Source of the DNA: Rickettsia typhi
Lineage (GTDB): Bacteria > Pseudomonadota > Alphaproteobacteria > Rickettsiales > Deianiraeaceae
Direction of reading: 5' to 3'
NCBI GenBank assembly: GCA_945881985.1
Contig: CAMCVL010000008.1
Location: forward strand, 1 to 64,000
Length of the DNA stretch: 64,000 nucleotides
How positions within the stretch are numbered: the stretch's first letter is position 1; each line of letters begins with the position of its first letter. Of this stretch, positions 1 through 64,000 are shown piece after piece. Position numbers and translations under genes: made by a program. The notes beneath the pieces were generated by a model, which made no database searches, had not been told where the DNA came from, and saw only the letters and a list, made by a program, of their open reading frames with translations.

Positions 1-680
1 TTTTCTATTTCGTATTTATTTAAATATGTTCCTTCTCTAATAAGTTGCTGCTCCGTCTCGCCAATACCATCAATTACTTTTTGCTTGTATTTTGTGCTGT
101 TTAAAACATCAACCAAAAACAGATTTATCAAATCCTGCTCGTTTTGCACGGGAGAGATAAAGTCAATAGAGTTTTTCCACGCATTGTAAATTACATTTAC
201 ATTTTTTGTGCTTATTTTAATTTGAGTTTCTCCTTTGTTTAAAATTGCCTCGTAGACCTCCTTAATCTCCTCGTTTTTGTAGATTGTTATTTTGTTTTGC
301 ACCCTATCCCAAATTCTATCCACTGCGTCTTTTGTGGGGCTACTTGGTTTTTCCTGATTCCAATTGATGTCGTTGTTATACATCACCCCATCATGGCTGC
401 AGTCAATTAGGTGCATTACATCATCACCCTCTTGGTCTTTATAAATCAAGGCAACTCTGCTTAAAATATGCTTTTGTTTTTTGTTTGTTAAGATTGTTTG
501 CGCTAGGGCTCTTTTTATGTCAATTTGATTTGCTATCAAAAACTTGCTTTCAACATACAAAACAGCCTCTTGCTTTTTGTTAAACAAAACTATATCAACC
601 TGATTTAAAACATCAAACTGACAATACCTATCATCAAAATACTTTTTTGCAAATTCTACTTTGTAGTTGATTTGAGGCAT
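1..680 (-). CDS. Type II (Eco57I/IIG-like) restriction-modification enzyme, N-terminal part, cut by window edge
   Basis: The frame is open without a stop from an ATG at 680 down to position 1, giving about 226 residues; the rest lies left of the window. Residues about 20-45 read FDVLNQVDIVLFNKK followed by LYVESK. This resembles the D...E-x-K core of PD-(D/E)xK nucleases at the N-terminus of single-chain restriction-modification enzymes. The following ALAQTILTNKK and DGVMYNNDINW segments look like those of the same family. The methylase motifs would lie outside the window, so modification activity cannot be confirmed. It is the last visible gene of a three-gene leftward operon (1374 to 1), 26 bp after the small ORF. 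Assignment is from remembered family resemblance and is moderate. Confidence 0.6.
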   Translation of the reverse strand, partial: MPQINYKVEFAKKYFDDRYCQFDVLNQVDIVLFNKKQEAVLYVESKFLIANQIDIKRALAQTILTNKKQKHILSRVALIYKDQEGDDVMHLIDCSHDGVMYNNDINWNQEKPSSPTKDAVDRIWDRVQNKITIYKNEEIKEVYEAILNKGETQIKISTKNVNVIYNAWKNSIDFISPVQNEQDLINLFLVDVLNSTKYKQKVIDGIGETEQQLIREGTYLNKYEIE

Positions 681-706
681 GGAAATTAAACAAACACAAT
701 ATACGA

Positions 707-901
707 TTAAGAGTTTTGGTTTGCGTCATGATCTTTTTCATCAATAGACTTCTCGCTAATGTCAGACTCGGCTTTGTCTTTTATATCTTGTAATTTTTGC
801 TGAGCAGCTAATTGTTGTTCCTTATGTTTGTGATGATCAAGCCACACCAAACTAGCGGATGCAAGATTGCCATATGACAGTGAATTTGTTTTTTTGTTCA
901 T
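707..901 (-). CDS. Small charged protein in restriction-modification operon
   Basis: 64 residues, not recognised. No signal peptide or membrane segment. From about residue 25 on it is hydrophilic and rich in K, E, D and Q, and probably helical. Its ATG overlaps the stop of the upstream membrane-protein gene by 4 bp (ATGA), and the putative restriction-modification gene begins 26 bp downstream, so the three are very likely cotranscribed and translationally coupled. That arrangement is the main reason to believe this short ORF is real. A function in controlling or assisting the neighbouring enzyme is only a guess. Confidence 0.5.
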   Translation of the reverse strand: MNKKTNSLSYGNLASASLVWLDHHKHKEQQLAAQQKLQDIKDKAESDISEKSIDEKDHDANQNS

Positions 902-1374
902 AATGATAAATAGATGATAATAACAGATACAGAATAGAAAACCCCACTAAGCACAGTTAGCAATAAATAGGTTATTGCTAAGTATTTTTGCACTTTTTGA
1001 AATTTAAGAAATTCTTTAAAAATACTATTTTCAATATCGCTATTTTTAAAAATAGAAAATGTAACTACATTTAATAATTGCACATTACTTTGCGAGTGCC
1101 AAAAAGATAAAAACATTGTTGCTATAGATGCAAAGCAAAATGAAAATCCAGCTATGCCAAAAATTTTAACAAAATAATTAATTGACCTCTCTATTTTTAA
1201 CAGCTCCCCAAAGGAGTGTAGGTATATAACAAATAAAAAGGTTGTAATGTAAAAAACTCTTGCAGTTAATTTATCACCTATTTTATTAATTTCCTTTGTC
1301 TGTTCTTCAAATAGAAATTTTTTTTCCTGATAGTCCCTTTCCTCGTTAATATCGTTTTGCTTTTTGTCATTCAT
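898..1374 (-). CDS. Small membrane protein with about three TM helices, unknown
   Basis: 158 residues. A charged, probably helical N-terminus (residues 1-38) is followed by hydrophobic segments at about 40-58, 68-90 and 132-157. The hydrophilic loop between the second and third segments is about 40 residues. No catalytic motif is visible. It is the first gene of the leftward operon leading into the partial restriction-modification enzyme, and its stop overlaps the next start (ATGA). Membrane proteins next to nuclease genes occur in some phage-defence loci, but nothing in this sequence proves that role. Not recognised as a named family. Confidence 0.55.
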   Translation of the reverse strand: MNDKKQNDINEERDYQEKKFLFEEQTKEINKIGDKLTARVFYITTFLFVIYLHSFGELLKIERSINYFVKIFGIAGFSFCFASIATMFLSFWHSQSNVQLLNVVTFSIFKNSDIENSIFKEFLKFQKVQKYLAITYLLLTVLSGVFYSVSVIIIYLSL

Positions 1375-1414
1375 TGATGTATTTTAAAACAATAAAGATA
1401 ATTATTATCAATAT

Positions 1415-1448
1415 AAAAAACTCTCTTGTGGATGCTTGCTAAGCATCC
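1415..1448 (-). terminator. Rho-independent terminator of fbaB
   Basis: Just after the fbaB stop, on the minus strand, an 8-bp perfect stem (GGATGCTT / AAGCATCC, 3-nt loop, 1430-1448) is followed by ACAAGAGAG and six T. The T-run starts 9 nt after the stem, so the site is slightly atypical. It lies between fbaB and the accessory operon that continues in the same direction and separates them. Confidence 0.6.
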
Positions 1449-1455
1449 ATTTTGC

Positions 1456-2382
1456 TTAGCCCCGCTTGTAAATTTCCACAATTTTTGTTAAAAGCTTAAC
1501 CGCCTCATCGTAAGGACGCTGAAAGGCATTACGCCCTATGATTGACCCATTTGCTCCGCCTTTTGCAAGAGCCTCAATTTCGCTTAGCAAGCTTGCATCG
1601 TCTTTTGTTTCGCCGCCCGAGAAAATAACAATTTTTTTGCCATCAAAGCAGGCTCTTTTTACCATTGCAATTCTTTGCTCTAGGGTGGAGTATTCTTGCC
1701 CTGTTTTTGTGTAGGCTTCAAGAGCTTTTTTGTCGTAGACGCTAGCCTTTGGCGGCTTGACCTTAACAATATGAGCACCCAAAAGGCAGGCAATGTGAGC
1801 CGCGTAGCAGGATACATCAAGCGAGGTTTCGTGCTCCTTTGGCAAGTCGCCGCCACGAGGGTAGGACCACACAACAACAACCAAACCCTTTGCCTTTGCC
1901 TCCTCAGTTATTTGAGAGATTTCGTAGAACATATCAAGCGATGAGTCCGATGCAGGATAGATTGTAAAACCAATACCGCTGCAACCAAGCCTAATTGCCT
2001 CGTCCACACTGCCAGTAATTGCCTGATATGTGTTATTGTTGTTTGACATTAAAGAGTTGTTGCTATTGAGCTTTAAGATGGTTGGAATCTGTCCTGCAAA
2101 TGTGTCCGCCCCAGCCTCAATCATGCCAAGAGGTGCAGCGTAGCCACTAAGCCCAGCATCAATTGCAAGCTTAAAGTGATAGTGTGGATTGTAGCCACTT
2201 GGGTTGAGAGCAAAGCTGCGGTCTGGTCCGTGTTCAAAGCCTTGGTCAACTGGCAGTATAACAAGTTTGCCGGTGCCGGCTAATTTGCCTTGATTTAAAA
2301 ATCTGTAAAGATTTGCCTTTACCCCCGGGTTTGCACCCTCGTAATTAGCAATAATTTGCTGAGCCCTTGTAAGCGTAGACAT
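1456..2382 (-). CDS. fbaB: Fructose-bisphosphate aldolase, class I (archaeal/DhnA type)
   Basis: 308 residues, full length for the FbaB/DhnA family. It catalyses reversible aldol cleavage of fructose-1,6-bisphosphate. Visible family features are the N-terminal LPVDQGFEHGP segment, SYPRGGDLPKE, the Schiff-base lysine region IVKVKPPK (about residues 205-212), FSGGETKDD and the phosphate-binding GGANGSIIGRNAFQRP near the C-terminus. Class I FbaB is the aldolase kept by several Rickettsiales, where it is thought to act in gluconeogenic or pentose-phosphate supply rather than glucose breakdown; PpsR in this window fits that view. Transcribed alone, leftward, ending in a stem-loop terminator. Start ATG at 2382. 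Confidence 0.93.
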   Translation of the reverse strand: MSTLTRAQQIIANYEGANPGVKANLYRFLNQGKLAGTGKLVILPVDQGFEHGPDRSFALNPSGYNPHYHFKLAIDAGLSGYAAPLGMIEAGADTFAGQIPTILKLNSNNSLMSNNNNTYQAITGSVDEAIRLGCSGIGFTIYPASDSSLDMFYEISQITEEAKAKGLVVVVWSYPRGGDLPKEHETSLDVSCYAAHIACLLGAHIVKVKPPKASVYDKKALEAYTKTGQEYSTLEQRIAMVKRACFDGKKIVIFSGGETKDDASLLSEIEALAKGGANGSIIGRNAFQRPYDEAVKLLTKIVEIYKRG

Positions 2383-2425
2383 TATTTAACAATAATTAAT
2401 AATAAACAAGCAAGTAAAAGATAGT

Positions 2426-2454
2426 TTGACAAAACCCCAAAATTAAGGTATTAT
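2426..2454 (+). promoter_or_regulatory. Sigma70-type promoter for the IalB-like gene
   Basis: TTGACA (2426-2431), 17-bp spacer, TATTAT (2449-2454). Predicted start near 2461 leaves a leader of about 78 nt before the ATG at 2539. Confidence 0.6.
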
Positions 2455-2538
2455 ACACATATCTATAAAATTGCTAAAAAAGCAAGTGGATGTCAATTAA
2501 TTTTTTGTAGAATTAAAGTTATTTATCTAAAAACCATT

Positions 2539-3165
2539 ATGAATCTGGCAAAATCCGCTCGTTTTAATCTTGCTTTTCAAGATTACCTTAGTAAAAAAAT
2601 AAAAAAAATATTTTTATTTAGTATATTTTTAACTCTAGGCTCCTTGTTGTTATTTGGCATCAACAAGGCTTTTGCAGCAGGGGGGCAAAAAACAAGCGAG
2701 CAAAGCGAGGTTGTAAGCGATAAAAAGATTTTAATTAAACAGGGGGACTGGACGGCTCTTAGTGCCTTTGTTGATGATAAAAAAATGTGCTATGCAATTA
2801 ATTATTCCAAGGTTAAAATAGGCAACCAAAACAGATCAAAGGACAGTGAAAAACTATACTACCTAGACATAGACTACCTTGGGGAAGACATTTACCGCGT
2901 AAGCGTTAACTTTGGACAGTCCCTTGCAAAGTATAGTAATGTTTTTATAAGCTTGGACGGCCTGCAATACGAGCTTGACACCTTTGACAACATAGCCTTT
3001 TTTACCGATTACAACGAAGATAAAAGATTTGTTGAAGATTTAAAAAAATCTTCTAAAATACTTGTAAGAGCAACTTACAACGACAACTCTTATAGTGTTG
3101 ACGAGTTTGCTGGCTTTGGCTTTGTTAAAACAAACGACACAATGCATAAAGTTTGCGATAGATAG
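2539..3165 (+). CDS. Invasion-associated locus B (IalB)-like secreted protein
   Basis: 208 residues. A long N-terminus with a hydrophobic stretch (about residues 25-45, ending KAFAAGG) looks like a signal peptide or anchor. The mature part has the IalB-family pattern: GDWTALSAFVDDKKMCYA near residue 70, a lysine-rich stretch, then alternating beta strands and a conserved cysteine near the C-terminus (HKVCDR). IalB-type proteins are periplasmic or outer-membrane associated and widespread in host-associated alphaproteobacteria; the biochemical role is not settled. Followed 24 bp downstream by another small exported protein, probably in one transcript from the promoter at 2426. Confidence 0.7.
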   Translation: MNLAKSARFNLAFQDYLSKKIKKIFLFSIFLTLGSLLLFGINKAFAAGGQKTSEQSEVVSDKKILIKQGDWTALSAFVDDKKMCYAINYSKVKIGNQNRSKDSEKLYYLDIDYLGEDIYRVSVNFGQSLAKYSNVFISLDGLQYELDTFDNIAFFTDYNEDKRFVEDLKKSSKILVRATYNDNSYSVDEFAGFGFVKTNDTMHKVCDR

Positions 3166-3189
3166 ATAAATTTTTTTAGTTATATCAAT

Positions 3190-3381
3190 ATGAATGCGGC
3201 AATAATGATAGTTTCAATCATGATAAATCCAGCCTTTGTTGTAGGAGCAAATCCTGCTCTTACCACTAATATCGTAGAGTTTTCCTCCTTGCAATCGTGC
3301 GAGGCAGCAATTGGCAAGATGAGATCAAGCTACAAATCCAGTGGGCACTTAATTGTAGATGCAATCTGTGCCGAAAAGTAA
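3190..3381 (+). CDS. Small exported protein, unknown
   Basis: 63 residues. The N-terminal 18 residues are hydrophobic and contain AFVVGANPA, which could be a signal peptide, although in related short alphaproteobacterial proteins this stretch may be the first beta strand. The rest has two cysteines (SLQSCEAA and DAICAEK), possibly a disulfide. It lies 24 bp after the IalB-like gene on the same strand and probably shares its transcript. No catalytic motif. Not recognised. Confidence 0.55.
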   Translation: MNAAIMIVSIMINPAFVVGANPALTTNIVEFSSLQSCEAAIGKMRSSYKSSGHLIVDAICAEK

Positions 3382-3431
3382 AACTCATACAAAATCCCTT
3401 TGTAAAAAAAGTATAAAAAATTAGCAAAAAG

Positions 3432-3459
3432 TTGCATTTTTAAAAAGCTATGCTAAGAT
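3432..3459 (+). promoter_or_regulatory. Putative promoter for ppa-tsaD
   Basis: TTGCAT (3432-3437), 16-bp spacer, TAAGAT (3454-3459), about 76 bp upstream of the ppa ATG. The leader contains a short CATCT/AGATG hairpin near 3468. Weaker consensus match than other promoters here. Confidence 0.4.
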
Positions 3460-3534
3460 TGTTTTGCATCTACAGATGGTCTTAGCAGCCGTAGATTGCT
3501 TTAGTTTTTTAGTTATTTATAATCCTTACTGGCT

Positions 3535-4065
3535 ATGTCTAGCCTTGCAAAACTTGGTTGTGGTAAAAGCTTTCCAGACTCTTTTAATGTTGTTATTGAG
3601 GTTGAGGCAAACTCTTTGCCAGTAAAATACGAATATGATAAGGAGAGCGATTTTGTAATTGTTGACCGCTTTGTTGCAACACCAATGCACTATCCTTGCA
3701 ACTACGGCTTTGTGCCTTGCACCCTATCGGAGGACGGCGACCCTGCTGATGTTTTAGTTATATCTCCATATCCAATAAGGTCTGGCTCGGCAATTGAGTG
3801 CCGTGCAGTTGGCGTTTTGATAATGGAGGACGAGAAAGGCATGGATGAAAAAATCATAGCCGTTCCATCATCTGGCGTAACCAAAATGTACGACCATGTT
3901 AAAGATGTTAACGATGTTAACCCTGCTACACTAGCACAAATTAAACACTTTTTTGAACATTACAAAGACCTTGAAAAAGGCAAGTGGGTAAAGGTAAAAA
4001 ACATTGAAAATGCCGAAAAGGCAATTGAGCTTCTTGAAAAAGCAAGAACCAATTATTCTAAATAA
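3535..4065 (+). CDS. ppa: Inorganic pyrophosphatase (family I)
   Basis: 176 residues, the normal bacterial family I size. Hydrolyses pyrophosphate to two phosphates in the cytoplasm, pulling biosynthetic reactions forward. Visible features: the metal-binding signature DGDPADVLV (three catalytic aspartates), the substrate-binding YEYDKES and DRFVATPMHYPCNYGFVP segments, and EDEKGMDEKIIAVP. Start ATG at 3535. Its TAA is followed one base later by the tsaD ATG, so the two genes form a coupled pair. Confidence 0.95.
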   Translation: MSSLAKLGCGKSFPDSFNVVIEVEANSLPVKYEYDKESDFVIVDRFVATPMHYPCNYGFVPCTLSEDGDPADVLVISPYPIRSGSAIECRAVGVLIMEDEKGMDEKIIAVPSSGVTKMYDHVKDVNDVNPATLAQIKHFFEHYKDLEKGKWVKVKNIENAEKAIELLEKARTNYSK

Positions 4066-4066
4066 A

Positions 4067-5107
4067 ATGCTAGTCCTTGGTATTGAAAGCTCCTGCGACG
4101 AGACATCAATTGCCATATGTAAGGACGCTAGCAATTTGCAAGACAGAATACTCTCGCTTAAAACATATTCTCAAATTAAAGAGCATGAGTTATTTGGAGG
4201 CGTTGTGCCGGAGATTGCTGCGCGCAATCACCTTCTTAAAATTCAGGCACTTACCAAGGCTGCCATTACCCATGCCGGTATAAAAACAGAGGATATAACC
4301 CATATAGCGGTTACCACAAATCCGGGGCTTATCGGGGGGCTAATGGTGGGAATGTGCTTTGCAAAAGGGCTTGCAATGCAATTGCAAAAGCCATTAATCA
4401 ATATTAATCACTTGGACGGGCATGTTTTTACAACCTATCTTACAGATAATTTGATTGAAAACTTTTATTGCCTTTTAATTTCGGGCGGGCATTGCCAAAC
4501 TATCGCCGTGCAAAACTTTAATCACAAAAAGATATACGGCTCAACATTGGACGACTCAGTAGGTGAGGCATTTGACAAGCTTGCAAAACTACTTGGACTT
4601 GGCTACCCAGGCGGAGCAAAGATTGAGGCTCTTGCACAAAGTGGCAATGCGGATGCTTTTGGTTTTACCCTGCAAATGATGCGGCGGGATGAGTTTAATT
4701 TTTCGTTTTCTGGACTAAAAACAAATTTTTTAAATACAGTCGCAAGCCTTGCAAAGCAGCATCTTAATATCCAGCCATGCGAGTTAAAAAACACAGCAAA
4801 TTTGCATAGCTTATTGCCTTTTGATGTTGTTGCAGATTTATGTGCCTCTTTTCAAAAAATTGTTGCAACCATACTTATTGACCGTACACTAAACATGATA
4901 AAAGCCGATGGCAAAAGATTTAACAAACTTGTAATCTCGGGCGGCGTTGCTGCAAATAAGTACATAAAACAAAGATTTATCAATGCCTTAGAACAAGATG
5001 GTATTGAAGTTATAACTCCCCCAATATCACTGTGCACCGACAACGCAGCCATGATAGCTGCCGCCTGCATAGCTTGGCACAAATGTAGTGGCAATTTTGC
5101 AAATTAA
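4067..5107 (+). CDS. tsaD: tRNA N6-threonylcarbamoyladenosine transferase TsaD
   Basis: 346 residues from the ATG at 4067; a longer frame starting at 4004 lies inside ppa and is not used because MLVLGIESSCDETS is the family N-terminus. TsaD transfers the threonylcarbamoyl group to A37 of ANN-decoding tRNAs, using the adenylate made by TsaC (also encoded here, at 53.9 kb). Visible: the ASKHA phosphate-1 loop with ESSCDETS, the metal-binding NHLDGH motif (HxxxH), the SGGH strand, GEAFDKLAKLLGLGYPGG and the C-terminal ISGGVAANKYI. Coupled to ppa by a 1-bp gap. Confidence 0.95.
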   Translation: MLVLGIESSCDETSIAICKDASNLQDRILSLKTYSQIKEHELFGGVVPEIAARNHLLKIQALTKAAITHAGIKTEDITHIAVTTNPGLIGGLMVGMCFAKGLAMQLQKPLININHLDGHVFTTYLTDNLIENFYCLLISGGHCQTIAVQNFNHKKIYGSTLDDSVGEAFDKLAKLLGLGYPGGAKIEALAQSGNADAFGFTLQMMRRDEFNFSFSGLKTNFLNTVASLAKQHLNIQPCELKNTANLHSLLPFDVVADLCASFQKIVATILIDRTLNMIKADGKRFNKLVISGGVAANKYIKQRFINALEQDGIEVITPPISLCTDNAAMIAAACIAWHKCSGNFAN

Positions 5108-5159
5108 TTATCAATAAGAAGCCTTTTGTTAATAATTTAACAAATTGTTGCAAAATAAG

Positions 5160-5188
5160 TTGACAAAAAATTAAGGTTTAAATAAAAT
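5160..5188 (+). promoter_or_regulatory. Strong promoter upstream of candidate structured RNA
   Basis: TTGACA (5160-5165), 17-bp spacer, TAAAAT (5183-5188). The nearest start codon is about 200 bp away at 5398, so this promoter probably makes an untranslated RNA or a long structured leader. Confidence 0.6.
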
Positions 5189-5194
5189 TATAAG

Positions 5195-5330
5195 AACCTA
5201 GTTTTTGCTAGTTTTTGATTGCGTTAAAACGATGGAGTGCAAAGTTTTAAATAATGCACAACAAGTAGCCCTATATTATGTACCTTAAGCAAGGCTCTAG
5301 GACCCCTACACGCAATTAAATAGATTGTTG
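5195..5330 (+). ncRNA. Candidate structured RNA (6S-like size; identity unknown)
   Basis: Starts about 7 bp after a consensus promoter. An 11-bp closing stem pairs 5214-5224 (TTTGATTGCGT) with 5310-5320 (ACGCAATTAAA), with one G-T pair. Inside are alternative helices: TTAAAAC (5224-5230) with GTTTTAA (5244-5250), or GTGCA with TGCAC around 5236-5258, and a CCTT/AAGG hairpin at 5283-5294. There is no long ORF and no clear terminator. The closed rod with an internal open region and about 135-nt length would suit a 6S RNA, but I see no decisive 6S motif. It has no RNase P, SRP or tmRNA signature. It could instead be a regulatory leader of the lipoprotein gene at 5398. Confidence 0.4.
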
Positions 5331-5397
5331 TAAGAATTGGCTTATACTTAATTTACGGTTATGTCAATTGCTTTATTACTTGTTTTAATGTAAAAAT

Positions 5398-5727
5398 ATG
5401 TCCTTTTATGTAAAGCCTTTTGCCAATGTCTATCCTTTGGCTTTTTTTATAATGATTGCACTTAGCACTTTAACATCCTGTGGCAATATTGCCGACTACA
5501 CATCCAATCCCAACGCCACACAGCCTGACCCATCAAGCTACTACGACAATGATTACTACTACGACGGAATGATTAGGTCCTACGGAAACAAGCCATCCGG
5601 CAAGGGATACGCAGTAATAAACCCAAATGCAATTGAAAGCGATGATAATAGCTCTGTTGTTTATGTGCCAGTTGTCGTCAAAAAACCGCAGGTACAAAAA
5701 CAATACACTTACAACAATTATAATTAA
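5398..5727 (+). CDS. Small Tyr/Asn-rich lipoprotein, unknown
   Basis: 109 residues. The N-terminal hydrophobic stretch ends in a lipobox LTSC (cysteine about residue 28), followed by Gly-Asn-Ile, so the mature protein is probably lipidated. The rest is low complexity: a YYDNDYYYDG run, a valine-rich VVYVPVVVKKP strand and a YTYNNYN tail. No known domain is recognised. It ends 6 bp before the polytopic membrane protein gene and reads in the same direction as ruvB and thiE. Confidence 0.6.
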   Translation: MSFYVKPFANVYPLAFFIMIALSTLTSCGNIADYTSNPNATQPDPSSYYDNDYYYDGMIRSYGNKPSGKGYAVINPNAIESDDNSSVVYVPVVVKKPQVQKQYTYNNYN

Positions 5728-5733
5728 TTTACT

Positions 5734-7398
5734 ATGCTTGACCTACTAAAGCTTAAAAGTTTTTTTTTAACATTTGGTAGTTTGTCGTTAATGATTGTTG
5801 CCTTGGCACTTTATCTTGGCACAAGGCTACTTGCTAATGCGGGGTCAAAAATTACAATTCGTAGCCTCATTACAAGGCTTAGCATTAAGCCCATAATTTT
5901 TGTTCAATTTGCCGCCTTGGCTGGGCTAATTTACACTTTTATTAGCTGTCTTTATGCTACCCTGCTTAGTACTTTAATATTGAATATTGAATTTACAATC
6001 TTACTCTTAAATATTATTTTTTTAACCGAGAGGCGTGGAGGCAAAAGACAGGCAATCTTTAAAAGCACGATTATTCAATTGGCTGCGATACATTGTTTTT
6101 ATTTCATTTGCTACAAACTTGCAATTAACAATGGTAATCAGTTTTACACTCTTAGCATTCAGCAATTTAAGGATATAATGCTTAACCTTACAAACCTTGA
6201 CTGGCTTGAGGTGGTAATGATACATTCTTTAATAATCTGTCTTTTACTCATGCTTGGCTTTAGTCCTTTTACCTTCAATTTTGCTTTTTTGTTTAAAAAG
6301 CAGAGTCTTGCGGAAAAAATCTTATATATTGGCTTTTTTTGTAATTTAATTACTTACTTGTTAATCAAGCTTTTTGCGGGTTTTAACTACTTTAAATATT
6401 TGGCAATAATATACTTGGCGGCAAATGCTTTTAGCCTTGCAATTGCACGCAAAGTGGACGAGATAATCTTTAACCTCATAAACTTTGGCATATCTGTTGC
6501 CCTATTGCTTCTGTGCATTGAAAACATCTCCACAAACTACGCATCCCTCATGGCTCTTGTTGTTTTGGTTTTTGCACTTTTTACCTCTGCGGTCTATAAT
6601 CAGCTTTACAAAGATAGTGGCTTTGCCGGCAAACCTGGTGACATATCAATTAAAATTGCAAAACTTGGGCTTGCAAACAAACACAAGGTGCAGGCATTTT
6701 TTTTGTGTGCAATTTCTTTAAGCCTTATGTCCACGCCTTTGTCTTTGGCTTTGTTTCCTTACATGTTTTTGCAAATTTTTACTCACAGCAGGCTTTTTAA
6801 CTACTGCATAATAATTATCTGCTTTGCCGTGATTAGCTTTGCAATTGTAAGGTTATGCGGGCCTTTTGTTACTTGCCTTAAGTATGCAAGACCAATTTTT
6901 ACACTAAAATATCCAAAAAGCTCAATCTACGCTCGTAGCTACAAGCTTATAACAATGCTTATGATAAATGTTTGCATAGCAACTTTTGTGATTGCTTTAA
7001 TAATCAACTTCAACAGGTCAAACACATACAAAGAATTTTATTTATTTGACACAAGCGTAATGTTTTTTATGTGCCTTATAGCATCGGTTTTGTTTTACAA
7101 ATCCAGATACTATGTTATGCTACTTGGTTTTACAAAATTTTTTAGAGCAAGATTTGCCGCCGAATTTAAAACCCTAAACCTTAACCTTAAAACAAATTAT
7201 AATAATCTATCTTTAAGTTTTAATACAAAACTAACCTCTGGCAAGATTTTGTTTAACAAAATGGAACACAAAATAAAAGCCAAGCTAACAAATAATTCCC
7301 CATCATTGGTTGCAAACTTATCCAATTTTACTACCAATTTTGTTGCCTTGGCAATAATTGCGATATTTGCCACAATTATTTTTGCTTTTGGTGCATAA
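5734..7398 (+). CDS. Polytopic inner-membrane protein, weakly like NuoN/MrpD proton-antiporter subunits
   Basis: 554 residues with roughly twelve or more hydrophobic segments from residue 10 to about 450, a hydrophilic stretch (about 470-525) and a final TM helix. The region KLGLANKHKVQAFFLCAIS followed by LSLMSTPLSLALF resembles the loop and helix before the second half of antiporter-like subunits (NuoL/M/N, MrpA/D). However, the lysines and glutamates and the PFHTWLPDAH-type motif seen in nuoM of this window are not evident. It may be a degenerate or highly diverged member, or unrelated. The stop overlaps the ruvB start by one base (TAATG), so it is translationally coupled to ruvB. Confidence 0.5.
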   Translation: MLDLLKLKSFFLTFGSLSLMIVALALYLGTRLLANAGSKITIRSLITRLSIKPIIFVQFAALAGLIYTFISCLYATLLSTLILNIEFTILLLNIIFLTERRGGKRQAIFKSTIIQLAAIHCFYFICYKLAINNGNQFYTLSIQQFKDIMLNLTNLDWLEVVMIHSLIICLLLMLGFSPFTFNFAFLFKKQSLAEKILYIGFFCNLITYLLIKLFAGFNYFKYLAIIYLAANAFSLAIARKVDEIIFNLINFGISVALLLLCIENISTNYASLMALVVLVFALFTSAVYNQLYKDSGFAGKPGDISIKIAKLGLANKHKVQAFFLCAISLSLMSTPLSLALFPYMFLQIFTHSRLFNYCIIIICFAVISFAIVRLCGPFVTCLKYARPIFTLKYPKSSIYARSYKLITMLMINVCIATFVIALIINFNRSNTYKEFYLFDTSVMFFMCLIASVLFYKSRYYVMLLGFTKFFRARFAAEFKTLNLNLKTNYNNLSLSFNTKLTSGKILFNKMEHKIKAKLTNNSPSLVANLSNFTTNFVALAIIAIFATIIFAFGA

Positions 7399-8432
7399 TG
7401 TATAAAAAAGACGGAAGCCTTAGCCCTCTAAAAAACAAGGAGGAACAAGCAATTGAAAGCACAAGACCTCAAACTCTATCAAGGTTTATAGGGCAGGAGC
7501 AGCTTAAAAAAAATCTACAAATCTTTATTGAAGCCAGCAAAAAAAGAGGTAAGGCAATGGACCATGTATTGTTTTATGGTCCGCCAGGGCTTGGCAAAAC
7601 AACCTTAGCAAAAATCGTTGCTAACGAGCTTGGCGTTGGCTTTAAGTCAACCTCGGGCCCAATTTTGTCCAAAGGGGGCGACCTTGTTGCAATACTCACA
7701 AACCTCAAGCCAAATGATGTGCTTTTTATAGACGAAATACACCGCCTTTCAATCAATATAGAGGAGATACTCTATCAGGCAATGGAGGATTTTTGCGTTG
7801 ATATAATCATAGGCGAAGGAGCGTCTGCACGCAGTATAAAAATTACCCTTAGTCCATTTACTTTGATTGGCGCAACTACAAGGTTTGGACTAATCTCCGC
7901 CCCCCTACGCACAAGGTTTGGCATACCATTTAACCTCAACTTTTACACAAAAGAGGAGCTTGCAAACATCATTGACTTTAACGCCGCAAAGGATGGTTTT
8001 GATATTGACCGCGAGGCATCTTTGCAAATTGCCGCAAGAGCCAGATTTACGCCCCGCATATCCATCAGGCTTTTAAAAAGAGTCGCCGATTTTGCAATTG
8101 TAAAAAACCCAGATGAGGCAATCAGCGAGGAACTTGCAAACATAGCCTTTAACGACTTAAACATTGATCCGCTTGGTTTGGACGAGCTTGACCGCAAATA
8201 CCTTACCTACATAGCCGAAAACTACAAAGGCGGACCAGTGGGCATTGACACAATAAGTGCAGGACTATCCGAGGAAACAGACTCAATAGAAGACACAATA
8301 GAGCCCTTTTTGCTAGCTCTTGGTTTTATTGCCCGCACGCCAAGAGGCAGGGTTTTAACGCAAAAAGCTATGGATTATATAGGCTACTTTAGCCCAGAAA
8401 ATCTTGCTGGCGATGATGATTGTTTGTTTTAA
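7398..8432 (+). CDS. ruvB: Holliday junction branch migration ATPase RuvB
   Basis: 344 residues, normal length. The hexameric AAA+ motor drives branch migration of Holliday junctions together with RuvA. Visible: Walker A GPPGLGKTT (about residue 60), Walker B FIDEIHR, the RuvB beta-hairpin region VDIIIGEGASARS, sensor 1 LIGATTRFG, the arginine-finger segment SAPLRTRFG and the winged-helix C-terminus ending in the RTPRGR segment. ruvA is not adjacent. The start overlaps the preceding membrane-protein stop by 1 bp, and thiE begins 4 bp after the ruvB stop. Confidence 0.96.
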   Translation: MYKKDGSLSPLKNKEEQAIESTRPQTLSRFIGQEQLKKNLQIFIEASKKRGKAMDHVLFYGPPGLGKTTLAKIVANELGVGFKSTSGPILSKGGDLVAILTNLKPNDVLFIDEIHRLSINIEEILYQAMEDFCVDIIIGEGASARSIKITLSPFTLIGATTRFGLISAPLRTRFGIPFNLNFYTKEELANIIDFNAAKDGFDIDREASLQIAARARFTPRISIRLLKRVADFAIVKNPDEAISEELANIAFNDLNIDPLGLDELDRKYLTYIAENYKGGPVGIDTISAGLSEETDSIEDTIEPFLLALGFIARTPRGRVLTQKAMDYIGYFSPENLAGDDDCLF

Positions 8433-8436
8433 GTAT

Positions 8437-9141
8437 ATGCAGATGCTTAACGGAAAGGGCTTGTATGTAATTTCAATCCCAAGCGGGGTTGATGCCGAGC
8501 TTTTGGATGCTGCTCTTGGCAGTGGATTTGTGCAGATGTTTCAGTTAAGGCTTAAAGATGTGTCACAACAATTTTTTTACGAACAGGGGATGTTGTGTAA
8601 AACATTGTGCCTTAAGCACGGCGTGCCTTTTGTAATCAACGATAGCTACAATCTTTTTACTGAGCTTGATGCCGATGGCCTGCATATTGGCAGCGATGAC
8701 GGAGGTGGCGATATTGCCTCCGTTAGGGCAATGGTTGACAAAATTGCTAACAAAAATGCAGGCAGGGCAAAAATACTTGGTATTAGCTGCTACAACTTGC
8801 TTAACTTTGCCATAGAATGCTCTTTGGCAGGTGTAAGTTATGTGTCCTTTGGGGCATTTTTTAACACCCAAACAAAGGATGCAAAAACAAGAGCTACCCC
8901 TCAAATTATTAGTGATTACAATAATTATTTTGTAAAAAATCCACTAGCTCCTCGTGCAATGCTTTGTGGCATTGGCGGCATTGATGCTAGCAATGCTGGG
9001 TATCTTGTATCTTTAGGGCTTAACTATCCATCCGTTATATCTGCAGCTTGGCAAGGGGGCGATGTACCTAGCATTTTGCAAAATCTTACAAACTTACATA
9101 ATGCAATTATTGGTGGCTTTGGCAGCAAAGTGCAATGCTAA
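8437..9141 (+). CDS. thiE: Thiamine-phosphate synthase ThiE
   Basis: About 234 residues from the ATG at 8437, 4 bp past the ruvB stop; an upstream in-frame ATG at 8404 lies inside ruvB and is less likely. ThiE joins HMP-pyrophosphate and the thiazole phosphate to thiamine phosphate in a TIM-barrel. Visible: FQLRLKD (pyrophosphate-binding Q-R-K strand), VINDSYNLFTELDADGLHIG (ND and DGxHxG motifs), GISCYN, YVSFGAFFNTQTK and GIGGI near the C-terminus. No other thi gene is in the window. The C-terminal end after about residue 205 is poorly conserved. It ends in an 11-bp tandem repeat (9131-9152) that overlaps the stop codon. Confidence 0.85.
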   Translation: MQMLNGKGLYVISIPSGVDAELLDAALGSGFVQMFQLRLKDVSQQFFYEQGMLCKTLCLKHGVPFVINDSYNLFTELDADGLHIGSDDGGGDIASVRAMVDKIANKNAGRAKILGISCYNLLNFAIECSLAGVSYVSFGAFFNTQTKDAKTRATPQIISDYNNYFVKNPLAPRAMLCGIGGIDASNAGYLVSLGLNYPSVISAAWQGGDVPSILQNLTNLHNAIIGGFGSKVQC

Positions 9142-9205
9142 TGCAATGCTAAATCTGGCTTTGCAAAAGCATTTGATTTTGGCAAGAGGTAGAATTTTTC
9201 TATTT

Positions 9206-9236
9206 GCAAGTTTATCTTGCTTTTAATCCTTTTTTA
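9206..9236 (+). terminator. Terminator after thiE
   Basis: A GCAAG/CTTGC stem with TTTAT loop (9206-9220) is followed by TTTTAATCCTTTTTT. The 15-nt hairpin core is identical to one downstream of the restriction-modification gene at 43041-43055. Confidence 0.55.
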
Positions 9237-9316
9237 AGCTAGATTTATATATTATAACTATGGTAAAATACCCCTAGTTTTAATATATATTTTGATATTT
9301 GTACCAAGTTTTTGTG

Positions 9317-10942
9317 ATGACCGGTGGTAAAACAAGGCGTATTTACATATACGATACAACACTTAGAGATGGTGCGCAAACAAGTGGTGTTAGTTTTAGC
9401 CTTGCTGACAAAATGGACTTTTTAAGAGCCTTACATAATTTTGGCGTTGATTATGCGGAGGCTGGCTGGCCCGGGGCAAACGAAATTGACACAAGCGTTT
9501 TTGCAAGATGTTTTGACCTAAGACAAAATTTTGCAGGCACAAAAATCACCGCCTTTGGCATGACTAAAAAACACGATACATCAATCCACAACGACCCAGT
9601 ATTGGCTGGGCTTGTTAACAGCCGTGCTGACTTTTTTTGCATAGTGGGCAAGTCATGGGATTTTCATGTTGTAAATGCACTTGGCATATCTTTGCTGGAT
9701 AATTTAATAGTTATAGAGGAATCTGTAAAATATCTAAAAACGAAGGCAAAAGAGGTTTTGTTTGACGCTGAGCATTTTTTTGACGGCTACAAGGCAAATC
9801 CTAAATACGCTCTTGACTGCCTTAAGGCAGCACTTAAAGGTGGTGCAGATTGGCTTGTTTTGTGCGATACAAATGGAGGCATGTTGCCAGATGAGGTTTT
9901 TAATATAGTTAGCGATGTTGTGTCAGCATTGCCGGATGCAAGGCTTGGCATACATACTCACAACGACACAGAATGTGCGGTTGCAAATAGTATTGCTGCG
10001 GTGCAGGCTGGGGTAAATTTGGTTCAGGGCACTATAAACGGGCTGGGTGAGCGTTGCGGTAATGCAAATTTATGCTCCATAATTCCAAATCTTGTGTTAA
10101 AAATGGGGCTGGACTGCGGGGTTGCAATTGAAGATTTAAAAAACCTACCCTCTCTCTCCCAAAGGCTTGATGACATTTTAAACAAAGAGCCGCAAATAAA
10201 CTTGCCATATGTTGGGGCGAGTGCTTTTGTTCACAAGGGTGGGCTGCATGCTTCTGCGGTGCTTAAAAACCCTGCAACTTACGAGCATGTTGACCCCAGC
10301 GTAGTTGGCAATGTGCGTAAGATACCTACTTCTAATCAGGCTGGCAAGGCAAACATTGTTGCAATGCTGCACAAAATTGGATTAAAAGATGAAAAATACA
10401 CATCAAAAGCCGCAGATATAGCTTCTTTTATTAAACTGCAGGAGGCTTGGGGTTATAGCTATGAAAATGCCGATGCAAGTTTTGAACTTCTTGTAGCAAG
10501 CATTTGCAACCAGATGACAAAGGAGCTTAGCATTACATCCTATAACATATCCACCTCTTTTCATTACTTAAACAAAGAACCCTTGGCAAATGCAATCATA
10601 GAGCTTAACAATAGTGGGCAATTTTTTGCATCGCAAAGCTACCAAGGCCCTGTTGATGCCGCTATGCAGGCGGTAACAAAGGCAGTTTTAAGCGTTAAAA
10701 CCAAGCTTCAGGCTCTTGTTATTGCAGATTACAAGGTAAAGATTATATCCGGCGACGGAGTGGGTGCTAAAAGAGGCTCCGCATCCAAGGTTAAGGTTGA
10801 TATAAAATTTGCAATAAATATTAACGAAACAACATGTTACGCACACACAACCGGCGTTGCAAGCGATGTAATTGGTGCCTCGCTAACCGCTATAATGGAT
10901 GGATACAATTATGCACTACTAAAGGCAGCAAACCCAGCTTAA
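9317..10942 (+). CDS. cimA: (R)-citramalate synthase CimA
   Basis: About 541 residues from the ATG at 9317; the frame is also open from a TTG at 9299. CimA condenses acetyl-CoA and pyruvate to citramalate, giving 2-oxobutyrate for isoleucine without threonine deaminase. The N-terminal HMGL-type TIM barrel shows YDTTLRDGAQTSG (catalytic R-D and metal site), EAGWPGANEID, LCDTNGG, GIHTHNDTECAVANS (metal H-x-H) and GTINGLGERCGNANL. These features and the length match the CimA subfamily rather than isopropylmalate or homocitrate synthase. The C-terminal 150 residues form the LeuA-type regulatory domain, including KIISGDGVGAKRGSASKVKV. Transcribed alone, convergent with mrpC. Confidence 0.9.
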   Translation: MTGGKTRRIYIYDTTLRDGAQTSGVSFSLADKMDFLRALHNFGVDYAEAGWPGANEIDTSVFARCFDLRQNFAGTKITAFGMTKKHDTSIHNDPVLAGLVNSRADFFCIVGKSWDFHVVNALGISLLDNLIVIEESVKYLKTKAKEVLFDAEHFFDGYKANPKYALDCLKAALKGGADWLVLCDTNGGMLPDEVFNIVSDVVSALPDARLGIHTHNDTECAVANSIAAVQAGVNLVQGTINGLGERCGNANLCSIIPNLVLKMGLDCGVAIEDLKNLPSLSQRLDDILNKEPQINLPYVGASAFVHKGGLHASAVLKNPATYEHVDPSVVGNVRKIPTSNQAGKANIVAMLHKIGLKDEKYTSKAADIASFIKLQEAWGYSYENADASFELLVASICNQMTKELSITSYNISTSFHYLNKEPLANAIIELNNSGQFFASQSYQGPVDAAMQAVTKAVLSVKTKLQALVIADYKVKIISGDGVGAKRGSASKVKVDIKFAININETTCYAHTTGVASDVIGASLTAIMDGYNYALLKAANPA

Positions 10943-10953
10943 AACAATGTTAG

Positions 10954-11307
10954 TTAGTTTTTGCTTGGGTTTTCATCGTGATTTTTATCAATTTTGCTTG
11001 CAATAACAAATCCAAGACAAGATATGCAAAAACCCACAACTATAGCTGTTAGCATTAGCACCGATGGCACTGGGTCAATTGTAATACCCGCATTAAGTCT
11101 TGTGCCGTGAATAAAAATTGGAGCAATGCCATCGTCAACATAGCCACTAACTAAAAAAAGTGCAATAAGTGCATTTTGAGACCCGCTAAGTGCTATAATT
11201 TTTTTCGTTTTGTTTTTAAGTAAAAACACGCCAAAAAGCCCAGCTGTAAAAATAAAAGCTAAGCAAAAATAAATTGCAAAAGAAGCAATTGGCATAACGA
11301 TAATCAA
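10954..11307 (-). CDS. mrpC: Mrp/Mnh Na+/H+ antiporter subunit C (NuoK-like)
   Basis: 117 residues with three TM helices (about 5-27, 38-55 and 78-102). The third contains DPVPSVLMLTAIVVGF, the hallmark of MrpC/MnhC that separates it from NuoK. MrpC is one small subunit of the multi-subunit sodium/proton antiporter. No other mrp subunit is adjacent; in Rickettsiales mrp genes are often dispersed. It starts 9 bp after the pccB stop on the same strand and is probably read from the pccB promoter. The C-terminus is charged. Confidence 0.85.
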   Translation of the reverse strand: MIIVMPIASFAIYFCLAFIFTAGLFGVFLLKNKTKKIIALSGSQNALIALFLVSGYVDDGIAPIFIHGTRLNAGITIDPVPSVLMLTAIVVGFCISCLGFVIASKIDKNHDENPSKN

Positions 11308-11316
11308 ACAAGGATT

Positions 11317-12939
11317 TTACAATGGCAGGTTGTCGTGCTTTTTCCACAATTTATCAACTTTTTTGCGTTTTAAAAACACAAGAGAATTGTAAATACGAGA
11401 CCTTGTATTTTGCGGCCTTATGACCTCCTCAATAAAGCCTCGTTTTGCAGCGGCAAATGGGTTTGAGAATTGGCTTTCGTAGTTTTCAATGTGAGACTTC
11501 ATTTTTGCCTCATCCTCAGAGTCCTTTCTAAACAAAACCTCAACCGCACCCTTGGAGCCCATAACTGCAATCTCTGCATTTGCCCATGCGTAATTAACAT
11601 CACCCTTTAGGTGCTTAGACGACATTACAATATACGCTCCGCCGTATGCCTTGCGTGTAATAACAGTAATCTTTGGCACGCTCGCCTCGGCATAGGCATA
11701 CAAAAGCTTTGCCCCGTGCTTGATGATGCCGCCGTATTCTTGGTCTCTACCCGGTAAAAAGCCCGGCACATCAACAAAGCTAACAATTGGTATGTTAAAG
11801 CAATCGCAAAATCTAATAAATCTTGCAGCTTTTTGGCTTGCAGCAATGTCAAGGCAGCCAGCAAGATACAATGGCTGATTAGCAACTATACCAACGCTCA
11901 TGCCACCAATGCGTGCAAAGCCAACAACGATGTTTTTTGCATAATCTTTTTTAATTTCAAAAAAGTCCCCATTGTCAACAACCTTTTCAATAATGCTTTG
12001 CATGTCATATGGCTTTGCCGAGTCTATAGGAACAATGTCGTTAAGAGATTCCTCCCTTCTTTTTGGGTCGTCGCCGGTGTGTAAAAAAGGCACTTCATCA
12101 GTGTTTGAAAGAGGTAAAAACGATAGTAATCTGCGAGTTTCAAAAAGGCAGAGCATGTCGTTTTCAAAAGCTAGGTCGGCAACACCCGTTTTTTTGGTAT
12201 GCACTTTACTGCCGCCAAGGTCTTCCTTTGTAACAACCTCGTTTGTAACGCTTTTTACAACATCTGGCCCAGTTACAAACATGTAAGATGAGCTGTCAAC
12301 CATAAACACAAAATCTGTAAGAGCGGGTGAGTACACCGCGCCACCAGCACAAGGTCCCATAATTAGAGAAATTTGCGGCACAACACCAGACAAATCAACA
12401 TTGCGTTGAAAAATTTCACCATATCCACCTAAGGACTTAATGCCCTCCTGTATTCTTGCCCCACCGGAGTCGTTAATACCTATAACAGGGAGCTTTAAAA
12501 GTTTTGCCTTGTCAAGTATTTTACAGATCTTTTCGGCATTTGTCTCGCTTAAGCTACCACCCAAAACCGTAAAATCCTGCGAGTATATCAAAACTGGTCT
12601 GCCGTCAATAGTTGCCTGCCCCGTTACAACCCCGTCGCCAGCTGTGCCGTGCTTATCGAGCCCAAAGTCGTAAGAGCGGTGCTCAACATATAAGTCAAAC
12701 TCCTCAAAGCTGCCCTCGTCTGCAATAAGCATTATGCGTTCCCTTGCGGTAAGCTTGCCTTTTTCATGCTGCAGAGCAATTTTGTCAAGCCCGCCCCCAA
12801 GCTGAGCCTCGGTGCGTCTTTGAATTAATCTTTCGACAATGCTACGCATTTTTGGCGGTAGTAGTTTTGCAGATTCCATGCTTTGCTCCTCATGAAATTG
12901 TGCCGTGGTATGTAATTCAATTTGCGATTCCTGTGTCAT
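11317..12939 (-). CDS. pccB: Propionyl-CoA carboxylase beta subunit (carboxyltransferase)
   Basis: 540 residues. With the biotinylated alpha subunit (not in the window) it carboxylates propionyl-CoA to methylmalonyl-CoA. Visible: [29 protein letters not shown], the acyl-CoA oxyanion regions SGGARIQEG ([10 protein letters not shown]) and [14 protein letters not shown], and in the C-terminal half the [27 protein letters not shown] biotin-carboxyl pocket (shown here as separate short motifs [10 protein letters not shown] and [10 protein letters not shown]). The N-terminus is about 25 residues longer than usual, so the second Met (about residue 31) is an alternative start. Preceded by a promoter and a 12-bp palindrome; followed by mrpC. 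Confidence 0.95.
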
Positions 12940-12981
12940 AATTTAAAGTTATTAAATGCACTTTTACAACTAGTTATAAAT

Positions 12982-13029
12982 TTTAAACAAGGATATTAGC
13001 TTTTTGTCAAGTTTTTTAGATAATTATCT
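12982..13029 (-). promoter_or_regulatory. pccB promoter with adjacent 12-bp palindrome
   Basis: On the minus strand TTGACA (13005-13010), 17-bp spacer, TTTAAA (12982-12987; a TAAAAT two bases further also fits). Directly upstream is the perfect palindrome AGATAATTATCT (13018-13029), which could be a dimeric regulator site. Confidence 0.45.
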
Positions 13030-13044
13030 GCTTGAAACAAAACT

Positions 13045-13077
13045 AACATCAACTTTAACGCAAACAATATCCTAAGT
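13045..13077 (+). repeat. Left copy of direct repeat flanking the DUF3800 island
   Basis: 13058-13077 is identical over 20 bp to 14362-14381, and a further 13 bp to the left is partly conserved. The same orientation on both sides brackets the DUF3800 gene and the candidate RNA. Confidence 0.6.
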
Positions 13078-13258
13078 TAGGGCATTAGGAGTATTGCTAC
13101 ACCGCTACATTGCTAAAGTCTTGTAAAATCAGGCTTTAAATGCTTTTATATTGACGCCTCTTTCAATTGTAATTTCTTACTTTTTATTGACAATTAATTT
13201 TTTTTATTATAAAAAGCATAGTTTTATTTATTGTAGTTTATGTTTTTGATTAACTGAA
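13078..13258. promoter_or_regulatory. Intergenic region upstream of DUF3800 gene
   Basis: AT-rich, no ORF. A TTGACA at 13187-13192 is followed by TATAAA at 13208-13213 (15-bp spacer, suboptimal), the likely promoter for the DUF3800 gene. Together with 12940-13077 it makes a 319-bp gene-free stretch holding the pccB promoter, the palindrome and the left repeat. Confidence 0.35.
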
Positions 13259-14038
13259 ATGCAGGAATTTGTTTGCTATATAGACGAGAGTGGAGATGAG
13301 GGTTTTAGTGAAAAAAGTTCTAAAACATTTGCTTTTTCTGCAGTGGTAATTAAAAAAGAAAATGATTTACTTTTGCCAAAATTTCAAAAATCAATATTAA
13401 CTCAGATTTCTCAAAACAAAATACAACCATTGAAAAATATTCATTTTGCCGACCTAAAGCATGAGCAAAGAAAGTATTTGTGCAATAAAATATTAGAAAA
13501 CAAAATACCATTTAGAGCAATTGTAGTATTGTCTAATAAATTTAACATTGACGACAAAAATCAACAAAACTTCAATCAAAATAAATGGGCTTATTTTAAT
13601 TATTTAGCAAGACATCTCTTGGAAAGGGTATCTTGGTTAGTAAGAGATGAAAGTTCCAACTGCGGCAAAAAAGGAAATGTCAATATTGTATTTTCAAACA
13701 GAAAGCAAATGAAAATAGAGAAAATACGCCAATATTTAATGGAATTAAAAGAAGAGAAAAATATTTCTATTGAATGGGATGTTATTGGTAACATAGATGT
13801 AAAAAATCATGAGCAGTTAGCTGGATTACAATTTGCAGATGTTTTTGCAACAGCTTTTAGAAGGTACGGATATGAAGGAGATAGACTTGGGGTTGAAACA
13901 TCCTATATAAAAATATTGCAGCCTTTTTTATATAAACATGGTTCAAAAATTCCTAATTATGGAATTAAAATTAGAGGATTAAACTACCACGAGCTAACGG
14001 AAGAGACTATACAGATGTTAAAGTTATTTGGTTTTTAA
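13259..14038 (+). CDS. DUF3800 family protein
   Basis: 259 residues. The N-terminus FVCYIDESGDEGF is the DUF3800 signature (acidic D-E-S-G-D cluster at the end of the first strand). About 180 residues later comes the matching motif EQLAGLQFADVFATAF (L-Q-x-A-D). The two acidic motifs and the spacing resemble an RNase H-like nuclease fold, and the family is common on mobile elements and in defence neighbourhoods, but no activity is established. The codon use is AT-richer (many AAA, AAT, ATA) than neighbouring housekeeping genes. The gene sits between pccB and tolR inside a 20-bp direct repeat and is followed at once by a candidate structured RNA on the other strand. Confidence 0.85.
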   Translation: MQEFVCYIDESGDEGFSEKSSKTFAFSAVVIKKENDLLLPKFQKSILTQISQNKIQPLKNIHFADLKHEQRKYLCNKILENKIPFRAIVVLSNKFNIDDKNQQNFNQNKWAYFNYLARHLLERVSWLVRDESSNCGKKGNVNIVFSNRKQMKIEKIRQYLMELKEEKNISIEWDVIGNIDVKNHEQLAGLQFADVFATAFRRYGYEGDRLGVETSYIKILQPFLYKHGSKIPNYGIKIRGLNYHELTEETIQMLKLFGF

Positions 14039-14140
14039 TGACTAACCCCTAATCCGAGTTTCCTTATTTCAAGAATAAGGCTGCAATCTCAAAGATGCCA
14101 CGGTTTGTAAAATATACTTAGCATTAGCGATTGTTAGTCA
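14039..14140 (-). ncRNA. Candidate structured RNA convergent to the DUF3800 gene
   Basis: A consensus minus-strand promoter (14146-14174) predicts a start at about 14139, exactly where an 8-bp closing stem begins (14133-14140 with 14039-14046). Inside are CTAAT/ATTAG (14049-14053 with 14123-14127), CCG/CGG (14054-14056 with 14101-14103), a perfect 7-bp hairpin CCTTATT/AATAAGG (14062-14068 with 14074-14080) and a GCAATCT/AGATGC hairpin with one bulge (14083-14098). The result is a compact multibranched fold of about 102 nt whose 3' end abuts the DUF3800 stop codon. There is no U-run terminator and no tRNA, SRP or RNase P signature. Identity unknown. Confidence 0.45.
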
Positions 14141-14145
14141 AGGTA

Positions 14146-14174
14146 ATTTTACGCAATGCAGTCTTAATTGTCAA
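14146..14174 (-). promoter_or_regulatory. Consensus promoter of the candidate RNA
   Basis: Minus-strand TTGACA (14169-14174), 17-bp spacer, TAAAAT (14146-14151). Points left towards the DUF3800 3' end, with no start codon suited for translation downstream. Confidence 0.6.
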
Positions 14175-14361
14175 GAAATTTTTTTAATTGACTTCTTTTG
14201 AATCTTATTTTTACTTAGAATATTGCCATCGGGTTTTTCACCATGCGATGCTCGTTTATGTTACAAAAGCAGTTTTTCGGTCGAAAAATTCTTAAAATTT
14301 CTTTGTGAAAATAGGATGAAAAAGAGTTTTGATAAATATTGCAAAATCAACATTCACATTC
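14175..14361. other. Intergenic remainder of the DUF3800 island
   Basis: No convincing gene. It contains an inverted repeat TTTTTCG/CGAAAAA (2-nt loop) near 14274-14289. A 67-codon frame crosses it but runs into tolR antisense and has no family features. Confidence 0.3.
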
Positions 14362-14381
14362 ACGCAAACAATATCCTAAGT
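14362..14381 (+). repeat. Right copy of direct repeat flanking the DUF3800 island
   Basis: Identical over 20 bp to 13058-13077, 1304 bp apart. It ends 2 bp before the tolR stop codon (14384), so the repeat lies at the 3' end of tolR. Confidence 0.6.
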
Positions 14382-14383
14382 AA

Positions 14384-14821
14384 TCAGGAAGAGCCCATTA
14401 TGATGTCAACTTTTTCAAGACCTTGATTTTTCAAAAATGTCATAACTTTTAAAAAGCTTTGCACATCAACAGATTTGTCGCTTGCAACTGTTACTCTTAG
14501 CCCTTCAGTCCCGCCTTCGGTGCCTTGAATTTTGGACAAAATAGCCGCACTAAATTCATCGTAAGTTGCAAAATTTACATCGTCAATGTAGTAGTTGTCC
14601 TGCTTAATTACAACTTTTAAAACCGTCTCCTTTGGCGGCACATATGCCTTGTTGTAGCTTTTGTCTGGACTTGGTAGCTTTATGTCAAAAACTTTTTGTG
14701 CCGTGTTGGACATCATAATAAAAAAGAAAAGCAATATAAGCACCATATCCAGCATTGGCACCAAAAATGGTAAGTTTAAATGTCCACCGCCCCCGCCTGT
14801 GTCTTTATCTAGCTTAATCAT
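14384..14821 (-). CDS. tolR: ExbD/TolR family biopolymer transport protein
   Basis: 145 residues: a short cytoplasmic N-terminus with a GGGGG stretch, one TM helix (about 18-38, LVPMLDMVLILLFFFIMM, with the conserved membrane aspartate) and a periplasmic domain including FDIKLP and VASDKSVDVQ. In complex with TolQ it uses proton motive force to energise Tol-Pal and outer-membrane constriction. It sits 35 bp after tolQ. TolA and TolB are not nearby; Pal is at 38.6 kb. ExbD cannot be excluded by sequence alone, but no TonB gene is present. Confidence 0.85.
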   Translation of the reverse strand: MIKLDKDTGGGGGHLNLPFLVPMLDMVLILLFFFIMMSNTAQKVFDIKLPSPDKSYNKAYVPPKETVLKVVIKQDNYYIDDVNFATYDEFSAAILSKIQGTEGGTEGLRVTVASDKSVDVQSFLKVMTFLKNQGLEKVDIIMGSS

Positions 14822-14856
14822 AGTATGGCTATAAAGTTATATAAATATCTATCAAA

Positions 14857-15537
14857 TTACTCTGCAAATCTACGCGAACTAATGGACGCAGATTGACTGC
14901 TACGCTGCATTGGCTTTGCAGCGGCATTGTTTGACGCACTTTGTTTTTTTGCCGCAGCCTGCTGGTCCAGTTTTATATTTATGCGATTAATGTAGTTTAG
15001 GTAGTTTTCAAGCCTAGAATCCGATACAAAGCCAAAATAAAACTCGCAAAACAAGGCAGGAATCGCAATACCAATGCCCACTGCAGTTGTGTACATAGCC
15101 TCCTTAAGACCCTCGGATACCATAACCGGATTAATTGTTCCACCCCCTTGCTGAATTGCAGTAAAGGCATTAACCATACCAAGTACATTACCTAAAATAC
15201 CAAACATTGGAGCTATGGTGCCGATAAATTGCAAAAGCCCAAGCCCCATATGAAGCTGCCTTTTTGCAATGCTAAAAGATATTCCCATAACTTCATCCCT
15301 TTTGTCCTTTGAAAGATTTTTGACGGAAATAAGCTCGTTCACCAAAGAGTATATAATTGTATTTGACCTATGAATTAAAACAGGATCAAGTTTTAAATGC
15401 ACAGGTCTTGCAACAATAAACAAAAAGTAAAACCTCTCCATTAATACCGTTACTAGCAAAATAGAGCATATCGCAAGTGGATAGGCAGATATACCAAGCC
15501 CATGAAAAAGTTCTTTTAAACCATCAATGCCGCTCAC
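14857..15537 (-). CDS. tolQ: TolQ/ExbB (MotA family) proton channel protein
   Basis: 226 residues with TM segments at about 17-40, 105-135 and 145-175. The MotA/TolQ/ExbB domain includes LGLLQFIGTIAPMFGILGNVLGM and the conserved small-residue helix YTTAVGIGIAIPALF. The C-terminal tail is Ser/Ala/Gln rich. Start is GTG at 15537. It has a near-perfect promoter at 15590-15618 and is followed by tolR, so the two form an operon. Confidence 0.87.
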   Translation of the reverse strand: MSGIDGLKELFHGLGISAYPLAICSILLVTVLMERFYFLFIVARPVHLKLDPVLIHRSNTIIYSLVNELISVKNLSKDKRDEVMGISFSIAKRQLHMGLGLLQFIGTIAPMFGILGNVLGMVNAFTAIQQGGGTINPVMVSEGLKEAMYTTAVGIGIAIPALFCEFYFGFVSDSRLENYLNYINRINIKLDQQAAAKKQSASNNAAAKPMQRSSQSASISSRRFAE

Positions 15538-15589
15538 AACAACAATATATAAATCTTTGTTTTAATAAATTTAACAATAATGCTTCAAT

Positions 15590-15618
15590 ATTATAGTATG
15601 TAAAAAATGTTTTTTCAA
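15590..15618 (-). promoter_or_regulatory. tolQR promoter
   Basis: Minus-strand TTGAAA (15613-15618), 17-bp spacer, TATAAT (15590-15595, perfect -10). Start expected near 15583, about 46 nt before the GTG. Confidence 0.65.
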
Positions 15619-15724
15619 GTAAAGCTTTTTGTTTTTGTTAAACATTATTTATCTAGCAATGCCAAATCCACTTATAAAATTGATATAAGATTGTTGGTTA
15701 ATTTGCAAACTGGCTTTACACGGC

Positions 15725-16585
15725 CTAAACGCTACGACCACTCTTTTTAATGTAAAATCTTTCAATATCGTGCATAACATCTGTTTTGCCGTATTTAAAA
15801 TAGGTAAGCAAAAGGTAGTCCAGCGAGGATATAATTTCCTTGTTGCTATCAACCTTAACGCCCTTACTTTTGTAGTTAAGAACCCTCATTACCTGAGTAA
15901 CCTTTTTGTTATTCCAAAGCTCGGCACTATTAAAAAATGGAGCAACAACATCATGTATGTCCTTTATGTCAAGATGCTTATCGTCCAGCCCGTCAATTAT
16001 GTTTAAAAAAACATCAAAAGAACCATGTCCAAAAATGTCCTCAAACTCAACGCTAAAATTACCGTGTATTTTTGTATTATCCCAAAAGTTGCGAACTTTA
16101 TTTTTTATTCTTGTTGTAAAACTACGCTGTGCCATTTGCAGCTCAAGCATCTTATCTTTACCAATAATACTGCAGGCACCAAGTAAAAAAGATAAAACAA
16201 GAGCCCTGTCAAGAGGGTTTTCCCTTAGGTCTTTAAGTAGTTTTTTGTAGCTTGAAGTTGAGTCAAAAAACTTTGCAATAGGCAGCAACACCGTTACAAC
16301 AACGCTTGAATATAAAGATCCGTAGACAACATGCTCGTAGTATTTATATCCAACAAGCTTTGTTATTACGGCAACAACCTCGGATATTGCAGCCACAACC
16401 GCAAGTTTTTCTATAATTTTTATGGTTTTGGACTCCGGCTCCAATATGTCAAAAACACTAAATTTTGTTATGTCATCTGGCGTAGCTTTTTGTACCGCAT
16501 TTTTAATGAAGTGTTTTATGTCAAATAAATTTTCCGTTCCAGTTTTACCCTGAATTACATTACTCTTAAAAAACTTTACAAACAT
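15725..16585 (-). CDS. Unknown 286-residue protein with a central hydrophobic pair
   Basis: Not recognised. Residues about 58-110 hold two hydrophobic segments (KLAVVAAISEVVAVITKLVG and SLYSSVVVTVLLPIAKF), the rest is soluble and charged. A helical stretch ALVLSFLLGACSIIGK (about 128-143) may be a third, weaker one. The C-terminal half is helical with no cysteine cluster or known catalytic motif. Own promoter at 16629-16655; monocistronic by position. The ATG at 16585 lies about 44 bp after the -10. Confidence 0.6.
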   Translation of the reverse strand: MFVKFFKSNVIQGKTGTENLFDIKHFIKNAVQKATPDDITKFSVFDILEPESKTIKIIEKLAVVAAISEVVAVITKLVGYKYYEHVVYGSLYSSVVVTVLLPIAKFFDSTSSYKKLLKDLRENPLDRALVLSFLLGACSIIGKDKMLELQMAQRSFTTRIKNKVRNFWDNTKIHGNFSVEFEDIFGHGSFDVFLNIIDGLDDKHLDIKDIHDVVAPFFNSAELWNNKKVTQVMRVLNYKSKGVKVDSNKEIISSLDYLLLTYFKYGKTDVMHDIERFYIKKSGRSV

Positions 16586-16628
16586 AAATTACTCTCTTTA
16601 AAAAACAACTCAATAATTACACAATATG

Positions 16629-16655
16629 ATTATAACATTTATTTAGTTTTTTCAA
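16629..16655 (-). promoter_or_regulatory. Promoter of the 286-residue protein gene
   Basis: Minus-strand TATAAT (16629-16634) with TTGAAA (16650-16655) 15 bp upstream, or TATTGA with a 17-bp spacer. Confidence 0.45.
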
Positions 16656-16754
16656 TAACAAAATCAAGTTTTTTAATAAGTGCCAAATCCAATGTAAAAA
16701 ATCTGTAATATTTAGGCATGTCACAATGTTTTTTACCCCGCTTTTAAACTTAAG

Positions 16755-16786
16755 TTACATCTCAAAATGAAATTTGCAAGATGTAA
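16755..16786 (-). terminator. Stem-loop downstream of ispE
   Basis: An 8-bp perfect stem TTACATCT/AGATGTAA (16755-16762 with 16779-16786) extended by an inner CAAA/TTTG pairing, starting 9 bp after the ispE stop. No T-run follows, so it may protect the 3' end rather than terminate. Confidence 0.4.
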
Positions 16787-16794
16787 TATTAACG

Positions 16795-17730
16795 CTAGAT
16801 GGAAAATTTTGTCTGTATTATTTTAAAATCTTCGGTGCAATCTTTAAAATCTTGCAAAGCATAAAGGTTTGACTGACAAAGTGCAAAAAGACAAGCCCCC
16901 GCACCGCTAAGCCCATTTACAATTGAGTTTATAGTTAAAAATTGGCTCAGGCTTTTAAGCTCAAGGCATTGCTGTTTTACATTTGCAAAAAAGCTGTTAT
17001 CAATCAGTTTGTTCTTTGCAAAAAAGTTAAGTAAATCATCGCCATCTTTGCTTTTTTGTATTGCTAAGCTTAGTATTTGCGAGTAGTTTGTCTGCGGTGG
17101 GCTCGTGATATTTAAAAGATTTAAATCGCTATAAGATTGTGCGGTTGAAGCTTTTGAGTAATTTTGTGGTAAAAATAAAAATACATCTATGTCGCTAAGC
17201 AGGTTCTTGAGTTTTAAAACATCCTCTTTTGCTAAAAAGTCCTCATCATGCAGAACTCTGTCGCCAAAGTTTGCGGCATAGCAAAGGGTAGATTTTTTAC
17301 CAAACAAATTGCAATCCATGCCAATTTTGCAAAGCTGAGCTTTGCTTAACTCGCCCTCCCCGCCAAAATGATTTGCAAAGTAATTATAAACCTCAGCTCC
17401 ATTGCCAGACCCCCCACCAAGCCCCGCAAGGCTTGGTATATTTTTTGTTATGGTGATATCGTAAAAAACATCCTTCATTTGACTAAACCTTTCTCGCAAA
17501 AGCTCCATTGCCTTTGTGGCAGTGTTGTTTGTTTGGCTTATATTGCTTGCAAAATCCCCCTCAAAAACAACTCTATCGGCGGATTGCTTGTTGGGGGTGA
17601 TTGTTATTGCATCACATAACTCAAGTTTTGCAACAAGAGTGTTGATAAAATGGTAATTGTTTTGCCCCTTGCCTAAAACCTGCAAATTAAGGTTTATCTT
17701 AGCATTAGATGTTAGTTTAATATTTTGCAT
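16795..17730 (-). CDS. ispE: 4-diphosphocytidyl-2-C-methyl-D-erythritol kinase IspE
   Basis: 311 residues from the ATG at 17730, chosen because KLTSNAKINLNLQVLGKG is the family N-terminus; the frame is open 13 codons further up. The GHMP kinase phosphorylates CDP-methylerythritol in the MEP isoprenoid pathway. Visible: AKINLNL, the ATP-binding glycine-rich loop IPSLAGLGGGSGNGAEV and the C-terminal LSGAGACLFAL motif. Its presence is taxonomically useful, since genus Rickettsia has lost the MEP pathway while other Rickettsiales keep it. Lies about 100 bp downstream of pdhC on the same strand. Confidence 0.92.
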   Translation of the reverse strand: MQNIKLTSNAKINLNLQVLGKGQNNYHFINTLVAKLELCDAITITPNKQSADRVVFEGDFASNISQTNNTATKAMELLRERFSQMKDVFYDITITKNIPSLAGLGGGSGNGAEVYNYFANHFGGEGELSKAQLCKIGMDCNLFGKKSTLCYAANFGDRVLHDEDFLAKEDVLKLKNLLSDIDVFLFLPQNYSKASTAQSYSDLNLLNITSPPQTNYSQILSLAIQKSKDGDDLLNFFAKNKLIDNSFFANVKQQCLELKSLSQFLTINSIVNGLSGAGACLFALCQSNLYALQDFKDCTEDFKIIQTKFSI

Positions 17731-17831
17731 TTTTACCAGTTGGAATAAACATAGTAAAACATAATGCAAAGTGCCACAAACAAAAAGATGTAGCTTGTTA
17801 AACTGCGGCCTTCCTCCATCTTTGGGCGTTA

Positions 17832-19103
17832 TTAAACAAGCATTAGATATGGTTTTTGCAGATTGTTTTTTATCTCGCCCAGCAAGATTGCAGCAAGTGC
17901 ACCATCAACAATTCTGTGGTCGCAGGATATGGAGATTGACAAAACATTTGCAGCTTTAACCGAGCCATCTTTTGCAACAATTGGCTTAAGCTCGCTTGCC
18001 CCAACTGCAAGTATAACCGCTTGTGGCGGGTTGATTATAGCTTTAAACTCCTTAACGCCGTACATACCAAGGTTAGAAATGGAAAATGACCCACCCTGAA
18101 ACTCATGCGGCTGCAGTTTGTTTTCCCTAGCTTTTTTTGCAAGAAGCTTCATTTCGGCAGATATTTCCGAAAGGCTCTTCATATCCGCATTTTTAACTAT
18201 TGGAGTGATAAGCCCGCCATCGGTGCTAACGGCAACAGATATATCTATATTGTTGTAATAAATGCTTGCGGTCTCGGTCCATGAGGCATTTGCCTGAGGC
18301 ACTTTTTTTAAAGCCATGGCACATGCTTTAATAACTATGTCGTTGACGGATATTTTGTATACCACTTTGCCAGATTCATCCTTTGGCGCAAGTTCGTTTA
18401 TACTCTCCCTGTAGCTTAACAGGTCGTCAATTACACAATCGGCACTTAAATAAAAATGTGGCACGGTTTGCTTTGATTCCAAGAGTCTTTTAGCTATTAC
18501 CTTGCGTATGTTTGTGTGAGGCACTGATGTTGTTTCGTCCGCTCTACGACCAGCCGCAAAACTTGCAACAATTGGCTGGCTTGGTTGTTTTGCCACACCT
18601 TTGGCAGCATCCAAAACATCCTGCTTAACTATTCTGCCGTGGGGGCCGGTGCCGCTTATGGCAGCAAGGTCAAGTCCATCGTTTGCAGCTATTCTTTTTG
18701 CAAGAGGCGAGGCAGCAACTCTATCCCCTTCAGTAGAATTTTTACAAACAGCAGGCTTTTGAGCATTTTGTTGCATAGCATTTGGCTCTGCAGGCTTAGC
18801 TTGCACCGCTACATTTGTAGCCTGTCCACCGCTGTAGTTATTTAAAACCGATACATCTTCACCTTTTTTTAAAAGCAGTGCAATTACTGAGTTGACCTGC
18901 ACTGCCTGAGCTCCATCTGGGGCAATAATCTTACCCAAGATTCCCTCGTCAGTTGCCTCAACTTCCATTGTTGCTTTGTCTGTTTCAACCTCTGCAATTA
19001 TGTCTCCCATATTAATTTTGTCCCCCTCTTTTTTAAGCCATTTTGCAACATTACCCTCTGTCATTGTAGGGGATAAGGACGGCATCAAGACCTCAATTGG
19101 CAT
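17832..19103 (-). CDS. pdhC: Pyruvate dehydrogenase E2, dihydrolipoamide acetyltransferase
   Basis: 423 residues. N-terminal lipoyl domain with the lipoylated lysine in VETDKATMEVEA (about residue 43); a proline/alanine/glutamine linker; the E3-binding domain ASPLAKRIAANDGLDLAAISGTG (about 133-165, written in parts ASPLAKRIA and GTGPHGRIV); and the C-terminal acetyltransferase domain ending in the catalytic DHRIVDGALAA. One lipoyl domain only, as in other alphaproteobacterial PdhC. It transfers acetyl groups to CoA in the core of the PDH complex. E1 and E3 genes are not adjacent. Confidence 0.95.
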   Translation of the reverse strand: MPIEVLMPSLSPTMTEGNVAKWLKKEGDKINMGDIIAEVETDKATMEVEATDEGILGKIIAPDGAQAVQVNSVIALLLKKGEDVSVLNNYSGGQATNVAVQAKPAEPNAMQQNAQKPAVCKNSTEGDRVAASPLAKRIAANDGLDLAAISGTGPHGRIVKQDVLDAAKGVAKQPSQPIVASFAAGRRADETTSVPHTNIRKVIAKRLLESKQTVPHFYLSADCVIDDLLSYRESINELAPKDESGKVVYKISVNDIVIKACAMALKKVPQANASWTETASIYYNNIDISVAVSTDGGLITPIVKNADMKSLSEISAEMKLLAKKARENKLQPHEFQGGSFSISNLGMYGVKEFKAIINPPQAVILAVGASELKPIVAKDGSVKAANVLSISISCDHRIVDGALAAILLGEIKNNLQKPYLMLV

Positions 19104-19329
19104 AATAACTACAAAAAATCAAAATTATAAATAAATATTTTTGCTGCTTTACGCAGCTATTAAATTATGTTATTACATCTTGTTTTATTGAGTTGTTTTA
19201 GTCAAATCTTTTTAATAAAAAAGTAATTTATGCTTTGTTTATCTTGCAATTAATTTTGGGGCAATTAATATTTTATATGCTTAGACTTATGCAAAAATAT
19301 GTTTTGTTTTATTATTCTTTATTTGAGCA

Positions 19330-19650
19330 ATGGTAAATATTGTTAGTGATGCTAGCTTTAAAAGCGATGTTTTGGACTGCACAACCCTTGTAATAGTTGA
19401 CTTTTGGGCTCCTTGGTGTGGGCCATGCAGGGCAGTTGCTCCAATTTTTGAAGAGGCGGCAAAAAATTTTACAAGCGTAAAATTTTGCAAAATAAATGTT
19501 GACGAAAACCAAGAGGTTCCATCCTCTTTTGGCATTATGTCAATACCAACATTTATAGCATTTAAGGGCGGTAAGGCTGTTGATACAAAGGTTGGCGGTA
19601 TGTCAAAGGACATACTTGAAAATTGGATAAAAACATTAACGGCAAATTAA
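19330..19650 (+). CDS. trxA: Thioredoxin
   Basis: 106 residues, standard size. Cytoplasmic disulfide reductase with the redox motif WAPWCGPCR (about residues 26-34), followed by the conserved KINVDENQEVPSSFGIMSIPTF with the cis-proline before T. The start is ATG at 19330. A strong stem-loop follows 12 bp after the stop. Confidence 0.95.
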   Translation: MVNIVSDASFKSDVLDCTTLVIVDFWAPWCGPCRAVAPIFEEAAKNFTSVKFCKINVDENQEVPSSFGIMSIPTFIAFKGGKAVDTKVGGMSKDILENWIKTLTAN

Positions 19651-19661
19651 GTGCTTTTACG

Positions 19662-19684
19662 CAATGCTAATTTACTTAGCATTG
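19662..19684 (+). terminator. Stem-loop after trxA
   Basis: A 9-bp perfect stem CAATGCTAA/TTAGCATTG with TTTAC loop, 12 bp after the trxA stop. The following sequence is AT-rich but has no uninterrupted T-run, so termination is plausible, not certain. Confidence 0.4.
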
Positions 19685-19741
19685 ATGTATTATTGCACTA
19701 GTGCGCCTACTTTGGTGATTGATTAGGTTTTTTTAAAGGTA

Positions 19742-20404
19742 ATGTTAAAATATCTTGGTATTTTGTTATTTTGCTTAACCATTTGCCTTGATGCAAGCTT
19801 TGCAAAAAGCAAGGATGAGGCAAAGCAAATCAAGCAGGATGCAAAAAAAGAATCTGGTAAAACATCCAAAAAAAACACTAAAAACAACATCAAAACAGAG
19901 GTAAGTAAAGCAAAGAACCCAAAGAATGCAAAAAAAGATGGCACCAAAGATATTGCTAAAAAAACATCGTCAGGTAATGTTAAAAAAAATAAGGCAAAAT
20001 CCAAGTCCAAATCCAAGCAAAAAAAGCCACCTGAGCCAGTTTTGGTAAGCAAGATACCAACATATCTTGACGAAACGCCGGAGTCCCTCAAGGAAAAGCC
20101 TAGCACTCTTGAAACCCATATGCAAAAACTCCGCACCACTCTTGCTCTTGAATGTGAAATGCTTGATTACGAAGTAAAAAACCTAGAGGAGTCTAAAAGC
20201 TTTGAAGACAAAGTTTTGGCCGATGTTGCAGCTAAAAACCCAGAACTGGTATTTCAGCAGGACAAACCAGCAACTTTAACAACCCTGCAAGACCAAGAAA
20301 ATAATATACCTCACACCAAGTCTAAAGATGACACAGGGAACAACAAAGACAATGTAGCGGAAGAGCCGAAGGTAAAAAAAAAACTAATTTTACAACCTCT
20401 TTAG
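19742..20404 (+). CDS. Exported lysine-rich protein, N-terminal part of a frameshifted surface protein
   Basis: 220 residues as read. Residues 1-21 are a signal peptide (ICLDASFA before KSK). Residues about 22-95 are a low-complexity, lysine-rich disordered stretch, followed by a helical segment (about 120-160). The reading ends just after ten consecutive A (20374-20383). Shifting by -1 there (equivalent to one extra A) continues without a stop through TNFTTSLGF into the frame of the next ORF, which looks like the beta-barrel half of the same protein. So 19742-21078 is most simply one gene of about 445 codons interrupted at a slippery homopolymer. Confidence 0.65.
   Translation: MLKYLGILLFCLTICLDASFAKSKDEAKQIKQDAKKESGKTSKKNTKNNIKTEVSKAKNPKNAKKDGTKDIAKKTSSGNVKKNKAKSKSKSKQKKPPEPVLVSKIPTYLDETPESLKEKPSTLETHMQKLRTTLALECEMLDYEVKNLEESKSFEDKVLADVAAKNPELVFQQDKPATLTTLQDQENNIPHTKSKDDTGNNKDNVAEEPKVKKKLILQPL
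20374..20383 (+). other. Run of ten A at the frame break
   Basis: The homopolymer follows a GT and precedes CTAATTTT. Frame 0 ends 7 codons later; the -1 frame is open to 21078. Runs of this length promote polymerase slippage and length changes. Confidence 0.75.
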
Positions 20405-20412
20405 GCTTTGAT

Positions 20413-21078
20413 TTGTTCTCCTTAAACAATGTAAGCACAAAAGCTTTTACATTCAAGCTAAATTTAAAAACAAGACCAGTATCTTTAGATTCAAGACTTG
20501 ACAACAACTCCACAACAACGCCTCTTGCAAACTCATCTTCGTCCGTTACCGATGTTACCAATATCATTTGGGACTCAAAGCTTATGCCTTTTAAAACTGG
20601 AAACAAGAGGCATTTCTTTTTATCGCTATATAATCGTTCCATTCTTACTCAGACAAAAAATTCATCAACTAACGATTCCAAGGATATTATATCTTCTTTG
20701 GGCCCGGGGCTTAATCTTGGTTTTTTCTCGGCCTCTGTATCGCTTGGCAGAGACATAAAAACCTTTGCAAACGCAACAGATGGCTCAAGGTACGACAAGA
20801 GCAATAACTTCGTTAGACTTTCAACATCTTTTGAAAAAGAAGTTCCGCAGATGTTCTTGATAAAGAAAAGCTTCAAGATTAAAGCGGATATTGCTTACTA
20901 CTCAGCACCATCTGCCTACAATCTAAACCAATTAAATATTAACTTTAATAAAAAAATTGATGACTTTGTGGAGTTTAATATTTTTTACAACCTTGAAAAA
21001 CTTGATTCAAAACAAAAGGAAAGAAGCAGCACAACCCGCAGAAGACTATCCTTTAATGTTTTATTTAACATTATGTAA
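20413..21078 (+). CDS. Predicted outer-membrane beta-barrel segment, C-terminal part of the frameshifted gene
   Basis: About 221 residues from a TTG at 20413; the same frame is open back to the A-run at 20383. No signal peptide of its own, which argues against an independent gene. The sequence has alternating polar/hydrophobic strands (HFFLSLYNRSILTQ, GLNLGFFSASVSLGRD, FKIKADIAYYSAP, VEFNIFYNLEK) and ends in a strand, RLSFNVLFNIM. This suggests a transmembrane beta-barrel, although the last residue is not the usual phenylalanine. Converges on cdsA with a 2-bp gap. Family not recognised. Confidence 0.6.
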   Translation: MFSLNNVSTKAFTFKLNLKTRPVSLDSRLDNNSTTTPLANSSSSVTDVTNIIWDSKLMPFKTGNKRHFFLSLYNRSILTQTKNSSTNDSKDIISSLGPGLNLGFFSASVSLGRDIKTFANATDGSRYDKSNNFVRLSTSFEKEVPQMFLIKKSFKIKADIAYYSAPSAYNLNQLNINFNKKIDDFVEFNIFYNLEKLDSKQKERSSTTRRRLSFNVLFNIM

Positions 21079-21080
21079 AT

Positions 21081-21821
21081 TTATGTAATTATCAAAGGAA
21101 TGTGAAAAGCATAGTTTAAGCCAAAGGATACAAGGTTAATCAATGCCATAAAGGGTGCGGTTAGCAAAAATCCGTCCATGCGGTCAAGCACCCCTCCGTG
21201 CCCTGGTATAATACTGCCGCTGTCCTTAACTTTGTAATGCCTTTTAAACTTGGACTCTGCAAGGTCGCCAATTTGCGACAAAACGGCTATTAAAAACGAT
21301 ATGGCAATAAAAATAAATATATTGGTTTTAAAGCTAAACACAAGATATATAGCAAAAGATACAAGGCAGGACGCAACAATACCACAGATAAATCCTGACC
21401 ATGTTTTGTTAGGGCTTGTAACAGGGGCAAGCTTTGGGCCACCAAGTGCCTTGCCGCCAATTAGAGCGAATGTGTCAAAAGACCAGATGGCAGCAAAGAG
21501 CCAAATTGCCATAAATGGACCTTTGTCCGAGTATCTAATATAAGCAAGAGATGCTACTGGCAAGGCTATTATTAATATTATTTTTAGTGCAGATATGGCA
21601 AATTGCCTTTTGTCGCCAATGCCAAACCCGCTTGTTGCGGCAGGATTACCAAGGCTTGAGTTATTTTTGCAAAAAGCTATAGAGAGAGACTCGTAGACGG
21701 CACCCAAAAAAACCGCAAGCAACAAAATTGCAAAAGCAAGCGAGCCATGCACAATACAAAAAATAACTGCAGGACCCAAGATTAAGGCTGTTAAAATTCT
21801 GGTTTTCATGTTTTTTGTCAT
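21081..21821 (-). CDS. cdsA: Phosphatidate cytidylyltransferase CdsA
   Basis: 246 residues, multi-pass inner-membrane protein that makes CDP-diacylglycerol from phosphatidate and CTP. The signature is clear near residues 185-215: SKFKRHYKVKDSG followed by IPGHGGVLDRMDG. The earlier GGPKLAPVTSPNKTW segment is also typical. Lies 15 bp downstream of cydB on the same strand, so the two are probably cotranscribed. Confidence 0.94.
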   Translation of the reverse strand: MTKNMKTRILTALILGPAVIFCIVHGSLAFAILLLAVFLGAVYESLSIAFCKNNSSLGNPAATSGFGIGDKRQFAISALKIILIIALPVASLAYIRYSDKGPFMAIWLFAAIWSFDTFALIGGKALGGPKLAPVTSPNKTWSGFICGIVASCLVSFAIYLVFSFKTNIFIFIAISFLIAVLSQIGDLAESKFKRHYKVKDSGSIIPGHGGVLDRMDGFLLTAPFMALINLVSFGLNYAFHIPLIIT

Positions 21822-21836
21822 CTTGTAGAGTAATAA

Positions 21837-22853
21837 TTAAGAATAAAAGTTCTCGTCATTTTTAACCTTACCCCTAAAGGAGTAATACACAAAACATGTA
21901 TAAGATATAATAACCGGAAACATGACCGACATAAGAACCACAACAAATTTAAGAGATTCCTTGTTTTGATTGGCAAAATCCCACAATGTGTACCGCGGAT
22001 ACACAACAAACGGCCACATAGTAACAACTAAATTAAGCAAACACAAGGCTATAATTGCAAAGATTGTGACAATTGGCAAAAAGTCCTTCCTGTAAAAACT
22101 CTTGCCACCATGACTTAAAACAAGTCCAATAAGCAAGCACAGTGCAAGCAAAGCACTAATTATATCAAAATACAAAACAAAAGGTCTGGCTAAAAGCTCT
22201 TTTATGTAGGATGAATATTCCAATGCTAAAAATGGAGCTACAAGAAAAATTGCAAACAACAATCCGGCAGTTTTTTTACAAAGCGACACCGCCCAGTCCT
22301 TTGTAGAGCCATCAGTTTTGTATATTGCCCATCCAAGACCCAAAAGTAGATGAGCAACCACAACGGCAAATCCAACGATAAAGTTAAAAGGATGACACCA
22401 ATCCATTGAGCCCCCGTTAAAAACTTTGTCGCCAACACTAATACCACGAGCAAGAGTACCAAGAACTATACCTTGCAACATTGAAACTGCAAAAGATGAC
22501 ACGCAAAACACCCTATCCCAAATTAACTTTTGGGAATCGTTAGCTTTAAGCCTAAACTCAAAGCTAACGCCCCTAAAGGCAAGCATAAAAAGCATTAGGG
22601 TTAAAGGCACATACAAGGCTGGCAATGCAATACTATAAACAAAAGGAAAAGCAGCCCAAGCCATACCGCCAGCGTACACAAGCCATGTTTCGTTACCATC
22701 CCAAATTGGTGCAAGGCTAGACATTAAAACATTTTTACGCTCCTTGGAGTTTGCAAAGGCAAAGGCAGTGCCTATTCCTAGGTCAAAACCATCAAGTAAA
22801 ACATACACAACCAAGCCAGCTAAAACAAGCACCGCAGCTATAACTTCCAGCAT
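21837..22853 (-). CDS. cydB: Cytochrome bd ubiquinol oxidase subunit II
   Basis: About 338 residues from the ATG at 22853; a TTG three codons upstream is possible. Eight to nine TM helices. Family features: VYVLLDGFDLGIG, SLAPIWDGNETWLVYAGG, AFPFVYS and the LRGVSFEFR-type motif (here AFRGVSFEFR). CydB partners CydA to reduce oxygen with quinol at high affinity. cydA is not adjacent, which is unusual since the two normally form one operon. Followed by cdsA. Confidence 0.93.
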   Translation of the reverse strand: MLEVIAAVLVLAGLVVYVLLDGFDLGIGTAFAFANSKERKNVLMSSLAPIWDGNETWLVYAGGMAWAAFPFVYSIALPALYVPLTLMLFMLAFRGVSFEFRLKANDSQKLIWDRVFCVSSFAVSMLQGIVLGTLARGISVGDKVFNGGSMDWCHPFNFIVGFAVVVAHLLLGLGWAIYKTDGSTKDWAVSLCKKTAGLLFAIFLVAPFLALEYSSYIKELLARPFVLYFDIISALLALCLLIGLVLSHGGKSFYRKDFLPIVTIFAIIALCLLNLVVTMWPFVVYPRYTLWDFANQNKESLKFVVVLMSVMFPVIISYTCFVYYSFRGKVKNDENFYS

Positions 22854-22954
22854 ATAAACCAAAGTAAAAAATATTCACAATAATAACGACACATCATTTT
22901 AAAAAAATAACTTTTATTTGCAAGACAAAAATGTTTTTGTTGCAATGTATTTTT

Positions 22955-22982
22955 TTGACAATAGAATATTTTTATTTAATAT
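22955..22982 (+). promoter_or_regulatory. mlaD promoter
   Basis: TTGACA (22955-22960), 16-bp spacer, TAATAT (22977-22982). It lies inside the longest possible upstream frame extension of mlaD and so supports the start at 23002. Confidence 0.55.
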
Positions 22983-23001
22983 ATTATTTTGTATAAAAAG
23001 C

Positions 23002-23442
23002 ATGGTAAAAGACAGATATTTTGAGGCAATAATTGGTGTTGCAACAATTTTAATTGCTAGCGTTTTTGCTTTTTTTGTTTTTACTAAAACAAAAGGCTCT
23101 TTGCATAGCAATGAGGGATATTATTTGTTTGCAAAATTTACCGATGCGGATGGCATAGATATAGGCTCTCAGGTAAAAATTGCAGGATATAAAGTTGGCG
23201 AGGTAGAGGGCATTGAACTTGACAAAAACTATTTGTCCGTATTAAAAATTAAAATCTTTAACAATGTAAAAATACCAAGCGATTCATCCGTTTCAGTTGC
23301 AACAAGCGGCTTTATTGGTGCAAAATATCTTATGGTATTACCTGGTAGTAATGACGAAACTTTTGAGAATGGTGCAAGTTTTGAGTACACTCAATCAGCA
23401 ATTAATGTTGAAAGCCTAATTAAAAAGTTTGCTGTAAAATAG
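23002..23442 (+). CDS. mlaD: MCE-domain phospholipid transport protein MlaD
   Basis: 146 residues from the ATG at 23002. One N-terminal TM anchor (about 10-30, AIIGVATILIASVFAFFVF) and one periplasmic MCE domain with the typical YYLFAKFTDADGIDIGSQVKIAGYKVGEV (in parts DADGIDIGSQVKI and GYKVGEV) and SGFIGAKYLMVLPG. MlaD forms the hexameric lipid-binding ring of the MlaFEDB transporter that maintains outer-membrane asymmetry. mlaE and mlaF are not adjacent. Followed 24 bp later by coaBC. Confidence 0.9.
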   Translation: MVKDRYFEAIIGVATILIASVFAFFVFTKTKGSLHSNEGYYLFAKFTDADGIDIGSQVKIAGYKVGEVEGIELDKNYLSVLKIKIFNNVKIPSDSSVSVATSGFIGAKYLMVLPGSNDETFENGASFEYTQSAINVESLIKKFAVK

Positions 23443-23466
23443 ATTGTCAATTTTTTTATAACCATA

Positions 23467-24753
23467 GTGCGAATTGTATCCGTTGTTTGTGGGTCAATAG
23501 CCTGCTACAAATATATTGATTTTGCTAGGTCGCTTATTAAAGATGGTCACGAACTTGAGACTATTCTTACAAAATCGGCACAGCAGTTTTTAACTCCACT
23601 TTTAGTATCTTCAACAACTGGCAAGCAATGTTACACAGAGGACACTTGGCATATGGAGCATATATCTCTTGCAAAATCGGCAGATTGCATATTGATTTTT
23701 GCAGCAACAGCAAATTTTATCGCTGGCATGGCAGCTGGATTTGCAAATAATTTGGGTCTTAGCCTTGTTCTTGCAAGACCAAGTAACGCTCGCCTTGTTA
23801 TTTGCCCCGCAATGAATGTGAACATGTGGCACAATCCTGCAACTCAGCGTAACATTGATACTTTAAAGCAAGATGGTGCAATTTTTGCCGAGCCCAAAGA
23901 GGGCTTGTTAGCCTGTGGCGATTATGGCAAGGGTCATTTAGCAAGTTTGTTTGAAATTAAAAATGCTATACTTAATCAAGGTCAGTATCATGGCGAATGG
24001 CTGCAAAAAAAAGCATCAAACCTCAACATAGTTATCACCACAGGCGGAACAATTGAAAAAATTGACGATGTTCGTTATATATCAAACTTTTCTTCGGGCA
24101 TTCAGGGCATTGAAATTGCCAAGGAACTTCAATCATTAGGCTGCAATGTGCTTTTAATTTGCGGCAATATTAGCGTTGCAGTGCCAGAGGAAATAAGAAC
24201 CGTAAGCGTACAATCTGCAATGCAAATGCTTACAATGAGTTTAGATGTAATAAATCATCCTTCCAAATATTTTGAAAATGCAAACAATAAAGATCCAATT
24301 GATGCCTTTGTATCCTGTGCTGCCGTTTGCGATTTTTATGTTGCAAACTACAAGCATGGCAAGGTAAAAAAACAAGATGGACTTAATTTGGAATTTATTG
24401 AAAACAAAGACATAGTTCAAACAATAGCCTTGCTTGAAAACAAAAGACCAAAAAAAGTTGTTGCATTTGCAGCCGAAGACCTAAGCGGTGCCAAGCTATG
24501 CAAAGCCGGCACAGCAAAGCTTAAAAAAAAGAATGTAGACATAATGATAGCTAACTCAATAAACGGCGTTGGTAATGGAGGTAGTATTTTTGGCGCACAA
24601 AGCCAGCATGAAGTATTTATAATTGAAAAACAGAACAATAACAATACTAAAACTGATAAAGAGCACTATTCTCAGATTCATTTAATTGCCCCAAGTAAAA
24701 CTCAAACTGCAAAATCTATAGCCGCAACAATACTAGGTGGATGCAATTATTGA
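23467..24753 (+). CDS. coaBC: Bifunctional phosphopantothenoylcysteine decarboxylase/synthetase CoaBC
   Basis: 428 residues, GTG start. N-terminal CoaC flavoprotein domain (about 1-175) with GSIACYKYIDFARSL, the catalytic histidine region WHMEHISLAKSAD and PAMNVNMW. C-terminal CoaB domain (about 185-425) with ITTGGTIEKID, RYISNFSSGIQG, AAVCDFY and KLKKKNVDIMIAN. It converts 4'-phosphopantothenate and cysteine to phosphopantetheine, two steps of CoA synthesis. Reads with mlaD from the promoter at 22955. Confidence 0.94.
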   Translation: MRIVSVVCGSIACYKYIDFARSLIKDGHELETILTKSAQQFLTPLLVSSTTGKQCYTEDTWHMEHISLAKSADCILIFAATANFIAGMAAGFANNLGLSLVLARPSNARLVICPAMNVNMWHNPATQRNIDTLKQDGAIFAEPKEGLLACGDYGKGHLASLFEIKNAILNQGQYHGEWLQKKASNLNIVITTGGTIEKIDDVRYISNFSSGIQGIEIAKELQSLGCNVLLICGNISVAVPEEIRTVSVQSAMQMLTMSLDVINHPSKYFENANNKDPIDAFVSCAAVCDFYVANYKHGKVKKQDGLNLEFIENKDIVQTIALLENKRPKKVVAFAAEDLSGAKLCKAGTAKLKKKNVDIMIANSINGVGNGGSIFGAQSQHEVFIIEKQNNNNTKTDKEHYSQIHLIAPSKTQTAKSIAATILGGCNY

Positions 24754-24774
24754 TACCAACCATTGGCATTGCAT

Positions 24775-25176
24775 TTACAATAGTGGCAATGGGTCTATAT
24801 TATGGCAATTGTTAAAAAGGTTTTCTATACATTGCTTCCAAAAGCTATGGTAAAACTGCCAATTTTGTTTTAAATCCATTTTGTCTTTGGGCGATTGATG
24901 CTTAAGGGCATCGCAAACAGCAATAAAAAAACCCATACCAACAGTATCACTAGACTTGTGCTTAACTATGGCAGCTAAAAAAACACCATACTCTTGGTAG
25001 CTATATCTGTTTATTCTATCAAGCATTTTGCAATAAGAAGGATGCCTTGCTAGTATCGGCGGATTTAATCTTCCAGCCTCCTCGCTATAAGATGTAAGCT
25101 GCCTCAGTTTAGCAAGGCTTAGCAGTCTATTAAATAAATATTTCTCTCTGTGTGTTAATGATATTGTATTTGTCAT
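24775..25176 (-). CDS. Conserved-looking small protein, unknown
   Basis: About 133 residues from the ATG at 25176 (a TTG three codons upstream is possible). Mostly helical and soluble. The segment EYGVFLAAIVKHKSSDTVGMGFF (in parts YGVFLAAIVKH and TVGMGFF) looks like the family pattern 'P-x-LsaiVv-x(5)-PG-x-GF' seen in small proteins of other bacteria, preceded by a short helix bundle. I cannot name the family. Convergent with coaBC, 21 bp apart, with an imperfect CCATTG/CAATGG inverted repeat between the stops. Confidence 0.55.
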   Translation of the reverse strand: MTNTISLTHREKYLFNRLLSLAKLRQLTSYSEEAGRLNPPILARHPSYCKMLDRINRYSYQEYGVFLAAIVKHKSSDTVGMGFFIAVCDALKHQSPKDKMDLKQNWQFYHSFWKQCIENLFNNCHNIDPLPLL

Positions 25177-25391
25177 AACGAGCAAATAAAACTGATAAAT
25201 TTAACATCAAATCCATTTGTAAATTAGATTTGCCATGATGACATTAATCTTAAAATGTCAATTAGCTAAAGGCAAGACAATTAAAAAAACTTAAGAAATT
25301 GTAAAAATAAAAAAAATATTTTACTTTTATCTTAAATGCTTTACGCTTAAAATGTTAATATAATTGTTTGTAAATACTTTGTAATAGATAG

Positions 25392-26207
25392 ATGACAAGA
25401 AAGACGCTTATTGGCTTATTACTTGCTTGCCTTTTAGTTATTTGCTCTCTGGGCGGGCTTTATGTATCGGCAATATCTCAGCAGGTTGCAATAAAAACAA
25501 TGCTTGAGATGCAAACTCAAAGCCTAAACTCCGTCAATGCAAGGCTTGCAAAAACCGAGGGTGTTACGCAAACGCTTGTAAGCACACACTTTTTTGACAA
25601 AATTGACAGCATGGCAATCGACACAAGTAAACACGAGCAAAAACTTGCAAATCTTGAACAGAGCGTTGATTTGCTTAAAAAAGATTTGCGTATCAATTTA
25701 TCCTCTGCCTCAAGTATTGACAAAAGGTATATATTATTTTTATCTTACTTAATTAAAGTAGAGCAGGATTTGGGCGGCGGCATCGTGCTTGAAGACGATA
25801 TAAAAACTCTTTTAAAGTTAAGCGATTTTGACTCAAACCTTAAGGAGTTTGTGTTGCAAATATCAGACAAAACATCAGTACCAACTGCTGGCGAGCTGAT
25901 TAATGAGTATAAAAAGTTTGTACGCCGCATATCATCGGCAACTTACGAAAAGCAAGGCAAATACATAAGGTCTTTTTTTGCAAGGCACTTTTACCTCACA
26001 AAGTCTGGACTTAATCTTGATTATATAAATACACTTTTTGAACAAAAAAACTTTAGCTTAGCTCTTAAGGAGGTAAAAATTTTGCGTTCTAAAATTGATG
26101 ATTCCGACTACATTGACTCCTACATTGAAAAACTTGAAAATTATGTTATCTTTTATAAAACAATATCCGATATTCATTCATATATCTTTAGAAGGTTTTC
26201 GTATTAA
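25392..26207 (+). CDS. Mitofilin/Mic60-like protein (COG4223 type), putative
   Basis: 271 residues. One N-terminal TM helix (about 6-28), a predicted coiled coil with spaced leucines (about 35-105), then a helical C-terminal domain. The C-terminal order SVPTAGELINEYKKFVRRI, then FFARHFYLTKSG, LFEQKNFSLALKEVKILRSKID and a final helix follows the alphaproteobacterial mitofilin pattern (G-v-P-t-x-a-e-L ... l-x-x-g-d-l-x-x-A-l-x-e-l). Those proteins anchor to the inner membrane and shape it, and are homologous to mitochondrial Mic60. Here the coiled coil is short. Identification is from pattern resemblance only; an alternative is a generic coiled-coil envelope protein. Confidence 0.5.
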   Translation: MTRKTLIGLLLACLLVICSLGGLYVSAISQQVAIKTMLEMQTQSLNSVNARLAKTEGVTQTLVSTHFFDKIDSMAIDTSKHEQKLANLEQSVDLLKKDLRINLSSASSIDKRYILFLSYLIKVEQDLGGGIVLEDDIKTLLKLSDFDSNLKEFVLQISDKTSVPTAGELINEYKKFVRRISSATYEKQGKYIRSFFARHFYLTKSGLNLDYINTLFEQKNFSLALKEVKILRSKIDDSDYIDSYIEKLENYVIFYKTISDIHSYIFRRFSY

Positions 26208-26258
26208 GTTTGCATTGATAAATATTTTGTAATTTTATTTTAGTTTTTATTGCTTGAT

Positions 26259-27722
26259 ATGTCTTGTTGTGCTTTAATTTTTGCATCAATGCTTAGCCCT
26301 TTGCTTGGTGGATTGATTATTGGCTTTGTAAAACCGAGTCTTAAAAATGATTTTTACATAAGAATCACCGCACTTAGCTTTGCAATTGTGTCCTTATTTG
26401 CAACATTACTTTATGGCTTGCAATGTAATTTTAATTTTGACTTTAACTACACAAACATAACTCAAAACACGGATTTAAATGCCGCTTTTAGCCTTGCAAA
26501 TTTACAAACTTTTGGCTTTTTTACTAAGCTTGATGGCCTATCATACTCATTGATATTGCTAACTAATATATCGTTTTGCGTGGCAATTTTATCATGCTTT
26601 AACTCTGTAAAAACGGATGTTAAAAAATATATGATTTTATTTTTACTCTTACAAGTTTTTTGCATAGCATTTTTTGCCGCATCAAATCTTCTAACCTTTT
26701 ACATATTCTTTGAGGCTGGACTTATACCAATGTTTCTGCTCATTGGAATTTGGGGCGGTAAGGACAAAATTTATGCCGCGTATAAGTTCTTCATCTACAC
26801 TTTTGCTGGCTCGGTTTTCTTGCTTATTGCAATTATTTATCTTTATGTTAAATTTGGCACTCTTGATATTTCAACTCTTATCATTCAATGCCAAAATCTT
26901 GAGCTAAAAGAGCAGCTTTTGCTATGGCTTTGCTTTGCATTATCTTTATCGGTTAAGATTCCTTTGTTTCCTTTTCACACTTGGTTGCCGGACGCCCATG
27001 TTCAAGCACCAACATCTGCATCGGTAATACTTGCTGCAATACTAATTAAAATGGGTGGTTATGGATTTATAAGATTTGGCGTGCCAGCTTTTATAATGGC
27101 AAGTGAGTTTTTTAAGCCTGCAATGCTTACGCTTGGTTGTATATCTATTATATACGGCTCCTTTGTTGCAATTAAGCAAAGCGACATTAAAAAAACAGTC
27201 GCCTACTCTTCCGTCGCTCATATGGGTTATGTTGTTGTTGGCATATTCTCGCTTAGTGCCGATGGAATGAAGGCGGCAGTGTTTCAAATGATTAGCCATG
27301 GCATAATATCCGCAGCATTATTTTTGTGTATCGGCGTGCTATACGAAAGGCTACATACTCGTGAATACTCAAGCTTTGGTGGCATAGCTCAAAAAATGCC
27401 ATCCTTTGCCTTCTTTTTGATGGTTTTTACCATGGGCTCCGTTGGACTACCAACAACTAGCGGTTTTGTTGGCGAGTTTATGTCAATCTTAGCTGTATTT
27501 GGTGTTAGCTACATATATGCTGCCCTTGCGGCACTTGGCGTAATCTTTGGCTGTGTTTATATGCTTTATCTATACAAAAACACAATGTTTGGTGCCATCA
27601 CAAATCCTCAGGTGCACCACCTTAACGACCTTAATTTTGTGGAAAAACTCAACTTTACAATTCTTGGCTCAATGGTTGTAATACTAGGCGTATATCCAAA
27701 ACTTGTGCTTTCCATTCTTTAA
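26259..27722 (+). CDS. nuoM: NADH-quinone oxidoreductase subunit M
   Basis: About 487 residues from the ATG at 26259 (TTG at 26250 also in frame). Fourteen or so TM helices. Clear NuoM features: FYIFFEAGLIPMFLLIGIWGG (in parts FFEAGLIPM and IGIWGG with the conserved TM5 glutamate), YAAYKFFIYTFAGS, KIPLFPFHTWLPDAHVQAP, KTVAYSSVAHMGYVV and GLPTTSGFVGEF. One of the proton-pumping antiporter-like subunits of complex I. nuoL and nuoN are not adjacent; dnaX follows instead. Confidence 0.95.
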   Translation: MSCCALIFASMLSPLLGGLIIGFVKPSLKNDFYIRITALSFAIVSLFATLLYGLQCNFNFDFNYTNITQNTDLNAAFSLANLQTFGFFTKLDGLSYSLILLTNISFCVAILSCFNSVKTDVKKYMILFLLLQVFCIAFFAASNLLTFYIFFEAGLIPMFLLIGIWGGKDKIYAAYKFFIYTFAGSVFLLIAIIYLYVKFGTLDISTLIIQCQNLELKEQLLLWLCFALSLSVKIPLFPFHTWLPDAHVQAPTSASVILAAILIKMGGYGFIRFGVPAFIMASEFFKPAMLTLGCISIIYGSFVAIKQSDIKKTVAYSSVAHMGYVVVGIFSLSADGMKAAVFQMISHGIISAALFLCIGVLYERLHTREYSSFGGIAQKMPSFAFFLMVFTMGSVGLPTTSGFVGEFMSILAVFGVSYIYAALAALGVIFGCVYMLYLYKNTMFGAITNPQVHHLNDLNFVEKLNFTILGSMVVILGVYPKLVLSIL

Positions 27723-27755
27723 AATTATCTAACTTAGCTTTTATATTAACTCTTT

Positions 27756-28934
27756 ATGACCTATCAAGTATTGGCACGCAAATATAGACCTCAAGTTTTT
27801 GCGGATCTTGTAGGGCAAGAGGCATTGGTAAAAACCCTGACAAATGCAATAAACAACAACCGCATCCATCATGCTTATCTTTTTACCGGCATAAGGGGCG
27901 TTGGCAAAACAACAACGGCAAGAATCATAGCAAAGGGGCTTAACTGCGAGCAGGGATTTACCACAAACCCTTGCGGACAGTGTGGTAGCTGCACCAGTAT
28001 AACAAAAGGCAATCACCCCGATGTTTTTGAGTTTGACGCCGCAAGCAACAGGGGCATAGACGATGCAAAAGAGCTTTTAAGTGGCATAGCTTACGAGCCA
28101 ATATCTGCACGCAAAAAAATCTATATAGTGGACGAAGTGCATATGATGACAAAGGAAGCATTCAACTCCCTCCTAAAAACCCTTGAGGAACCACCTGCGG
28201 ATGTTGTTTTTATCTTTGCAACAACCGAGGTCAACAAAGTGCCAGCAACTATACTATCCAGATGTCAAAAATTTGTTTTGCGTAGCCTGTCGGCAGACGA
28301 GCTTTGCCTGCACCTTAAAAACATCTGCCAAAAAGAGGGGGTGCAAATTGAGGACTCCGCTCTGCATTTAATAGCCGGCAAGGCAGATGGCTCAGTAAGG
28401 GACTCTTTGTCAATACTTGACCAAGTGATTATCTCAGCTCACGAGTTTGCCGAAAGTTCAACGATTATAGACCTTGCATTCGTTGCAAAAATTATCAATG
28501 TTGTTGACGCTGAGGATGTAACGGAGCTTTTAAATTTAATTGTAAATAACAACCCAGCAAATGCTCTTGCAAAGCTAGACACAATGCTTGGTGCTGGATT
28601 TTTGGAAGAAGATTTAATTAACGGCCTCTTATCCTTAATTAACGATTTGCTAAAGATTAAAGTTAAAGCCATTGATTTGTCGCTTTGCAGAGCCTCAGCA
28701 ATTGAGCTTGCAAAAAGCTTATCTGTTCCAATCATTTTGCGTCTTTGGCAGGCTGCACTTAAGGCTCTTGCCGAGCTTTATACGCCCGGCAGCAATAGGG
28801 CAAAAATAGAGGTTTTAATTATCAAAATGTGCTACGGAGCAAGCCTGCCTAGCCCTGCCGAAGTTGTTGCTAAAATTAAAGATGGTGGACTTACAAGCAT
28901 AATTGATGCCTTTGACGCAAAGATTGTAGACTAA
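27756..28934 (+). CDS. dnaX: DNA polymerase III subunit gamma/tau (short form)
   Basis: 392 residues, about the gamma-length core; the tau C-terminal domains that bind DnaB and alpha are absent. Clamp-loader AAA+ ATPase. Visible: LARKYRPQVFADLVGQE, Walker A GIRGVGKTTTAR, the zinc-binding CEQGFTTNPCGQCGSC (four cysteines), Walker B IVDEVHMM and the SRC motif ILSRCQKF. Domain III helices end the protein. Its stop overlaps the yidD stop region by 4 bp (convergent). Confidence 0.95.
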   Translation: MTYQVLARKYRPQVFADLVGQEALVKTLTNAINNNRIHHAYLFTGIRGVGKTTTARIIAKGLNCEQGFTTNPCGQCGSCTSITKGNHPDVFEFDAASNRGIDDAKELLSGIAYEPISARKKIYIVDEVHMMTKEAFNSLLKTLEEPPADVVFIFATTEVNKVPATILSRCQKFVLRSLSADELCLHLKNICQKEGVQIEDSALHLIAGKADGSVRDSLSILDQVIISAHEFAESSTIIDLAFVAKIINVVDAEDVTELLNLIVNNNPANALAKLDTMLGAGFLEEDLINGLLSLINDLLKIKVKAIDLSLCRASAIELAKSLSVPIILRLWQAALKALAELYTPGSNRAKIEVLIIKMCYGASLPSPAEVVAKIKDGGLTSIIDAFDAKIVD

Positions 28935-29203
28935 TGATTTTTGCTTGCAGAGTTTTTAAGTAGCAACTTTTTGCGTCTAATAATTTTTTGCAAAAACAGG
29001 TAATTATTACACATTAACAATCTTAAAACAATAAATTTTATCGCTTTAAAAACTGGATATTTTTTTAGCGCTCGCTTTGCAAAGTTTGAACATGTAATCT
29101 TAAAAATACAAGATCTTGGCAAAAAAGGACTAACAAAGCACTGATAAGCAAACAACAAAGCCTGCAGAATTTTTGTGATTAAGCGAGTAAAAATTTGCAT
29201 CAT
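28931..29203 (-). CDS. yidD: Membrane protein insertion efficiency factor YidD
   Basis: 90 residues. Contains the YidD pattern: an amphipathic N-terminal helix, then YQCFVSPFLPRSCIFKITCSNFAKRALKKYPVFKAI (in parts SPFLPRSCIFKITCSN and ALKKYPVFKAI), with the conserved cysteines, and a lysine-rich tail. Membrane-associated and thought to aid YidC-dependent insertion; yidC is at 57.3 kb. The usual rnpA-yidD-yidC neighbourhood is not kept. Overlaps the dnaX 3' end by 4 bp. Confidence 0.85.
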   Translation of the reverse strand: MMQIFTRLITKILQALLFAYQCFVSPFLPRSCIFKITCSNFAKRALKKYPVFKAIKFIVLRLLMCNNYLFLQKIIRRKKLLLKNSASKNH

Positions 29204-29256
29204 TGCCAGCGTAATGCGTAATATAGATTATCATCAATGATTATGTGGTAGTACAA

Positions 29257-29341
29257 TGGTGCGGATAGAGGGACTTGAACCCCCATGGGTCACCCCGCTA
29301 GAACCTAAATCTAGTGCGTCTGCCAATTTCGCCATATCCGC
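29257..29341 (-). tRNA. tRNA-Leu (anticodon TAG)
   Basis: 85 nt on the minus strand including an encoded CCA. Acceptor GCGGATA/TATCCGC, anticodon stem CTAGA/TCTAG around loop TTTAGGT (anticodon TAG), a long class II variable arm and the T-loop GTTCAAGTC. Confidence 0.95.
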
Positions 29342-29620
29342 GGTTGCCAAGGTTAATGCCTAAGCACAAAACTATAGCAAGCATAATTTTGCACCATAGT
29401 AAAGTAATATTCAAGCAAAAAGTTTAATTATTTTTATGCCAAAGCAAAATCAAACAAAAATCAATTGTAAAGTTTATATCTTGACATGGTGAATAATTTT
29501 TTGCAGGATTGTAATAATGCCATCTTCAAAATATTTAAAACGACCTGCAATGTCATAAAATATTTTGTGCAAAGCTTAATAAATTGAAGCTGGTTAATGT
29601 TATATTTATAAATGCTTTTT
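29342..29620. other. Intergenic region between tRNA-Leu and yciB
   Basis: About 280 bp, AT-rich. Possible yciB promoter TTGAAG (29584-29589), 17 bp, TATAAA (29607-29612). No gene or RNA structure is evident otherwise; a long antisense frame starting inside yciB crosses it without family features. Confidence 0.3.
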
Positions 29621-30247
29621 ATGCCAAATAAACAAGACAGTAATAATGCAAAAATTAAAACAAATACTAAAAAGCAAGATTTGCTGCAATTTTTGCTAGA
29701 CTTTGCACCCATAGCACTATTTTTTATTGCATTTAAAGTAAGTCCACCAATAGATTTTTTTAACGACAAGGAGCCTATAATTTTTGCAAGCCTTGTTCTT
29801 GGCGTTGCAACAATTGTTTCCCTCGCCTTATCCTTGTTTTTAAAAGTCAAAGTTAGCAAAATTAATATGTATTCTTCTTTTGCCGTGGTTTTATTTTCGG
29901 TGCTTACGATAGTATTTAACAATCCAGATTTTATCAAAGTTAAAATTACAATCATCAACGGCACCATTGCTATTTTTATTTATTTATTTTGTATGATTAC
30001 AAAAAAGTCCTTCGTTAAGCAGATGTTTGAGGGTAAAGTTACAATGGAGGAATCTCTTTGGCTTAAGATTGACAAAAGATTTTTCTATATGTTTTTGGTA
30101 ATGGCAATATTAAACGAAATTTGTTGGCGTAGCTTTTCAACATCAACTTGGGTAAATTACAAAGTGTTTGTTGCAATGCCAATTATGATGGTATTTTTTG
30201 CAATGCAGATACCTTATCTTAAAAAACACGGTAAATGGTGTATCTAA
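29621..30247 (+). CDS. yciB: Septation protein A / inner membrane protein YciB
   Basis: About 208 residues from the ATG at 29621; an upstream in-frame ATG at 29612 overlaps the putative -10. Five or so TM helices. Family pattern: FLLDFAPIALFFIAFK, VATIVSLALSLFLKVKV, VLFSVLTIVFNNPDFIKVKITI (in parts LTIVFNN and FIKVKITI), ILNEICWRSFSTSTWVNYKVF. YciB/IspZ interacts with division and elongation machinery; its exact biochemical role is open. Ends just before murC, probably one transcript. Confidence 0.88.
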   Translation: MPNKQDSNNAKIKTNTKKQDLLQFLLDFAPIALFFIAFKVSPPIDFFNDKEPIIFASLVLGVATIVSLALSLFLKVKVSKINMYSSFAVVLFSVLTIVFNNPDFIKVKITIINGTIAIFIYLFCMITKKSFVKQMFEGKVTMEESLWLKIDKRFFYMFLVMAILNEICWRSFSTSTWVNYKVFVAMPIMMVFFAMQIPYLKKHGKWCI

Positions 30248-30264
30248 TTTTTTCATTTGCAAAC

Positions 30265-31737
30265 ATGATTAATAATGGCAGTTTAGATAAGGTTACAAAC
30301 TTTCATTTTATTGGAATATGCGGTATTAGCATGTCTGGCATTGCTATTGTTTTAGCAAAAAGAGGGTGCAAAGTTAGCGGCTCGGATGCTAATCTTAATG
30401 ACAAAGATATCAACAGCTTTAAAGCTTTTGGTATTGAAGTTTTTAAAGGACACTCCCCTAGTAACATCAGTAAGGACACTCAGGTTGTTGTAAAAACATC
30501 AACGGTGCCAGCTAATAATCCAGAGCTTGAGTTTGCCGTGTCGCAAAATCTTTTAGTGATTGAAAGATACGAGGTACTAAACTACCTTGCAGGTTTTTAC
30601 GAGCAAAACATTGGCGTTGCTGGCTCCAACGGCAAAACAACCACTACAGCTTATTTGTGGAAGGTTGTTAACTCGCTAGGCAAAAAACCATCTCTTTTTT
30701 TGGGCTCCTCAGTGCAAGATGATGAAATTAGCGGCAATGCCTTTGAAAGAGGCTCTAGCTATGCTATTTACGAAACTGACGAAAGCGATGCAAGTTGCTT
30801 TAAAATGCCCCTACAACATAGCATTATCACCAATATAGACAAGGATCATCTTGAGTTTTACGGCGAAAGTTTTGATTTATTGCAAAAATATTTTGAAGAA
30901 TACGCAAGAAACATCCTAGCAAAAAATGGTAAGCTTGTTATTGGGCTTTACACCCCTGCAAGTAAAAAACTCTTTGATATTTTAAAGAAGGATACCTCCA
31001 TAAATCACAATAACATTGCCAGCTATTGCGTTAAAGACGATTCTGCAGATTTTGCCGCCACAAACATAACAACATCTGGCATAACAACCAAATTTAACAT
31101 TAGCTTTAAAGGTAACATCATCTGCAGTAATGTAACAATTGCAAGCTTTGGCATGCACAATGTTTATAATGCCCTTGGGGCGTTTGCACTTGCTTTTATG
31201 ATATTTGGTGCAGAGTGCTTTGCTGGCATAAAAGGAAGCGATGTATTTAAGGGCTTAAATGGCATAGACAAAAGATTTATGCAAGTTGGCAAAGTTGGCA
31301 ATATTGACATAATAGACGACTATGCACACAATCCGCCAAAGCTTGAGGCTTTAATTGCATCGCTTAACAATCAGCAAATTTGGGATAAGTATATACTTGT
31401 CTTTGAGCCCCATAAATACACAAGGCTAAGCTCAGTTTATCAAGACTTTTTAAATGCTTTTAAGCAGGCAAAACTTGTTTTTGTTATGGATATTTTTGGT
31501 GTTGCTGGCGGGCTTAAAACCAATATTACAAAACAAAGCTTTTTTGAGGACTTGCAAAAACATTGCCCCGATACAATTTTTGTTTGCGGCTCTGGCAATG
31601 CAAAGTTAAATCAAGAACTTTGGCAAATGGCAAAAAACCACAAGCTTGACGAATGCAAATCTGCAGGCATTGTTTTTGCTGGGGCTGGGCTTTCGTCCTC
31701 TTTGGCAAAAGCCTTTGCAAAATCGTTTAACAAATAA
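30265..31737 (+). CDS. murC: UDP-N-acetylmuramate--L-alanine ligase MurC
   Basis: About 490 residues from the ATG at 30265; an in-frame ATG at 30235 overlaps yciB by 13 bp. Adds L-alanine to UDP-MurNAc in peptidoglycan precursor synthesis. Visible: HFIGICGISMSGIA (nucleotide-sugar Rossmann loop), ATP loop VAGSNGKTTTTAYLW, YETDESDASC, ITNIDKDHLEFYG and DDYAHNPPKLEALI. MurC is normally among mur-fts cell-wall genes; here it stands with yciB only. Shows that the organism makes peptidoglycan. Confidence 0.93.
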   Translation: MINNGSLDKVTNFHFIGICGISMSGIAIVLAKRGCKVSGSDANLNDKDINSFKAFGIEVFKGHSPSNISKDTQVVVKTSTVPANNPELEFAVSQNLLVIERYEVLNYLAGFYEQNIGVAGSNGKTTTTAYLWKVVNSLGKKPSLFLGSSVQDDEISGNAFERGSSYAIYETDESDASCFKMPLQHSIITNIDKDHLEFYGESFDLLQKYFEEYARNILAKNGKLVIGLYTPASKKLFDILKKDTSINHNNIASYCVKDDSADFAATNITTSGITTKFNISFKGNIICSNVTIASFGMHNVYNALGAFALAFMIFGAECFAGIKGSDVFKGLNGIDKRFMQVGKVGNIDIIDDYAHNPPKLEALIASLNNQQIWDKYILVFEPHKYTRLSSVYQDFLNAFKQAKLVFVMDIFGVAGGLKTNITKQSFFEDLQKHCPDTIFVCGSGNAKLNQELWQMAKNHKLDECKSAGIVFAGAGLSSSLAKAFAKSFNK

Positions 31738-31791
31738 AACCAAATCATATCTAAACTGGATTGACATTGGCACAAGATACTTGCTTGGCAG

Positions 31792-32694
31792 CTACCCACC
31801 TAAGTAAAAACTTACAGGGCTTTTAAAGGCAGAGCTAATGTTTGTCGCAATGGAATTGTCGCCACCTTGCATGCAATAGCCTAAAAATGGCTCTGTGCTT
31901 AAGTTTTTAAAGCGGCCGCCAGCCGCAACAACAATTGCATGTATAGCTGCTATGTCCCATTGGTTTGTTGGGGAGTTGCGTAGGTAAAAATCGTAGTCGC
32001 CCCTTGCAACAAGACAACCCTTAAGAGATGAATTAATAGCTGTTAGTTCAAAGTTTTTTATGTTATTTTTAAATGCAAAATCTTTAGCAAATGCAATATC
32101 TTTTGAGTTTGAAGATGTCAAAATTTTAACAACACAATCATCTGCAAACTTTAAATTGTCTGGGCTAGTCTTTGCAAATATTTGCTTAAACATATGGCTC
32201 GCAGGATTTGTATGCAAAAAGTTTTGCAAAACAAAAGCACCCTCGCCGCAAATTCCGTAATAAAATTCATCAAATGCTGGTGCGGCAACAAAGCCTGCAA
32301 TGGGCTCACCATTGTAGCAAATACCTATATTTATGGTAAAAAATTTTGTTTTTTTTATAAACTCTCTTGTTCCGTCTATGGGGTCGGTTAAAAATACCAA
32401 GTTTGAGATATTAAAGTTGCTTTTACCAATTCTTTCCTCGCAAACAAAGCTTGGAGAGGGAGAGAGGCTTGCAAAATTACCCTCAAGCCAGTTGTGTATT
32501 ATTGTGCTAATTTCAATATCTGCATTGGTAACTGGGGATAGGTCTTGCTTTTGCATCACCGAGCAAGGCTCAATTTGCTCCTGATATTTAAGTGCCAAAA
32601 TACTAAGGTCACGCATTAAACTTACAAGGTTGCAAACCCTTGCTGCAATAGAGCTTTTTATAGCTAACAGCTCCTGCTTATTACCGTCATGCAC
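31792..32694 (-). CDS. cysQ: 3'(2'),5'-bisphosphate nucleotidase CysQ / inositol monophosphatase family
   Basis: 300 residues, GTG start at 32694. Mg-dependent phosphatase that hydrolyses PAP to AMP. Visible metal sites: DLSPVTNADIEIS, CEER, the signature LTDPIDGTREFIKK and the C-terminal WDIAAIHAIVVAAGG. The first 26 residues are extra, so the Met at residue 27 is an alternative start. An inositol-phosphatase activity cannot be excluded. It precedes hslU's 3' end by 11 bp; hslU reads into it, so they may be cotranscribed. Confidence 0.85.
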   Translation of the reverse strand: MHDGNKQELLAIKSSIAARVCNLVSLMRDLSILALKYQEQIEPCSVMQKQDLSPVTNADIEISTIIHNWLEGNFASLSPSPSFVCEERIGKSNFNISNLVFLTDPIDGTREFIKKTKFFTINIGICYNGEPIAGFVAAPAFDEFYYGICGEGAFVLQNFLHTNPASHMFKQIFAKTSPDNLKFADDCVVKILTSSNSKDIAFAKDFAFKNNIKNFELTAINSSLKGCLVARGDYDFYLRNSPTNQWDIAAIHAIVVAAGGRFKNLSTEPFLGYCMQGGDNSIATNISSAFKSPVSFYLGG

Positions 32695-32705
32695 AAGATA
32701 AAATA

Positions 32706-34064
32706 TTAAATTAAGCTATTTTTTAAGTCTTTGTGTAGCTTAATTAGTTTTTCAAGATGCTTTTCAATGTAAGCAATATCAATAACAATTTTCTTTGAAG
32801 ATTCCGGCAGCTCCGAAGCTTCAAAATTCAGCTCCGTAAAAAGAGTCTCAACAACCGATATTAAACGCCTTGCACCAAGATCTTCAATCTCCTTGTTAAG
32901 CCTGTCGGTAAGTTTTGCAATGTATTCAACAGATTCATCGCTAAGACTAACCTCAACACCCTCCGTTAACAAAAGAGCTGAGTATTGTTTTAAAATGCTA
33001 TTTTCTGGCTCTATTAAGATTCTTTTATAATCCTCAATGCTTAAAGATTTTAAATTAACACGCACAGGAAACCTACCCTGAAGCTCGGGCGATAAATCCG
33101 AAGGCTTGGAAGAATGAAATGCCCCAGATGCTATAAAAAGCATATAGTCAGTCTTGATAATTCCGTATTTTGTATTGACTATTGTACCCTCAACAATTGG
33201 CAATAGATCTCTTTGAACCCCCTCTCTTGAAACCTCACCACCTTTGGCATTGTTTGAAAAAGCAATCTTATCAATCTCGTCAATAAAAACAATACCATTT
33301 TCCTCAGCATCTTTTAGTGCCTCGGTAGCTATGTCTTCGTCTTCCATGAGCTCGTTAAGACATTCTTCGGTTAAGATTTTTTTTGCATCGGCAATTTTAA
33401 CGGTCTTCTTTTTTTTGTTTGAAAAAGCCTTGCCAAAGATTTCTCCCATTGATATAGCGCCTATGCCTATTTGCCCAGAGCCGCCCGGTATATCAATTGC
33501 ACTTCCGCCCAAGGGGTTGGATTGAGCTTCAACCATTATATCAATCATTTTATCGTCCAAAGTGCCACTGTCCAATTGAGTTTTAAACTTTTCAAATGTT
33601 TCCTTTGACGGGTTTGGTCCTACAAGTTCAATCATAATTTTGTTGTATGCTGCCTCCTTTGCCTTTTGTAGGTATGTTTTGCGTTTTTTAAGTTTTGTAT
33701 TTTTTACAGCAACTTCAACAAGGTCTTTAATTATTGACTCAACATCCTTACCAACATATCCAATCTCGGTGTACTTAGTTGCCTCAACCTTTATAAATGG
33801 TGCATTTAAAATTTTTGCTAGGGTTCTTGCAATTTCGGTTTTACCTACACCGGTTGAGCCTACCATCAAAATGTTTTTTGGTATAATGTCGGCTTTTACA
33901 TCTTCTGGCAACACTGCCCGTCTAAAACGATTGCGTAGTGCAATGGCAACGCTTTTTTTTGCATCACTTTGACCAATGATTCTTTTATCCAGCAACTCAA
34001 CAATTTGCTTAGGGGTAAGGCTTTGCTTTAGATTAGCTTGCGGTGTGTTTTGTGCCTCTAGCAT
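32706..34064 (-). CDS. hslU: ATP-dependent protease ATPase subunit HslU
   Basis: 452 residues. AAA+ unfoldase that feeds HslV peptidase. Visible: LTPKQIVELLDKRIIGQ, Walker A VGSTGVGKTEIARTLAK, the pore motif TEIGYVGKDVE, Walker B VFIDEIDKIA, the PSDLSPELQGRFPVRV arginine-finger region and the C-terminal tail LKDLHKDLKNSLI-like end (here LHKDLKNSLI) that docks into HslV. The insertion (I) domain lies at about 110-240. hslV, normally directly upstream, is not in the window. Confidence 0.95.
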   Translation of the reverse strand: MLEAQNTPQANLKQSLTPKQIVELLDKRIIGQSDAKKSVAIALRNRFRRAVLPEDVKADIIPKNILMVGSTGVGKTEIARTLAKILNAPFIKVEATKYTEIGYVGKDVESIIKDLVEVAVKNTKLKKRKTYLQKAKEAAYNKIMIELVGPNPSKETFEKFKTQLDSGTLDDKMIDIMVEAQSNPLGGSAIDIPGGSGQIGIGAISMGEIFGKAFSNKKKKTVKIADAKKILTEECLNELMEDEDIATEALKDAEENGIVFIDEIDKIAFSNNAKGGEVSREGVQRDLLPIVEGTIVNTKYGIIKTDYMLFIASGAFHSSKPSDLSPELQGRFPVRVNLKSLSIEDYKRILIEPENSILKQYSALLLTEGVEVSLSDESVEYIAKLTDRLNKEIEDLGARRLISVVETLFTELNFEASELPESSKKIVIDIAYIEKHLEKLIKLHKDLKNSLI

Positions 34065-34196
34065 ACATTATTAACAAATATACAAAATTACAATAACACA
34101 ATGTTTATATCCAATTAGCTTAAATGCAATAAAATTTTCAATCCCCCCTTGTAAAAATTAATATCATTACATTTTTCACAAAGTTAAAAACTATAC

Positions 34197-34225
34197 TTGA
34201 CACAAATACAAAAAATTAATAGACT
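34197..34225 (+). promoter_or_regulatory. cobT promoter
   Basis: TTGACA (34197-34202), 17-bp spacer, TAGACT (34220-34225); predicted start about 26 nt before the cobT ATG. Confidence 0.5.
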
Positions 34226-34257
34226 TTATTTTATCGTAGTTTTATCTTGTTTTAGCA

Positions 34258-36144
34258 ATGGTAGTGGCAGCAAAAATTAAGACAAACCAAGCTAAAGCAG
34301 CTAGCAGCCCTAATGGCAACATTGAAAAGCGACTGATATGTTTTTTTAAAGCCCTGCTACAGCTTAGTGGGCAAGGCGTGACAAAAGCAAAGTTGCCACA
34401 GATTGTAATTGAAGCTGATGCTTCAAAACAATTATCATGCACAATAGCAAGAGGTAAAATTTTTATTGAGGGCTATTCCAGCTCTCTTTTAAATCAAACC
34501 ATTGGTCTTGTTGACCTAAAAACAGCTCAGCAGCTTTATGCCCTTAAGTCACCTGAGGCATCGTATTTTAAATGTAAATCCTATTTTAACATAAAAACAC
34601 AAGGCGGCTTTGAGGAATGTTTTTTTGAGTTTGCAAACACTTACAGGGCAACAATGCTTTTGTGTAATTTGTATCCGGGGTGTTGGGGTTTAATTAAAAC
34701 TTATCATCAGCACAACCTGCAAACAAAACCCCTTGACAGCACAAATGTTTTTGATGCCGCACTTAGGGCAATTGCCTTTAGCATTAAACATCCTGTTGCA
34801 ATGTATTTAAAACCAAGGGCAAAAGAGCTTTTTGTAAAAACTTTACCAAGCTTAAATGCCGCAATACACAAGGCAGATGATTATTTTTTAGAGGCATCGG
34901 AACTTTGCAAATCTATGGCAAAAATCATATTAAGGGATGAGGGCGTTATTAATGGCGAAGCTAGGCAGAATGAAGGCGGATCGAAATCAGGTGACAAAGA
35001 TAGCGATGCAAGCGAGGAGGAGCTGAGTAAGCAAAATCAGGAAGCAAAGGATAGCGATATACAGCAAAGTCAAGAGGAGCATTCCGATATTGAAAAAATC
35101 CGTGAATTTTTTGACAAAATACAAAAAGGCGATGCAAGCGGCGAAGATGCCGAAATTGTGGAACAAGATTCTGTGCGCTTTAAAAAGCAAAACCTTGGTA
35201 GCTTTAATTACAAGATTTTTACTCGCAAGTTTGACAAAACTGTTCACATTAAAGATATGGCAACAAACAAACAGGAGGAAATTGCAATTAAAGAGGCATT
35301 TTTAAAACAGGTGCAAGAGGAAGTGCTTTTGCAAAAAAAGCATATAAAAAAACTATTAAACAAGCTCCGTTCTTCAAATAAAATTAGATATTTTTTTGAT
35401 ATGGAAAGCGGGCAATTGGACCGCAAAAAATTTACCAACCTTCTCATCGCCCGCAATTGCGAGAATGTATTTTTTAAAAAAGACGAAAAACGCACATCAG
35501 ATATAGCAATTACAATCTTGGTTGACAACTCTGGGTCAATGCGAGGCAGACTTATTAAAATTTCTTCTTTAACCTGCTACATAATTGCAAAAACCCTTGC
35601 AAAAGCTGGCGTTGCAACTGAGGTTTTAGGCTTTACAACTAGCAAGTGGCACGGAGGAGATTCTTTAAATTTGTTTGAACTTGAGCATCAAAATGCTACG
35701 GCGGATGTAACCACTAAAAACAACGGCCGCGTTAGCGATGTTCTGCATATCGTTTATAAGTCCTTTAGCCAAAATGCTATAGATAAAACAATGCTTAACA
35801 TAGCTCTTATGCAAAAAGATAGCCTGCTTAAAGAAAACATAGACGGCGAAGCTCTAGAGTGGGCTTTTGGCAGAATTAAACAGCGTGAGGAAAAACGCAA
35901 AATAATAATTGTTATATCCGATGGCACGCCGGTTGACGATGCAACGCTCTCGTTAAACGACAAGGATTACCTTAAAAATCACCTAAAACAAGTAATACAC
36001 AAAATTGAAAAGCAGCAAGATACAAGCCTTATAGCAATTGGCATTATGCACGATGTGGGTAAATTTTATCAAAACGCTATACGCATTGATAGCATAGAAG
36101 AACTATCCAAAACGCTTTTTACAAGCATAGAGGCAATGCTTTAA
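34258..36144 (+). CDS. cobT: CobT-like cobaltochelatase subunit (VWA-domain protein)
   Basis: 628 residues. N-terminal CobT domain (about 20-250), an acidic low-complexity linker (about 230-290), a middle region with FTRKFDKTVHIKDM, then a C-terminal von Willebrand A domain with the MIDAS motif DNSGSMRG (about residue 420) and IIVISDGTPVDDATL. CobT pairs with the AAA+ protein CobS in aerobic cobalamin synthesis. No other cob gene is present, and Rickettsiales are known to keep CobS/CobT-like genes without the pathway, so here it may act as a general MoxR/VWA-type chelatase or chaperone. Own promoter and weak terminator. Confidence 0.9.
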   Translation: MVVAAKIKTNQAKAASSPNGNIEKRLICFFKALLQLSGQGVTKAKLPQIVIEADASKQLSCTIARGKIFIEGYSSSLLNQTIGLVDLKTAQQLYALKSPEASYFKCKSYFNIKTQGGFEECFFEFANTYRATMLLCNLYPGCWGLIKTYHQHNLQTKPLDSTNVFDAALRAIAFSIKHPVAMYLKPRAKELFVKTLPSLNAAIHKADDYFLEASELCKSMAKIILRDEGVINGEARQNEGGSKSGDKDSDASEEELSKQNQEAKDSDIQQSQEEHSDIEKIREFFDKIQKGDASGEDAEIVEQDSVRFKKQNLGSFNYKIFTRKFDKTVHIKDMATNKQEEIAIKEAFLKQVQEEVLLQKKHIKKLLNKLRSSNKIRYFFDMESGQLDRKKFTNLLIARNCENVFFKKDEKRTSDIAITILVDNSGSMRGRLIKISSLTCYIIAKTLAKAGVATEVLGFTTSKWHGGDSLNLFELEHQNATADVTTKNNGRVSDVLHIVYKSFSQNAIDKTMLNIALMQKDSLLKENIDGEALEWAFGRIKQREEKRKIIIVISDGTPVDDATLSLNDKDYLKNHLKQVIHKIEKQQDTSLIAIGIMHDVGKFYQNAIRIDSIEELSKTLFTSIEAML

Positions 36145-36196
36145 TCTTACCACCTTAAATGCAGGAGGTTCTACATCTTTGCCCGCGTTTTAATTT

Positions 36197-36221
36197 AACA
36201 AGGTAGGCAATCTTGTTTTTT
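36197..36221 (+). terminator. Possible terminator after cobT
   Basis: AACAAG (36197-36202) pairs with CTTGTT (36212-36217), continuing into TTTTT. The stem is only 6 bp. Confidence 0.4.
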
Positions 36222-36315
36222 AATACAAAAAATTGAGATTTTGAGCTGCAGAATTAGCTTTGGCACCATTGCAAGTTTGCATAACACAAAGATTGCTGCA
36301 TATGCAAACACTGCT

Positions 36316-37581
36316 TTAAACGCTAGGCTTAGATTCTTCCTTTGGTTTTACATCAATGATAATAAGGTTTTCAAGGACATTTTCGCCATTTGCCCCGTCT
36401 TTAATGTTATACAAAAACTTTACTCTTTGCTGGTCTGGGTGAGCTATTATAATGTTGTTTTCGTTCACGCCGTTTGATACAAGCATTTTTCTTACAGTTA
36501 AAGCCCTCACTTTTAGCATTTCATTAACTTTTTTTGCAGCCATGATAGCAGCGGGGCTCCGTTTTACCTTTCTAAGAACGCCTTTTTTGTTTTTAACCAT
36601 TGTAAAAGGGTCTTCGCTGTAGAGTTCAAAGCCAACGATGGTTAAGGAGTAGTCGTTTGGATACTTTTGCAAAATATTTGAAACACCTTTAAACTTTTCG
36701 TAATAAGATATGTCTAGCGAGGAGCTCATTTTATCAAACTCTGCAACAAAGAATGTTTTGCTTATCTGCTCGGTAAATGGCTTTAGCTCGTTTAATAAAA
36801 TTTGGTAAGGTTTGATATTTGCCCCAGCAGGAATACCAAATGCCCCTTGAGGTTGCACCGATCCACCAAGGCTCTGCGTGCCACCATTTGCTACAGATGG
36901 AATATTTTGCGATACAATAGAGTCTTCGCTAACATCCTTAAATGGGTCGGTGATTGAAATAAATTCCTCATAGCAAGATGTAAGTGGGTCAGTTGCGGTG
37001 GTTTGGGACTCTATTGCGTCAACAACAGCACAATCATATGTTGCAATAATTTTTGCAGCCAATCTACCGTCAAGCTCTCCTGATGTTGTTTTTTGTTTTG
37101 CTATATTCTCTCTAAGGCTTAGTCTTAGAATTTTTTCATTAGATTTGTTTTTTGCTATTATATCGGTAGGTAAAACCTCTATGTCTGCAACGCCAGTTTT
37201 AACAACCGAGTCCGCCTTGCCTAAAAAGTAATCTTTTTGCTTCATGCCATTTTTTGCCTCAAATAATTTGGCAATTGACGAGTACTCGTTGGATAGAATT
37301 TCAACATCCACAGGGCCCTGACCCATGCTTGGCATGTTCATTTGCATGTTCATCGGCATTTGTCCTTCGTTTTGATTGTTTGGCATATTTGGGTCAAATG
37401 GCATACTATCTTGATATTGTATCTGATCCTGACCTTGCTCCTGCATGTAATCCGGTGCTATTCTTGCCCTGCGGTCATCCGAGCATGACGAAACAAAACC
37501 ACTGCTCACAATTATTGTAGCTATAAGCGATATTTTTGATGTCTTGCCAACACTTGAAAAAAAGCCAAAGTCCTTTTGCAT
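36316..37581 (-). CDS. Lipoprotein with Met-rich segment and OmpA-like C-terminus
   Basis: 421 residues. A signal peptide ends in the lipobox VSSC (cysteine about residue 33). Residues about 62-86 are strikingly rich in Met, Pro and Asn (MPMNMQMNMPSMG). The middle region is soluble, with CAVVDAIES and a second cysteine that could pair. The last 140 residues resemble an OmpA-type peptidoglycan-binding domain (LTIVGFELYS, then a long helix KVNEMLKVRALTVRKMLVSNGV and NNIIIAHP) but lack the canonical D..R pair. Probably an outer-membrane-anchored envelope protein. Own promoter at 37654-37682. Confidence 0.65.
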   Translation of the reverse strand: MQKDFGFFSSVGKTSKISLIATIIVSSGFVSSCSDDRRARIAPDYMQEQGQDQIQYQDSMPFDPNMPNNQNEGQMPMNMQMNMPSMGQGPVDVEILSNEYSSIAKLFEAKNGMKQKDYFLGKADSVVKTGVADIEVLPTDIIAKNKSNEKILRLSLRENIAKQKTTSGELDGRLAAKIIATYDCAVVDAIESQTTATDPLTSCYEEFISITDPFKDVSEDSIVSQNIPSVANGGTQSLGGSVQPQGAFGIPAGANIKPYQILLNELKPFTEQISKTFFVAEFDKMSSSLDISYYEKFKGVSNILQKYPNDYSLTIVGFELYSEDPFTMVKNKKGVLRKVKRSPAAIMAAKKVNEMLKVRALTVRKMLVSNGVNENNIIIAHPDQQRVKFLYNIKDGANGENVLENLIIIDVKPKEESKPSV

Positions 37582-37653
37582 ACCTTAAAAAAAATAAAAA
37601 CACAAACAGCTAAAAGTCATTACAAAAGCCAAGACAATATAGACTGCAAAAAA

Positions 37654-37682
37654 GTTATAGTATATTTTGCAGAGTCTGTCAA
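37654..37682 (-). promoter_or_regulatory. Promoter of the OmpA-like lipoprotein gene
   Basis: Minus-strand TTGACA (37677-37682), 17-bp spacer, TATAAC (37654-37659). It lies between mscS and the lipoprotein gene, so the latter is an independent unit. Confidence 0.6.
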
Positions 37683-37722
37683 ATACTTTTTATGCTTTTT
37701 AATAGAAACTTACTACTTTTAC

Positions 37723-38535
37723 CTAATCGCCACTCGAAACGACAGATGCAAAAGCAATGTTTTTTTGAGACAATCTTAATTTAACAGCCTCTCTTGTATC
37801 GTATAATAGGTCCCAGTAATGTTCAAGCGATGTCCAAGGTCTTGCACTTACAAGCAATCCTGTATCCTTAAATTTTAACACAACAAAAGATGGCTGAGGA
37901 TAAGATATTGTGCGAGGATCCCCAAGCATTATATCCATAATAATGCTTTTTACAAGACTGAGGTCTTGTGTGTATGATATTGTAAAGTCAACATCAACTC
38001 TGCGAATTTGCTGCTGAGAAAAGTTTGTTAATTTGTTAGACACAACTCTAGAATTAGGTATTACAACAGTTGTATTATCGGCATTTAGTAAGCTTGTGCT
38101 AAAAAGGCTAATTTCGCGTACATTGCCAACTTCACTGTCTATTTCAACTAGGTCGTTGATTGAAAATGGCTTGAAAATAATAATCATAAATCCAGCCGAT
38201 ATATTAGATAGAGATGACTGAAAAGCAAGCCCTAAGGCAATACCGATAGATCCAATTACTGCTACCATAGATGATGTGTGAAAGCCAATTTTAGACAATG
38301 CCACAACGCCAGCAGATATTAAAACGGCAACAAAAACAATACTTGATAAAAACTTTTGTGCTATTGGATTTGTTTTTAATAAGTATTTAGATGTAAACTT
38401 TGACAAAAGCCTTGCACATACAAAGCCCACAACAAATATAGCTAGTGCCTGAAAAAGCCTTGGTGCATATTTAGTTAATATGTCAAAAAGAACATCATAG
38501 TAATCGCTATTATAAATATGATGATTTTTTGCCAT
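37723..38535 (-). CDS. mscS: MscS-family mechanosensitive channel
   Basis: 270 residues, the small MscS size. Three N-terminal TM helices (about 25-45, 62-85, 90-120). The pore helix and hinge IGIALGLAFQSSLSNISAGFMII (in parts GIALGLAFQ and SNISAGFMI) is followed by the beta domain FKPFSINDLVEIDSEVGNV and VVIPNSRVVSN. The cytoplasmic vestibule ends with WTSLEHYWDLLYDTREAVK. Opens under membrane tension to release solutes in hypo-osmotic shock. Single gene. Confidence 0.92.
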   Translation of the reverse strand: MAKNHHIYNSDYYDVLFDILTKYAPRLFQALAIFVVGFVCARLLSKFTSKYLLKTNPIAQKFLSSIVFVAVLISAGVVALSKIGFHTSSMVAVIGSIGIALGLAFQSSLSNISAGFMIIIFKPFSINDLVEIDSEVGNVREISLFSTSLLNADNTTVVIPNSRVVSNKLTNFSQQQIRRVDVDFTISYTQDLSLVKSIIMDIMLGDPRTISYPQPSFVVLKFKDTGLLVSARPWTSLEHYWDLLYDTREAVKLRLSQKNIAFASVVSSGD

Positions 38536-38609
38536 AAATCCAGTAAATTATCCTAAGGATTTAAAACAATGGCAGCAAAATTTATTGTTGGCTGCCTATT
38601 GCTTTGTAA

Positions 38610-39158
38610 TTAAGCTACAGATATTGTAACATCGCCAGAAACCATAGAGGAGTTACTTAGGTCAAGAGAAAGCTTTTTGAAATTGTCAAAGTGAAAGATG
38701 CCAACTCTGTTTTTACTCCAAACATCCTCACCCTTACCTTTTGCAATTGGTGATTTTTCACCCTTGCTTACAATTTTAATTGAACTAGGGTTAACACCGT
38801 AGGATACAAGAGCATCACGCACTGCATTTGCCCTGCTTAAACCAAGTTTGTAGTTGTAAGCAACGCTACCTCTTTCGTCGCAATGACCAGATATAACAAC
38901 TTTTAATTTTTTAGAATTTATATATTCAGCATTTGCTTTAAGTATCTCGGTTGCTTTTATAGTGATTGCAAAGCTGTCAAAGTCAAAAAAAACTCTGTCC
39001 GCAGCCATTTTTGGCTCAACGGATATAGGAGCCGCAGCCGCCTGAGCGGATTGTTGTTGACTTGATGCTGCATTTGATTTTGTATTTTTATTTTTAGCAC
39101 AACTGGCAAGTGATAATACTGACAAAGTAAAAGCCGCAAGTACAAACCCCTTAATCAT
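38610..39158 (-). CDS. pal: Peptidoglycan-associated lipoprotein Pal
   Basis: 182 residues from the ATG at 39158. The frame is open to 39233, but the promoter -35 lies there and MIKGFVLAAFTLSVLSLASC is a proper lipoprotein signal with lipobox LASC. A short Gln/Ala linker is followed by the OmpA-like domain: VFFDFDSFAI, VVISGHCDERGSVAYN with the peptidoglycan-binding D and R, and LGLSRANAVRDALVSYGV. Pal tethers the outer membrane to peptidoglycan within Tol-Pal. The C-terminal about 25 residues after the OmpA fold are an unusual extension. tolB is not adjacent. Confidence 0.92.
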   Translation of the reverse strand: MIKGFVLAAFTLSVLSLASCAKNKNTKSNAASSQQQSAQAAAAPISVEPKMAADRVFFDFDSFAITIKATEILKANAEYINSKKLKVVISGHCDERGSVAYNYKLGLSRANAVRDALVSYGVNPSSIKIVSKGEKSPIAKGKGEDVWSKNRVGIFHFDNFKKLSLDLSNSSMVSGDVTISVA

Positions 39159-39205
39159 AAAAAAATGACCAATAAATAAAACAAAAACTTTAATATTAAT
39201 ACAAA

Positions 39206-39233
39206 ATTTTACAACGGCAAAATAAAAATGCAA
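39206..39233 (-). promoter_or_regulatory. pal promoter
   Basis: Minus-strand TTGCAT (39228-39233), 16-bp spacer, TAAAAT (39206-39211). Confidence 0.5.
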
Positions 39234-39359
39234 GTGTTTTTAAAAAATCTTTCGTAAGCTAGCTAGCCTTTGGTGCAAAATAGATATTTCTCTTGCTTTT
39301 TATTATCAAAGTTAGCAATATATTAATGAAAATCCAATTGTAAAGTTAATTATATTATC

Positions 39360-39944
39360 ATGTTAAGATACCTTGAAAATCCAGAGCTTAATCGTAAAAT
39401 CCTGCATATGGTTTTTGGACTTGGCCTTGCCATATCTTTTAAGTTAAATAAGGAGATTGCCAATATATTGCTTATAATTTTGGCTGCTTGCATTTTAAGT
39501 TTTGACTTTATTTGCAAAAAATTTATTACAAATATTGACTTTAAAAAAAGGCTCTACAGGTCAAGCGAGCTTAACCTAGAACGCAAAACAACAGGGGCAA
39601 CATGGTTTGGGCTTGGCATTGTTTTTATTGTACCCTTTGGATGTGATGTGTACTTAGTGCCAATGTTAATTTTGGCATTTTGCGATTCTTTATCATCTTT
39701 AATAGGCCGCAGGTATGGTAAGCATAAGTTGTTTTCAACATCTAGATCTCTAGAGGGATTTTTGGCATTTGTTAGTGGCTTTGCGATTGTGGCACCAATT
39801 GCCATCTTTGCGGGCTGCGTTTTAAGTCCATCCGCAATATTTTTATGCGTATTTTTTTGTGCTATTTGCGAACTTTGGGAATCTGTGGATGATAATTTTT
39901 CAATCCTTCTGGGCGGCTCTGCAGTAGCTTATTTATTGCAATAA
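39360..39944 (+). CDS. SEC59/DGK1-type CTP-dependent lipid kinase (diacylglycerol or polyprenol kinase)
   Basis: 194 residues, six or so TM helices. The N-terminal RKILHMVFGLGLA and the region AFCDSLSSLIGRRYGKHKLFS, then SRSLEGFLAF, match the CTP-using kinase family that includes yeast Dgk1, dolichol kinase and plant phytol kinase. The D-x(2)-S-s-x-i-G-r-x-y-G and S-x-E-G elements are the catalytic core. The substrate in bacteria is uncertain; diacylglycerol or undecaprenol are reasonable guesses. Only 2 bp separate it from the large restriction-modification gene. Confidence 0.78.
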   Translation: MLRYLENPELNRKILHMVFGLGLAISFKLNKEIANILLIILAACILSFDFICKKFITNIDFKKRLYRSSELNLERKTTGATWFGLGIVFIVPFGCDVYLVPMLILAFCDSLSSLIGRRYGKHKLFSTSRSLEGFLAFVSGFAIVAPIAIFAGCVLSPSAIFLCVFFCAICELWESVDDNFSILLGGSAVAYLLQ

Positions 39945-39946
39945 TT

Positions 39947-42900
39947 ATGCAACTTTTTAATAAATACATAGACGAATTAGCAAAAATAAAAGATGAGCTG
40001 GAGCATTCTGGTAGAGCCTTTTTGCAAAATCTGCTTACAAACTTTACAACAGAATGCAATATTGAAGTAAAGCACGAGCCAAAGCGAGACAAGCAAGGCA
40101 GGGGTGCACCTGACTTTAAGTTTTTATTTAACGACACAGATATTGGCTACCTAGAAAACAAAAAGATTGGTGAGGATTTGGATGAGGTTTTGAAGTGTGA
40201 GCAGATTAGAAAATACAAAACCCTCACAGATAACCTTATTTTAACCGATTATTTACGCTGGATTTGGATATATAAAGGCGAGGTTGTAAAAGATTTAAGG
40301 CTTTGCGAAAAAACGGATTTGGAGCAAAAAACAATAAATCTTAGCCAGCAGGCTTGCATAGATGTGAGCGGTTTAATAAAAGATTTTTTATCCCAAAAGC
40401 CCCAGCAAATTATTAAGGCGGTTGACTTGGCGGATAGACTGTCAAGACCCACAAGAACCATAAGGCAGGAGATTAAGGAGATAGTAACGGCTTTTGAAAC
40501 CGACAGAACCTCAAGAATCATAGGCACTTACAAGGTTTTTAAAACAGAAATATCCGAGAACATATCCCCAGAAGACTTTGCCGATGCCTTTGCCCAAACC
40601 CTAACTTACTCTTTGTTTTTAACTAAAATTACACTCAAATCGCAGCAAAAATTAAACCTTTTAAACATTGCAAGCTTAACGCCAAAGTCCTTTGCTTTAA
40701 TTAAGGATATTCTTGCCTTTATTAACGAAATTGACGACTACCCCCAGCTAAAGCCATATGTTGAAAGCCTTTTTTGCATTATAAACAATACAAATGCCTT
40801 TGAGGTTGTAAAAGACCTGCAAAACAACAAGGATGAGTTTGAGGACGCGTATATCCACTTTTACGAGAACTTTTTAACCGCCTATGACCCAGTAAAGCGA
40901 AAGGACCTAGGGGTTTGGTACACACCAAAGCCAGTTGTAAGGGCAATTATCAACAATCTGCATAAAATTTTAAAACAAGATTTTAATTTAAACCAAGGGC
41001 TTGGGCACGAGGGGGTAAAAGTGCTGGACTTTGCATGCGGCACGGGCACATTTTTGTTTGAAATATACGATAAAATCCTATCAGAAATACCAACAAATTC
41101 ACTAAACAGGGCTGGGGTTATAAAAAATCATATACTCAAAAACATATTTGGTTTTGAGCTTTTGATTCCTGCCTATTGCGTGTCGCACTTAAAGCTCTCG
41201 CAGCACTTGCAGGACGATGGCTATTATTTTGACGAAGACGATAGAATAGGGGTCTATTTTACCAACACGCTTGAAAGCCGTAGCACCGAGATACAGGCAA
41301 GCCTTTACAAGGATTTCTTCCCCGCGGTTGCAATGGAAGGCAGGGAGGCACAAAGCATTAAAGATAACAACGGTATATTGGTGATAACTGGCAACCCCCC
41401 TTATAACGGCTCCTCGCTTAATAATTTTGAATATATCAAAAACTTAATAAAGCCTTACTTTCCAAAGGATGGCATGAAGGAGAAAAACCCAAAATGGCTA
41501 CAAGATGACTATGTAAAATTTATAAGATTTGCCGAAGATAAAATTGCAAAGGCTGGCAAGGGGGTTGTGGGTATTATCACAAATAACGGATTTTTAGACA
41601 ACCCAACCTTTAGGGCAATGCGAAAACACTTAATGGAAACTTTTGACAAAATCTACATCGTAGACCTGCACGGCAGTGACCGCAAAAAAGAAAAATGCCC
41701 CGATGGCTCCAAAGACGAGAATGTCTTTAACATTCAGCAAGGGGTTAATATTAGCTTTTTTGTAAAAACTGGTAATGCCCCCTCTTCATTTAGTGAGGGT
41801 GGGGATGTCTCTTTCCCCTCTATCCCTTTAGGGGGGGTGGCTTGCGGGGCAGCGGTGTACCATATGGGTATCTACGGCAAAAGGCTACCAAAGTTCAAAC
41901 AAATTAGTGAGATAGACTTAGACACATCACCCTTTACAAAACTTGAGCCAACAGCTCCATTTTACTTGTTTGTACCTCAAGATAACACCTTGCGAGCTGA
42001 GTATGACAAGGGTTGGAGCCTGAGGGATATTTGGGCGGAGATGAACGCTGGGATTGTAACCGGAAGAGATGAAATATGCACTGATTTTAACAAAAACAAT
42101 TTTATTGAAAAGCTGAAGAAGTTTGTTAATTTATCAGAAGAAATGATATTTAGAGACTTCAATACCGAAGATGTTAGAGACTGGACCGTAAAAGGAGCTA
42201 AAGCCGATATTGGTAATTTAGACGAGGAAAAAATAACAAAACTACATTATCGTCCACTAGACATTAGATACACGCACTACACTGGTAAAAGTAGGGGCTT
42301 TATGCAATATCCAAGAACGGACATAATGCAACACATCTTAAACAAAAAAAATATAGGTCTTTGCTTTACAAGGCAATGCACTTTGCAATCTTACTCTCAT
42401 GTTTTTATTACGGACACAATTGTTAATGGTGGATTTTATGCTGGTGGCATAAACTACCTCGCCCCCCTCTACCTCTACACCGACAACCTTGGGATAGAAG
42501 AAAAAACACCAAACTTTAAACCAGAGTTTTTAAAGATGGTAAAAGAAAAATTTAATAATCCAAGCCCAGAACAAATTCTAGGATATATCTATGCCGTTTT
42601 ACACTCTAATAATTACAGAACAAGGTATTTAGACTTTTTAAAGATTGACTTCCCTAAGATTCCATTTGATGTTTCGCCTCAGGAATTTAAACGCCTTGCA
42701 TCACTAGGGCAGGAGCTAATTGAGGCTCATTTGATGCAAACAATACCAAGCCTTAGCATCGGCGAGCCTGAGTTTGACGGCGAGCAAAACTTTGTTGTAG
42801 AAAAGGTATCTTACAACCAGCCAACACAAAGGCTTTATTTTAACAAAACTTGTTATTTTACTGGAGTGTCCCCTCAAGTTTGGGAGTTTAAAATTGGTGG

Positions 42901-43036
42901 ATACCAAGTACTTGATAAATATTTAAAATCTCGTAAGGATACTAACATATCTGGCGACTTAAAGCATATTCAAAACATCATAAAGGTGCTGGAGTATAGC
43001 GTAAAAAAGATGGAGGAGGTGGATGAAAAATGTTGA
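39947..43036 (+). CDS. Single-chain restriction-modification enzyme (type ISP/IIG-like, N6-adenine methylase)
   Basis: 1029 residues. N-terminal PD-ExK nuclease: GAPDFKFLF (acidic residue about 46) and IGYLENKKI (E-x-K about 62-64). The helical connector (about 150-330) leads to the methylase domain with VWYTPKPVV, motif I VLDFACGTGTFLFEIY (about residue 360) and motif IV TGNPPYNGSS (about 485). The C-terminal 450 residues form target-recognition and family-specific regions, including PRTDIMQH and ILGYIYAVLHSNNYR. No helicase motifs, so it lacks the motor of true type ISP enzymes. An in-frame GC-rich palindromic insertion sits at 41776-41851. Starts 2 bp after the lipid-kinase gene. Confidence 0.88.
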   Translation: MQLFNKYIDELAKIKDELEHSGRAFLQNLLTNFTTECNIEVKHEPKRDKQGRGAPDFKFLFNDTDIGYLENKKIGEDLDEVLKCEQIRKYKTLTDNLILTDYLRWIWIYKGEVVKDLRLCEKTDLEQKTINLSQQACIDVSGLIKDFLSQKPQQIIKAVDLADRLSRPTRTIRQEIKEIVTAFETDRTSRIIGTYKVFKTEISENISPEDFADAFAQTLTYSLFLTKITLKSQQKLNLLNIASLTPKSFALIKDILAFINEIDDYPQLKPYVESLFCIINNTNAFEVVKDLQNNKDEFEDAYIHFYENFLTAYDPVKRKDLGVWYTPKPVVRAIINNLHKILKQDFNLNQGLGHEGVKVLDFACGTGTFLFEIYDKILSEIPTNSLNRAGVIKNHILKNIFGFELLIPAYCVSHLKLSQHLQDDGYYFDEDDRIGVYFTNTLESRSTEIQASLYKDFFPAVAMEGREAQSIKDNNGILVITGNPPYNGSSLNNFEYIKNLIKPYFPKDGMKEKNPKWLQDDYVKFIRFAEDKIAKAGKGVVGIITNNGFLDNPTFRAMRKHLMETFDKIYIVDLHGSDRKKEKCPDGSKDENVFNIQQGVNISFFVKTGNAPSSFSEGGDVSFPSIPLGGVACGAAVYHMGIYGKRLPKFKQISEIDLDTSPFTKLEPTAPFYLFVPQDNTLRAEYDKGWSLRDIWAEMNAGIVTGRDEICTDFNKNNFIEKLKKFVNLSEEMIFRDFNTEDVRDWTVKGAKADIGNLDEEKITKLHYRPLDIRYTHYTGKSRGFMQYPRTDIMQHILNKKNIGLCFTRQCTLQSYSHVFITDTIVNGGFYAGGINYLAPLYLYTDNLGIEEKTPNFKPEFLKMVKEKFNNPSPEQILGYIYAVLHSNNYRTRYLDFLKIDFPKIPFDVSPQEFKRLASLGQELIEAHLMQTIPSLSIGEPEFDGEQNFVVEKVSYNQPTQRLYFNKTCYFTGVSPQVWEFKIGGYQVLDKYLKSRKDTNISGDLKHIQNIIKVLEYSVKKMEEVDEKC
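41776..41851 (+). repeat. GC-rich palindromic element embedded in the restriction-modification coding sequence
   Basis: 76 bp bounded by TGCCCC (41776-41781) and GGGGCA (41846-41851). Two tandem imperfect hairpins of C-runs and G-runs lie inside: CCCCCTC with GAGGGTGGGG, and CCCCTCTATCCC with the seven-G run. About 59% G+C by my count in a strongly AT-rich gene. It encodes about 25 residues (NAPSSFSEGGDV to ACGA) between ISFFVKTG and AVYHMGIYGKR, where related enzymes have only a short link. This resembles protein-coding palindromic elements known from Rickettsiales (RPEs). Confidence 0.6.
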
Positions 43037-43038
43037 TA

Positions 43039-43057
43039 ATGCAAGTTTATCTTGCAT
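43039..43057 (+). terminator. Hairpin after the restriction-modification gene
   Basis: ATGCAAG/CTTGCAT perfect 7-bp stem with TTTAT loop, 3 bp after the stop. The 15-nt core matches the thiE terminator at 9206-9220. No T-run here. Confidence 0.4.
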
Positions 43058-43130
43058 TTAAAGCCTATCATTTTAGATATTAAATTGGCTAGAGCCTTTA
43101 AAAGTATAAAACCAAATATTTTGTTAGGAT

Positions 43131-45737
43131 ATGAACAAAAACTCACATCAAAACGATTGCCTAATTGCAAACAAATGGCAACAAATAGAACTTTACGCAT
43201 TTGATAAAAACAACGAGACCGCAAAAAAGTTTTATATTGACACCCCGCCGCCTACGGTCTCGGGCTTTTTGCACATGGGGCATGTTTTTAGCTATGTGCA
43301 GGCGGATATTATAGCTAGATACAAAAGAATGCAAGGCTTTAATGTTTTTTACCCCATAGGATTTGATGATAACGGGCTACCCACCGAAAGACTCGTTGAA
43401 AAACTTATCGAAACCAAGGTTGGCTTTAAGTATAAGGAATCTTCTCTTAAAACAATTGCAAGCCTTTTTAACGGATGGCAGCCAGACACTGACACCTGCA
43501 CCGAAGCAGATTTTTTAAAGATATGCAAAAGGGTTGTGGAGGATGCCGAGGGGGAGTTTAAAAATCTGTTTGAAACCATAGCCCTATCGGTTGACTGGAA
43601 GCTAAAATACCAAACAATATCAGAGCAAACCGCAAAAATATCGCAGGATTCCTTTGTTGACCTTTACACAAAAGGGCTTATATACAAAAAGCATGCACCA
43701 GTGTACTGGGACTGCGTAGATAAAACAGCCCTTGCCCAAGCCGACCTTGAGGACAAAGAGCTTGATAGTTTTGAAAATACAATAATCTTTACCGAGCAAT
43801 CAAGTGGCAAAAATCTTGAAATAATGACTACAAGACCCGAGATGCTCCCCGCCTGCCTTTGTGTTTTGTATCACCCAGAGGATGCCAGATACAATAACTT
43901 AAAAAATGCAAATGTAAAAGTGCCATTAGCAGGGCATTTGGTGCCTTTGCTAGCCGATGAAGATGTTAAGATTGACAAAGGAACAGGGCTTGTTATGTGC
44001 TGTAGCTACGGCGACTGGCAGGATGTTTTGTGGGTAAAAAAGCATTCGCTTAAAGCAAAGATTATAATATCTGACGACGGCAAGATTGACGGAGTGAAGA
44101 TTGAAGAGGCACGCAAAAATGCAATCAAAAACCTTACAGAGCTAGGGCTTTTAAAAGAGCAAAAGCAAATTAAACACCCAGTTAAATGTGCCGAGCGTAG
44201 CGGTAAGCCCATTGAAATTTTAGACAAAGAGCAATGGTACCTTTCTGTTTTGCCATTTAAAGACAACCTGCTTAAAGTAGCGCAAAAGCTAAACTTTTAC
44301 CCAGACTACATGAAGCAAAGGCTTTTGCAGTGGACCGCAGGCTTAAACCAAGACTGGTGCATATCTCGTGATAGATTTTTTGGAATCAAAATACCAGTTA
44401 GATACCTTGCAAGACACGAAAACGGCGAAAAAACCGAAATAAAAGATGCTTGCATTGCAATATCCGATGCCCTTGCAAATCAAAACTCTGGCGCGGTTAT
44501 AGACGAGCTTAAGGACAAATATGATGATGCATTTTACTCTTTGGAGCAGTATAGGGGCGTGCTTGATACATGGTTTACAAGCTCAATATCGCCAGCCGTT
44601 GCCTTTGGGGACTTAAAAACCTGCCCAGTGTTTGACATAAGACCCCAAGCTCACGAGATTATAAGAACTTGGGCTTTTTACACAATGGTTAAAAGCTATC
44701 TACACTCGGTTAAATTAAAAAACGGCAAATGTCTATCGGTGCAACAGGTAAGCGAGCAAAACTTTAACCCTCAGGAATACTTTGCCGAGAGCGAGATTAA
44801 CATCCCTTGGTTTAATCTTGTTATCTCGGGCTGGTGCTTAGCTGCCGACAAGACAAAAATGAGCAAATCAAAAGGCAATGTTGTAACCCCCCTTGAACTT
44901 ATACAAAGCAGGGGCGTGGATGTAATTAGATTTTGGTGTGCAAATTCTTCTTTGGGTGCCGATGTTGCATATAGCGAGCAGCTACTTGACAAAGGGGGTA
45001 AGTTTGTTACAAAGCTTGCAAATGTTGCAAATTTTGTTTTGCAAAAAGGTGATGTAATAAAACACTTAAAACTTGTAAGTAATGACAATCTGCAAAGTTT
45101 TGTTAAAAACCCCATAGATATTTTTGTATTAAAAAACCTAGAAGAGCTTTGCGTAAAATACAAAGAGGAGCTTGACCGCTTTGAATACTTTAAAGCACGC
45201 ATGCTTGTTGACGACTTTTTTTGGAATCTGCTTTGCGACAATTATCTTGAGATTATAAAAGTTAGATACTACGGCAAGGAGGCGTTGATATATAAAGACA
45301 AAAACCTAACTGAGGCAGAGCTAGAGGGTGTTGCAAGGGGGCAAAACTCCTGCCTTGCAAGCCTTAGTATAGTGCTTGAGGTTTTGCTAAAGCTTTATGC
45401 ACCTTACACACCTTATTGCTGCGAGGCAATTTATCAGGCATTAAACGGCAAAACTGTGGAAGGCATGGCAAAGCAAGACTCTATCCATTACATCGGCAGC
45501 TTTGCAAATGGCTTTAAAACAGAGATTAAAATTAGCGATGTAGAGCAAAGCCAGTGCCTTGCAATGCTAAACATTATATCCGATGTGCGTAAGTTTAAAA
45601 GCACCAATAAGCTGGCTCTTAATGCTAAAATTGAAAGCTACACTATTAATTGTCAAATTGACATCACAGACATTTTGCAAGACTTAAAAAATGTAACTGG
45701 GGTTGAGGAGTTTATTTTTGCCGCCAATCCCAGTTAG
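43131..45737 (+). CDS. valS: Valyl-tRNA synthetase (archaeal-like type)
   Basis: 868 residues. Class I synthetase: PTVSGFLHMGHVFSY with HMGH as the HIGH motif (about residue 48), YPIGFDDNGLPTERLVE, the editing domain (about 200-330, TTRPEMLPA), FTSSISPAVAFGD and KMSKSKGN (about residue 580). The bacterial C-terminal coiled-coil arm is absent; the protein ends after the anticodon-binding domain. Rickettsial ValRS has been described as of the archaeal type, and this one fits by length and by GFDDNGLPTERLVE. Single gene after the restriction-modification gene. Confidence 0.93.
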   Translation: MNKNSHQNDCLIANKWQQIELYAFDKNNETAKKFYIDTPPPTVSGFLHMGHVFSYVQADIIARYKRMQGFNVFYPIGFDDNGLPTERLVEKLIETKVGFKYKESSLKTIASLFNGWQPDTDTCTEADFLKICKRVVEDAEGEFKNLFETIALSVDWKLKYQTISEQTAKISQDSFVDLYTKGLIYKKHAPVYWDCVDKTALAQADLEDKELDSFENTIIFTEQSSGKNLEIMTTRPEMLPACLCVLYHPEDARYNNLKNANVKVPLAGHLVPLLADEDVKIDKGTGLVMCCSYGDWQDVLWVKKHSLKAKIIISDDGKIDGVKIEEARKNAIKNLTELGLLKEQKQIKHPVKCAERSGKPIEILDKEQWYLSVLPFKDNLLKVAQKLNFYPDYMKQRLLQWTAGLNQDWCISRDRFFGIKIPVRYLARHENGEKTEIKDACIAISDALANQNSGAVIDELKDKYDDAFYSLEQYRGVLDTWFTSSISPAVAFGDLKTCPVFDIRPQAHEIIRTWAFYTMVKSYLHSVKLKNGKCLSVQQVSEQNFNPQEYFAESEINIPWFNLVISGWCLAADKTKMSKSKGNVVTPLELIQSRGVDVIRFWCANSSLGADVAYSEQLLDKGGKFVTKLANVANFVLQKGDVIKHLKLVSNDNLQSFVKNPIDIFVLKNLEELCVKYKEELDRFEYFKARMLVDDFFWNLLCDNYLEIIKVRYYGKEALIYKDKNLTEAELEGVARGQNSCLASLSIVLEVLLKLYAPYTPYCCEAIYQALNGKTVEGMAKQDSIHYIGSFANGFKTEIKISDVEQSQCLAMLNIISDVRKFKSTNKLALNAKIESYTINCQIDITDILQDLKNVTGVEEFIFAANPS

Positions 45738-45895
45738 GATAATCACAACTAACTAATCAATGTAGCAAGAGGATTTGCTCCAGTAAAAACTTTCGCCGCA
45801 AGCAATACTGTCAAGCCTTAGCTTTGTAGATGGTGCGATTTAGTTGTTGATTGCAATCGTAAAGGTGGTAACTTGTTTTGCGTAGCTATTTTATC
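45738..45895. other. Intergenic region between valS and pstS
   Basis: 158 bp between convergent genes; no gene, promoter or strong terminator seen. Confidence 0.3.
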
Positions 45896-47002
45896 TTACA
45901 AAGCTTTATCAAGATTTAACAAGGTATTTTTACGATAAGTCTCATCAAGGGGTATGAGGTTTGCATCCGTCAGGTAGCCATTTGCACCGCAAGCGGCATC
46001 GCTTAAAACCTCCTGTAAAAATAAATTGGTTGATTTGGACTGAGCTAATGTGGAAAGCCTTGTATAAAGATATAAAATTCTAAGCAAAGGATATGAGTTG
46101 TTAAAGAGGCCGTATTGATTTTGGTTGTAAATATTTTGCCCGCCTATTGCAATGGAACGAATTGTGTTCTTGTTTTCGTTAAAATAGTCGTATCCTAAAA
46201 TTCCAATAGCATCCTTTGACAAGCCTATTTTGCGAATTGTAATGTTGTCATTTTCCCCAACATCAATGAAGACACCATCGTTTCTAAATCTACTACATTG
46301 TTTTTTAAGCTCGGCTTCGTCAGTGAACTTTGCGGCAAAAACTGCATCATTAAGGCAATTTGGCAAAAAAACAAGGTCAACAAAACTATCTCTTGTGCCA
46401 GATGTTGAAGGTGGACCGTAAAACACAATTCGCCTTGATGGAAGCTTAGGATTTATATCGCTCCATAGTTTATAAGGGTTTTCCACAAGCTTTCCGTTTT
46501 GAGGAATATATTTTGATATTGCTAAAAAAATTTCTTTTGTAGTCAGGCTTAATGGAGCATCTGTTGGATTGCGTTTAAGTCCACCTTCCGCCAAAACAAT
46601 TGCATCGTAACCAACTGCCACTTCCTTTATGTCGTCAATGTCGTTTTGCTTGCACTTTAAAACCTCAGATGGCTTTATCTTGCGTGAGGCACTAACAATA
46701 TGCGGCCTAAACAAGTCATCGCTAGAACAAAAATTATTAAAACCCCCTCCTGTGCCTATGCTTTCGGCTATGGGTATTGGTTTTTTGTATTTGCTAGAGT
46801 ATCTTTCGCCAGCTAAGGATATAAAAGGATAAAGTGTGGAAGAGCCAGATATACGAATTTGCTCGCTATTTGTTGTTTTGCTAGATTGGTGATTTATGTT
46901 TGGCACCAAGCCAAGATTTTTTGCATAGCATTTTAAAGTTCCAAAACAGCTAATGCTAAAAATACTAAGTAAAAACAAAAAGGGTATTTTGCTAAAAAGC
47001 AT
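45896..47002 (-). CDS. pstS: Phosphate-binding periplasmic protein PstS
   Basis: 368 residues. Signal peptide (about 1-27, ending KCYAKN). Binding-protein features: RISGSSTLYPFISLAGERY, IGTGGGFNNFCSSDDL, VGYDAIVLAEGG and FYGPPSTSGTRDSFVDL, which line the phosphate site. It delivers phosphate to PstCAB. No pst permease gene is adjacent. It has several cysteines (SSDD region C, KCKQND, LKKQCSRF, CGANGY) that could form disulfides. Confidence 0.9.
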   Translation of the reverse strand: MLFSKIPFLFLLSIFSISCFGTLKCYAKNLGLVPNINHQSSKTTNSEQIRISGSSTLYPFISLAGERYSSKYKKPIPIAESIGTGGGFNNFCSSDDLFRPHIVSASRKIKPSEVLKCKQNDIDDIKEVAVGYDAIVLAEGGLKRNPTDAPLSLTTKEIFLAISKYIPQNGKLVENPYKLWSDINPKLPSRRIVFYGPPSTSGTRDSFVDLVFLPNCLNDAVFAAKFTDEAELKKQCSRFRNDGVFIDVGENDNITIRKIGLSKDAIGILGYDYFNENKNTIRSIAIGGQNIYNQNQYGLFNNSYPLLRILYLYTRLSTLAQSKSTNLFLQEVLSDAACGANGYLTDANLIPLDETYRKNTLLNLDKAL

Positions 47003-47106
47003 ATAAAATTTACAAAGCCTTTAAAACCACAAGTCTTAATATTCTATTAACTTTTTGCTTTTTGTAAAGCTTTTTCATATCCTTTTTAACTGATGCGTAA
47101 AATAGT

Positions 47107-48225
47107 CTAATTATCTAAAAGTCTAATTAGGCCATCAGCAATATTTTTGTAACTAAGGGATATACTATCGCAAGTGTCATTGTATTTGTTGATATCTTCC
47201 GTTACTTGATTTGCCATTAAAATTGGAATTCCTTTGTTCTCGCACAGCGATTCAATTCTATTTGGAAATTGAGCGGTTGCTTCTATTATGTAAGGCTCAG
47301 AATTTTTAAATACTTTACTAAAGTCTTTAAAATCTCTCTTGACTTCGTACATATAAGTGATGAAATCAGATAGTTTTGCATTAATTATATTCGACCAATA
47401 TTTTGCCATTATAGTATATTGATTATTACCAGTTTTGACACCGCTTCTATTGTATTTTTTTGCCCTATTTATCACAATGCCCAAGAATTTTGATTTAACC
47501 GATAAGCCAGACTTTCCATATTCTGATTTATAATATGCCAGCATATGGCTCCAATACTGAACAATATTTGTTAAGTTACCAACTGACTGCAATGAAAAAA
47601 AATTTGGAGTAACGGTAGAAAGAAAATAGTCGCAACAACTGACACAAATTGCATTTAAAACACTCGTGGAGCTTGGGGGGGTATCTATAATTACAAAATC
47701 ATATTCTTTAGCCAAATCCCTAATCGATCTTTCAAAGGTTATTGGTCTTGGGTCTTGCGTTTTTTGCTCTATAATTTTATGCCAATCATGCTCTACAATA
47801 GCAGTGTTGATATGTCCAGATAGCAAATCTGGACCAAAGTCTAGATCTCGAAATTTAGCTTTGTATATCGGTTTTTGTTTTTTCTTAAATTCCGGATCGT
47901 TGTCGGTAAGGTTTTTCACATAATCTTCAATATGATCTCCAAATGTCCTGTATGCTTCAAAGTGAAACGCCCAACCTTCTAAAAATTCCTCTATTTTATC
48001 ATGAATGTCTTTTTCAACCATAGATCTATCTTTAACTTTTTTTAACGATTCATAACTAAAGGACTCCGCTTTACCAAGTAACAAAGCTGTTAAATTAACC
48101 TGAGGATCGGTATCTATCAAAAGAACACTTTTGCCACGCGATGTCAGTTCGTGGGACAGGTTGTACACAAAAGTTGTTTTACCAACTCCACCTTTGTGAC
48201 TAAAAACAGATATTATTTTACCCAT
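47107..48225 (-). CDS. Orphan ParA/Soj-like ATPase
   Basis: 372 residues from the ATG at 48225. A longer frame to 48288 crosses the promoter and is rejected. Deviant Walker A FSHKGGVGKTTFVYNL at the start, ILLIDTDPQVNLTALL-like strand (here LLIDTDPQVNLT), and switch II FVIIDTPPSSTSVLN (about residue 190). Large insertions (about 70-150 and 250-330) make it longer than chromosomal ParA and similar to plasmid or accessory-element ATPases. No parB or centromere-like iteron array is nearby. It may be a relic of a mobile element or a partitioning-type ATPase with another cargo. Confidence 0.8.
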   Translation of the reverse strand: MGKIISVFSHKGGVGKTTFVYNLSHELTSRGKSVLLIDTDPQVNLTALLLGKAESFSYESLKKVKDRSMVEKDIHDKIEEFLEGWAFHFEAYRTFGDHIEDYVKNLTDNDPEFKKKQKPIYKAKFRDLDFGPDLLSGHINTAIVEHDWHKIIEQKTQDPRPITFERSIRDLAKEYDFVIIDTPPSSTSVLNAICVSCCDYFLSTVTPNFFSLQSVGNLTNIVQYWSHMLAYYKSEYGKSGLSVKSKFLGIVINRAKKYNRSGVKTGNNQYTIMAKYWSNIINAKLSDFITYMYEVKRDFKDFSKVFKNSEPYIIEATAQFPNRIESLCENKGIPILMANQVTEDINKYNDTCDSISLSYKNIADGLIRLLDN

Positions 48226-48250
48226 ATGGAAATTTACTAATAGCTTGTAA

Positions 48251-48279
48251 AGATTAAAATAAATAGCATAGTTTGTCAA
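48251..48279 (-). promoter_or_regulatory. Promoter of the ParA-like gene
   Basis: Minus-strand TTGACA (48274-48279), 17-bp spacer, TAATCT (48251-48256). Start near 48244, about 20 nt before the ATG at 48225. Confidence 0.6.
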
Positions 48280-48315
48280 GCAATACATTGCTAATTACAT
48301 TCATTTTGCGGCTAT

Positions 48316-49194
48316 CTAAAGGTGGATGTCAAGCGAGAAGTCAATTGATTTTACACTGTGCGTTAAAGAACCAAGGGAGATAAAATCTACGCAGGGCAGG
48401 CAATAGTTTGCAAGGTTAGTTTGGTTTATGCCACCAGAGACTTCGGTTTCAAGTCCTGAGAGTTGCTTAACTTTTTTAGCAAGAGTCAAAACATCTTGCG
48501 GACTAAAATTATCAAGCATTACTCTTGTAAAAAGCTGGTGATTTGCAAGTACCGCGTCAAGCTCCTGTGGTGTTTGGCATTCAATTTCGCAGTTTTGCAA
48601 TGGCTTTTGCTTAAGAATACTGATAACATTTTCAATTCCCCCAGCTGCCGCTATGTGATTTTCCTTGATAAGCGGCCTGTCAAACAAGCCAAATCTGTGA
48701 TTTTGACCACCGCCAATTTTTACCGCATATTTTTGCAAAGATCTAAAACCCGGAGTAGTTTTGCGTGTATCAAGTAGCTTAATGTTAGGGTTTTGCGAGC
48801 CAAGAACCACATCGTTTAAAACAGCAACCTTGCTTGCAATGCCGCTAAGATGCTGAGTGATATTAAGGATTGTTCTTTCAAGCCTTAGTATGTTACTGTT
48901 AAATGCCAAGCCTTCAAAAACAATATCTCCTTTTTTTACCTCAGTGCCATCCTTTAGCATTTTGTTGATTTTTAAATCCGCATTAAAGCACTCAAAAACT
49001 TGCTCCAAAAAACCAATGCCGCACAAAATAATTTTGCCCCCTTGCTCTGGCTCTTTGCAAACAATGGTAAATTTACATTCTTTTGCAAATGGATCAACTA
49101 TGCCTGCCGTTGTTATGTCATCGGCACCTCCTAGGTCTTCATCTAGATAAAATTTGATTAAATCTACTATATCGTTAAACATATCTTTAAGCAT
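48316..49194 (-). CDS. nadC: Nicotinate-nucleotide pyrophosphorylase (quinolinate phosphoribosyltransferase)
   Basis: 292 residues. Converts quinolinate and PRPP to nicotinate mononucleotide in de novo NAD synthesis. Visible: FYLDEDLGGADDITT, LNITQHLSGIAS, LLDTRKTTPGFRSLQKYAV, GGGQNHRFGLFD, IKENHIAAAGG, IECQTP, VMLDNFSP and VSGGINQTN. The start overlaps the gltX stop by 1 bp (TAATG), so the pair is translationally coupled. nadA and nadB are not in the window. Confidence 0.95.
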   Translation of the reverse strand: MLKDMFNDIVDLIKFYLDEDLGGADDITTAGIVDPFAKECKFTIVCKEPEQGGKIILCGIGFLEQVFECFNADLKINKMLKDGTEVKKGDIVFEGLAFNSNILRLERTILNITQHLSGIASKVAVLNDVVLGSQNPNIKLLDTRKTTPGFRSLQKYAVKIGGGQNHRFGLFDRPLIKENHIAAAGGIENVISILKQKPLQNCEIECQTPQELDAVLANHQLFTRVMLDNFSPQDVLTLAKKVKQLSGLETEVSGGINQTNLANYCLPCVDFISLGSLTHSVKSIDFSLDIHL

Positions 49195-50582
49195 TAAATA
49201 AAAGCTTTTAAACGCTTAATACATTCATCTTTACCAAGGGCTTTGACAATTTCGGATATTGCAGTTGAATTTGCGGAGCCTATAAGGCAGGACCTAAAGA
49301 CAGGACCAAGGGCTTTAAAATTTGTGTTATTTGCTTTTAAAAAAGCTGCAAAGATTTGCTTAAAGTCAAGTTTTAAAGCATCGTGGCTGTGCTCTTGCAA
49401 AAAAGTGATAAGTAATGGTATTTTGTCTTTATTTTCCTTGATAATTGCCTCGGCCTCTGGCTCATAGGCAAAGCTTACGCCCTTAAGGTAAGGGGCACAC
49501 ATTTTAACTATTGCAGCAAGGGTGTTATTTTTTTTGAGCTCATCTAGTATAGTAAGTAGAGTAATTTGATTGTCGTTATCAATGCTTACGCCGTAGGCTT
49601 TAAATAGCATTGGTTTTAAGTAATTTAAAAGTTGCTCGTTTGTAGTGTTTTGAATGTAGTGTAGATTAACGCTTAAAAGCTTATCCATGTCAAATCTTGC
49701 AGGCGAGGATACAACTTTTGATATGTCAAAAAGGCTTATCATCTCTTCTTTAGTAAAGTATTCCTGCTCGCCGTGACTCCAGCCAAGCTTTAATAGGTAG
49801 TTAAGAAGGGCGTGAGGCAAAAAGCCTTTTTCAATATAGTCCTCCACCGCAACGGCACCTCGGCGTTTGGACAGCTTTTGCCCCAAGTTGTCGTGTATCA
49901 AAGGAATGTGTCCGTAATACGGCTCGGTTAAGCCTCGTGCCTTAAAAACCAAGATTTGCTTTGGTGTGTTACTAAGGTGATCGTCGCCTCTAATTACATG
50001 AGTTACGCCCATTTCGTAATCATCGCAAGCACAGGCAAATAAAAATGTTGAATTACCACCTGGCCTAAGCATAATAAAATCCTCAATGTTGTCGGTATCA
50101 AACTCCACATCGCCTTTTACAAGGTCTTTAACAATAATTTTTTGCCCGGCTTCAACATACATTCTTACAACTGGCTCTACACCCTCTCTTTTAGTAGCTG
50201 ATTTTTCGTTATACCTGTAAACAAAAGCCTTGCCAGAGGCTCTTGCATCCTCACGCATCTTATCAAGCTCCTCCTTTGTGTCGTAAGCAAAATAGGCTTT
50301 ACCCTGTTGCACAAGTTCCAAAGCTATATCTTTGTGTTTTTTAAACATTGAGGACTGATAAACCTCCTCTCCGTCCCAATCTATACCAAGCAGTTTAAGT
50401 CCATTAACTATCACATCCACGGATTCCTTTGTTGAGCGTTCAAGGTCGGTATCCTCAATTCTAAGCTTAAATTGTCCTCCGTGTTGTTTGGCAAAAAGAT
50501 AGCTGTAAATTGCCGTCCTAACCGAACCAATATGTAGCATGCCAGTGGGCGATGGGGCAAATCTTGTGATAATTTTTGTCAT
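49194..50582 (-). CDS. gltX: Glutamyl-tRNA synthetase
   Basis: 462 residues. Class I synthetase: RFAPSPTGMLHIGSVRTA with the HIGH motif as HIGS (about residue 17), LRIEDTDLERST, VIRGDDHLSNTPKQ and KLSKRRGA. Anticodon-binding helices fill the last third. Many alphaproteobacteria carry two GltX paralogues, one of which charges tRNA-Gln for later amidation; which one this is cannot be told here. First gene of the gltX-nadC pair. Confidence 0.94.
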   Translation of the reverse strand: MTKIITRFAPSPTGMLHIGSVRTAIYSYLFAKQHGGQFKLRIEDTDLERSTKESVDVIVNGLKLLGIDWDGEEVYQSSMFKKHKDIALELVQQGKAYFAYDTKEELDKMREDARASGKAFVYRYNEKSATKREGVEPVVRMYVEAGQKIIVKDLVKGDVEFDTDNIEDFIMLRPGGNSTFLFACACDDYEMGVTHVIRGDDHLSNTPKQILVFKARGLTEPYYGHIPLIHDNLGQKLSKRRGAVAVEDYIEKGFLPHALLNYLLKLGWSHGEQEYFTKEEMISLFDISKVVSSPARFDMDKLLSVNLHYIQNTTNEQLLNYLKPMLFKAYGVSIDNDNQITLLTILDELKKNNTLAAIVKMCAPYLKGVSFAYEPEAEAIIKENKDKIPLLITFLQEHSHDALKLDFKQIFAAFLKANNTNFKALGPVFRSCLIGSANSTAISEIVKALGKDECIKRLKAFI

Positions 50583-50758
50583 AACATTGCAACAAAATAA
50601 TACTTAGCTTTGATAAGCTTATAGTAATACACTCAAGTGTCAAGACTTGATGTTGATATTTATACTATTTTTAGCAAATCAATAAGGTTTTGCCTTTGCT
50701 AGATTAGCTAAAACATGCCATTTTTATAATGAAGCTTTGTATTATGCCGCAAAAAAAG

Positions 50759-51640
50759 TTAAAATTTGAAAGATTGATTACTGCGTTTTGGGTCGGCATA
50801 ATAATACCCAAGAAGTTTGGTGCTGGTTGCAAAAAAACCAAGCTCTTCCATTGCAAGACCAACTGACTGACTTGAAGGATGCCCGTAAAAACTTAAAAAA
50901 AATTGAGCTGAAGAGGAGGATATTCCGCCCGGAATGTAGCTTTCTATTTTAAGTAAATCAACACCATTTGTTGCAAAACCGCCAATTGCCTTGTAAATTG
51001 CCGCCGGTATATTGCGAACCGTAAAAAGTATTGAAGTTATAATCTGGGGTGCATCTTGTTCAATATGTATTAAATCTTTGGATACAATTATGAATGTTGT
51101 GTAATTTAGGTCGCTATCTGCAAAATCTTCTATTAAAACACTAAGCCCGTATTCCGCAGCGGCCCTTTTGGATGCTATGCAGGCAACATCACAAAGCCCA
51201 GACTGCGACAAATGCAAAGCCGATGCCGCCGTATTAAAAAAACTCTCCGTTGCAACGCCGTTAGTAAAGTTTTTGCCTATATTTTTGCTACATTGCATTA
51301 AGGCTTGCTCGTGAGAAATGATTTTTTTAACATCTTCAATCTTAACATCCTTATTTGCAAGCAAGCTGTGCCTTACTGGTAATACATACTCTCCGGTAAT
51401 ATAGCAGCTCATTGATGGAAAAAGATTATGTATCTCGGCAACCCTGCCTGCATATGAGTTTTCAAGAGGTATTATGCCCCTGTCAACAATGCCATCCTGC
51501 ACTGCCTTGATTACATCTTCAAAACGATTAAAGTTGATAAAGGATGCAAAATCTTTATCCGCCTCATTGGCAAAAAATAAGTTTGCCGCCTCGTAAGAAT
51601 ACGAGCCCCTAATACCTTGGTAACCTATTTTTAATGTCAT
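50759..51640 (-). CDS. pheA: Prephenate dehydratase
   Basis: 293 residues, monofunctional. Makes phenylpyruvate from prephenate in phenylalanine synthesis. Visible: IGYQGIRGSYSYEAA, IIPLENSYAGRVAEI, SHEQALMQC, ACIASKRAAAEYGL and a C-terminal ACT domain (NIPAAIYKAIGGFATNGVDLLKIESY, in parts NIPAAIYKA and LLKIESY). The catalytic NxTRF motif reads NYTTF, with the usual Arg replaced by Thr. The 3' part of rppH overlaps its start by 32 bp. Confidence 0.9.
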   Translation of the reverse strand: MTLKIGYQGIRGSYSYEAANLFFANEADKDFASFINFNRFEDVIKAVQDGIVDRGIIPLENSYAGRVAEIHNLFPSMSCYITGEYVLPVRHSLLANKDVKIEDVKKIISHEQALMQCSKNIGKNFTNGVATESFFNTAASALHLSQSGLCDVACIASKRAAAEYGLSVLIEDFADSDLNYTTFIIVSKDLIHIEQDAPQIITSILFTVRNIPAAIYKAIGGFATNGVDLLKIESYIPGGISSSSAQFFLSFYGHPSSQSVGLAMEELGFFATSTKLLGYYYADPKRSNQSFKF

Positions 51641-52103
51641 TTATATAAGGTAAAAATTCCGCTACAATATCTTGATAGAGCTTTAACTTAAAGTCCACCG
51701 CCAAGTTTGGCAAGCTTAGATGACTCACCCACTTCCAAGCGCAAAACTCAGGCTCGGCAGTGTTTAAATTAAAATCACAATAATCATTTTTTAACAAGCC
51801 TAAAAACCATCTTTGTTCTTGCCCTTTGTATTTTGCCTTATCCCATGGAGTAAAAACGGATGGCGGAATGTCGTATCTTAAAAGCTCTTTTGTTTGAGTA
51901 ATGATGTTAAAATTATCTTTTGCAAGGCTAATTTCCTCCATAGATTCTCTATAAAGAGCATCAATTTCGCTCTCGCCTTGGTCAATGCCACCCTGAGGCA
52001 TTTGCCAAGTGTTTAGTCCAGTTTTTACAAAGTCGGCTCTTTTTGCAACAAAAACAAGTCCCTCCTGATTAAGAAGCATCAAACCAACACCCTTGCGATA
52101 CAT
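51609..52103 (-). CDS. rppH: RNA pyrophosphohydrolase RppH (Nudix)
   Basis: 164 residues from the ATG at 52103 (a TTG at 52112 is in frame but MYRKGVGLMLLN is the family start). The Nudix box GGIDQGESEIDALYRESMEEI (in parts GGIDQGES and YRESMEEI) is intact, preceded by WQMPQ. C-terminal GQEQRWFLGLL and FCAWKWVS are typical of RppH/NudH, which removes pyrophosphate from mRNA 5' ends and so starts decay. Overlaps the pheA start by 32 bp, so both are likely cotranscribed. Confidence 0.92.
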   Translation of the reverse strand: MYRKGVGLMLLNQEGLVFVAKRADFVKTGLNTWQMPQGGIDQGESEIDALYRESMEEISLAKDNFNIITQTKELLRYDIPPSVFTPWDKAKYKGQEQRWFLGLLKNDYCDFNLNTAEPEFCAWKWVSHLSLPNLAVDFKLKLYQDIVAEFLPYINDIKNRLPRY

Positions 52104-52397
52104 CTGTGGCAAAAAACAATATAAAATATATCTAAATGATAACTTTAATCAAGTCTTTTGTCAAGTGTTGTTAATTAATGTTTTGTTTTTTATTGCACAA
52201 TACTAAAGCAAATTTTAAAAATAAGATACATAGCTTTAAAAATATGATTAAAAATTAACACAAACTATAAAAATAACATGGCTATCATTTGTTAAAAACT
52301 AGATAAAGAAAAAATGAAAAAAACTTGAATGTTAAAAAAAAGATTATTAAAATTTTTAAGCTGTTTTTGTAATGATATTTGCATTTATGGCTTGTGT
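52104..52397. promoter_or_regulatory. Intergenic region with tRNA-Pro promoter
   Basis: About 290 bp of very AT-rich sequence without a credible gene. TTGAAT (52325-52330), 17-bp spacer and TAAAAT (52348-52353) form a likely promoter for tRNA-Pro, with start near 52360. Confidence 0.5.
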
Positions 52398-52475
52398 CGG
52401 AGCGTAGCGCAGTCTGGCTAGCGCATCTGGTTTGGGTCCAGAGGGTCGGGAGTTCAAATCTCTCCGCTCCGACCA
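52398..52475 (+). tRNA. tRNA-Pro (anticodon TGG)
   Basis: 78 nt including encoded CCA. Acceptor CGGAGCG/CGCTCCG, anticodon stem TCTGG/CCAGA around TTTGGGT (anticodon TGG), T-arm with GTTCAAATC. Confidence 0.95.
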
Positions 52476-52542
52476 TTTCCCAAAGTTTAACAATCCATAA
52501 TGTTATTCTACATCTTGTTAAATCTTACTCAAGTGTTTAATT

Positions 52543-53919
52543 ATGCAATCTTCATCACATCAATTTAAAAATCGTAATAAAGCCAAGCCTCGTAGTTTTG
52601 GTGTTGGCAAAAAAAGATACCATGGTCATTTTAAAAAATCATATCCCAAAAGCTTTGATGTTAATTTAAAAAAAATTATTACCTCGGCAACAATTGGCAA
52701 TACTCTTGAGTGGTTTGAATATACACTTTACGCATACTTTGCTGCCGTAATTGGGGAGGTATTCTTTCCTTCTGCAAGCAAGCATCTGTCAGTGTTAATG
52801 ACATTTTGTGTATTTTTTGTTGGTTTTGTTGCAAGGCCCTTTGGTGGATTTGTGTTTGGCTACATAGGCGACAGAGCGGGACGCAAAGCGGTGCTTTCAG
52901 CATCAATACTTTTGATGGCAGTGCCAACTGGCTTAATTGGCATCCTTCCAAGTTACAACTCAATTGGAATTTTAGCACCTGTATCAATGATTATACTACG
53001 CATTTTACAAGGATTGTCTTTGGGTGGCGAGTTTAGCACTTCTATAGTCTATATTACCGAATCTGCACCTGTTAAAAAGCGTGGTTTTGCGGGGGGGTTT
53101 TCTATAGCTAGTGTTGGCATAGGTTTTTTGCTTAGCATTTTAACCGTTAGCCTGATTGAATCCTGCTTTACAAAAACCCAAATTACAAACTACGCTTGGC
53201 GTATACCCTTTGTTTTGTGTTTTTCAATCGGCATTTTGGGATTTTACATTCGTAAGCACTTGCCCGAGTCATCGGATTTTAAAGATGTAATCATCAAGCA
53301 TAAATTACAAGACCACCCATTAAAAATTGTTTTTAAAAAGCATTTTACCAAGGTTGTGCTTGCGGTTTTTGTATTTTCCTGTGGTGCCGTGTCAATTTAC
53401 ATCTTTGGGCTTTTTGCAAAAACAATGCTATCATCAGTGCTACAATTTACTTCCTTGCAAACAAATATTATAGTGATATCCTCAATGACAGCCTTTATTG
53501 CCTCAGCCTTCTTGGCTGGCCACCTTGCCGACAAGATTAATCCATTAAAGTTGATTATTTGCGGCGCCTTGGGTATTGCGGTACTTACGCCACTTGTGCT
53601 TTTTATGCTTAATCAAAATCAGTCTTACAAGGTACTGCCGCTTTACATTGCTTTATGCTCTTGCATTGCATTTGTGCAATCGCCATATGCAGTTTTTGTT
53701 GTAAGATTATTTCCGCCTCAAGTTAGGTCAAGTGCCGTAGCTGTTGTTTACAGCTTTATATCTGTTATTTTTGCTGGTACCACCCCAATAGTTGCAATGC
53801 AAATTATTAGGGTTTTTGGCGGAGTGCTGCCATTGTGTTATTACATCTTACCAGTTTGTTGTTTAACTATTGTTTCTTGTGTTTTGTTTTTACAGATTAA
53901 ATCATTACAAAAATGGTAA
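52543..53919 (+). CDS. MFS transporter, metabolite:H+ symporter family (ProP-like)
   Basis: 458 residues, twelve TM helices after a basic, hydrophilic N-terminus (about 1-45). MHS-family motifs: IGNTLEWFEYTLYAYFA (TM1), RPFGGFVFGYIGDRAGRKAVL (in parts RPFGGFVFG and GDRAGRKAVL, loop 2-3), RILQGLSLGGEFSTS and ESAPVKKRGF. Rickettsiales often carry several ProP paralogues; substrate may be proline, betaine or another metabolite. The 45-residue basic tail is unusual. It overlaps the tsaC start by 7 bp. Confidence 0.87.
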   Translation: MQSSSHQFKNRNKAKPRSFGVGKKRYHGHFKKSYPKSFDVNLKKIITSATIGNTLEWFEYTLYAYFAAVIGEVFFPSASKHLSVLMTFCVFFVGFVARPFGGFVFGYIGDRAGRKAVLSASILLMAVPTGLIGILPSYNSIGILAPVSMIILRILQGLSLGGEFSTSIVYITESAPVKKRGFAGGFSIASVGIGFLLSILTVSLIESCFTKTQITNYAWRIPFVLCFSIGILGFYIRKHLPESSDFKDVIIKHKLQDHPLKIVFKKHFTKVVLAVFVFSCGAVSIYIFGLFAKTMLSSVLQFTSLQTNIIVISSMTAFIASAFLAGHLADKINPLKLIICGALGIAVLTPLVLFMLNQNQSYKVLPLYIALCSCIAFVQSPYAVFVVRLFPPQVRSSAVAVVYSFISVIFAGTTPIVAMQIIRVFGGVLPLCYYILPVCCLTIVSCVLFLQIKSLQKW

Positions 53920-54500
53920 GCACTCTACGCCAAGAGGCTCTAAGTGTGATAAATGCACTCCAAAACTCCGGCACTGCAATTGTACCTACGGACACTATAC
54001 CGGGCATAGCCTGCAACGCTCTTGATGAAAAAGCTGTTTTAAAAATTTTTGAAATTAAAAATCGCATTAAAACCAAACCATATGCAATTTTTGTTAGTGG
54101 TGCCGATTGGATTTTGCAAAACTGCATCCTAAACAAAGAGCAGCAAGACTATGTCAAAACTATATTACCCGGTGCCTTTACTATTGTTGCTAAGTTAAAA
54201 AATGCAGAACTTGCTGCAAAACTTGGTGGCTTAATAGCCCCAAATGCAATCGTTGGCATAAGAGTGCCAAATGACCCTTTGTGCCTTGAGGTTAGCAAGC
54301 TTTTTGATGGCTTTATGGCAGCAACAAGTGTCAACCTTTCTGGGGAGTCGCCAGCAAAAAATTTTGCAGAGATTAATCCATTAATATCATCCAAGGCAAA
54401 TTTTATATGCAAAGCGGAGTTTTTTAATGGCTGCAGCGGCAAACCTTCCTCCATTGCCGATTTAACTAAAGATACAATAGAGGTGCAAGTAAGGGGCTAA
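53913..54500 (+). CDS. tsaC: L-threonylcarbamoyladenylate synthase TsaC (YrdC/Sua5)
   Basis: 195 residues, the short YrdC-only form. Uses Thr, bicarbonate and ATP to make threonylcarbamoyl-AMP for t6A. Visible: GTAIVPTDTIPGIACNA, the nucleotide-binding K-x-R region IKNRIKTKPYAIFV, LPGAFTIVAK, VGIRVPNDP and ATSVNLSGE. Partner of TsaD at 4.1 kb. Overlaps the MFS gene by 7 bp, so probably one transcript with it. Confidence 0.92.
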   Translation: MVSTLRQEALSVINALQNSGTAIVPTDTIPGIACNALDEKAVLKIFEIKNRIKTKPYAIFVSGADWILQNCILNKEQQDYVKTILPGAFTIVAKLKNAELAAKLGGLIAPNAIVGIRVPNDPLCLEVSKLFDGFMAATSVNLSGESPAKNFAEINPLISSKANFICKAEFFNGCSGKPSSIADLTKDTIEVQVRG

Positions 54501-54564
54501 TTTTTGGCTTTAAAGCTTACAAAGCACAATCTAATTTTGTAAGCAAGGATATTGAATGGGGACT

Positions 54565-56028
54565 TTACTCACTTTGTTCCAAAGTGTAGCCATTTTTGCC
54601 ATTGTAGGTGTAAAGAGTGCTAAGCCTTGCAACATCAAGTCCAAGCTTGGCAAGAGCCGCTAAAAGCTCCGCACCATCTGCCGTGCTAAGTTTTGAATCG
54701 CTTAAAAATCTAAGCCTCCAGTGCGAGGCAAAAACATCCTGCATCTCGTCCTTTGAATAAAGCAAAAGCCCTCTTGAAGATATAGTTTTTAAGCCTAAGC
54801 CATTAATTGCAATTTTACGGGTCATTTCAGCTATATCTTTGGTTAAACAAGGTTTGTCAACAAATGCGTCAAAACCCACAATCTGCTTTGCCTCAAGTGG
54901 TTTTGTAAAAATCGGGTGAGGCTTTGTTTTGTCACTTTTGATATTATTATCAAAGGCAAAATCTGGATAGCTTGTTGCCTCCTTAATATAAGATGGCTTT
55001 TTACCGATGTTTGCAATTACATGCTCAGCAAATTCATCTGTGCCGCAAAGCTTTTTAGACACGCCCTCTTGGTAAAGGTCTTTGGTTACAAAGCCGTCCT
55101 CTATAGTTTTTAGTAGTGCATTTTCAACTTTTGCTGCAACAGAGCCTTGACCAATATAGCAAAGCATTTGTATTGCCCCGTTAAGCATTCCACTTGGATT
55201 TGCTGCGTTTTTGCCAGCAAGCAATGGAGCGGAGCCGTGTATAGCCTCAAACATAGCATATTTGTCACCAATGTTTGCACTTCCTGCAAAACCTACGGAG
55301 CCTGATACCTCTGCCACTATGTCCGATATAATATCCCCGTAAAGATTAAGAGTTACAACAACATCAAAGTGGTCGGGCTTGTTAGCAAGTCTTGCCGAGC
55401 CTATGTCTATTATCATATGCTCTTGCTCTATCTCTGGATACTCTGCACCAATTTCAACAAAAGCTTTGTGAAACGCCCCGTCTGCCATCTTCATAATATT
55501 ATCCTTTGTCATGCAGGTGATTCTTTTGCGTTTGTTTGCCTTTGCGTACTCAAAAGCTGCACGGATAATTTTTTGGCTACCGGTTTGAGTAATAAGCTTT
55601 GTGCAGACAAATGCGTCATGCCCCTCTCTGTGCTCTATGCCGGCGTAGAGGTCTTCCTCGTTCTCCCTAAAGATAACAATATCAAGATTTTTAAAGTGCG
55701 TTTTAACATATGGGTGGTAGCTTTTACAAGGTCTAAAGTTACAAAACAAACCTAAGGACTTACGGATGCTAACATTTAAGCTTTTGTATCCGCCGCCTTG
55801 AGGGGTTGTGATAGGTGCTTTTAAGATTGCCCTTGTTGAGAGAATTTTTTGCCAATCATCTGGCTTAATACCCGATGTATAACCTGCAAGATAGCTTTTT
55901 TCACCGATTTCGTAAATAGGTTTAATGTCAAGATTTGCACCGGCTGCCTCAATAATTTTTAAGCATGCCTTGGTGATTTCTGGTCCAATACCATCGCCGT
56001 ATATAACTGTAACAGGAACTTTTTGCAT
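54565..56028 (-). CDS. icd: Isocitrate dehydrogenase (NADP-type, long alphaproteobacterial form)
   Basis: 487 residues from the ATG at 56028 (a GTG four codons upstream is in frame). Oxidative decarboxylation of isocitrate in the TCA cycle. Visible: VIYGDGIGPEIT, KAPITTPQGGGYKSLNVSIRK (in parts KAPITTPQG and SLNVSIRK), substrate motif FRENEEDLYAGIEH, the signature NLYGDIISDIVAEVSGSVGFAGSANIG (in parts NLYGDIISD and GFAGSANIG), and FEAIHGSAPLLAGKNAANPSG. The roughly 140-residue C-terminal extension is the form found in Rickettsiales and Thermus. Monocistronic. Confidence 0.94.
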   Translation of the reverse strand: MQKVPVTVIYGDGIGPEITKACLKIIEAAGANLDIKPIYEIGEKSYLAGYTSGIKPDDWQKILSTRAILKAPITTPQGGGYKSLNVSIRKSLGLFCNFRPCKSYHPYVKTHFKNLDIVIFRENEEDLYAGIEHREGHDAFVCTKLITQTGSQKIIRAAFEYAKANKRKRITCMTKDNIMKMADGAFHKAFVEIGAEYPEIEQEHMIIDIGSARLANKPDHFDVVVTLNLYGDIISDIVAEVSGSVGFAGSANIGDKYAMFEAIHGSAPLLAGKNAANPSGMLNGAIQMLCYIGQGSVAAKVENALLKTIEDGFVTKDLYQEGVSKKLCGTDEFAEHVIANIGKKPSYIKEATSYPDFAFDNNIKSDKTKPHPIFTKPLEAKQIVGFDAFVDKPCLTKDIAEMTRKIAINGLGLKTISSRGLLLYSKDEMQDVFASHWRLRFLSDSKLSTADGAELLAALAKLGLDVARLSTLYTYNGKNGYTLEQSE

Positions 56029-56129
56029 AAACAAACTCACAATAAATTACACAAACAAAGATAAAATATCTTTATAAATTCTACCCATAAAGCATATTTT
56101 TTGCAAGTGCTTATTTTGTAAAAAATACC

Positions 56130-57236
56130 CTACAACCCCTCGTGCCCCATTTTTGCAACTTTTACCTTTAGATAGTCCTTGTTATGCTTATTTGCAGGAC
56201 TGCTAAAGTGGATTATCTTGCTTACCTCAATGCCAAGCTCGGTTAATTGTTTTTGCTTGATTGGATTGTTAGTGATGAGCTCCACGGATGCAATCTTAAA
56301 ATAATCTAAAATTAGCTTTGCTGGTAAAAAATTGCGATGCTCTGCGTCAAAACCTGTTGCAAGATTGCTATCAACCGTGTTAAGACCATCTTCCTGTTGG
56401 TATTTGTATGCAAAAAGCTTGTTTGCAAGACCTATGCCCCTGCCTTCCTGCATCAAATAAATTACTATACCACCGCCATCTTGATCTGCTAAAAATTTAA
56501 TTGCATTATGTAGTTGATATTTGCAATCGCAGCGTAGCGAGTGCATTAAGTCCCCAGTGTAGCAAGAGGAATGAACTCTAACTTTAACAGGTTTTGTAAA
56601 ATCTGGCGAGCCTACAACAATTGCATAATGTGTTTCGCCGCTAAAAGAGCTTTGAAAGGCATATAAAAAAGTGTCGTCGCTATACTCGTTAGCAACGCCT
56701 GCGTGACAAAGATATGTTAGATTGTAGTATTTATCGGTTTCAAAATCATCTATTTCTTGGCAGCTTACACTTAAAGGTTCAAACAAGTCTTGCAAAATCT
56801 CGCTATCATCACACTCTATAACAACTGGCTGCAAGGCGGCATGCATTGCAAGCTTAATTGCCGCGTTTGCGGGCTTTGCGGCAATTGCATAAGATTTGTA
56901 ATCTTTTGTTGCAACGCCATCCGTGTTTTGCGGCTCCGTTTTTTCAAGGCTTAAACCTGTTTTAAAGTGATACTTGTAGTAAGCGTAAGTATAAACAAAA
57001 TCTGGATTTTGCATCAAACTTAAGGTTTGGGGCTCTGTTGTTTGAGCGGCAAAAAAAATCTTGCCGTCAATACGCACTGCAAGCCCGCTTTTAAAAGCAA
57101 GCATTGCCTTTTGCAATAAAACTAATTTTTTATACTTGCTATATAATTTTTTTGTTATTAAATTACTAGCATCACCTTGCTGATTGTTAAGCAGAGGGTT
57201 GTTTAGTTTTAGGTTGTTTATAAGGCATCCAGTCAT
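56130..57236 (-). CDS. ribA: GTP cyclohydrolase II with long N-terminal extension
   Basis: 368 residues. The C-terminal about 200 residues are RibA: RVHSSCYTGDLMHSLRCDC (zinc cysteines), GGGIVIYLMQEGRGIGL and ELITNNPIKQKQL. The N-terminal about 170 residues are not a recognisable RibB domain; they have FKSGLAVRIDG and read like a decayed or diverged accessory domain found in some alphaproteobacterial RibA proteins. Opens GTP to the first riboflavin intermediate. Divergent from yidC, with only 23 bp between starts. Confidence 0.88.
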   Translation of the reverse strand: MTGCLINNLKLNNPLLNNQQGDASNLITKKLYSKYKKLVLLQKAMLAFKSGLAVRIDGKIFFAAQTTEPQTLSLMQNPDFVYTYAYYKYHFKTGLSLEKTEPQNTDGVATKDYKSYAIAAKPANAAIKLAMHAALQPVVIECDDSEILQDLFEPLSVSCQEIDDFETDKYYNLTYLCHAGVANEYSDDTFLYAFQSSFSGETHYAIVVGSPDFTKPVKVRVHSSCYTGDLMHSLRCDCKYQLHNAIKFLADQDGGGIVIYLMQEGRGIGLANKLFAYKYQQEDGLNTVDSNLATGFDAEHRNFLPAKLILDYFKIASVELITNNPIKQKQLTELGIEVSKIIHFSSPANKHNKDYLKVKVAKMGHEGL

Positions 57237-57259
57237 TTGTATTTACAATAATATTTTGT

Positions 57260-59182
57260 ATGAAAAAAACGCCAAATCAAGAATCTATCATTTTGCTAGT
57301 GTTTTTAGGCATTTTGTCGTCCTTTGCTTTATTTGCTTGGTGGCAGTGGTATCAAAAGCCGCTCATTAAATACGAGCAATACCAAAGGCAACAAGCTGCA
57401 GCTATACAGCAAGACGCAGGTAAAAGCAGTGAGGAAAATAAAAAGCAGGCAAACACAATGCAGGCAGATAATAAAGTTGATAGTAATTTTAACACAAGTC
57501 AAGACAATCTACAATCTTTTATTAATAGCATAAATTTTAACGATAGCCTTTTGCAAAGGCAAGACTCAATTAACCAAACGCCAGCAGCAAGAGTGGAGTT
57601 TGAAACCGCTTTTGTCAAAGGCTCCATCAACCCAAAAGGATTGTTTTTAGACGACCTAACACTTAAGTCCTACAAGCAAGATTTGGCAGGTGGCAATGAT
57701 GGAGTATCAATACTATCGCCTTTTGGCTTTAAAAATAGAGGCATGATTTTTTACACCCTTGCAAGCGACAATCCAAACATAACAATGCCAAGTCTTGACA
57801 CTCAGTGGTCTTTGGTAAAAAATGTCAGCCTAAATGGCTACGCTCTTGACCTAGAGTTTGCATGGATTAACCCCCAAGGCGTAAAATTTATTGCAAATAT
57901 CGTCACGCCAGATGAGACAAATCCATATAAATTTACAGTGTTCTATAGCGTTGAAAACAACTCTGGGCAAGATTTTAACATTACAACAAAAGGCTTTGTG
58001 CTTAAAACTTTTGAGGATGCAGAGCTATCCCAAACAAATGTAGCAACTGGCTTTGCTGGATATGCTGATGGCAAGCTGCAAGAGCATTCCTTTAAAGACC
58101 TTAAAAAAACAAGTCAAAAAACTCTTTGCGTTAAAGATGTCAACAACAAAGAGACTGGACTGAAGGACTCTTGGCTTGGATTAACCGAAAAATACTGGTT
58201 TAATGGCTTTTTTACATCTGGTAAAATAACTTGCATGAATTTTGAAAAAATCACTCAAGACCCATCAGGCAAAACATTTATGGCAAGCTTTGTTAGCGAG
58301 CCAGCAAAAATTATCACAGGAGCCGAAAGCACTGCCTATAGCGGTGAGATTTTTGCTGGTGCCAAAAAAATTGATACAATATCTTCGGTAGCTTACAAAA
58401 AATATCAATTGTTTGACAGAATAATTGACTTTGGCTTTTTATACATCCTTACAAAGCCTTTACTTTTAGGGCTTAATCTTTGCAATAAAATTACTCATAA
58501 TTATGGTTTGTCAATAATATTGCTAACAATTTTACTTAAGTTTGCACTTTATCCTTTGGGCAAAAAATCTTTTAAGTCCATATCTAAAATCAAAAAAATC
58601 ACCCCCATGATTGAGGATCTTAAAAAACGCCACAAGGACAATCGCAAAGCTTTACAGGCGGACATAGCCTCTCTTTACAAAACTCAGGGCATAAACCCAG
58701 CAGCAGGCTGCCTGCCAATATTGCTACAGATTCCATTTTTTATTGCTCTTTATAAGGTTTTGTTTATATCAATTGAGCTAAGACAAGCCCCTTTTATGTT
58801 TTGGATAACTGACCTATCGACTAAAGACCCATTGTCAATATTTAATTTATTTGGGCTTTTACCTTTTAACTTACCGGCATTTTTACAGATTGGACCCTTG
58901 CCAATACTCATGGGGCTTAGCATGTATGTGCAGCAAAGACTCACTCAACAAACCCAGCAGGCTGGCTCGGTTATTGATATGTCTTTTATAAAATGGCTAC
59001 CTCTTGTTTTTACAATTGTATTTGCCAGCTTACCATCTGGGCTTTTAATTTACTGGATAGTGAGTAATAGCTTTTCAATACTGCAACAGCTTTATTTTGA
59101 CAAAATTGTGTATCACAAAATTGCGGATATTGAGGGTGTAAAAAAAGTGCAAAAAACCAAAACAAAAATCGTTATTAAATAA
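57260..59182 (+). CDS. yidC: Membrane protein insertase YidC
   Basis: 640 residues, long for YidC (usually about 550-600) owing to a Gln/Lys-rich stretch after TM1 (about 45-100). TM1 at about 9-27, large periplasmic beta domain (about 110-380), then the conserved OXA core with FGFLYILTKPLL, YGLSIILLTILLKFALYPLGKKSFKS (in parts YGLSIILLT and LYPLGKKS), the AADIASLYKTQGINPAAGCLPILLQIPFFIALYKVL region (in parts YKTQGINP and GCLPILLQIPFF) and a basic tail. Inserts inner-membrane proteins. Followed 4 bp later by gshA. Confidence 0.95.
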   Translation: MKKTPNQESIILLVFLGILSSFALFAWWQWYQKPLIKYEQYQRQQAAAIQQDAGKSSEENKKQANTMQADNKVDSNFNTSQDNLQSFINSINFNDSLLQRQDSINQTPAARVEFETAFVKGSINPKGLFLDDLTLKSYKQDLAGGNDGVSILSPFGFKNRGMIFYTLASDNPNITMPSLDTQWSLVKNVSLNGYALDLEFAWINPQGVKFIANIVTPDETNPYKFTVFYSVENNSGQDFNITTKGFVLKTFEDAELSQTNVATGFAGYADGKLQEHSFKDLKKTSQKTLCVKDVNNKETGLKDSWLGLTEKYWFNGFFTSGKITCMNFEKITQDPSGKTFMASFVSEPAKIITGAESTAYSGEIFAGAKKIDTISSVAYKKYQLFDRIIDFGFLYILTKPLLLGLNLCNKITHNYGLSIILLTILLKFALYPLGKKSFKSISKIKKITPMIEDLKKRHKDNRKALQADIASLYKTQGINPAAGCLPILLQIPFFIALYKVLFISIELRQAPFMFWITDLSTKDPLSIFNLFGLLPFNLPAFLQIGPLPILMGLSMYVQQRLTQQTQQAGSVIDMSFIKWLPLVFTIVFASLPSGLLIYWIVSNSFSILQQLYFDKIVYHKIADIEGVKKVQKTKTKIVIK

Positions 59183-59186
59183 AACA

Positions 59187-60392
59187 ATGGCAAGTCAAAC
59201 ATTTTTACAAAGCTTTATAGAGCAAAACTATACAAAAGCTTTAAATTGGCTGGAATTTAAGCATCAACAAAACCTGCAAAGCACCAACATTTACAACTCT
59301 TGCGACATTAGATTTGCCGGCTTTAAGATGGCAAATGTGGATTGTAATTTGTTTCCGGCTGGATTTAAAAATCTATCTCCACAGGGCATTGCAAACTGCC
59401 AAAGTCAATTGCTTGCATTTGCAAAAAAACACAATTTAAAACAAGGAAGCAATCTTGCGATAATTGCCGAAAGCCACACTCGCAACATTCCTTATCTGCA
59501 CGGTGTTTATATTATTAAGCAAATTTTTGACTCCTGCGGATTTAACGCTCAGCTTGCAACCTTTGACCTTAAAAAGTTTAAGCTTGACCTTAACGAAGCA
59601 AGGCTTGAAGTGGGCAAGCTTACAAAACAAGATGGCATAATTTACATAGATGGAGACTTTAAGCCAGACTTTTTAGTTATCAACAACGACATGACGGTGC
59701 AAAGTCCGCCGCTTCTTGATGACACCAAGATAAAAACCTTCCCCAAAACGGAGCTAGGGTGGCACAAACGCAAAAAGCATGATCATTTTGTTAAATACCA
59801 GCAGATTGTAAATGATTTTTGCAAAGATTTTAACCTTGACCCTTGGTTGCTATCTGCTTTTTTTGACGAATGCGGCAGCGTTGATGTACAGGAGGACGAG
59901 GGGCTTGATTGCCTATCCACCAATGTGCAAAGAGTGATTGACAAAACCATAGAAAAATACAAAGAATATTCTTTAACCCTCAGCCCAAGAGTTTTTGTTA
60001 AGGCAAATGCTGGCACTTACGGCATGGGTGTTGCAATGTTTGAAGGTGCAGACGAGGTGAGGCACCTTAACAAAAAACTAAGGGGTAAGCTGGACACGGT
60101 AAAGGCAGGCACAAAAAGCACAAGTTTTTTAGTGCAGGAGGCTGTGCCATCTATAGAGCTTATTGATGGCAGTAGTGCCGAGCTTGTTTGCTATGGTTTT
60201 AACTCTGTGCCATGCGACTTTTTTTACAGGTACCATGCCGAAAAAGACTCAAACAACAGCCTCAACGCCCCTGGGGCAAGGTTTTTCAACAAGGGTGGCT
60301 TTGCAAATCCATTAGATTTTAAAACAAACCCATTGCTTGCAAGTTATTTTATTGTGGGCTCTTTAGCTTTTTTAGCCTCTGGGCTTGAGTGA
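59187..60392 (+). CDS. gshA: Glutamate--cysteine ligase (proteobacterial GshA type of TIGR02049)
   Basis: 401 residues. Matches the type first described in acidithiobacilli, not the E. coli family: VDCNLFPAGFKNLSPQ near residue 50, IIAESHTRNIPYL, PDFLVINNDMT, LGWHKRKKHDHF, the ATP-grasp-like RVFVKANAGTYGMGV (about 270) and FFNKGGFANPLD. Makes gamma-glutamylcysteine, the first step of glutathione. Probably cotranscribed with yidC. gshB is not in the window. Confidence 0.87.
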   Translation: MASQTFLQSFIEQNYTKALNWLEFKHQQNLQSTNIYNSCDIRFAGFKMANVDCNLFPAGFKNLSPQGIANCQSQLLAFAKKHNLKQGSNLAIIAESHTRNIPYLHGVYIIKQIFDSCGFNAQLATFDLKKFKLDLNEARLEVGKLTKQDGIIYIDGDFKPDFLVINNDMTVQSPPLLDDTKIKTFPKTELGWHKRKKHDHFVKYQQIVNDFCKDFNLDPWLLSAFFDECGSVDVQEDEGLDCLSTNVQRVIDKTIEKYKEYSLTLSPRVFVKANAGTYGMGVAMFEGADEVRHLNKKLRGKLDTVKAGTKSTSFLVQEAVPSIELIDGSSAELVCYGFNSVPCDFFYRYHAEKDSNNSLNAPGARFFNKGGFANPLDFKTNPLLASYFIVGSLAFLASGLE

Positions 60393-60479
60393 TTCTAACT
60401 TACATTAACTTACAAAAGGCGGTAATGTTTTATACAAATAACACGCCACCATTTGTATAAAATTAAAAAATAAAATCAC

Positions 60480-60507
60480 TTGACATCCTAGCTTAAAGTG
60501 TTAGTAT
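60480..60507 (+). promoter_or_regulatory. Promoter of tRNA-fMet (and lolC)
   Basis: TTGACA (60480-60485), 16-bp spacer, TAGTAT (60502-60507), followed by a TATATA that also fits. The tRNA begins about 25 bp downstream. Confidence 0.55.
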
Positions 60508-60531
60508 ATATAAGTGTTTTTATTTCTTTGA

Positions 60532-60608
60532 CGCGGGGTGGAGCAGCCTGGTAGCTCGCAAGGCTCATAATCTTGAGGTCGTAGGTTCAAATCCTGCCCC
60601 CGCAACCA
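60532..60608 (+). tRNA. Initiator tRNA-fMet (anticodon CAT)
   Basis: 77 nt with encoded CCA. Acceptor CGCGGGG/CCCCGCA leaves a C1-A72 mismatch, the bacterial initiator feature. Anticodon loop CTCATAA. The anticodon stem has CAAGG/TCTTG, so only part of the usual G-C triplet is kept. T-arm GTAGG/CCTGC. Confidence 0.93.
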
Positions 60609-60620
60609 ATTTTTAAATCT

Positions 60621-61901
60621 ATGCCTTTTAAAACATTTAGGCTTAAACAGCAACACAAATTAGCTTGTAAAATGGGGCTAAGATATGTCTTTCCATTTAA
60701 AAACAAACATGGGCTTTGCAGCCTTAGACCATCGGTTGCATCTGTTATAGCATTTTTAGGCTTGTTTTTGAGCGTATCGGTGCTTATAATAGTTGTATCA
60801 GTTTTTAACGGCTTTAAGATTGAGTTTGTTAAAACAATTATTGGCGTCAACTCGCATATTACAATCTACCCAAGTGCAAATGCAAAGCTTTTAAACAGCG
60901 AGCCCTTGTTAAATCAAATAAAGCTACAAAAAGGCGTTGTTAATGCTTTACCCGTTATAAACGGGCAGGCTTTGATGAGCTTTAACGACTACTCGCAGGG
61001 TATTTTAGTAAAAGGTTTTAGCCTTGACGCCTTTAAGCAAAAGCAAATTTTGCAAAATTCTGTGCTTAGCGGCAATATTGAGGACCTAGAAAGCGACAAA
61101 TGGTATATATTTTTAGGTAACGAGCTTGCAGCCTCAATTGGTGCAAAAAAAGGTGATGTTGTAAAACTTATAGCGCCAAGGCTTAATCATACACTTTTTG
61201 GATTGATTCCTGTGCATAAAGATTTTGTTGTTGGCGGTATTTTTAGCTTAAAAATGTCCCATTACGATGCAAATCTTGCAATTATAGGCATTAAAAAAGC
61301 TGAGTTATTCTTTGACAAATCACAAGGAGAAGTATCGGCAATTGAAATTGACACAAGCGATATCACTTACATTGACAACACACTTGATTATTTGCATCTT
61401 AGGGGTTTAAATGCCGTGTCTTTTGAGGACGACAATGCAGGCTATATATCAGCAATTAAAATACAATCTACTGTTATGAACTTTATCCTCTCGCTTTTTG
61501 TAATAGTCTCAATTTTTATAGTGTTTGGAATAGTAAGAATGCTAATCAATGAAAAATCCAAAGACATAGCCGTGTTAAAAACCATGGGCTTTGAAGATAA
61601 ATTTATTCGCAACATCTTCACCTCCTCTGGTCTTGGTATTGCAGTTTGCGGTATTGTTTGCGGCAATATATTTGGCATAGCTTTTGCTTTAAATATTGAT
61701 TCCATCAAAAACTTTTTGGAGGCAGCTCTTGGGGTTACAATCTTTGATGGTGCTTTTTACTTTTTGTCCTATCTACCATCCAAAGTCTACCTAAAAGACC
61801 TTGTGATTATTAATATTTTTTGCACATGTCTTAGCCTTGCTGCAATACTTAAGGCTGTATCCAAAACAAAGCTAATTATGCCAAGCCTACTTATAAAATA
61901 A
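60621..61901 (+). CDS. lolC: Lipoprotein-releasing system permease LolC/LolE family
   Basis: 426 residues, four TM helices: one at about 45-65 (SVASVIAFLGLFLSVSVLIIV), then a periplasmic domain (about 75-275), then three near the C-terminus (about 285-310, 335-355, 375-400). Family segments: MGLRYV at the start, VLIIVVSVFNGF, KGFSLDAF, LGNELAASIGAKKGD and IVRMLINEKSKDIAVLKTMGF. With LolD it releases lipoproteins to LolA. lolD is not adjacent. It starts only 12 bp after the tRNA-fMet CCA, so tRNA processing would free its mRNA. Confidence 0.88.
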   Translation: MPFKTFRLKQQHKLACKMGLRYVFPFKNKHGLCSLRPSVASVIAFLGLFLSVSVLIIVVSVFNGFKIEFVKTIIGVNSHITIYPSANAKLLNSEPLLNQIKLQKGVVNALPVINGQALMSFNDYSQGILVKGFSLDAFKQKQILQNSVLSGNIEDLESDKWYIFLGNELAASIGAKKGDVVKLIAPRLNHTLFGLIPVHKDFVVGGIFSLKMSHYDANLAIIGIKKAELFFDKSQGEVSAIEIDTSDITYIDNTLDYLHLRGLNAVSFEDDNAGYISAIKIQSTVMNFILSLFVIVSIFIVFGIVRMLINEKSKDIAVLKTMGFEDKFIRNIFTSSGLGIAVCGIVCGNIFGIAFALNIDSIKNFLEAALGVTIFDGAFYFLSYLPSKVYLKDLVIINIFCTCLSLAAILKAVSKTKLIMPSLLIK

Positions 61902-61944
61902 TCCTTATATACAATATCAGTGTTGCATTAAATTTGACATTACG

Positions 61945-62811
61945 CTATTCAATCTTTTTTTGATAAATGCTTGCAATGTAGGCGGCGGTTTCCTCAACAG
62001 ATTTTTGAGTTACATCTATCACAAAACATTCAAGGCGTGAGTAGAGGCGACGCGCTCTTTGTATCTCGTCTTTTATCTTTGCTATATCTACATAATCGGT
62101 TTTTGCCCCGCTGGACTGAATGTAATTTAATCTAGTTTGCCTGATACCCTCAAGGCGTTCTGGGTTGATGGTAAGCCCCACTATTACAGCATTTTTGAGT
62201 GATTTTAGATAAGGAACATCAAAAAAATCATCACTTACAAAAGGTATATTACAAACCTTAAAGCCTCTGTAGGCAAGGTAGATGCTAACTGGGGTTTTAG
62301 ATGTACGGGACGGACCTATTATAACAATTTGTGCTTCGCTAAGGTCCTCTGTAAGGCTTCCATCATCGTGAGCTATGGTGTATTCTATTGCCTCAATTTT
62401 TTGAAAGTAATCCTGCCCAAAATCACCCCCACCCCATCCACCAAAGGCATCACTTTTTTGCTGTTTTAAATCATTTTGCAGTTTAAAGCTACTCTTAAAA
62501 AGCCTTGCAATATACTTTGTTGCCGAGACATTAACTATGCTTGCTTTTTTTAATCCTTGTTCTAGCTGGGTTTCAAGAGCATGATTTTTAAACGAATGCA
62601 AAACAAAACAATCCAAGCCCTGATTTTTAATAGCTAAAACCTCGGTAATAATATCTTCTACCTGCCTTTGGGTTTTGGTTAGATACCAATAGCGTTCCTT
62701 TATTGATACATCAAAGTAGATTGCAGATAAAAATCTTGATACGGAGCCAAGAACCTCACCCGTTGAGTCGCTAACTAAATGCACGACAATTGTTTTTTGA
62801 TTAATTTGCAT
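61945..62811 (-). CDS. ppsR: PEP synthase / PPDK regulatory protein (PpsR, DUF299)
   Basis: 288 residues. Bifunctional kinase-phosphorylase that controls pyruvate,phosphate dikinase or PEP synthase. Visible: HLVSDSTGEVLGSVSRF at the N-terminus, HDDGSL, the P-loop IIGPSRTSKTPVSIYLAYRG (in parts GPSRTSKTP and YLAYRG), NIPFV, GLTINPERLEGIRQTRL (in parts LTINPERL and RQTRL) and YDVTQKSVEETAA-like end (here VIDVTQKSVEETA). A short glycine-rich insertion GGWGGGDFG (about 132-140) replaces the usual linker. Its target enzyme lies outside the window. Upstream is the small membrane protein gene. Confidence 0.92.
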   Translation of the reverse strand: MQINQKTIVVHLVSDSTGEVLGSVSRFLSAIYFDVSIKERYWYLTKTQRQVEDIITEVLAIKNQGLDCFVLHSFKNHALETQLEQGLKKASIVNVSATKYIARLFKSSFKLQNDLKQQKSDAFGGWGGGDFGQDYFQKIEAIEYTIAHDDGSLTEDLSEAQIVIIGPSRTSKTPVSIYLAYRGFKVCNIPFVSDDFFDVPYLKSLKNAVIVGLTINPERLEGIRQTRLNYIQSSGAKTDYVDIAKIKDEIQRARRLYSRLECFVIDVTQKSVEETAAYIASIYQKKIE

Positions 62812-62826
62812 TTGGCAAAAAAATTG

Positions 62827-63216
62827 CTAAATATCACTAATAAATTGATGCACTGCATTAACATTACCAGCATTAATAAAAACAATACTCTTGCCAGCAC
62901 CAGTGGCAACAAGTTTGTTAAAAAAAGTGCAAAAAGGCAGGTGGTAGATGTTAACCGAGCCGCTAAACCTTATGCCCTGCCTTGTAAAAAAAGATTTATA
63001 GTACATGCTGCCATCTTGCTTTATGGTTAAAATGCGTGAGGCTTCAAATAGGCTCTTTAGCAAAAAACCTAAGGACAAAACCCCATATGCCACAAGCATT
63101 ATTGTATCGCCCTTTGCAAAACACACAAAGCAAAACAATGCAAAAAAAACCGCAGATGCAATCTGCATTGTTAAAATCCAAAAAAAGCTAACCTTTATTA
63201 ATAAATCTTTTTGCAT
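62827..63216 (-). CDS. Small two-TM membrane protein, unknown
   Basis: 129 residues. TM helices at about 8-32 and 37-57, followed by a 70-residue soluble part rich in beta-strand pattern (ILTIKQDGSMYYKSFF, IRFSGSVNIYHL, KSIVFINAG). That layout resembles bacterial membrane-anchored PH-like domains, but it is too short to be sure. It lies 8 bp after the miaB stop and 15 bp before ppsR, all leftward, so the three are probably one operon. Confidence 0.55.
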   Translation of the reverse strand: MQKDLLIKVSFFWILTMQIASAVFFALFCFVCFAKGDTIMLVAYGVLSLGFLLKSLFEASRILTIKQDGSMYYKSFFTRQGIRFSGSVNIYHLPFCTFFNKLVATGAGKSIVFINAGNVNAVHQFISDI

Positions 63217-63224
63217 CGTTATTT

Positions 63225-64000
63225 TTAATCAACAAAAATTCCTGCAAGGCTATTTGTTTTAACCTCTGTAATTTGAACATTTTTAATCCGTCCAAGATAA
63301 TTTTGGTAATCATCGCCATCAGCAAGCCCAACAACAACGGCCTGCAAATAAGGGCTTTTGCCCTTTGCCTGATTTTGCCCTGTCCTTGTGCCTTTGCCGT
63401 CAAACAAAATGGGTATTGTGCGTCCTAAAAACGAGGAGTTAAAATCCTTAAATTGCTGGCTTAGCAATTCCTGAATTTGCTGCAAACGCTCGTCCTTAAC
63501 GGCCTCGTCAACTTGGTTTGGCATTAGGTCTGCTGGAGTGCCGGGTCTTTGCGAGTATTTAAAAGAATAGCACTGTGAATATTTAACATATCTAATTAAT
63601 TCCAAAGTGTCGTTAAAGTCTGCGTCAGTCTCCCCGGGGAAGCCGATGATAAAATCGGATGAAAAAGCAATATCTGGTCTTAAAGCTTTGAGTCTGTCAA
63701 TAATTTTAATGTATGCGTCCCTTGTGTGTTTGCGGTTCATTGCCTTAAGTATTGCATTGGATCCCGATTGTACAGGTAGATGCAAATAAGGCATAAGTTT
63801 AGGGTTTAAGGCATGAGCCTCAATTAGGTCGTCTGTCATGTTTAGGGGGTGAGAGGTTGTGTAACGCACTCTTTCAATGCCATCAATGTTAGACACAAGT
63901 TCAATTAGTTTTGCAAGACTTACCTCCGTGCCGTTAATGCCCTCGCCGTGAAAGGCATTAACATTTTGCCCAAGCAATGATATATCTTTTACCCCTTTAT
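63225..64000 (-). CDS. miaB: tRNA-2-methylthio-N6-dimethylallyladenosine synthase MiaB, 3' part
   Basis: The frame is open to the right edge, so the N-terminus, including the UPF0004 domain and the radical-SAM CxxxCxxC cluster, is outside. The visible 258 residues start KGVKDISLLGQNVNAFHG, the classic segment after the SAM cysteine motif, and continue with RVRYTTSHPLNM, YLHLPVQSGSNAILKAMNRKHTRD (in parts LHLPVQSGS and MNRKHTRD), SSDFIIGFPGETD, FKYSQRPGTPA and a C-terminal TRAM domain (TGQNQAKG...LGRIKNVQI). Methylthiolates i6A37 in tRNA. Confidence 0.95.
   Translation of the reverse strand, partial: KGVKDISLLGQNVNAFHGEGINGTEVSLAKLIELVSNIDGIERVRYTTSHPLNMTDDLIEAHALNPKLMPYLHLPVQSGSNAILKAMNRKHTRDAYIKIIDRLKALRPDIAFSSDFIIGFPGETDADFNDTLELIRYVKYSQCYSFKYSQRPGTPADLMPNQVDEAVKDERLQQIQELLSQQFKDFNSSFLGRTIPILFDGKGTRTGQNQAKGKSPYLQAVVVGLADGDDYQNYLGRIKNVQITEVKTNSLAGIFVD

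Follow-up and report, generated by a model that had tools for sequence, protein, structure and literature searches.

Proteins of the DUF3800 family have been reported to adopt an RNase H fold and to be associated with putative non-coding RNAs (PMC10910872, 2023, Science); a literature search returned no function for DUF3800 beside such RNAs. An RNA class of this kind, DUF3800-VII, is already catalogued in Rfam (RF02967). Its members comprise a closing stem, a C-G pair, an inner stem and two hairpins joined by CAG, and they lie convergent at the 3' end of the DUF3800 gene.

Two-part units of a protein and a small structured RNA are also known from type III toxin-antitoxin systems, in which the antitoxin consists of tandem RNA repeats encoded upstream of the toxin and transcribed together with it. 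Here, we compare these systems with a locus between pccB and tolR in a 64,000-nt stretch of bacterial DNA (henceforth termed the window) that carries a DUF3800 gene, a candidate convergent RNA and a flanking direct repeat. We take the locus to be a diverged version of an already known protein-RNA pair, one that travels as a cassette. Our main reading, held at a probability of roughly 0.72, is that the DUF3800 gene and a diverged DUF3800-VII RNA constitute a two-part cassette, likely a ribonucleoprotein, that has spread horizontally as a unit.

The DUF3800 gene and its predicted product

The features of the locus are collected in Table 1. The encoded protein matches Pfam family PF12686 over its full length (50.9 bits; gathering cut-off 21). 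As the first-pass annotation had noted, codon use in the gene is AT-richer than in its surroundings, with a GC content of 0.29 and a GC3 of 0.235 vs 0.35-0.44 and 0.35-0.42 in nearby genes; the whole cassette interval likewise lies below the window average of 0.37. The convergent promoter named in the same annotation was also recovered, matching the sigma-70 consensus at all but one position.

Table 1. Features of the DUF3800 locus, in window coordinates.
Feature	Position	Strand	Description
DUF3800 gene	13259-14038	+	259 aa; predicted RNase HII-like fold; invariant D9, E10, G12, E14 and D194
Probable diverged DUF3800-VII RNA	about 14036-14140 (R2 match 14035-14139)	-	~105 nt; convergent with DUF3800; 3' end abuts the DUF3800 stop codon
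Sigma-70-like promoter of the RNA	14174-14146	-	TTGACA-17-TAAAAT, 11/12
Left 20-bp direct-repeat copy	13058-13077	+	within 40-bp copy 13038-13077, 85%
Right 20-bp direct-repeat copy	14362-14381	+	within 40-bp copy 14342-14381, 85%; 2 nt past the tolR stop codon
Inferred inserted cassette, between repeat copies	13078-14361	none	1284 bp; GC 0.29

Structure prediction gives the protein an RNase HII-like fold. An AlphaFold model (mean pLDDT 93.9) gave RNase HII 1eke as its best structural match (Z 11.9 over 168 residues of the predicted model), followed by RNases H2 and H3 and by Argonaute PIWI domains at Z ~8. The motifs YIDESGDEGF and AGLQ.AD are present, and the invariant Y-x-D-E-x-G start resembles the RNase HII motif, which likewise places adjacent Asp and Glu residues early in the first strand. 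The first-pass annotation had likewise noted that DUF3800 proteins have an acidic motif pair resembling RNase H-like nucleases. DUF3800 differs from RNase HII in having a partner RNA, and the match to the RNase HII model TIGR00729 is weak (E 0.005; 16.9 bits, far below the cut-off of 123.3); its RNase activity is putative. Among solved structures searched by sequence, all nine listed matches were protein A tags or fusions, or chance hits.

Some further observations concern the surrounding sequence. A TTGACA-15 nt-TATAAA arrangement at 13187-13216, 5' of the DUF3800 start, was excluded from the promoter scan by its spacing. A tRNA remnant in the pccB-tolR interval was considered and rejected, as ARAGORN finds none there. 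Elsewhere in the window, a 286-aa ORF without any Pfam match occupies 15725-16585 on the minus strand.

The convergent RNA in homologues and in the window

RF02967 RNAs lie directly downstream of, and convergent with, the DUF3800 homologues of Cupriavidus, Rhizobium, a Rhizobium phage and two genomes from the window's order. The same 3'-end placement is seen with homologues on plasmids, in viral contigs and in many bacterial genomes. The first-pass annotation had proposed that protein and RNA form a unit, and that the RNA should be sought beside other DUF3800 genes. A model built from 26 RF02967-type RNAs of homologue loci (R1) finds an RNA convergent with the DUF3800 homologue in 94 of 100 loci, a set that includes near-duplicates such as L046/L081 and L042/L075; the association with the 3' end extends to nearly all homologues and supports the proposed unit. 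The misses were distant homologues (<28% identity) and one locus, L050, which was recovered with filters off. Across the set, the median offset between RNA end and DUF3800 stop codon is 0 nt (in the window, the RNA ends at 14035 and the stop codon at 14038), and a promoter matching at least 9 of 12 positions precedes 47% of the RNAs vs 2.6% of shuffles. Of the 28 pairs, 25 show two-sided changes across 92 distinct RNAs, with a covariation score of 0.485 vs 0.216 after shuffling.

Of 263 genomes of the order, the same five carry both a close homologue of the protein and the RNA. Two additional weak RNA matches, in genomes G086 and G129 of a single genus, both scored 23.8 bits and were taken as chance hits; the one inspected (L223, in G086) lies inside a penicillin-binding-protein gene. 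When 398 genomes of the phylum were scanned for RF02967 under strict filters, a single one was found. Searching viral contigs with the window protein as single query returned 0 matches, and the same scan with a protein alignment returned 13 loci. The units have no constant neighbour; the genes beside them range over restriction-modification, phage-repressor and housekeeping functions. PADLOC defence models gave 0 matches for the window DUF3800 protein, and some unit neighbours are restriction-modification genes; the defence module considered in the first-pass annotation is hypothetical. At one locus (L145 6011-6923, genome G281), a type I restriction operon holds the unit in its hsdS-hsdM interval.

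For the window RNA itself, the compact fold described in the first-pass annotation drew no support from folding energy, which is not significant on either strand (z -1.1 on plus, -1.5 on minus) and was discarded as evidence for the RNA. An Rfam scan of the window gave no family at threshold and only chance matches below it; the RNA does not reach the RF02967 gathering score of 36.2 bits, and the RNA of a related genome, G001, is likewise missed by Rfam. Model R1 recovers the RNAs of the related genomes G262 (L050; E 7e-6) and G001 (L038; E 5e-5) and misses that of the window. Comparison is what upholds the fold. A second model (R2) was trained on 13 RNAs, those of G262 and G001 among them, with the window held out; its top match in the window was 14035-14139 on the minus strand (18.8 bits, E 0.024 for 64 kb; runner-up 12.9). 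This was the sole match listed in the whole genome that contains the window (E 0.47), and on a 401-bp region it reached E 1.5e-4. Minimum-energy folds of the window, G262 and G001 RNAs have one common architecture, and in helices hand-chosen to fit, the three share 26 pairs, 13 of them with two-sided changes and 0 broken. Compensating changes thus conserve the fold among relatives.

Because of the R2 top match, the shared architecture and the two-sided changes in 13 of 26 pairs, the window RNA is best read as a diverged DUF3800-VII RNA, albeit one below the Rfam score. Its support comes from comparison, which also places the putative RNA on the minus strand with ends at ~14140 and 14036. The window RNA has the same sequence of closing stem, C-G pair, inner stem and CAG-joined hairpins as RF02967 and the same convergent position; it differs in that AAACTC replaces GGGTGGGATCCTC and in an insert in the 5' half of the inner junction.

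Insertion sites and flanking repeats

Related genomes carry the unit at different sites: between pccB and tolR in the window, beside trmD in G001 and between lepA and hisI in G262. In G185, a congener of G262, the lepA-hisI spacer measures ~13 nt and holds no unit, and thus represents an empty site matching the occupied one. It is the only empty site seen, and it belongs to this sister unit and not to that of the window. For the G281 unit there is no simple empty site, as its closest relatives G663 and G702 hold other sequence between hsdS and hsdM (in G702 a 492-aa ORF); for the G001 unit, trmD was found in the window genome with the neighbours not adjacent. Together, these sites indicate that the unit appears to have been inserted as a cassette at unrelated genome positions.

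Direct repeats (E 1e-5 or better) flank 11 of 94 units vs 9 of 458 shifted control intervals (P 9e-5), and exact flanking repeats of at least 16 bp occur at 10 of 88 units vs 17 of 1567 controls; because the control intervals overlap and come from few loci, they are only partly independent, and the P values are approximations. The remaining 83 of 94 units have no flanking repeat. Repeat lengths range from 40 to 112 nt, with one 511-nt tandem case; the distance from repeat edge to gene runs from 0 to 745 nt on the start-codon side and from 128 to 475 nt on the stop-codon side. Neither the length of the duplications nor their distance from the gene is constant; the units therefore have no fixed ends, and no conserved ends were found across them. 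In aligned pairs with 74-82% identity, the match mostly begins at the DUF3800 start and stops at the 5' end of the RNA, boundaries that may just mark where constraint ends.

Usually the duplicated stretch is the end of a neighbouring gene. At five loci, the whole gene stands on one side of the unit and a fragment of it on the other: L058 repeats the 3' end of a ribokinase-like gene, L060 the 5' part of a tRNA, L071 the 3' end of a 610-aa ORF, L117 the 5' end of a 543-aa ORF that begins like HsdM, and L125 the 3' end of a transporter-like gene. Gene names were assigned from sequence resemblance and Pfam tallies. A further locus, L059, contains a tandem duplication of the whole unit together with the end of the upstream gene, and its two RNAs (5442-5528 and 7168-7254) have identical scores and lie 1726 bp apart.

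In the window, the first-pass annotation had described identical 20-bp repeats at both ends of the interval, the right one at the tolR 3' end, and read them as the target duplication of an inserted 1.3-kb cassette. The repeats are exact and located as described, and the match extends over 40 bp at 34 of 40 positions (14 of 20 outside the core). The pair is the sole exact direct repeat of at least 16 bp within 2.5 kb in a scan of the 64-kb window, with 0.02 matches expected from shuffles vs 2 seen. No further copies were found in the 1.24-Mb genome at up to 3 mismatches, which rules out a dispersed repeat element. Of the two outcomes that the first-pass annotation had named as refuting, a dispersed repeat and a fold that is not conserved, neither was observed. 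Cassette insertion as such was upheld by the differing sites, the empty site of the sister unit and the enrichment of repeats. Its target-duplication part is a candidate reading, as related genomes hold no empty pccB-tolR site. The comparison of the interval in relatives yielded units at other sites, and gene order differs even in G001, where pccB and tolR are on different contigs. The 20/40-bp repeat fits the flanking-duplication pattern of other loci and is read here as a putative scar of the cassette. In G001, a 175-aa ORF (L040 8029-8556) lies just 5' of pccB, where the window has the cassette.

Working model and alternatives

In the working model, gene and RNA would be transcribed towards each other from separate promoters, and the protein would bind the RNA to form a ribonucleoprotein. 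As the RNA lacks a variable segment, it would not be a guide; it may instead be a fixed cofactor of the nuclease or a restraint on it, the restraint role being the likeliest sub-case and a guide role unlikely. The cassette would spread horizontally as a unit and land between or at the ends of genes, with a minority of insertions leaving a duplicated target stretch, of which the window repeat may be one. Binding, nuclease activity, the restraint role, the insertion mechanism and the origin of the window repeat are all parts of the model that we infer.

A harmful DUF3800 nuclease held in check by direct binding of a strongly transcribed RNA would make the unit a toxin-antitoxin-like pair that persists by addiction, in principle as in type III systems. 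The two-part composition with no constant third partner, the RNA's own promoter and the presence of units on plasmids and phages agree with this idea. We nevertheless regard it as rather doubtful: the RNA is single-copy, convergent and downstream of the gene, unlike the type III arrangement, and the protein has no PADLOC match. Far less probable is an RNA-guided nuclease akin to TnpB or IscB in which the DUF3800-VII RNA carries the guide. The RNase H-like fold with its distant likeness to Argonaute PIWI (Z ~8) and the proximity of RNA and gene would suit such a system, and DUF3800 proteins accompany some Cas12a2 loci (PMC10910872); the window protein differs from these in having no TPR domain, helicase or CRISPR partner. 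Against a guide stands the RNA itself, which, unlike that of TnpB or IscB, has no variable guide segment: among 95 RNAs, lengths are 84-94 nt, both ends are paired, and the longest variable run spans 6 columns, at the 3' tail.

Two further alternatives concern the insertion. If the protein-RNA complex cut target DNA and thereby drove insertion of its own cassette, target duplications would result. Flanking duplications, the empty lepA-hisI site and units made up of gene and RNA only are in line with such self-mobility, which we nonetheless hold to be unlikely. Unlike a transposon, the unit has neither fixed ends nor a set target-duplication length, most units lack repeats, and cassettes captured passively at breaks, or by other recombinases, would leave the same picture. 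Its more specific form, with DUF3800-VII units as minimal self-spreading elements whose RNase HII-like nuclease and fixed RNA open target DNA and insert with a duplication of tens of bases that keeps the target gene intact, is equally speculative. The window repeat might also have arisen by an old local duplication, for instance of sequence 5' of the pccB promoter, that had nothing to do with the cassette. The left copy does lie just 5' of a promoter-like site of pccB, and the low agreement beyond the 20-bp core (14 of 20 bases) would suit this origin. We give it limited credence, as no other such repeat occurs in the window and this one brackets the unit as at other loci.

Given the prior knowledge of class and family, the evidence favors the horizontally spreading two-part cassette and narrows the pair to a protein of predicted RNase HII-like fold and a non-guide RNA at its stop codon. 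With concrete boundaries, a unit of only two parts and an empty site to match an occupied one, binding, toxicity and mobility become directly testable. In one further genome (G209), two copies of a DUF1643 gene on one contig (L208 1864-2399 and L047 488-1023) are 91% identical, and one of them adjoins a DUF3800 unit.
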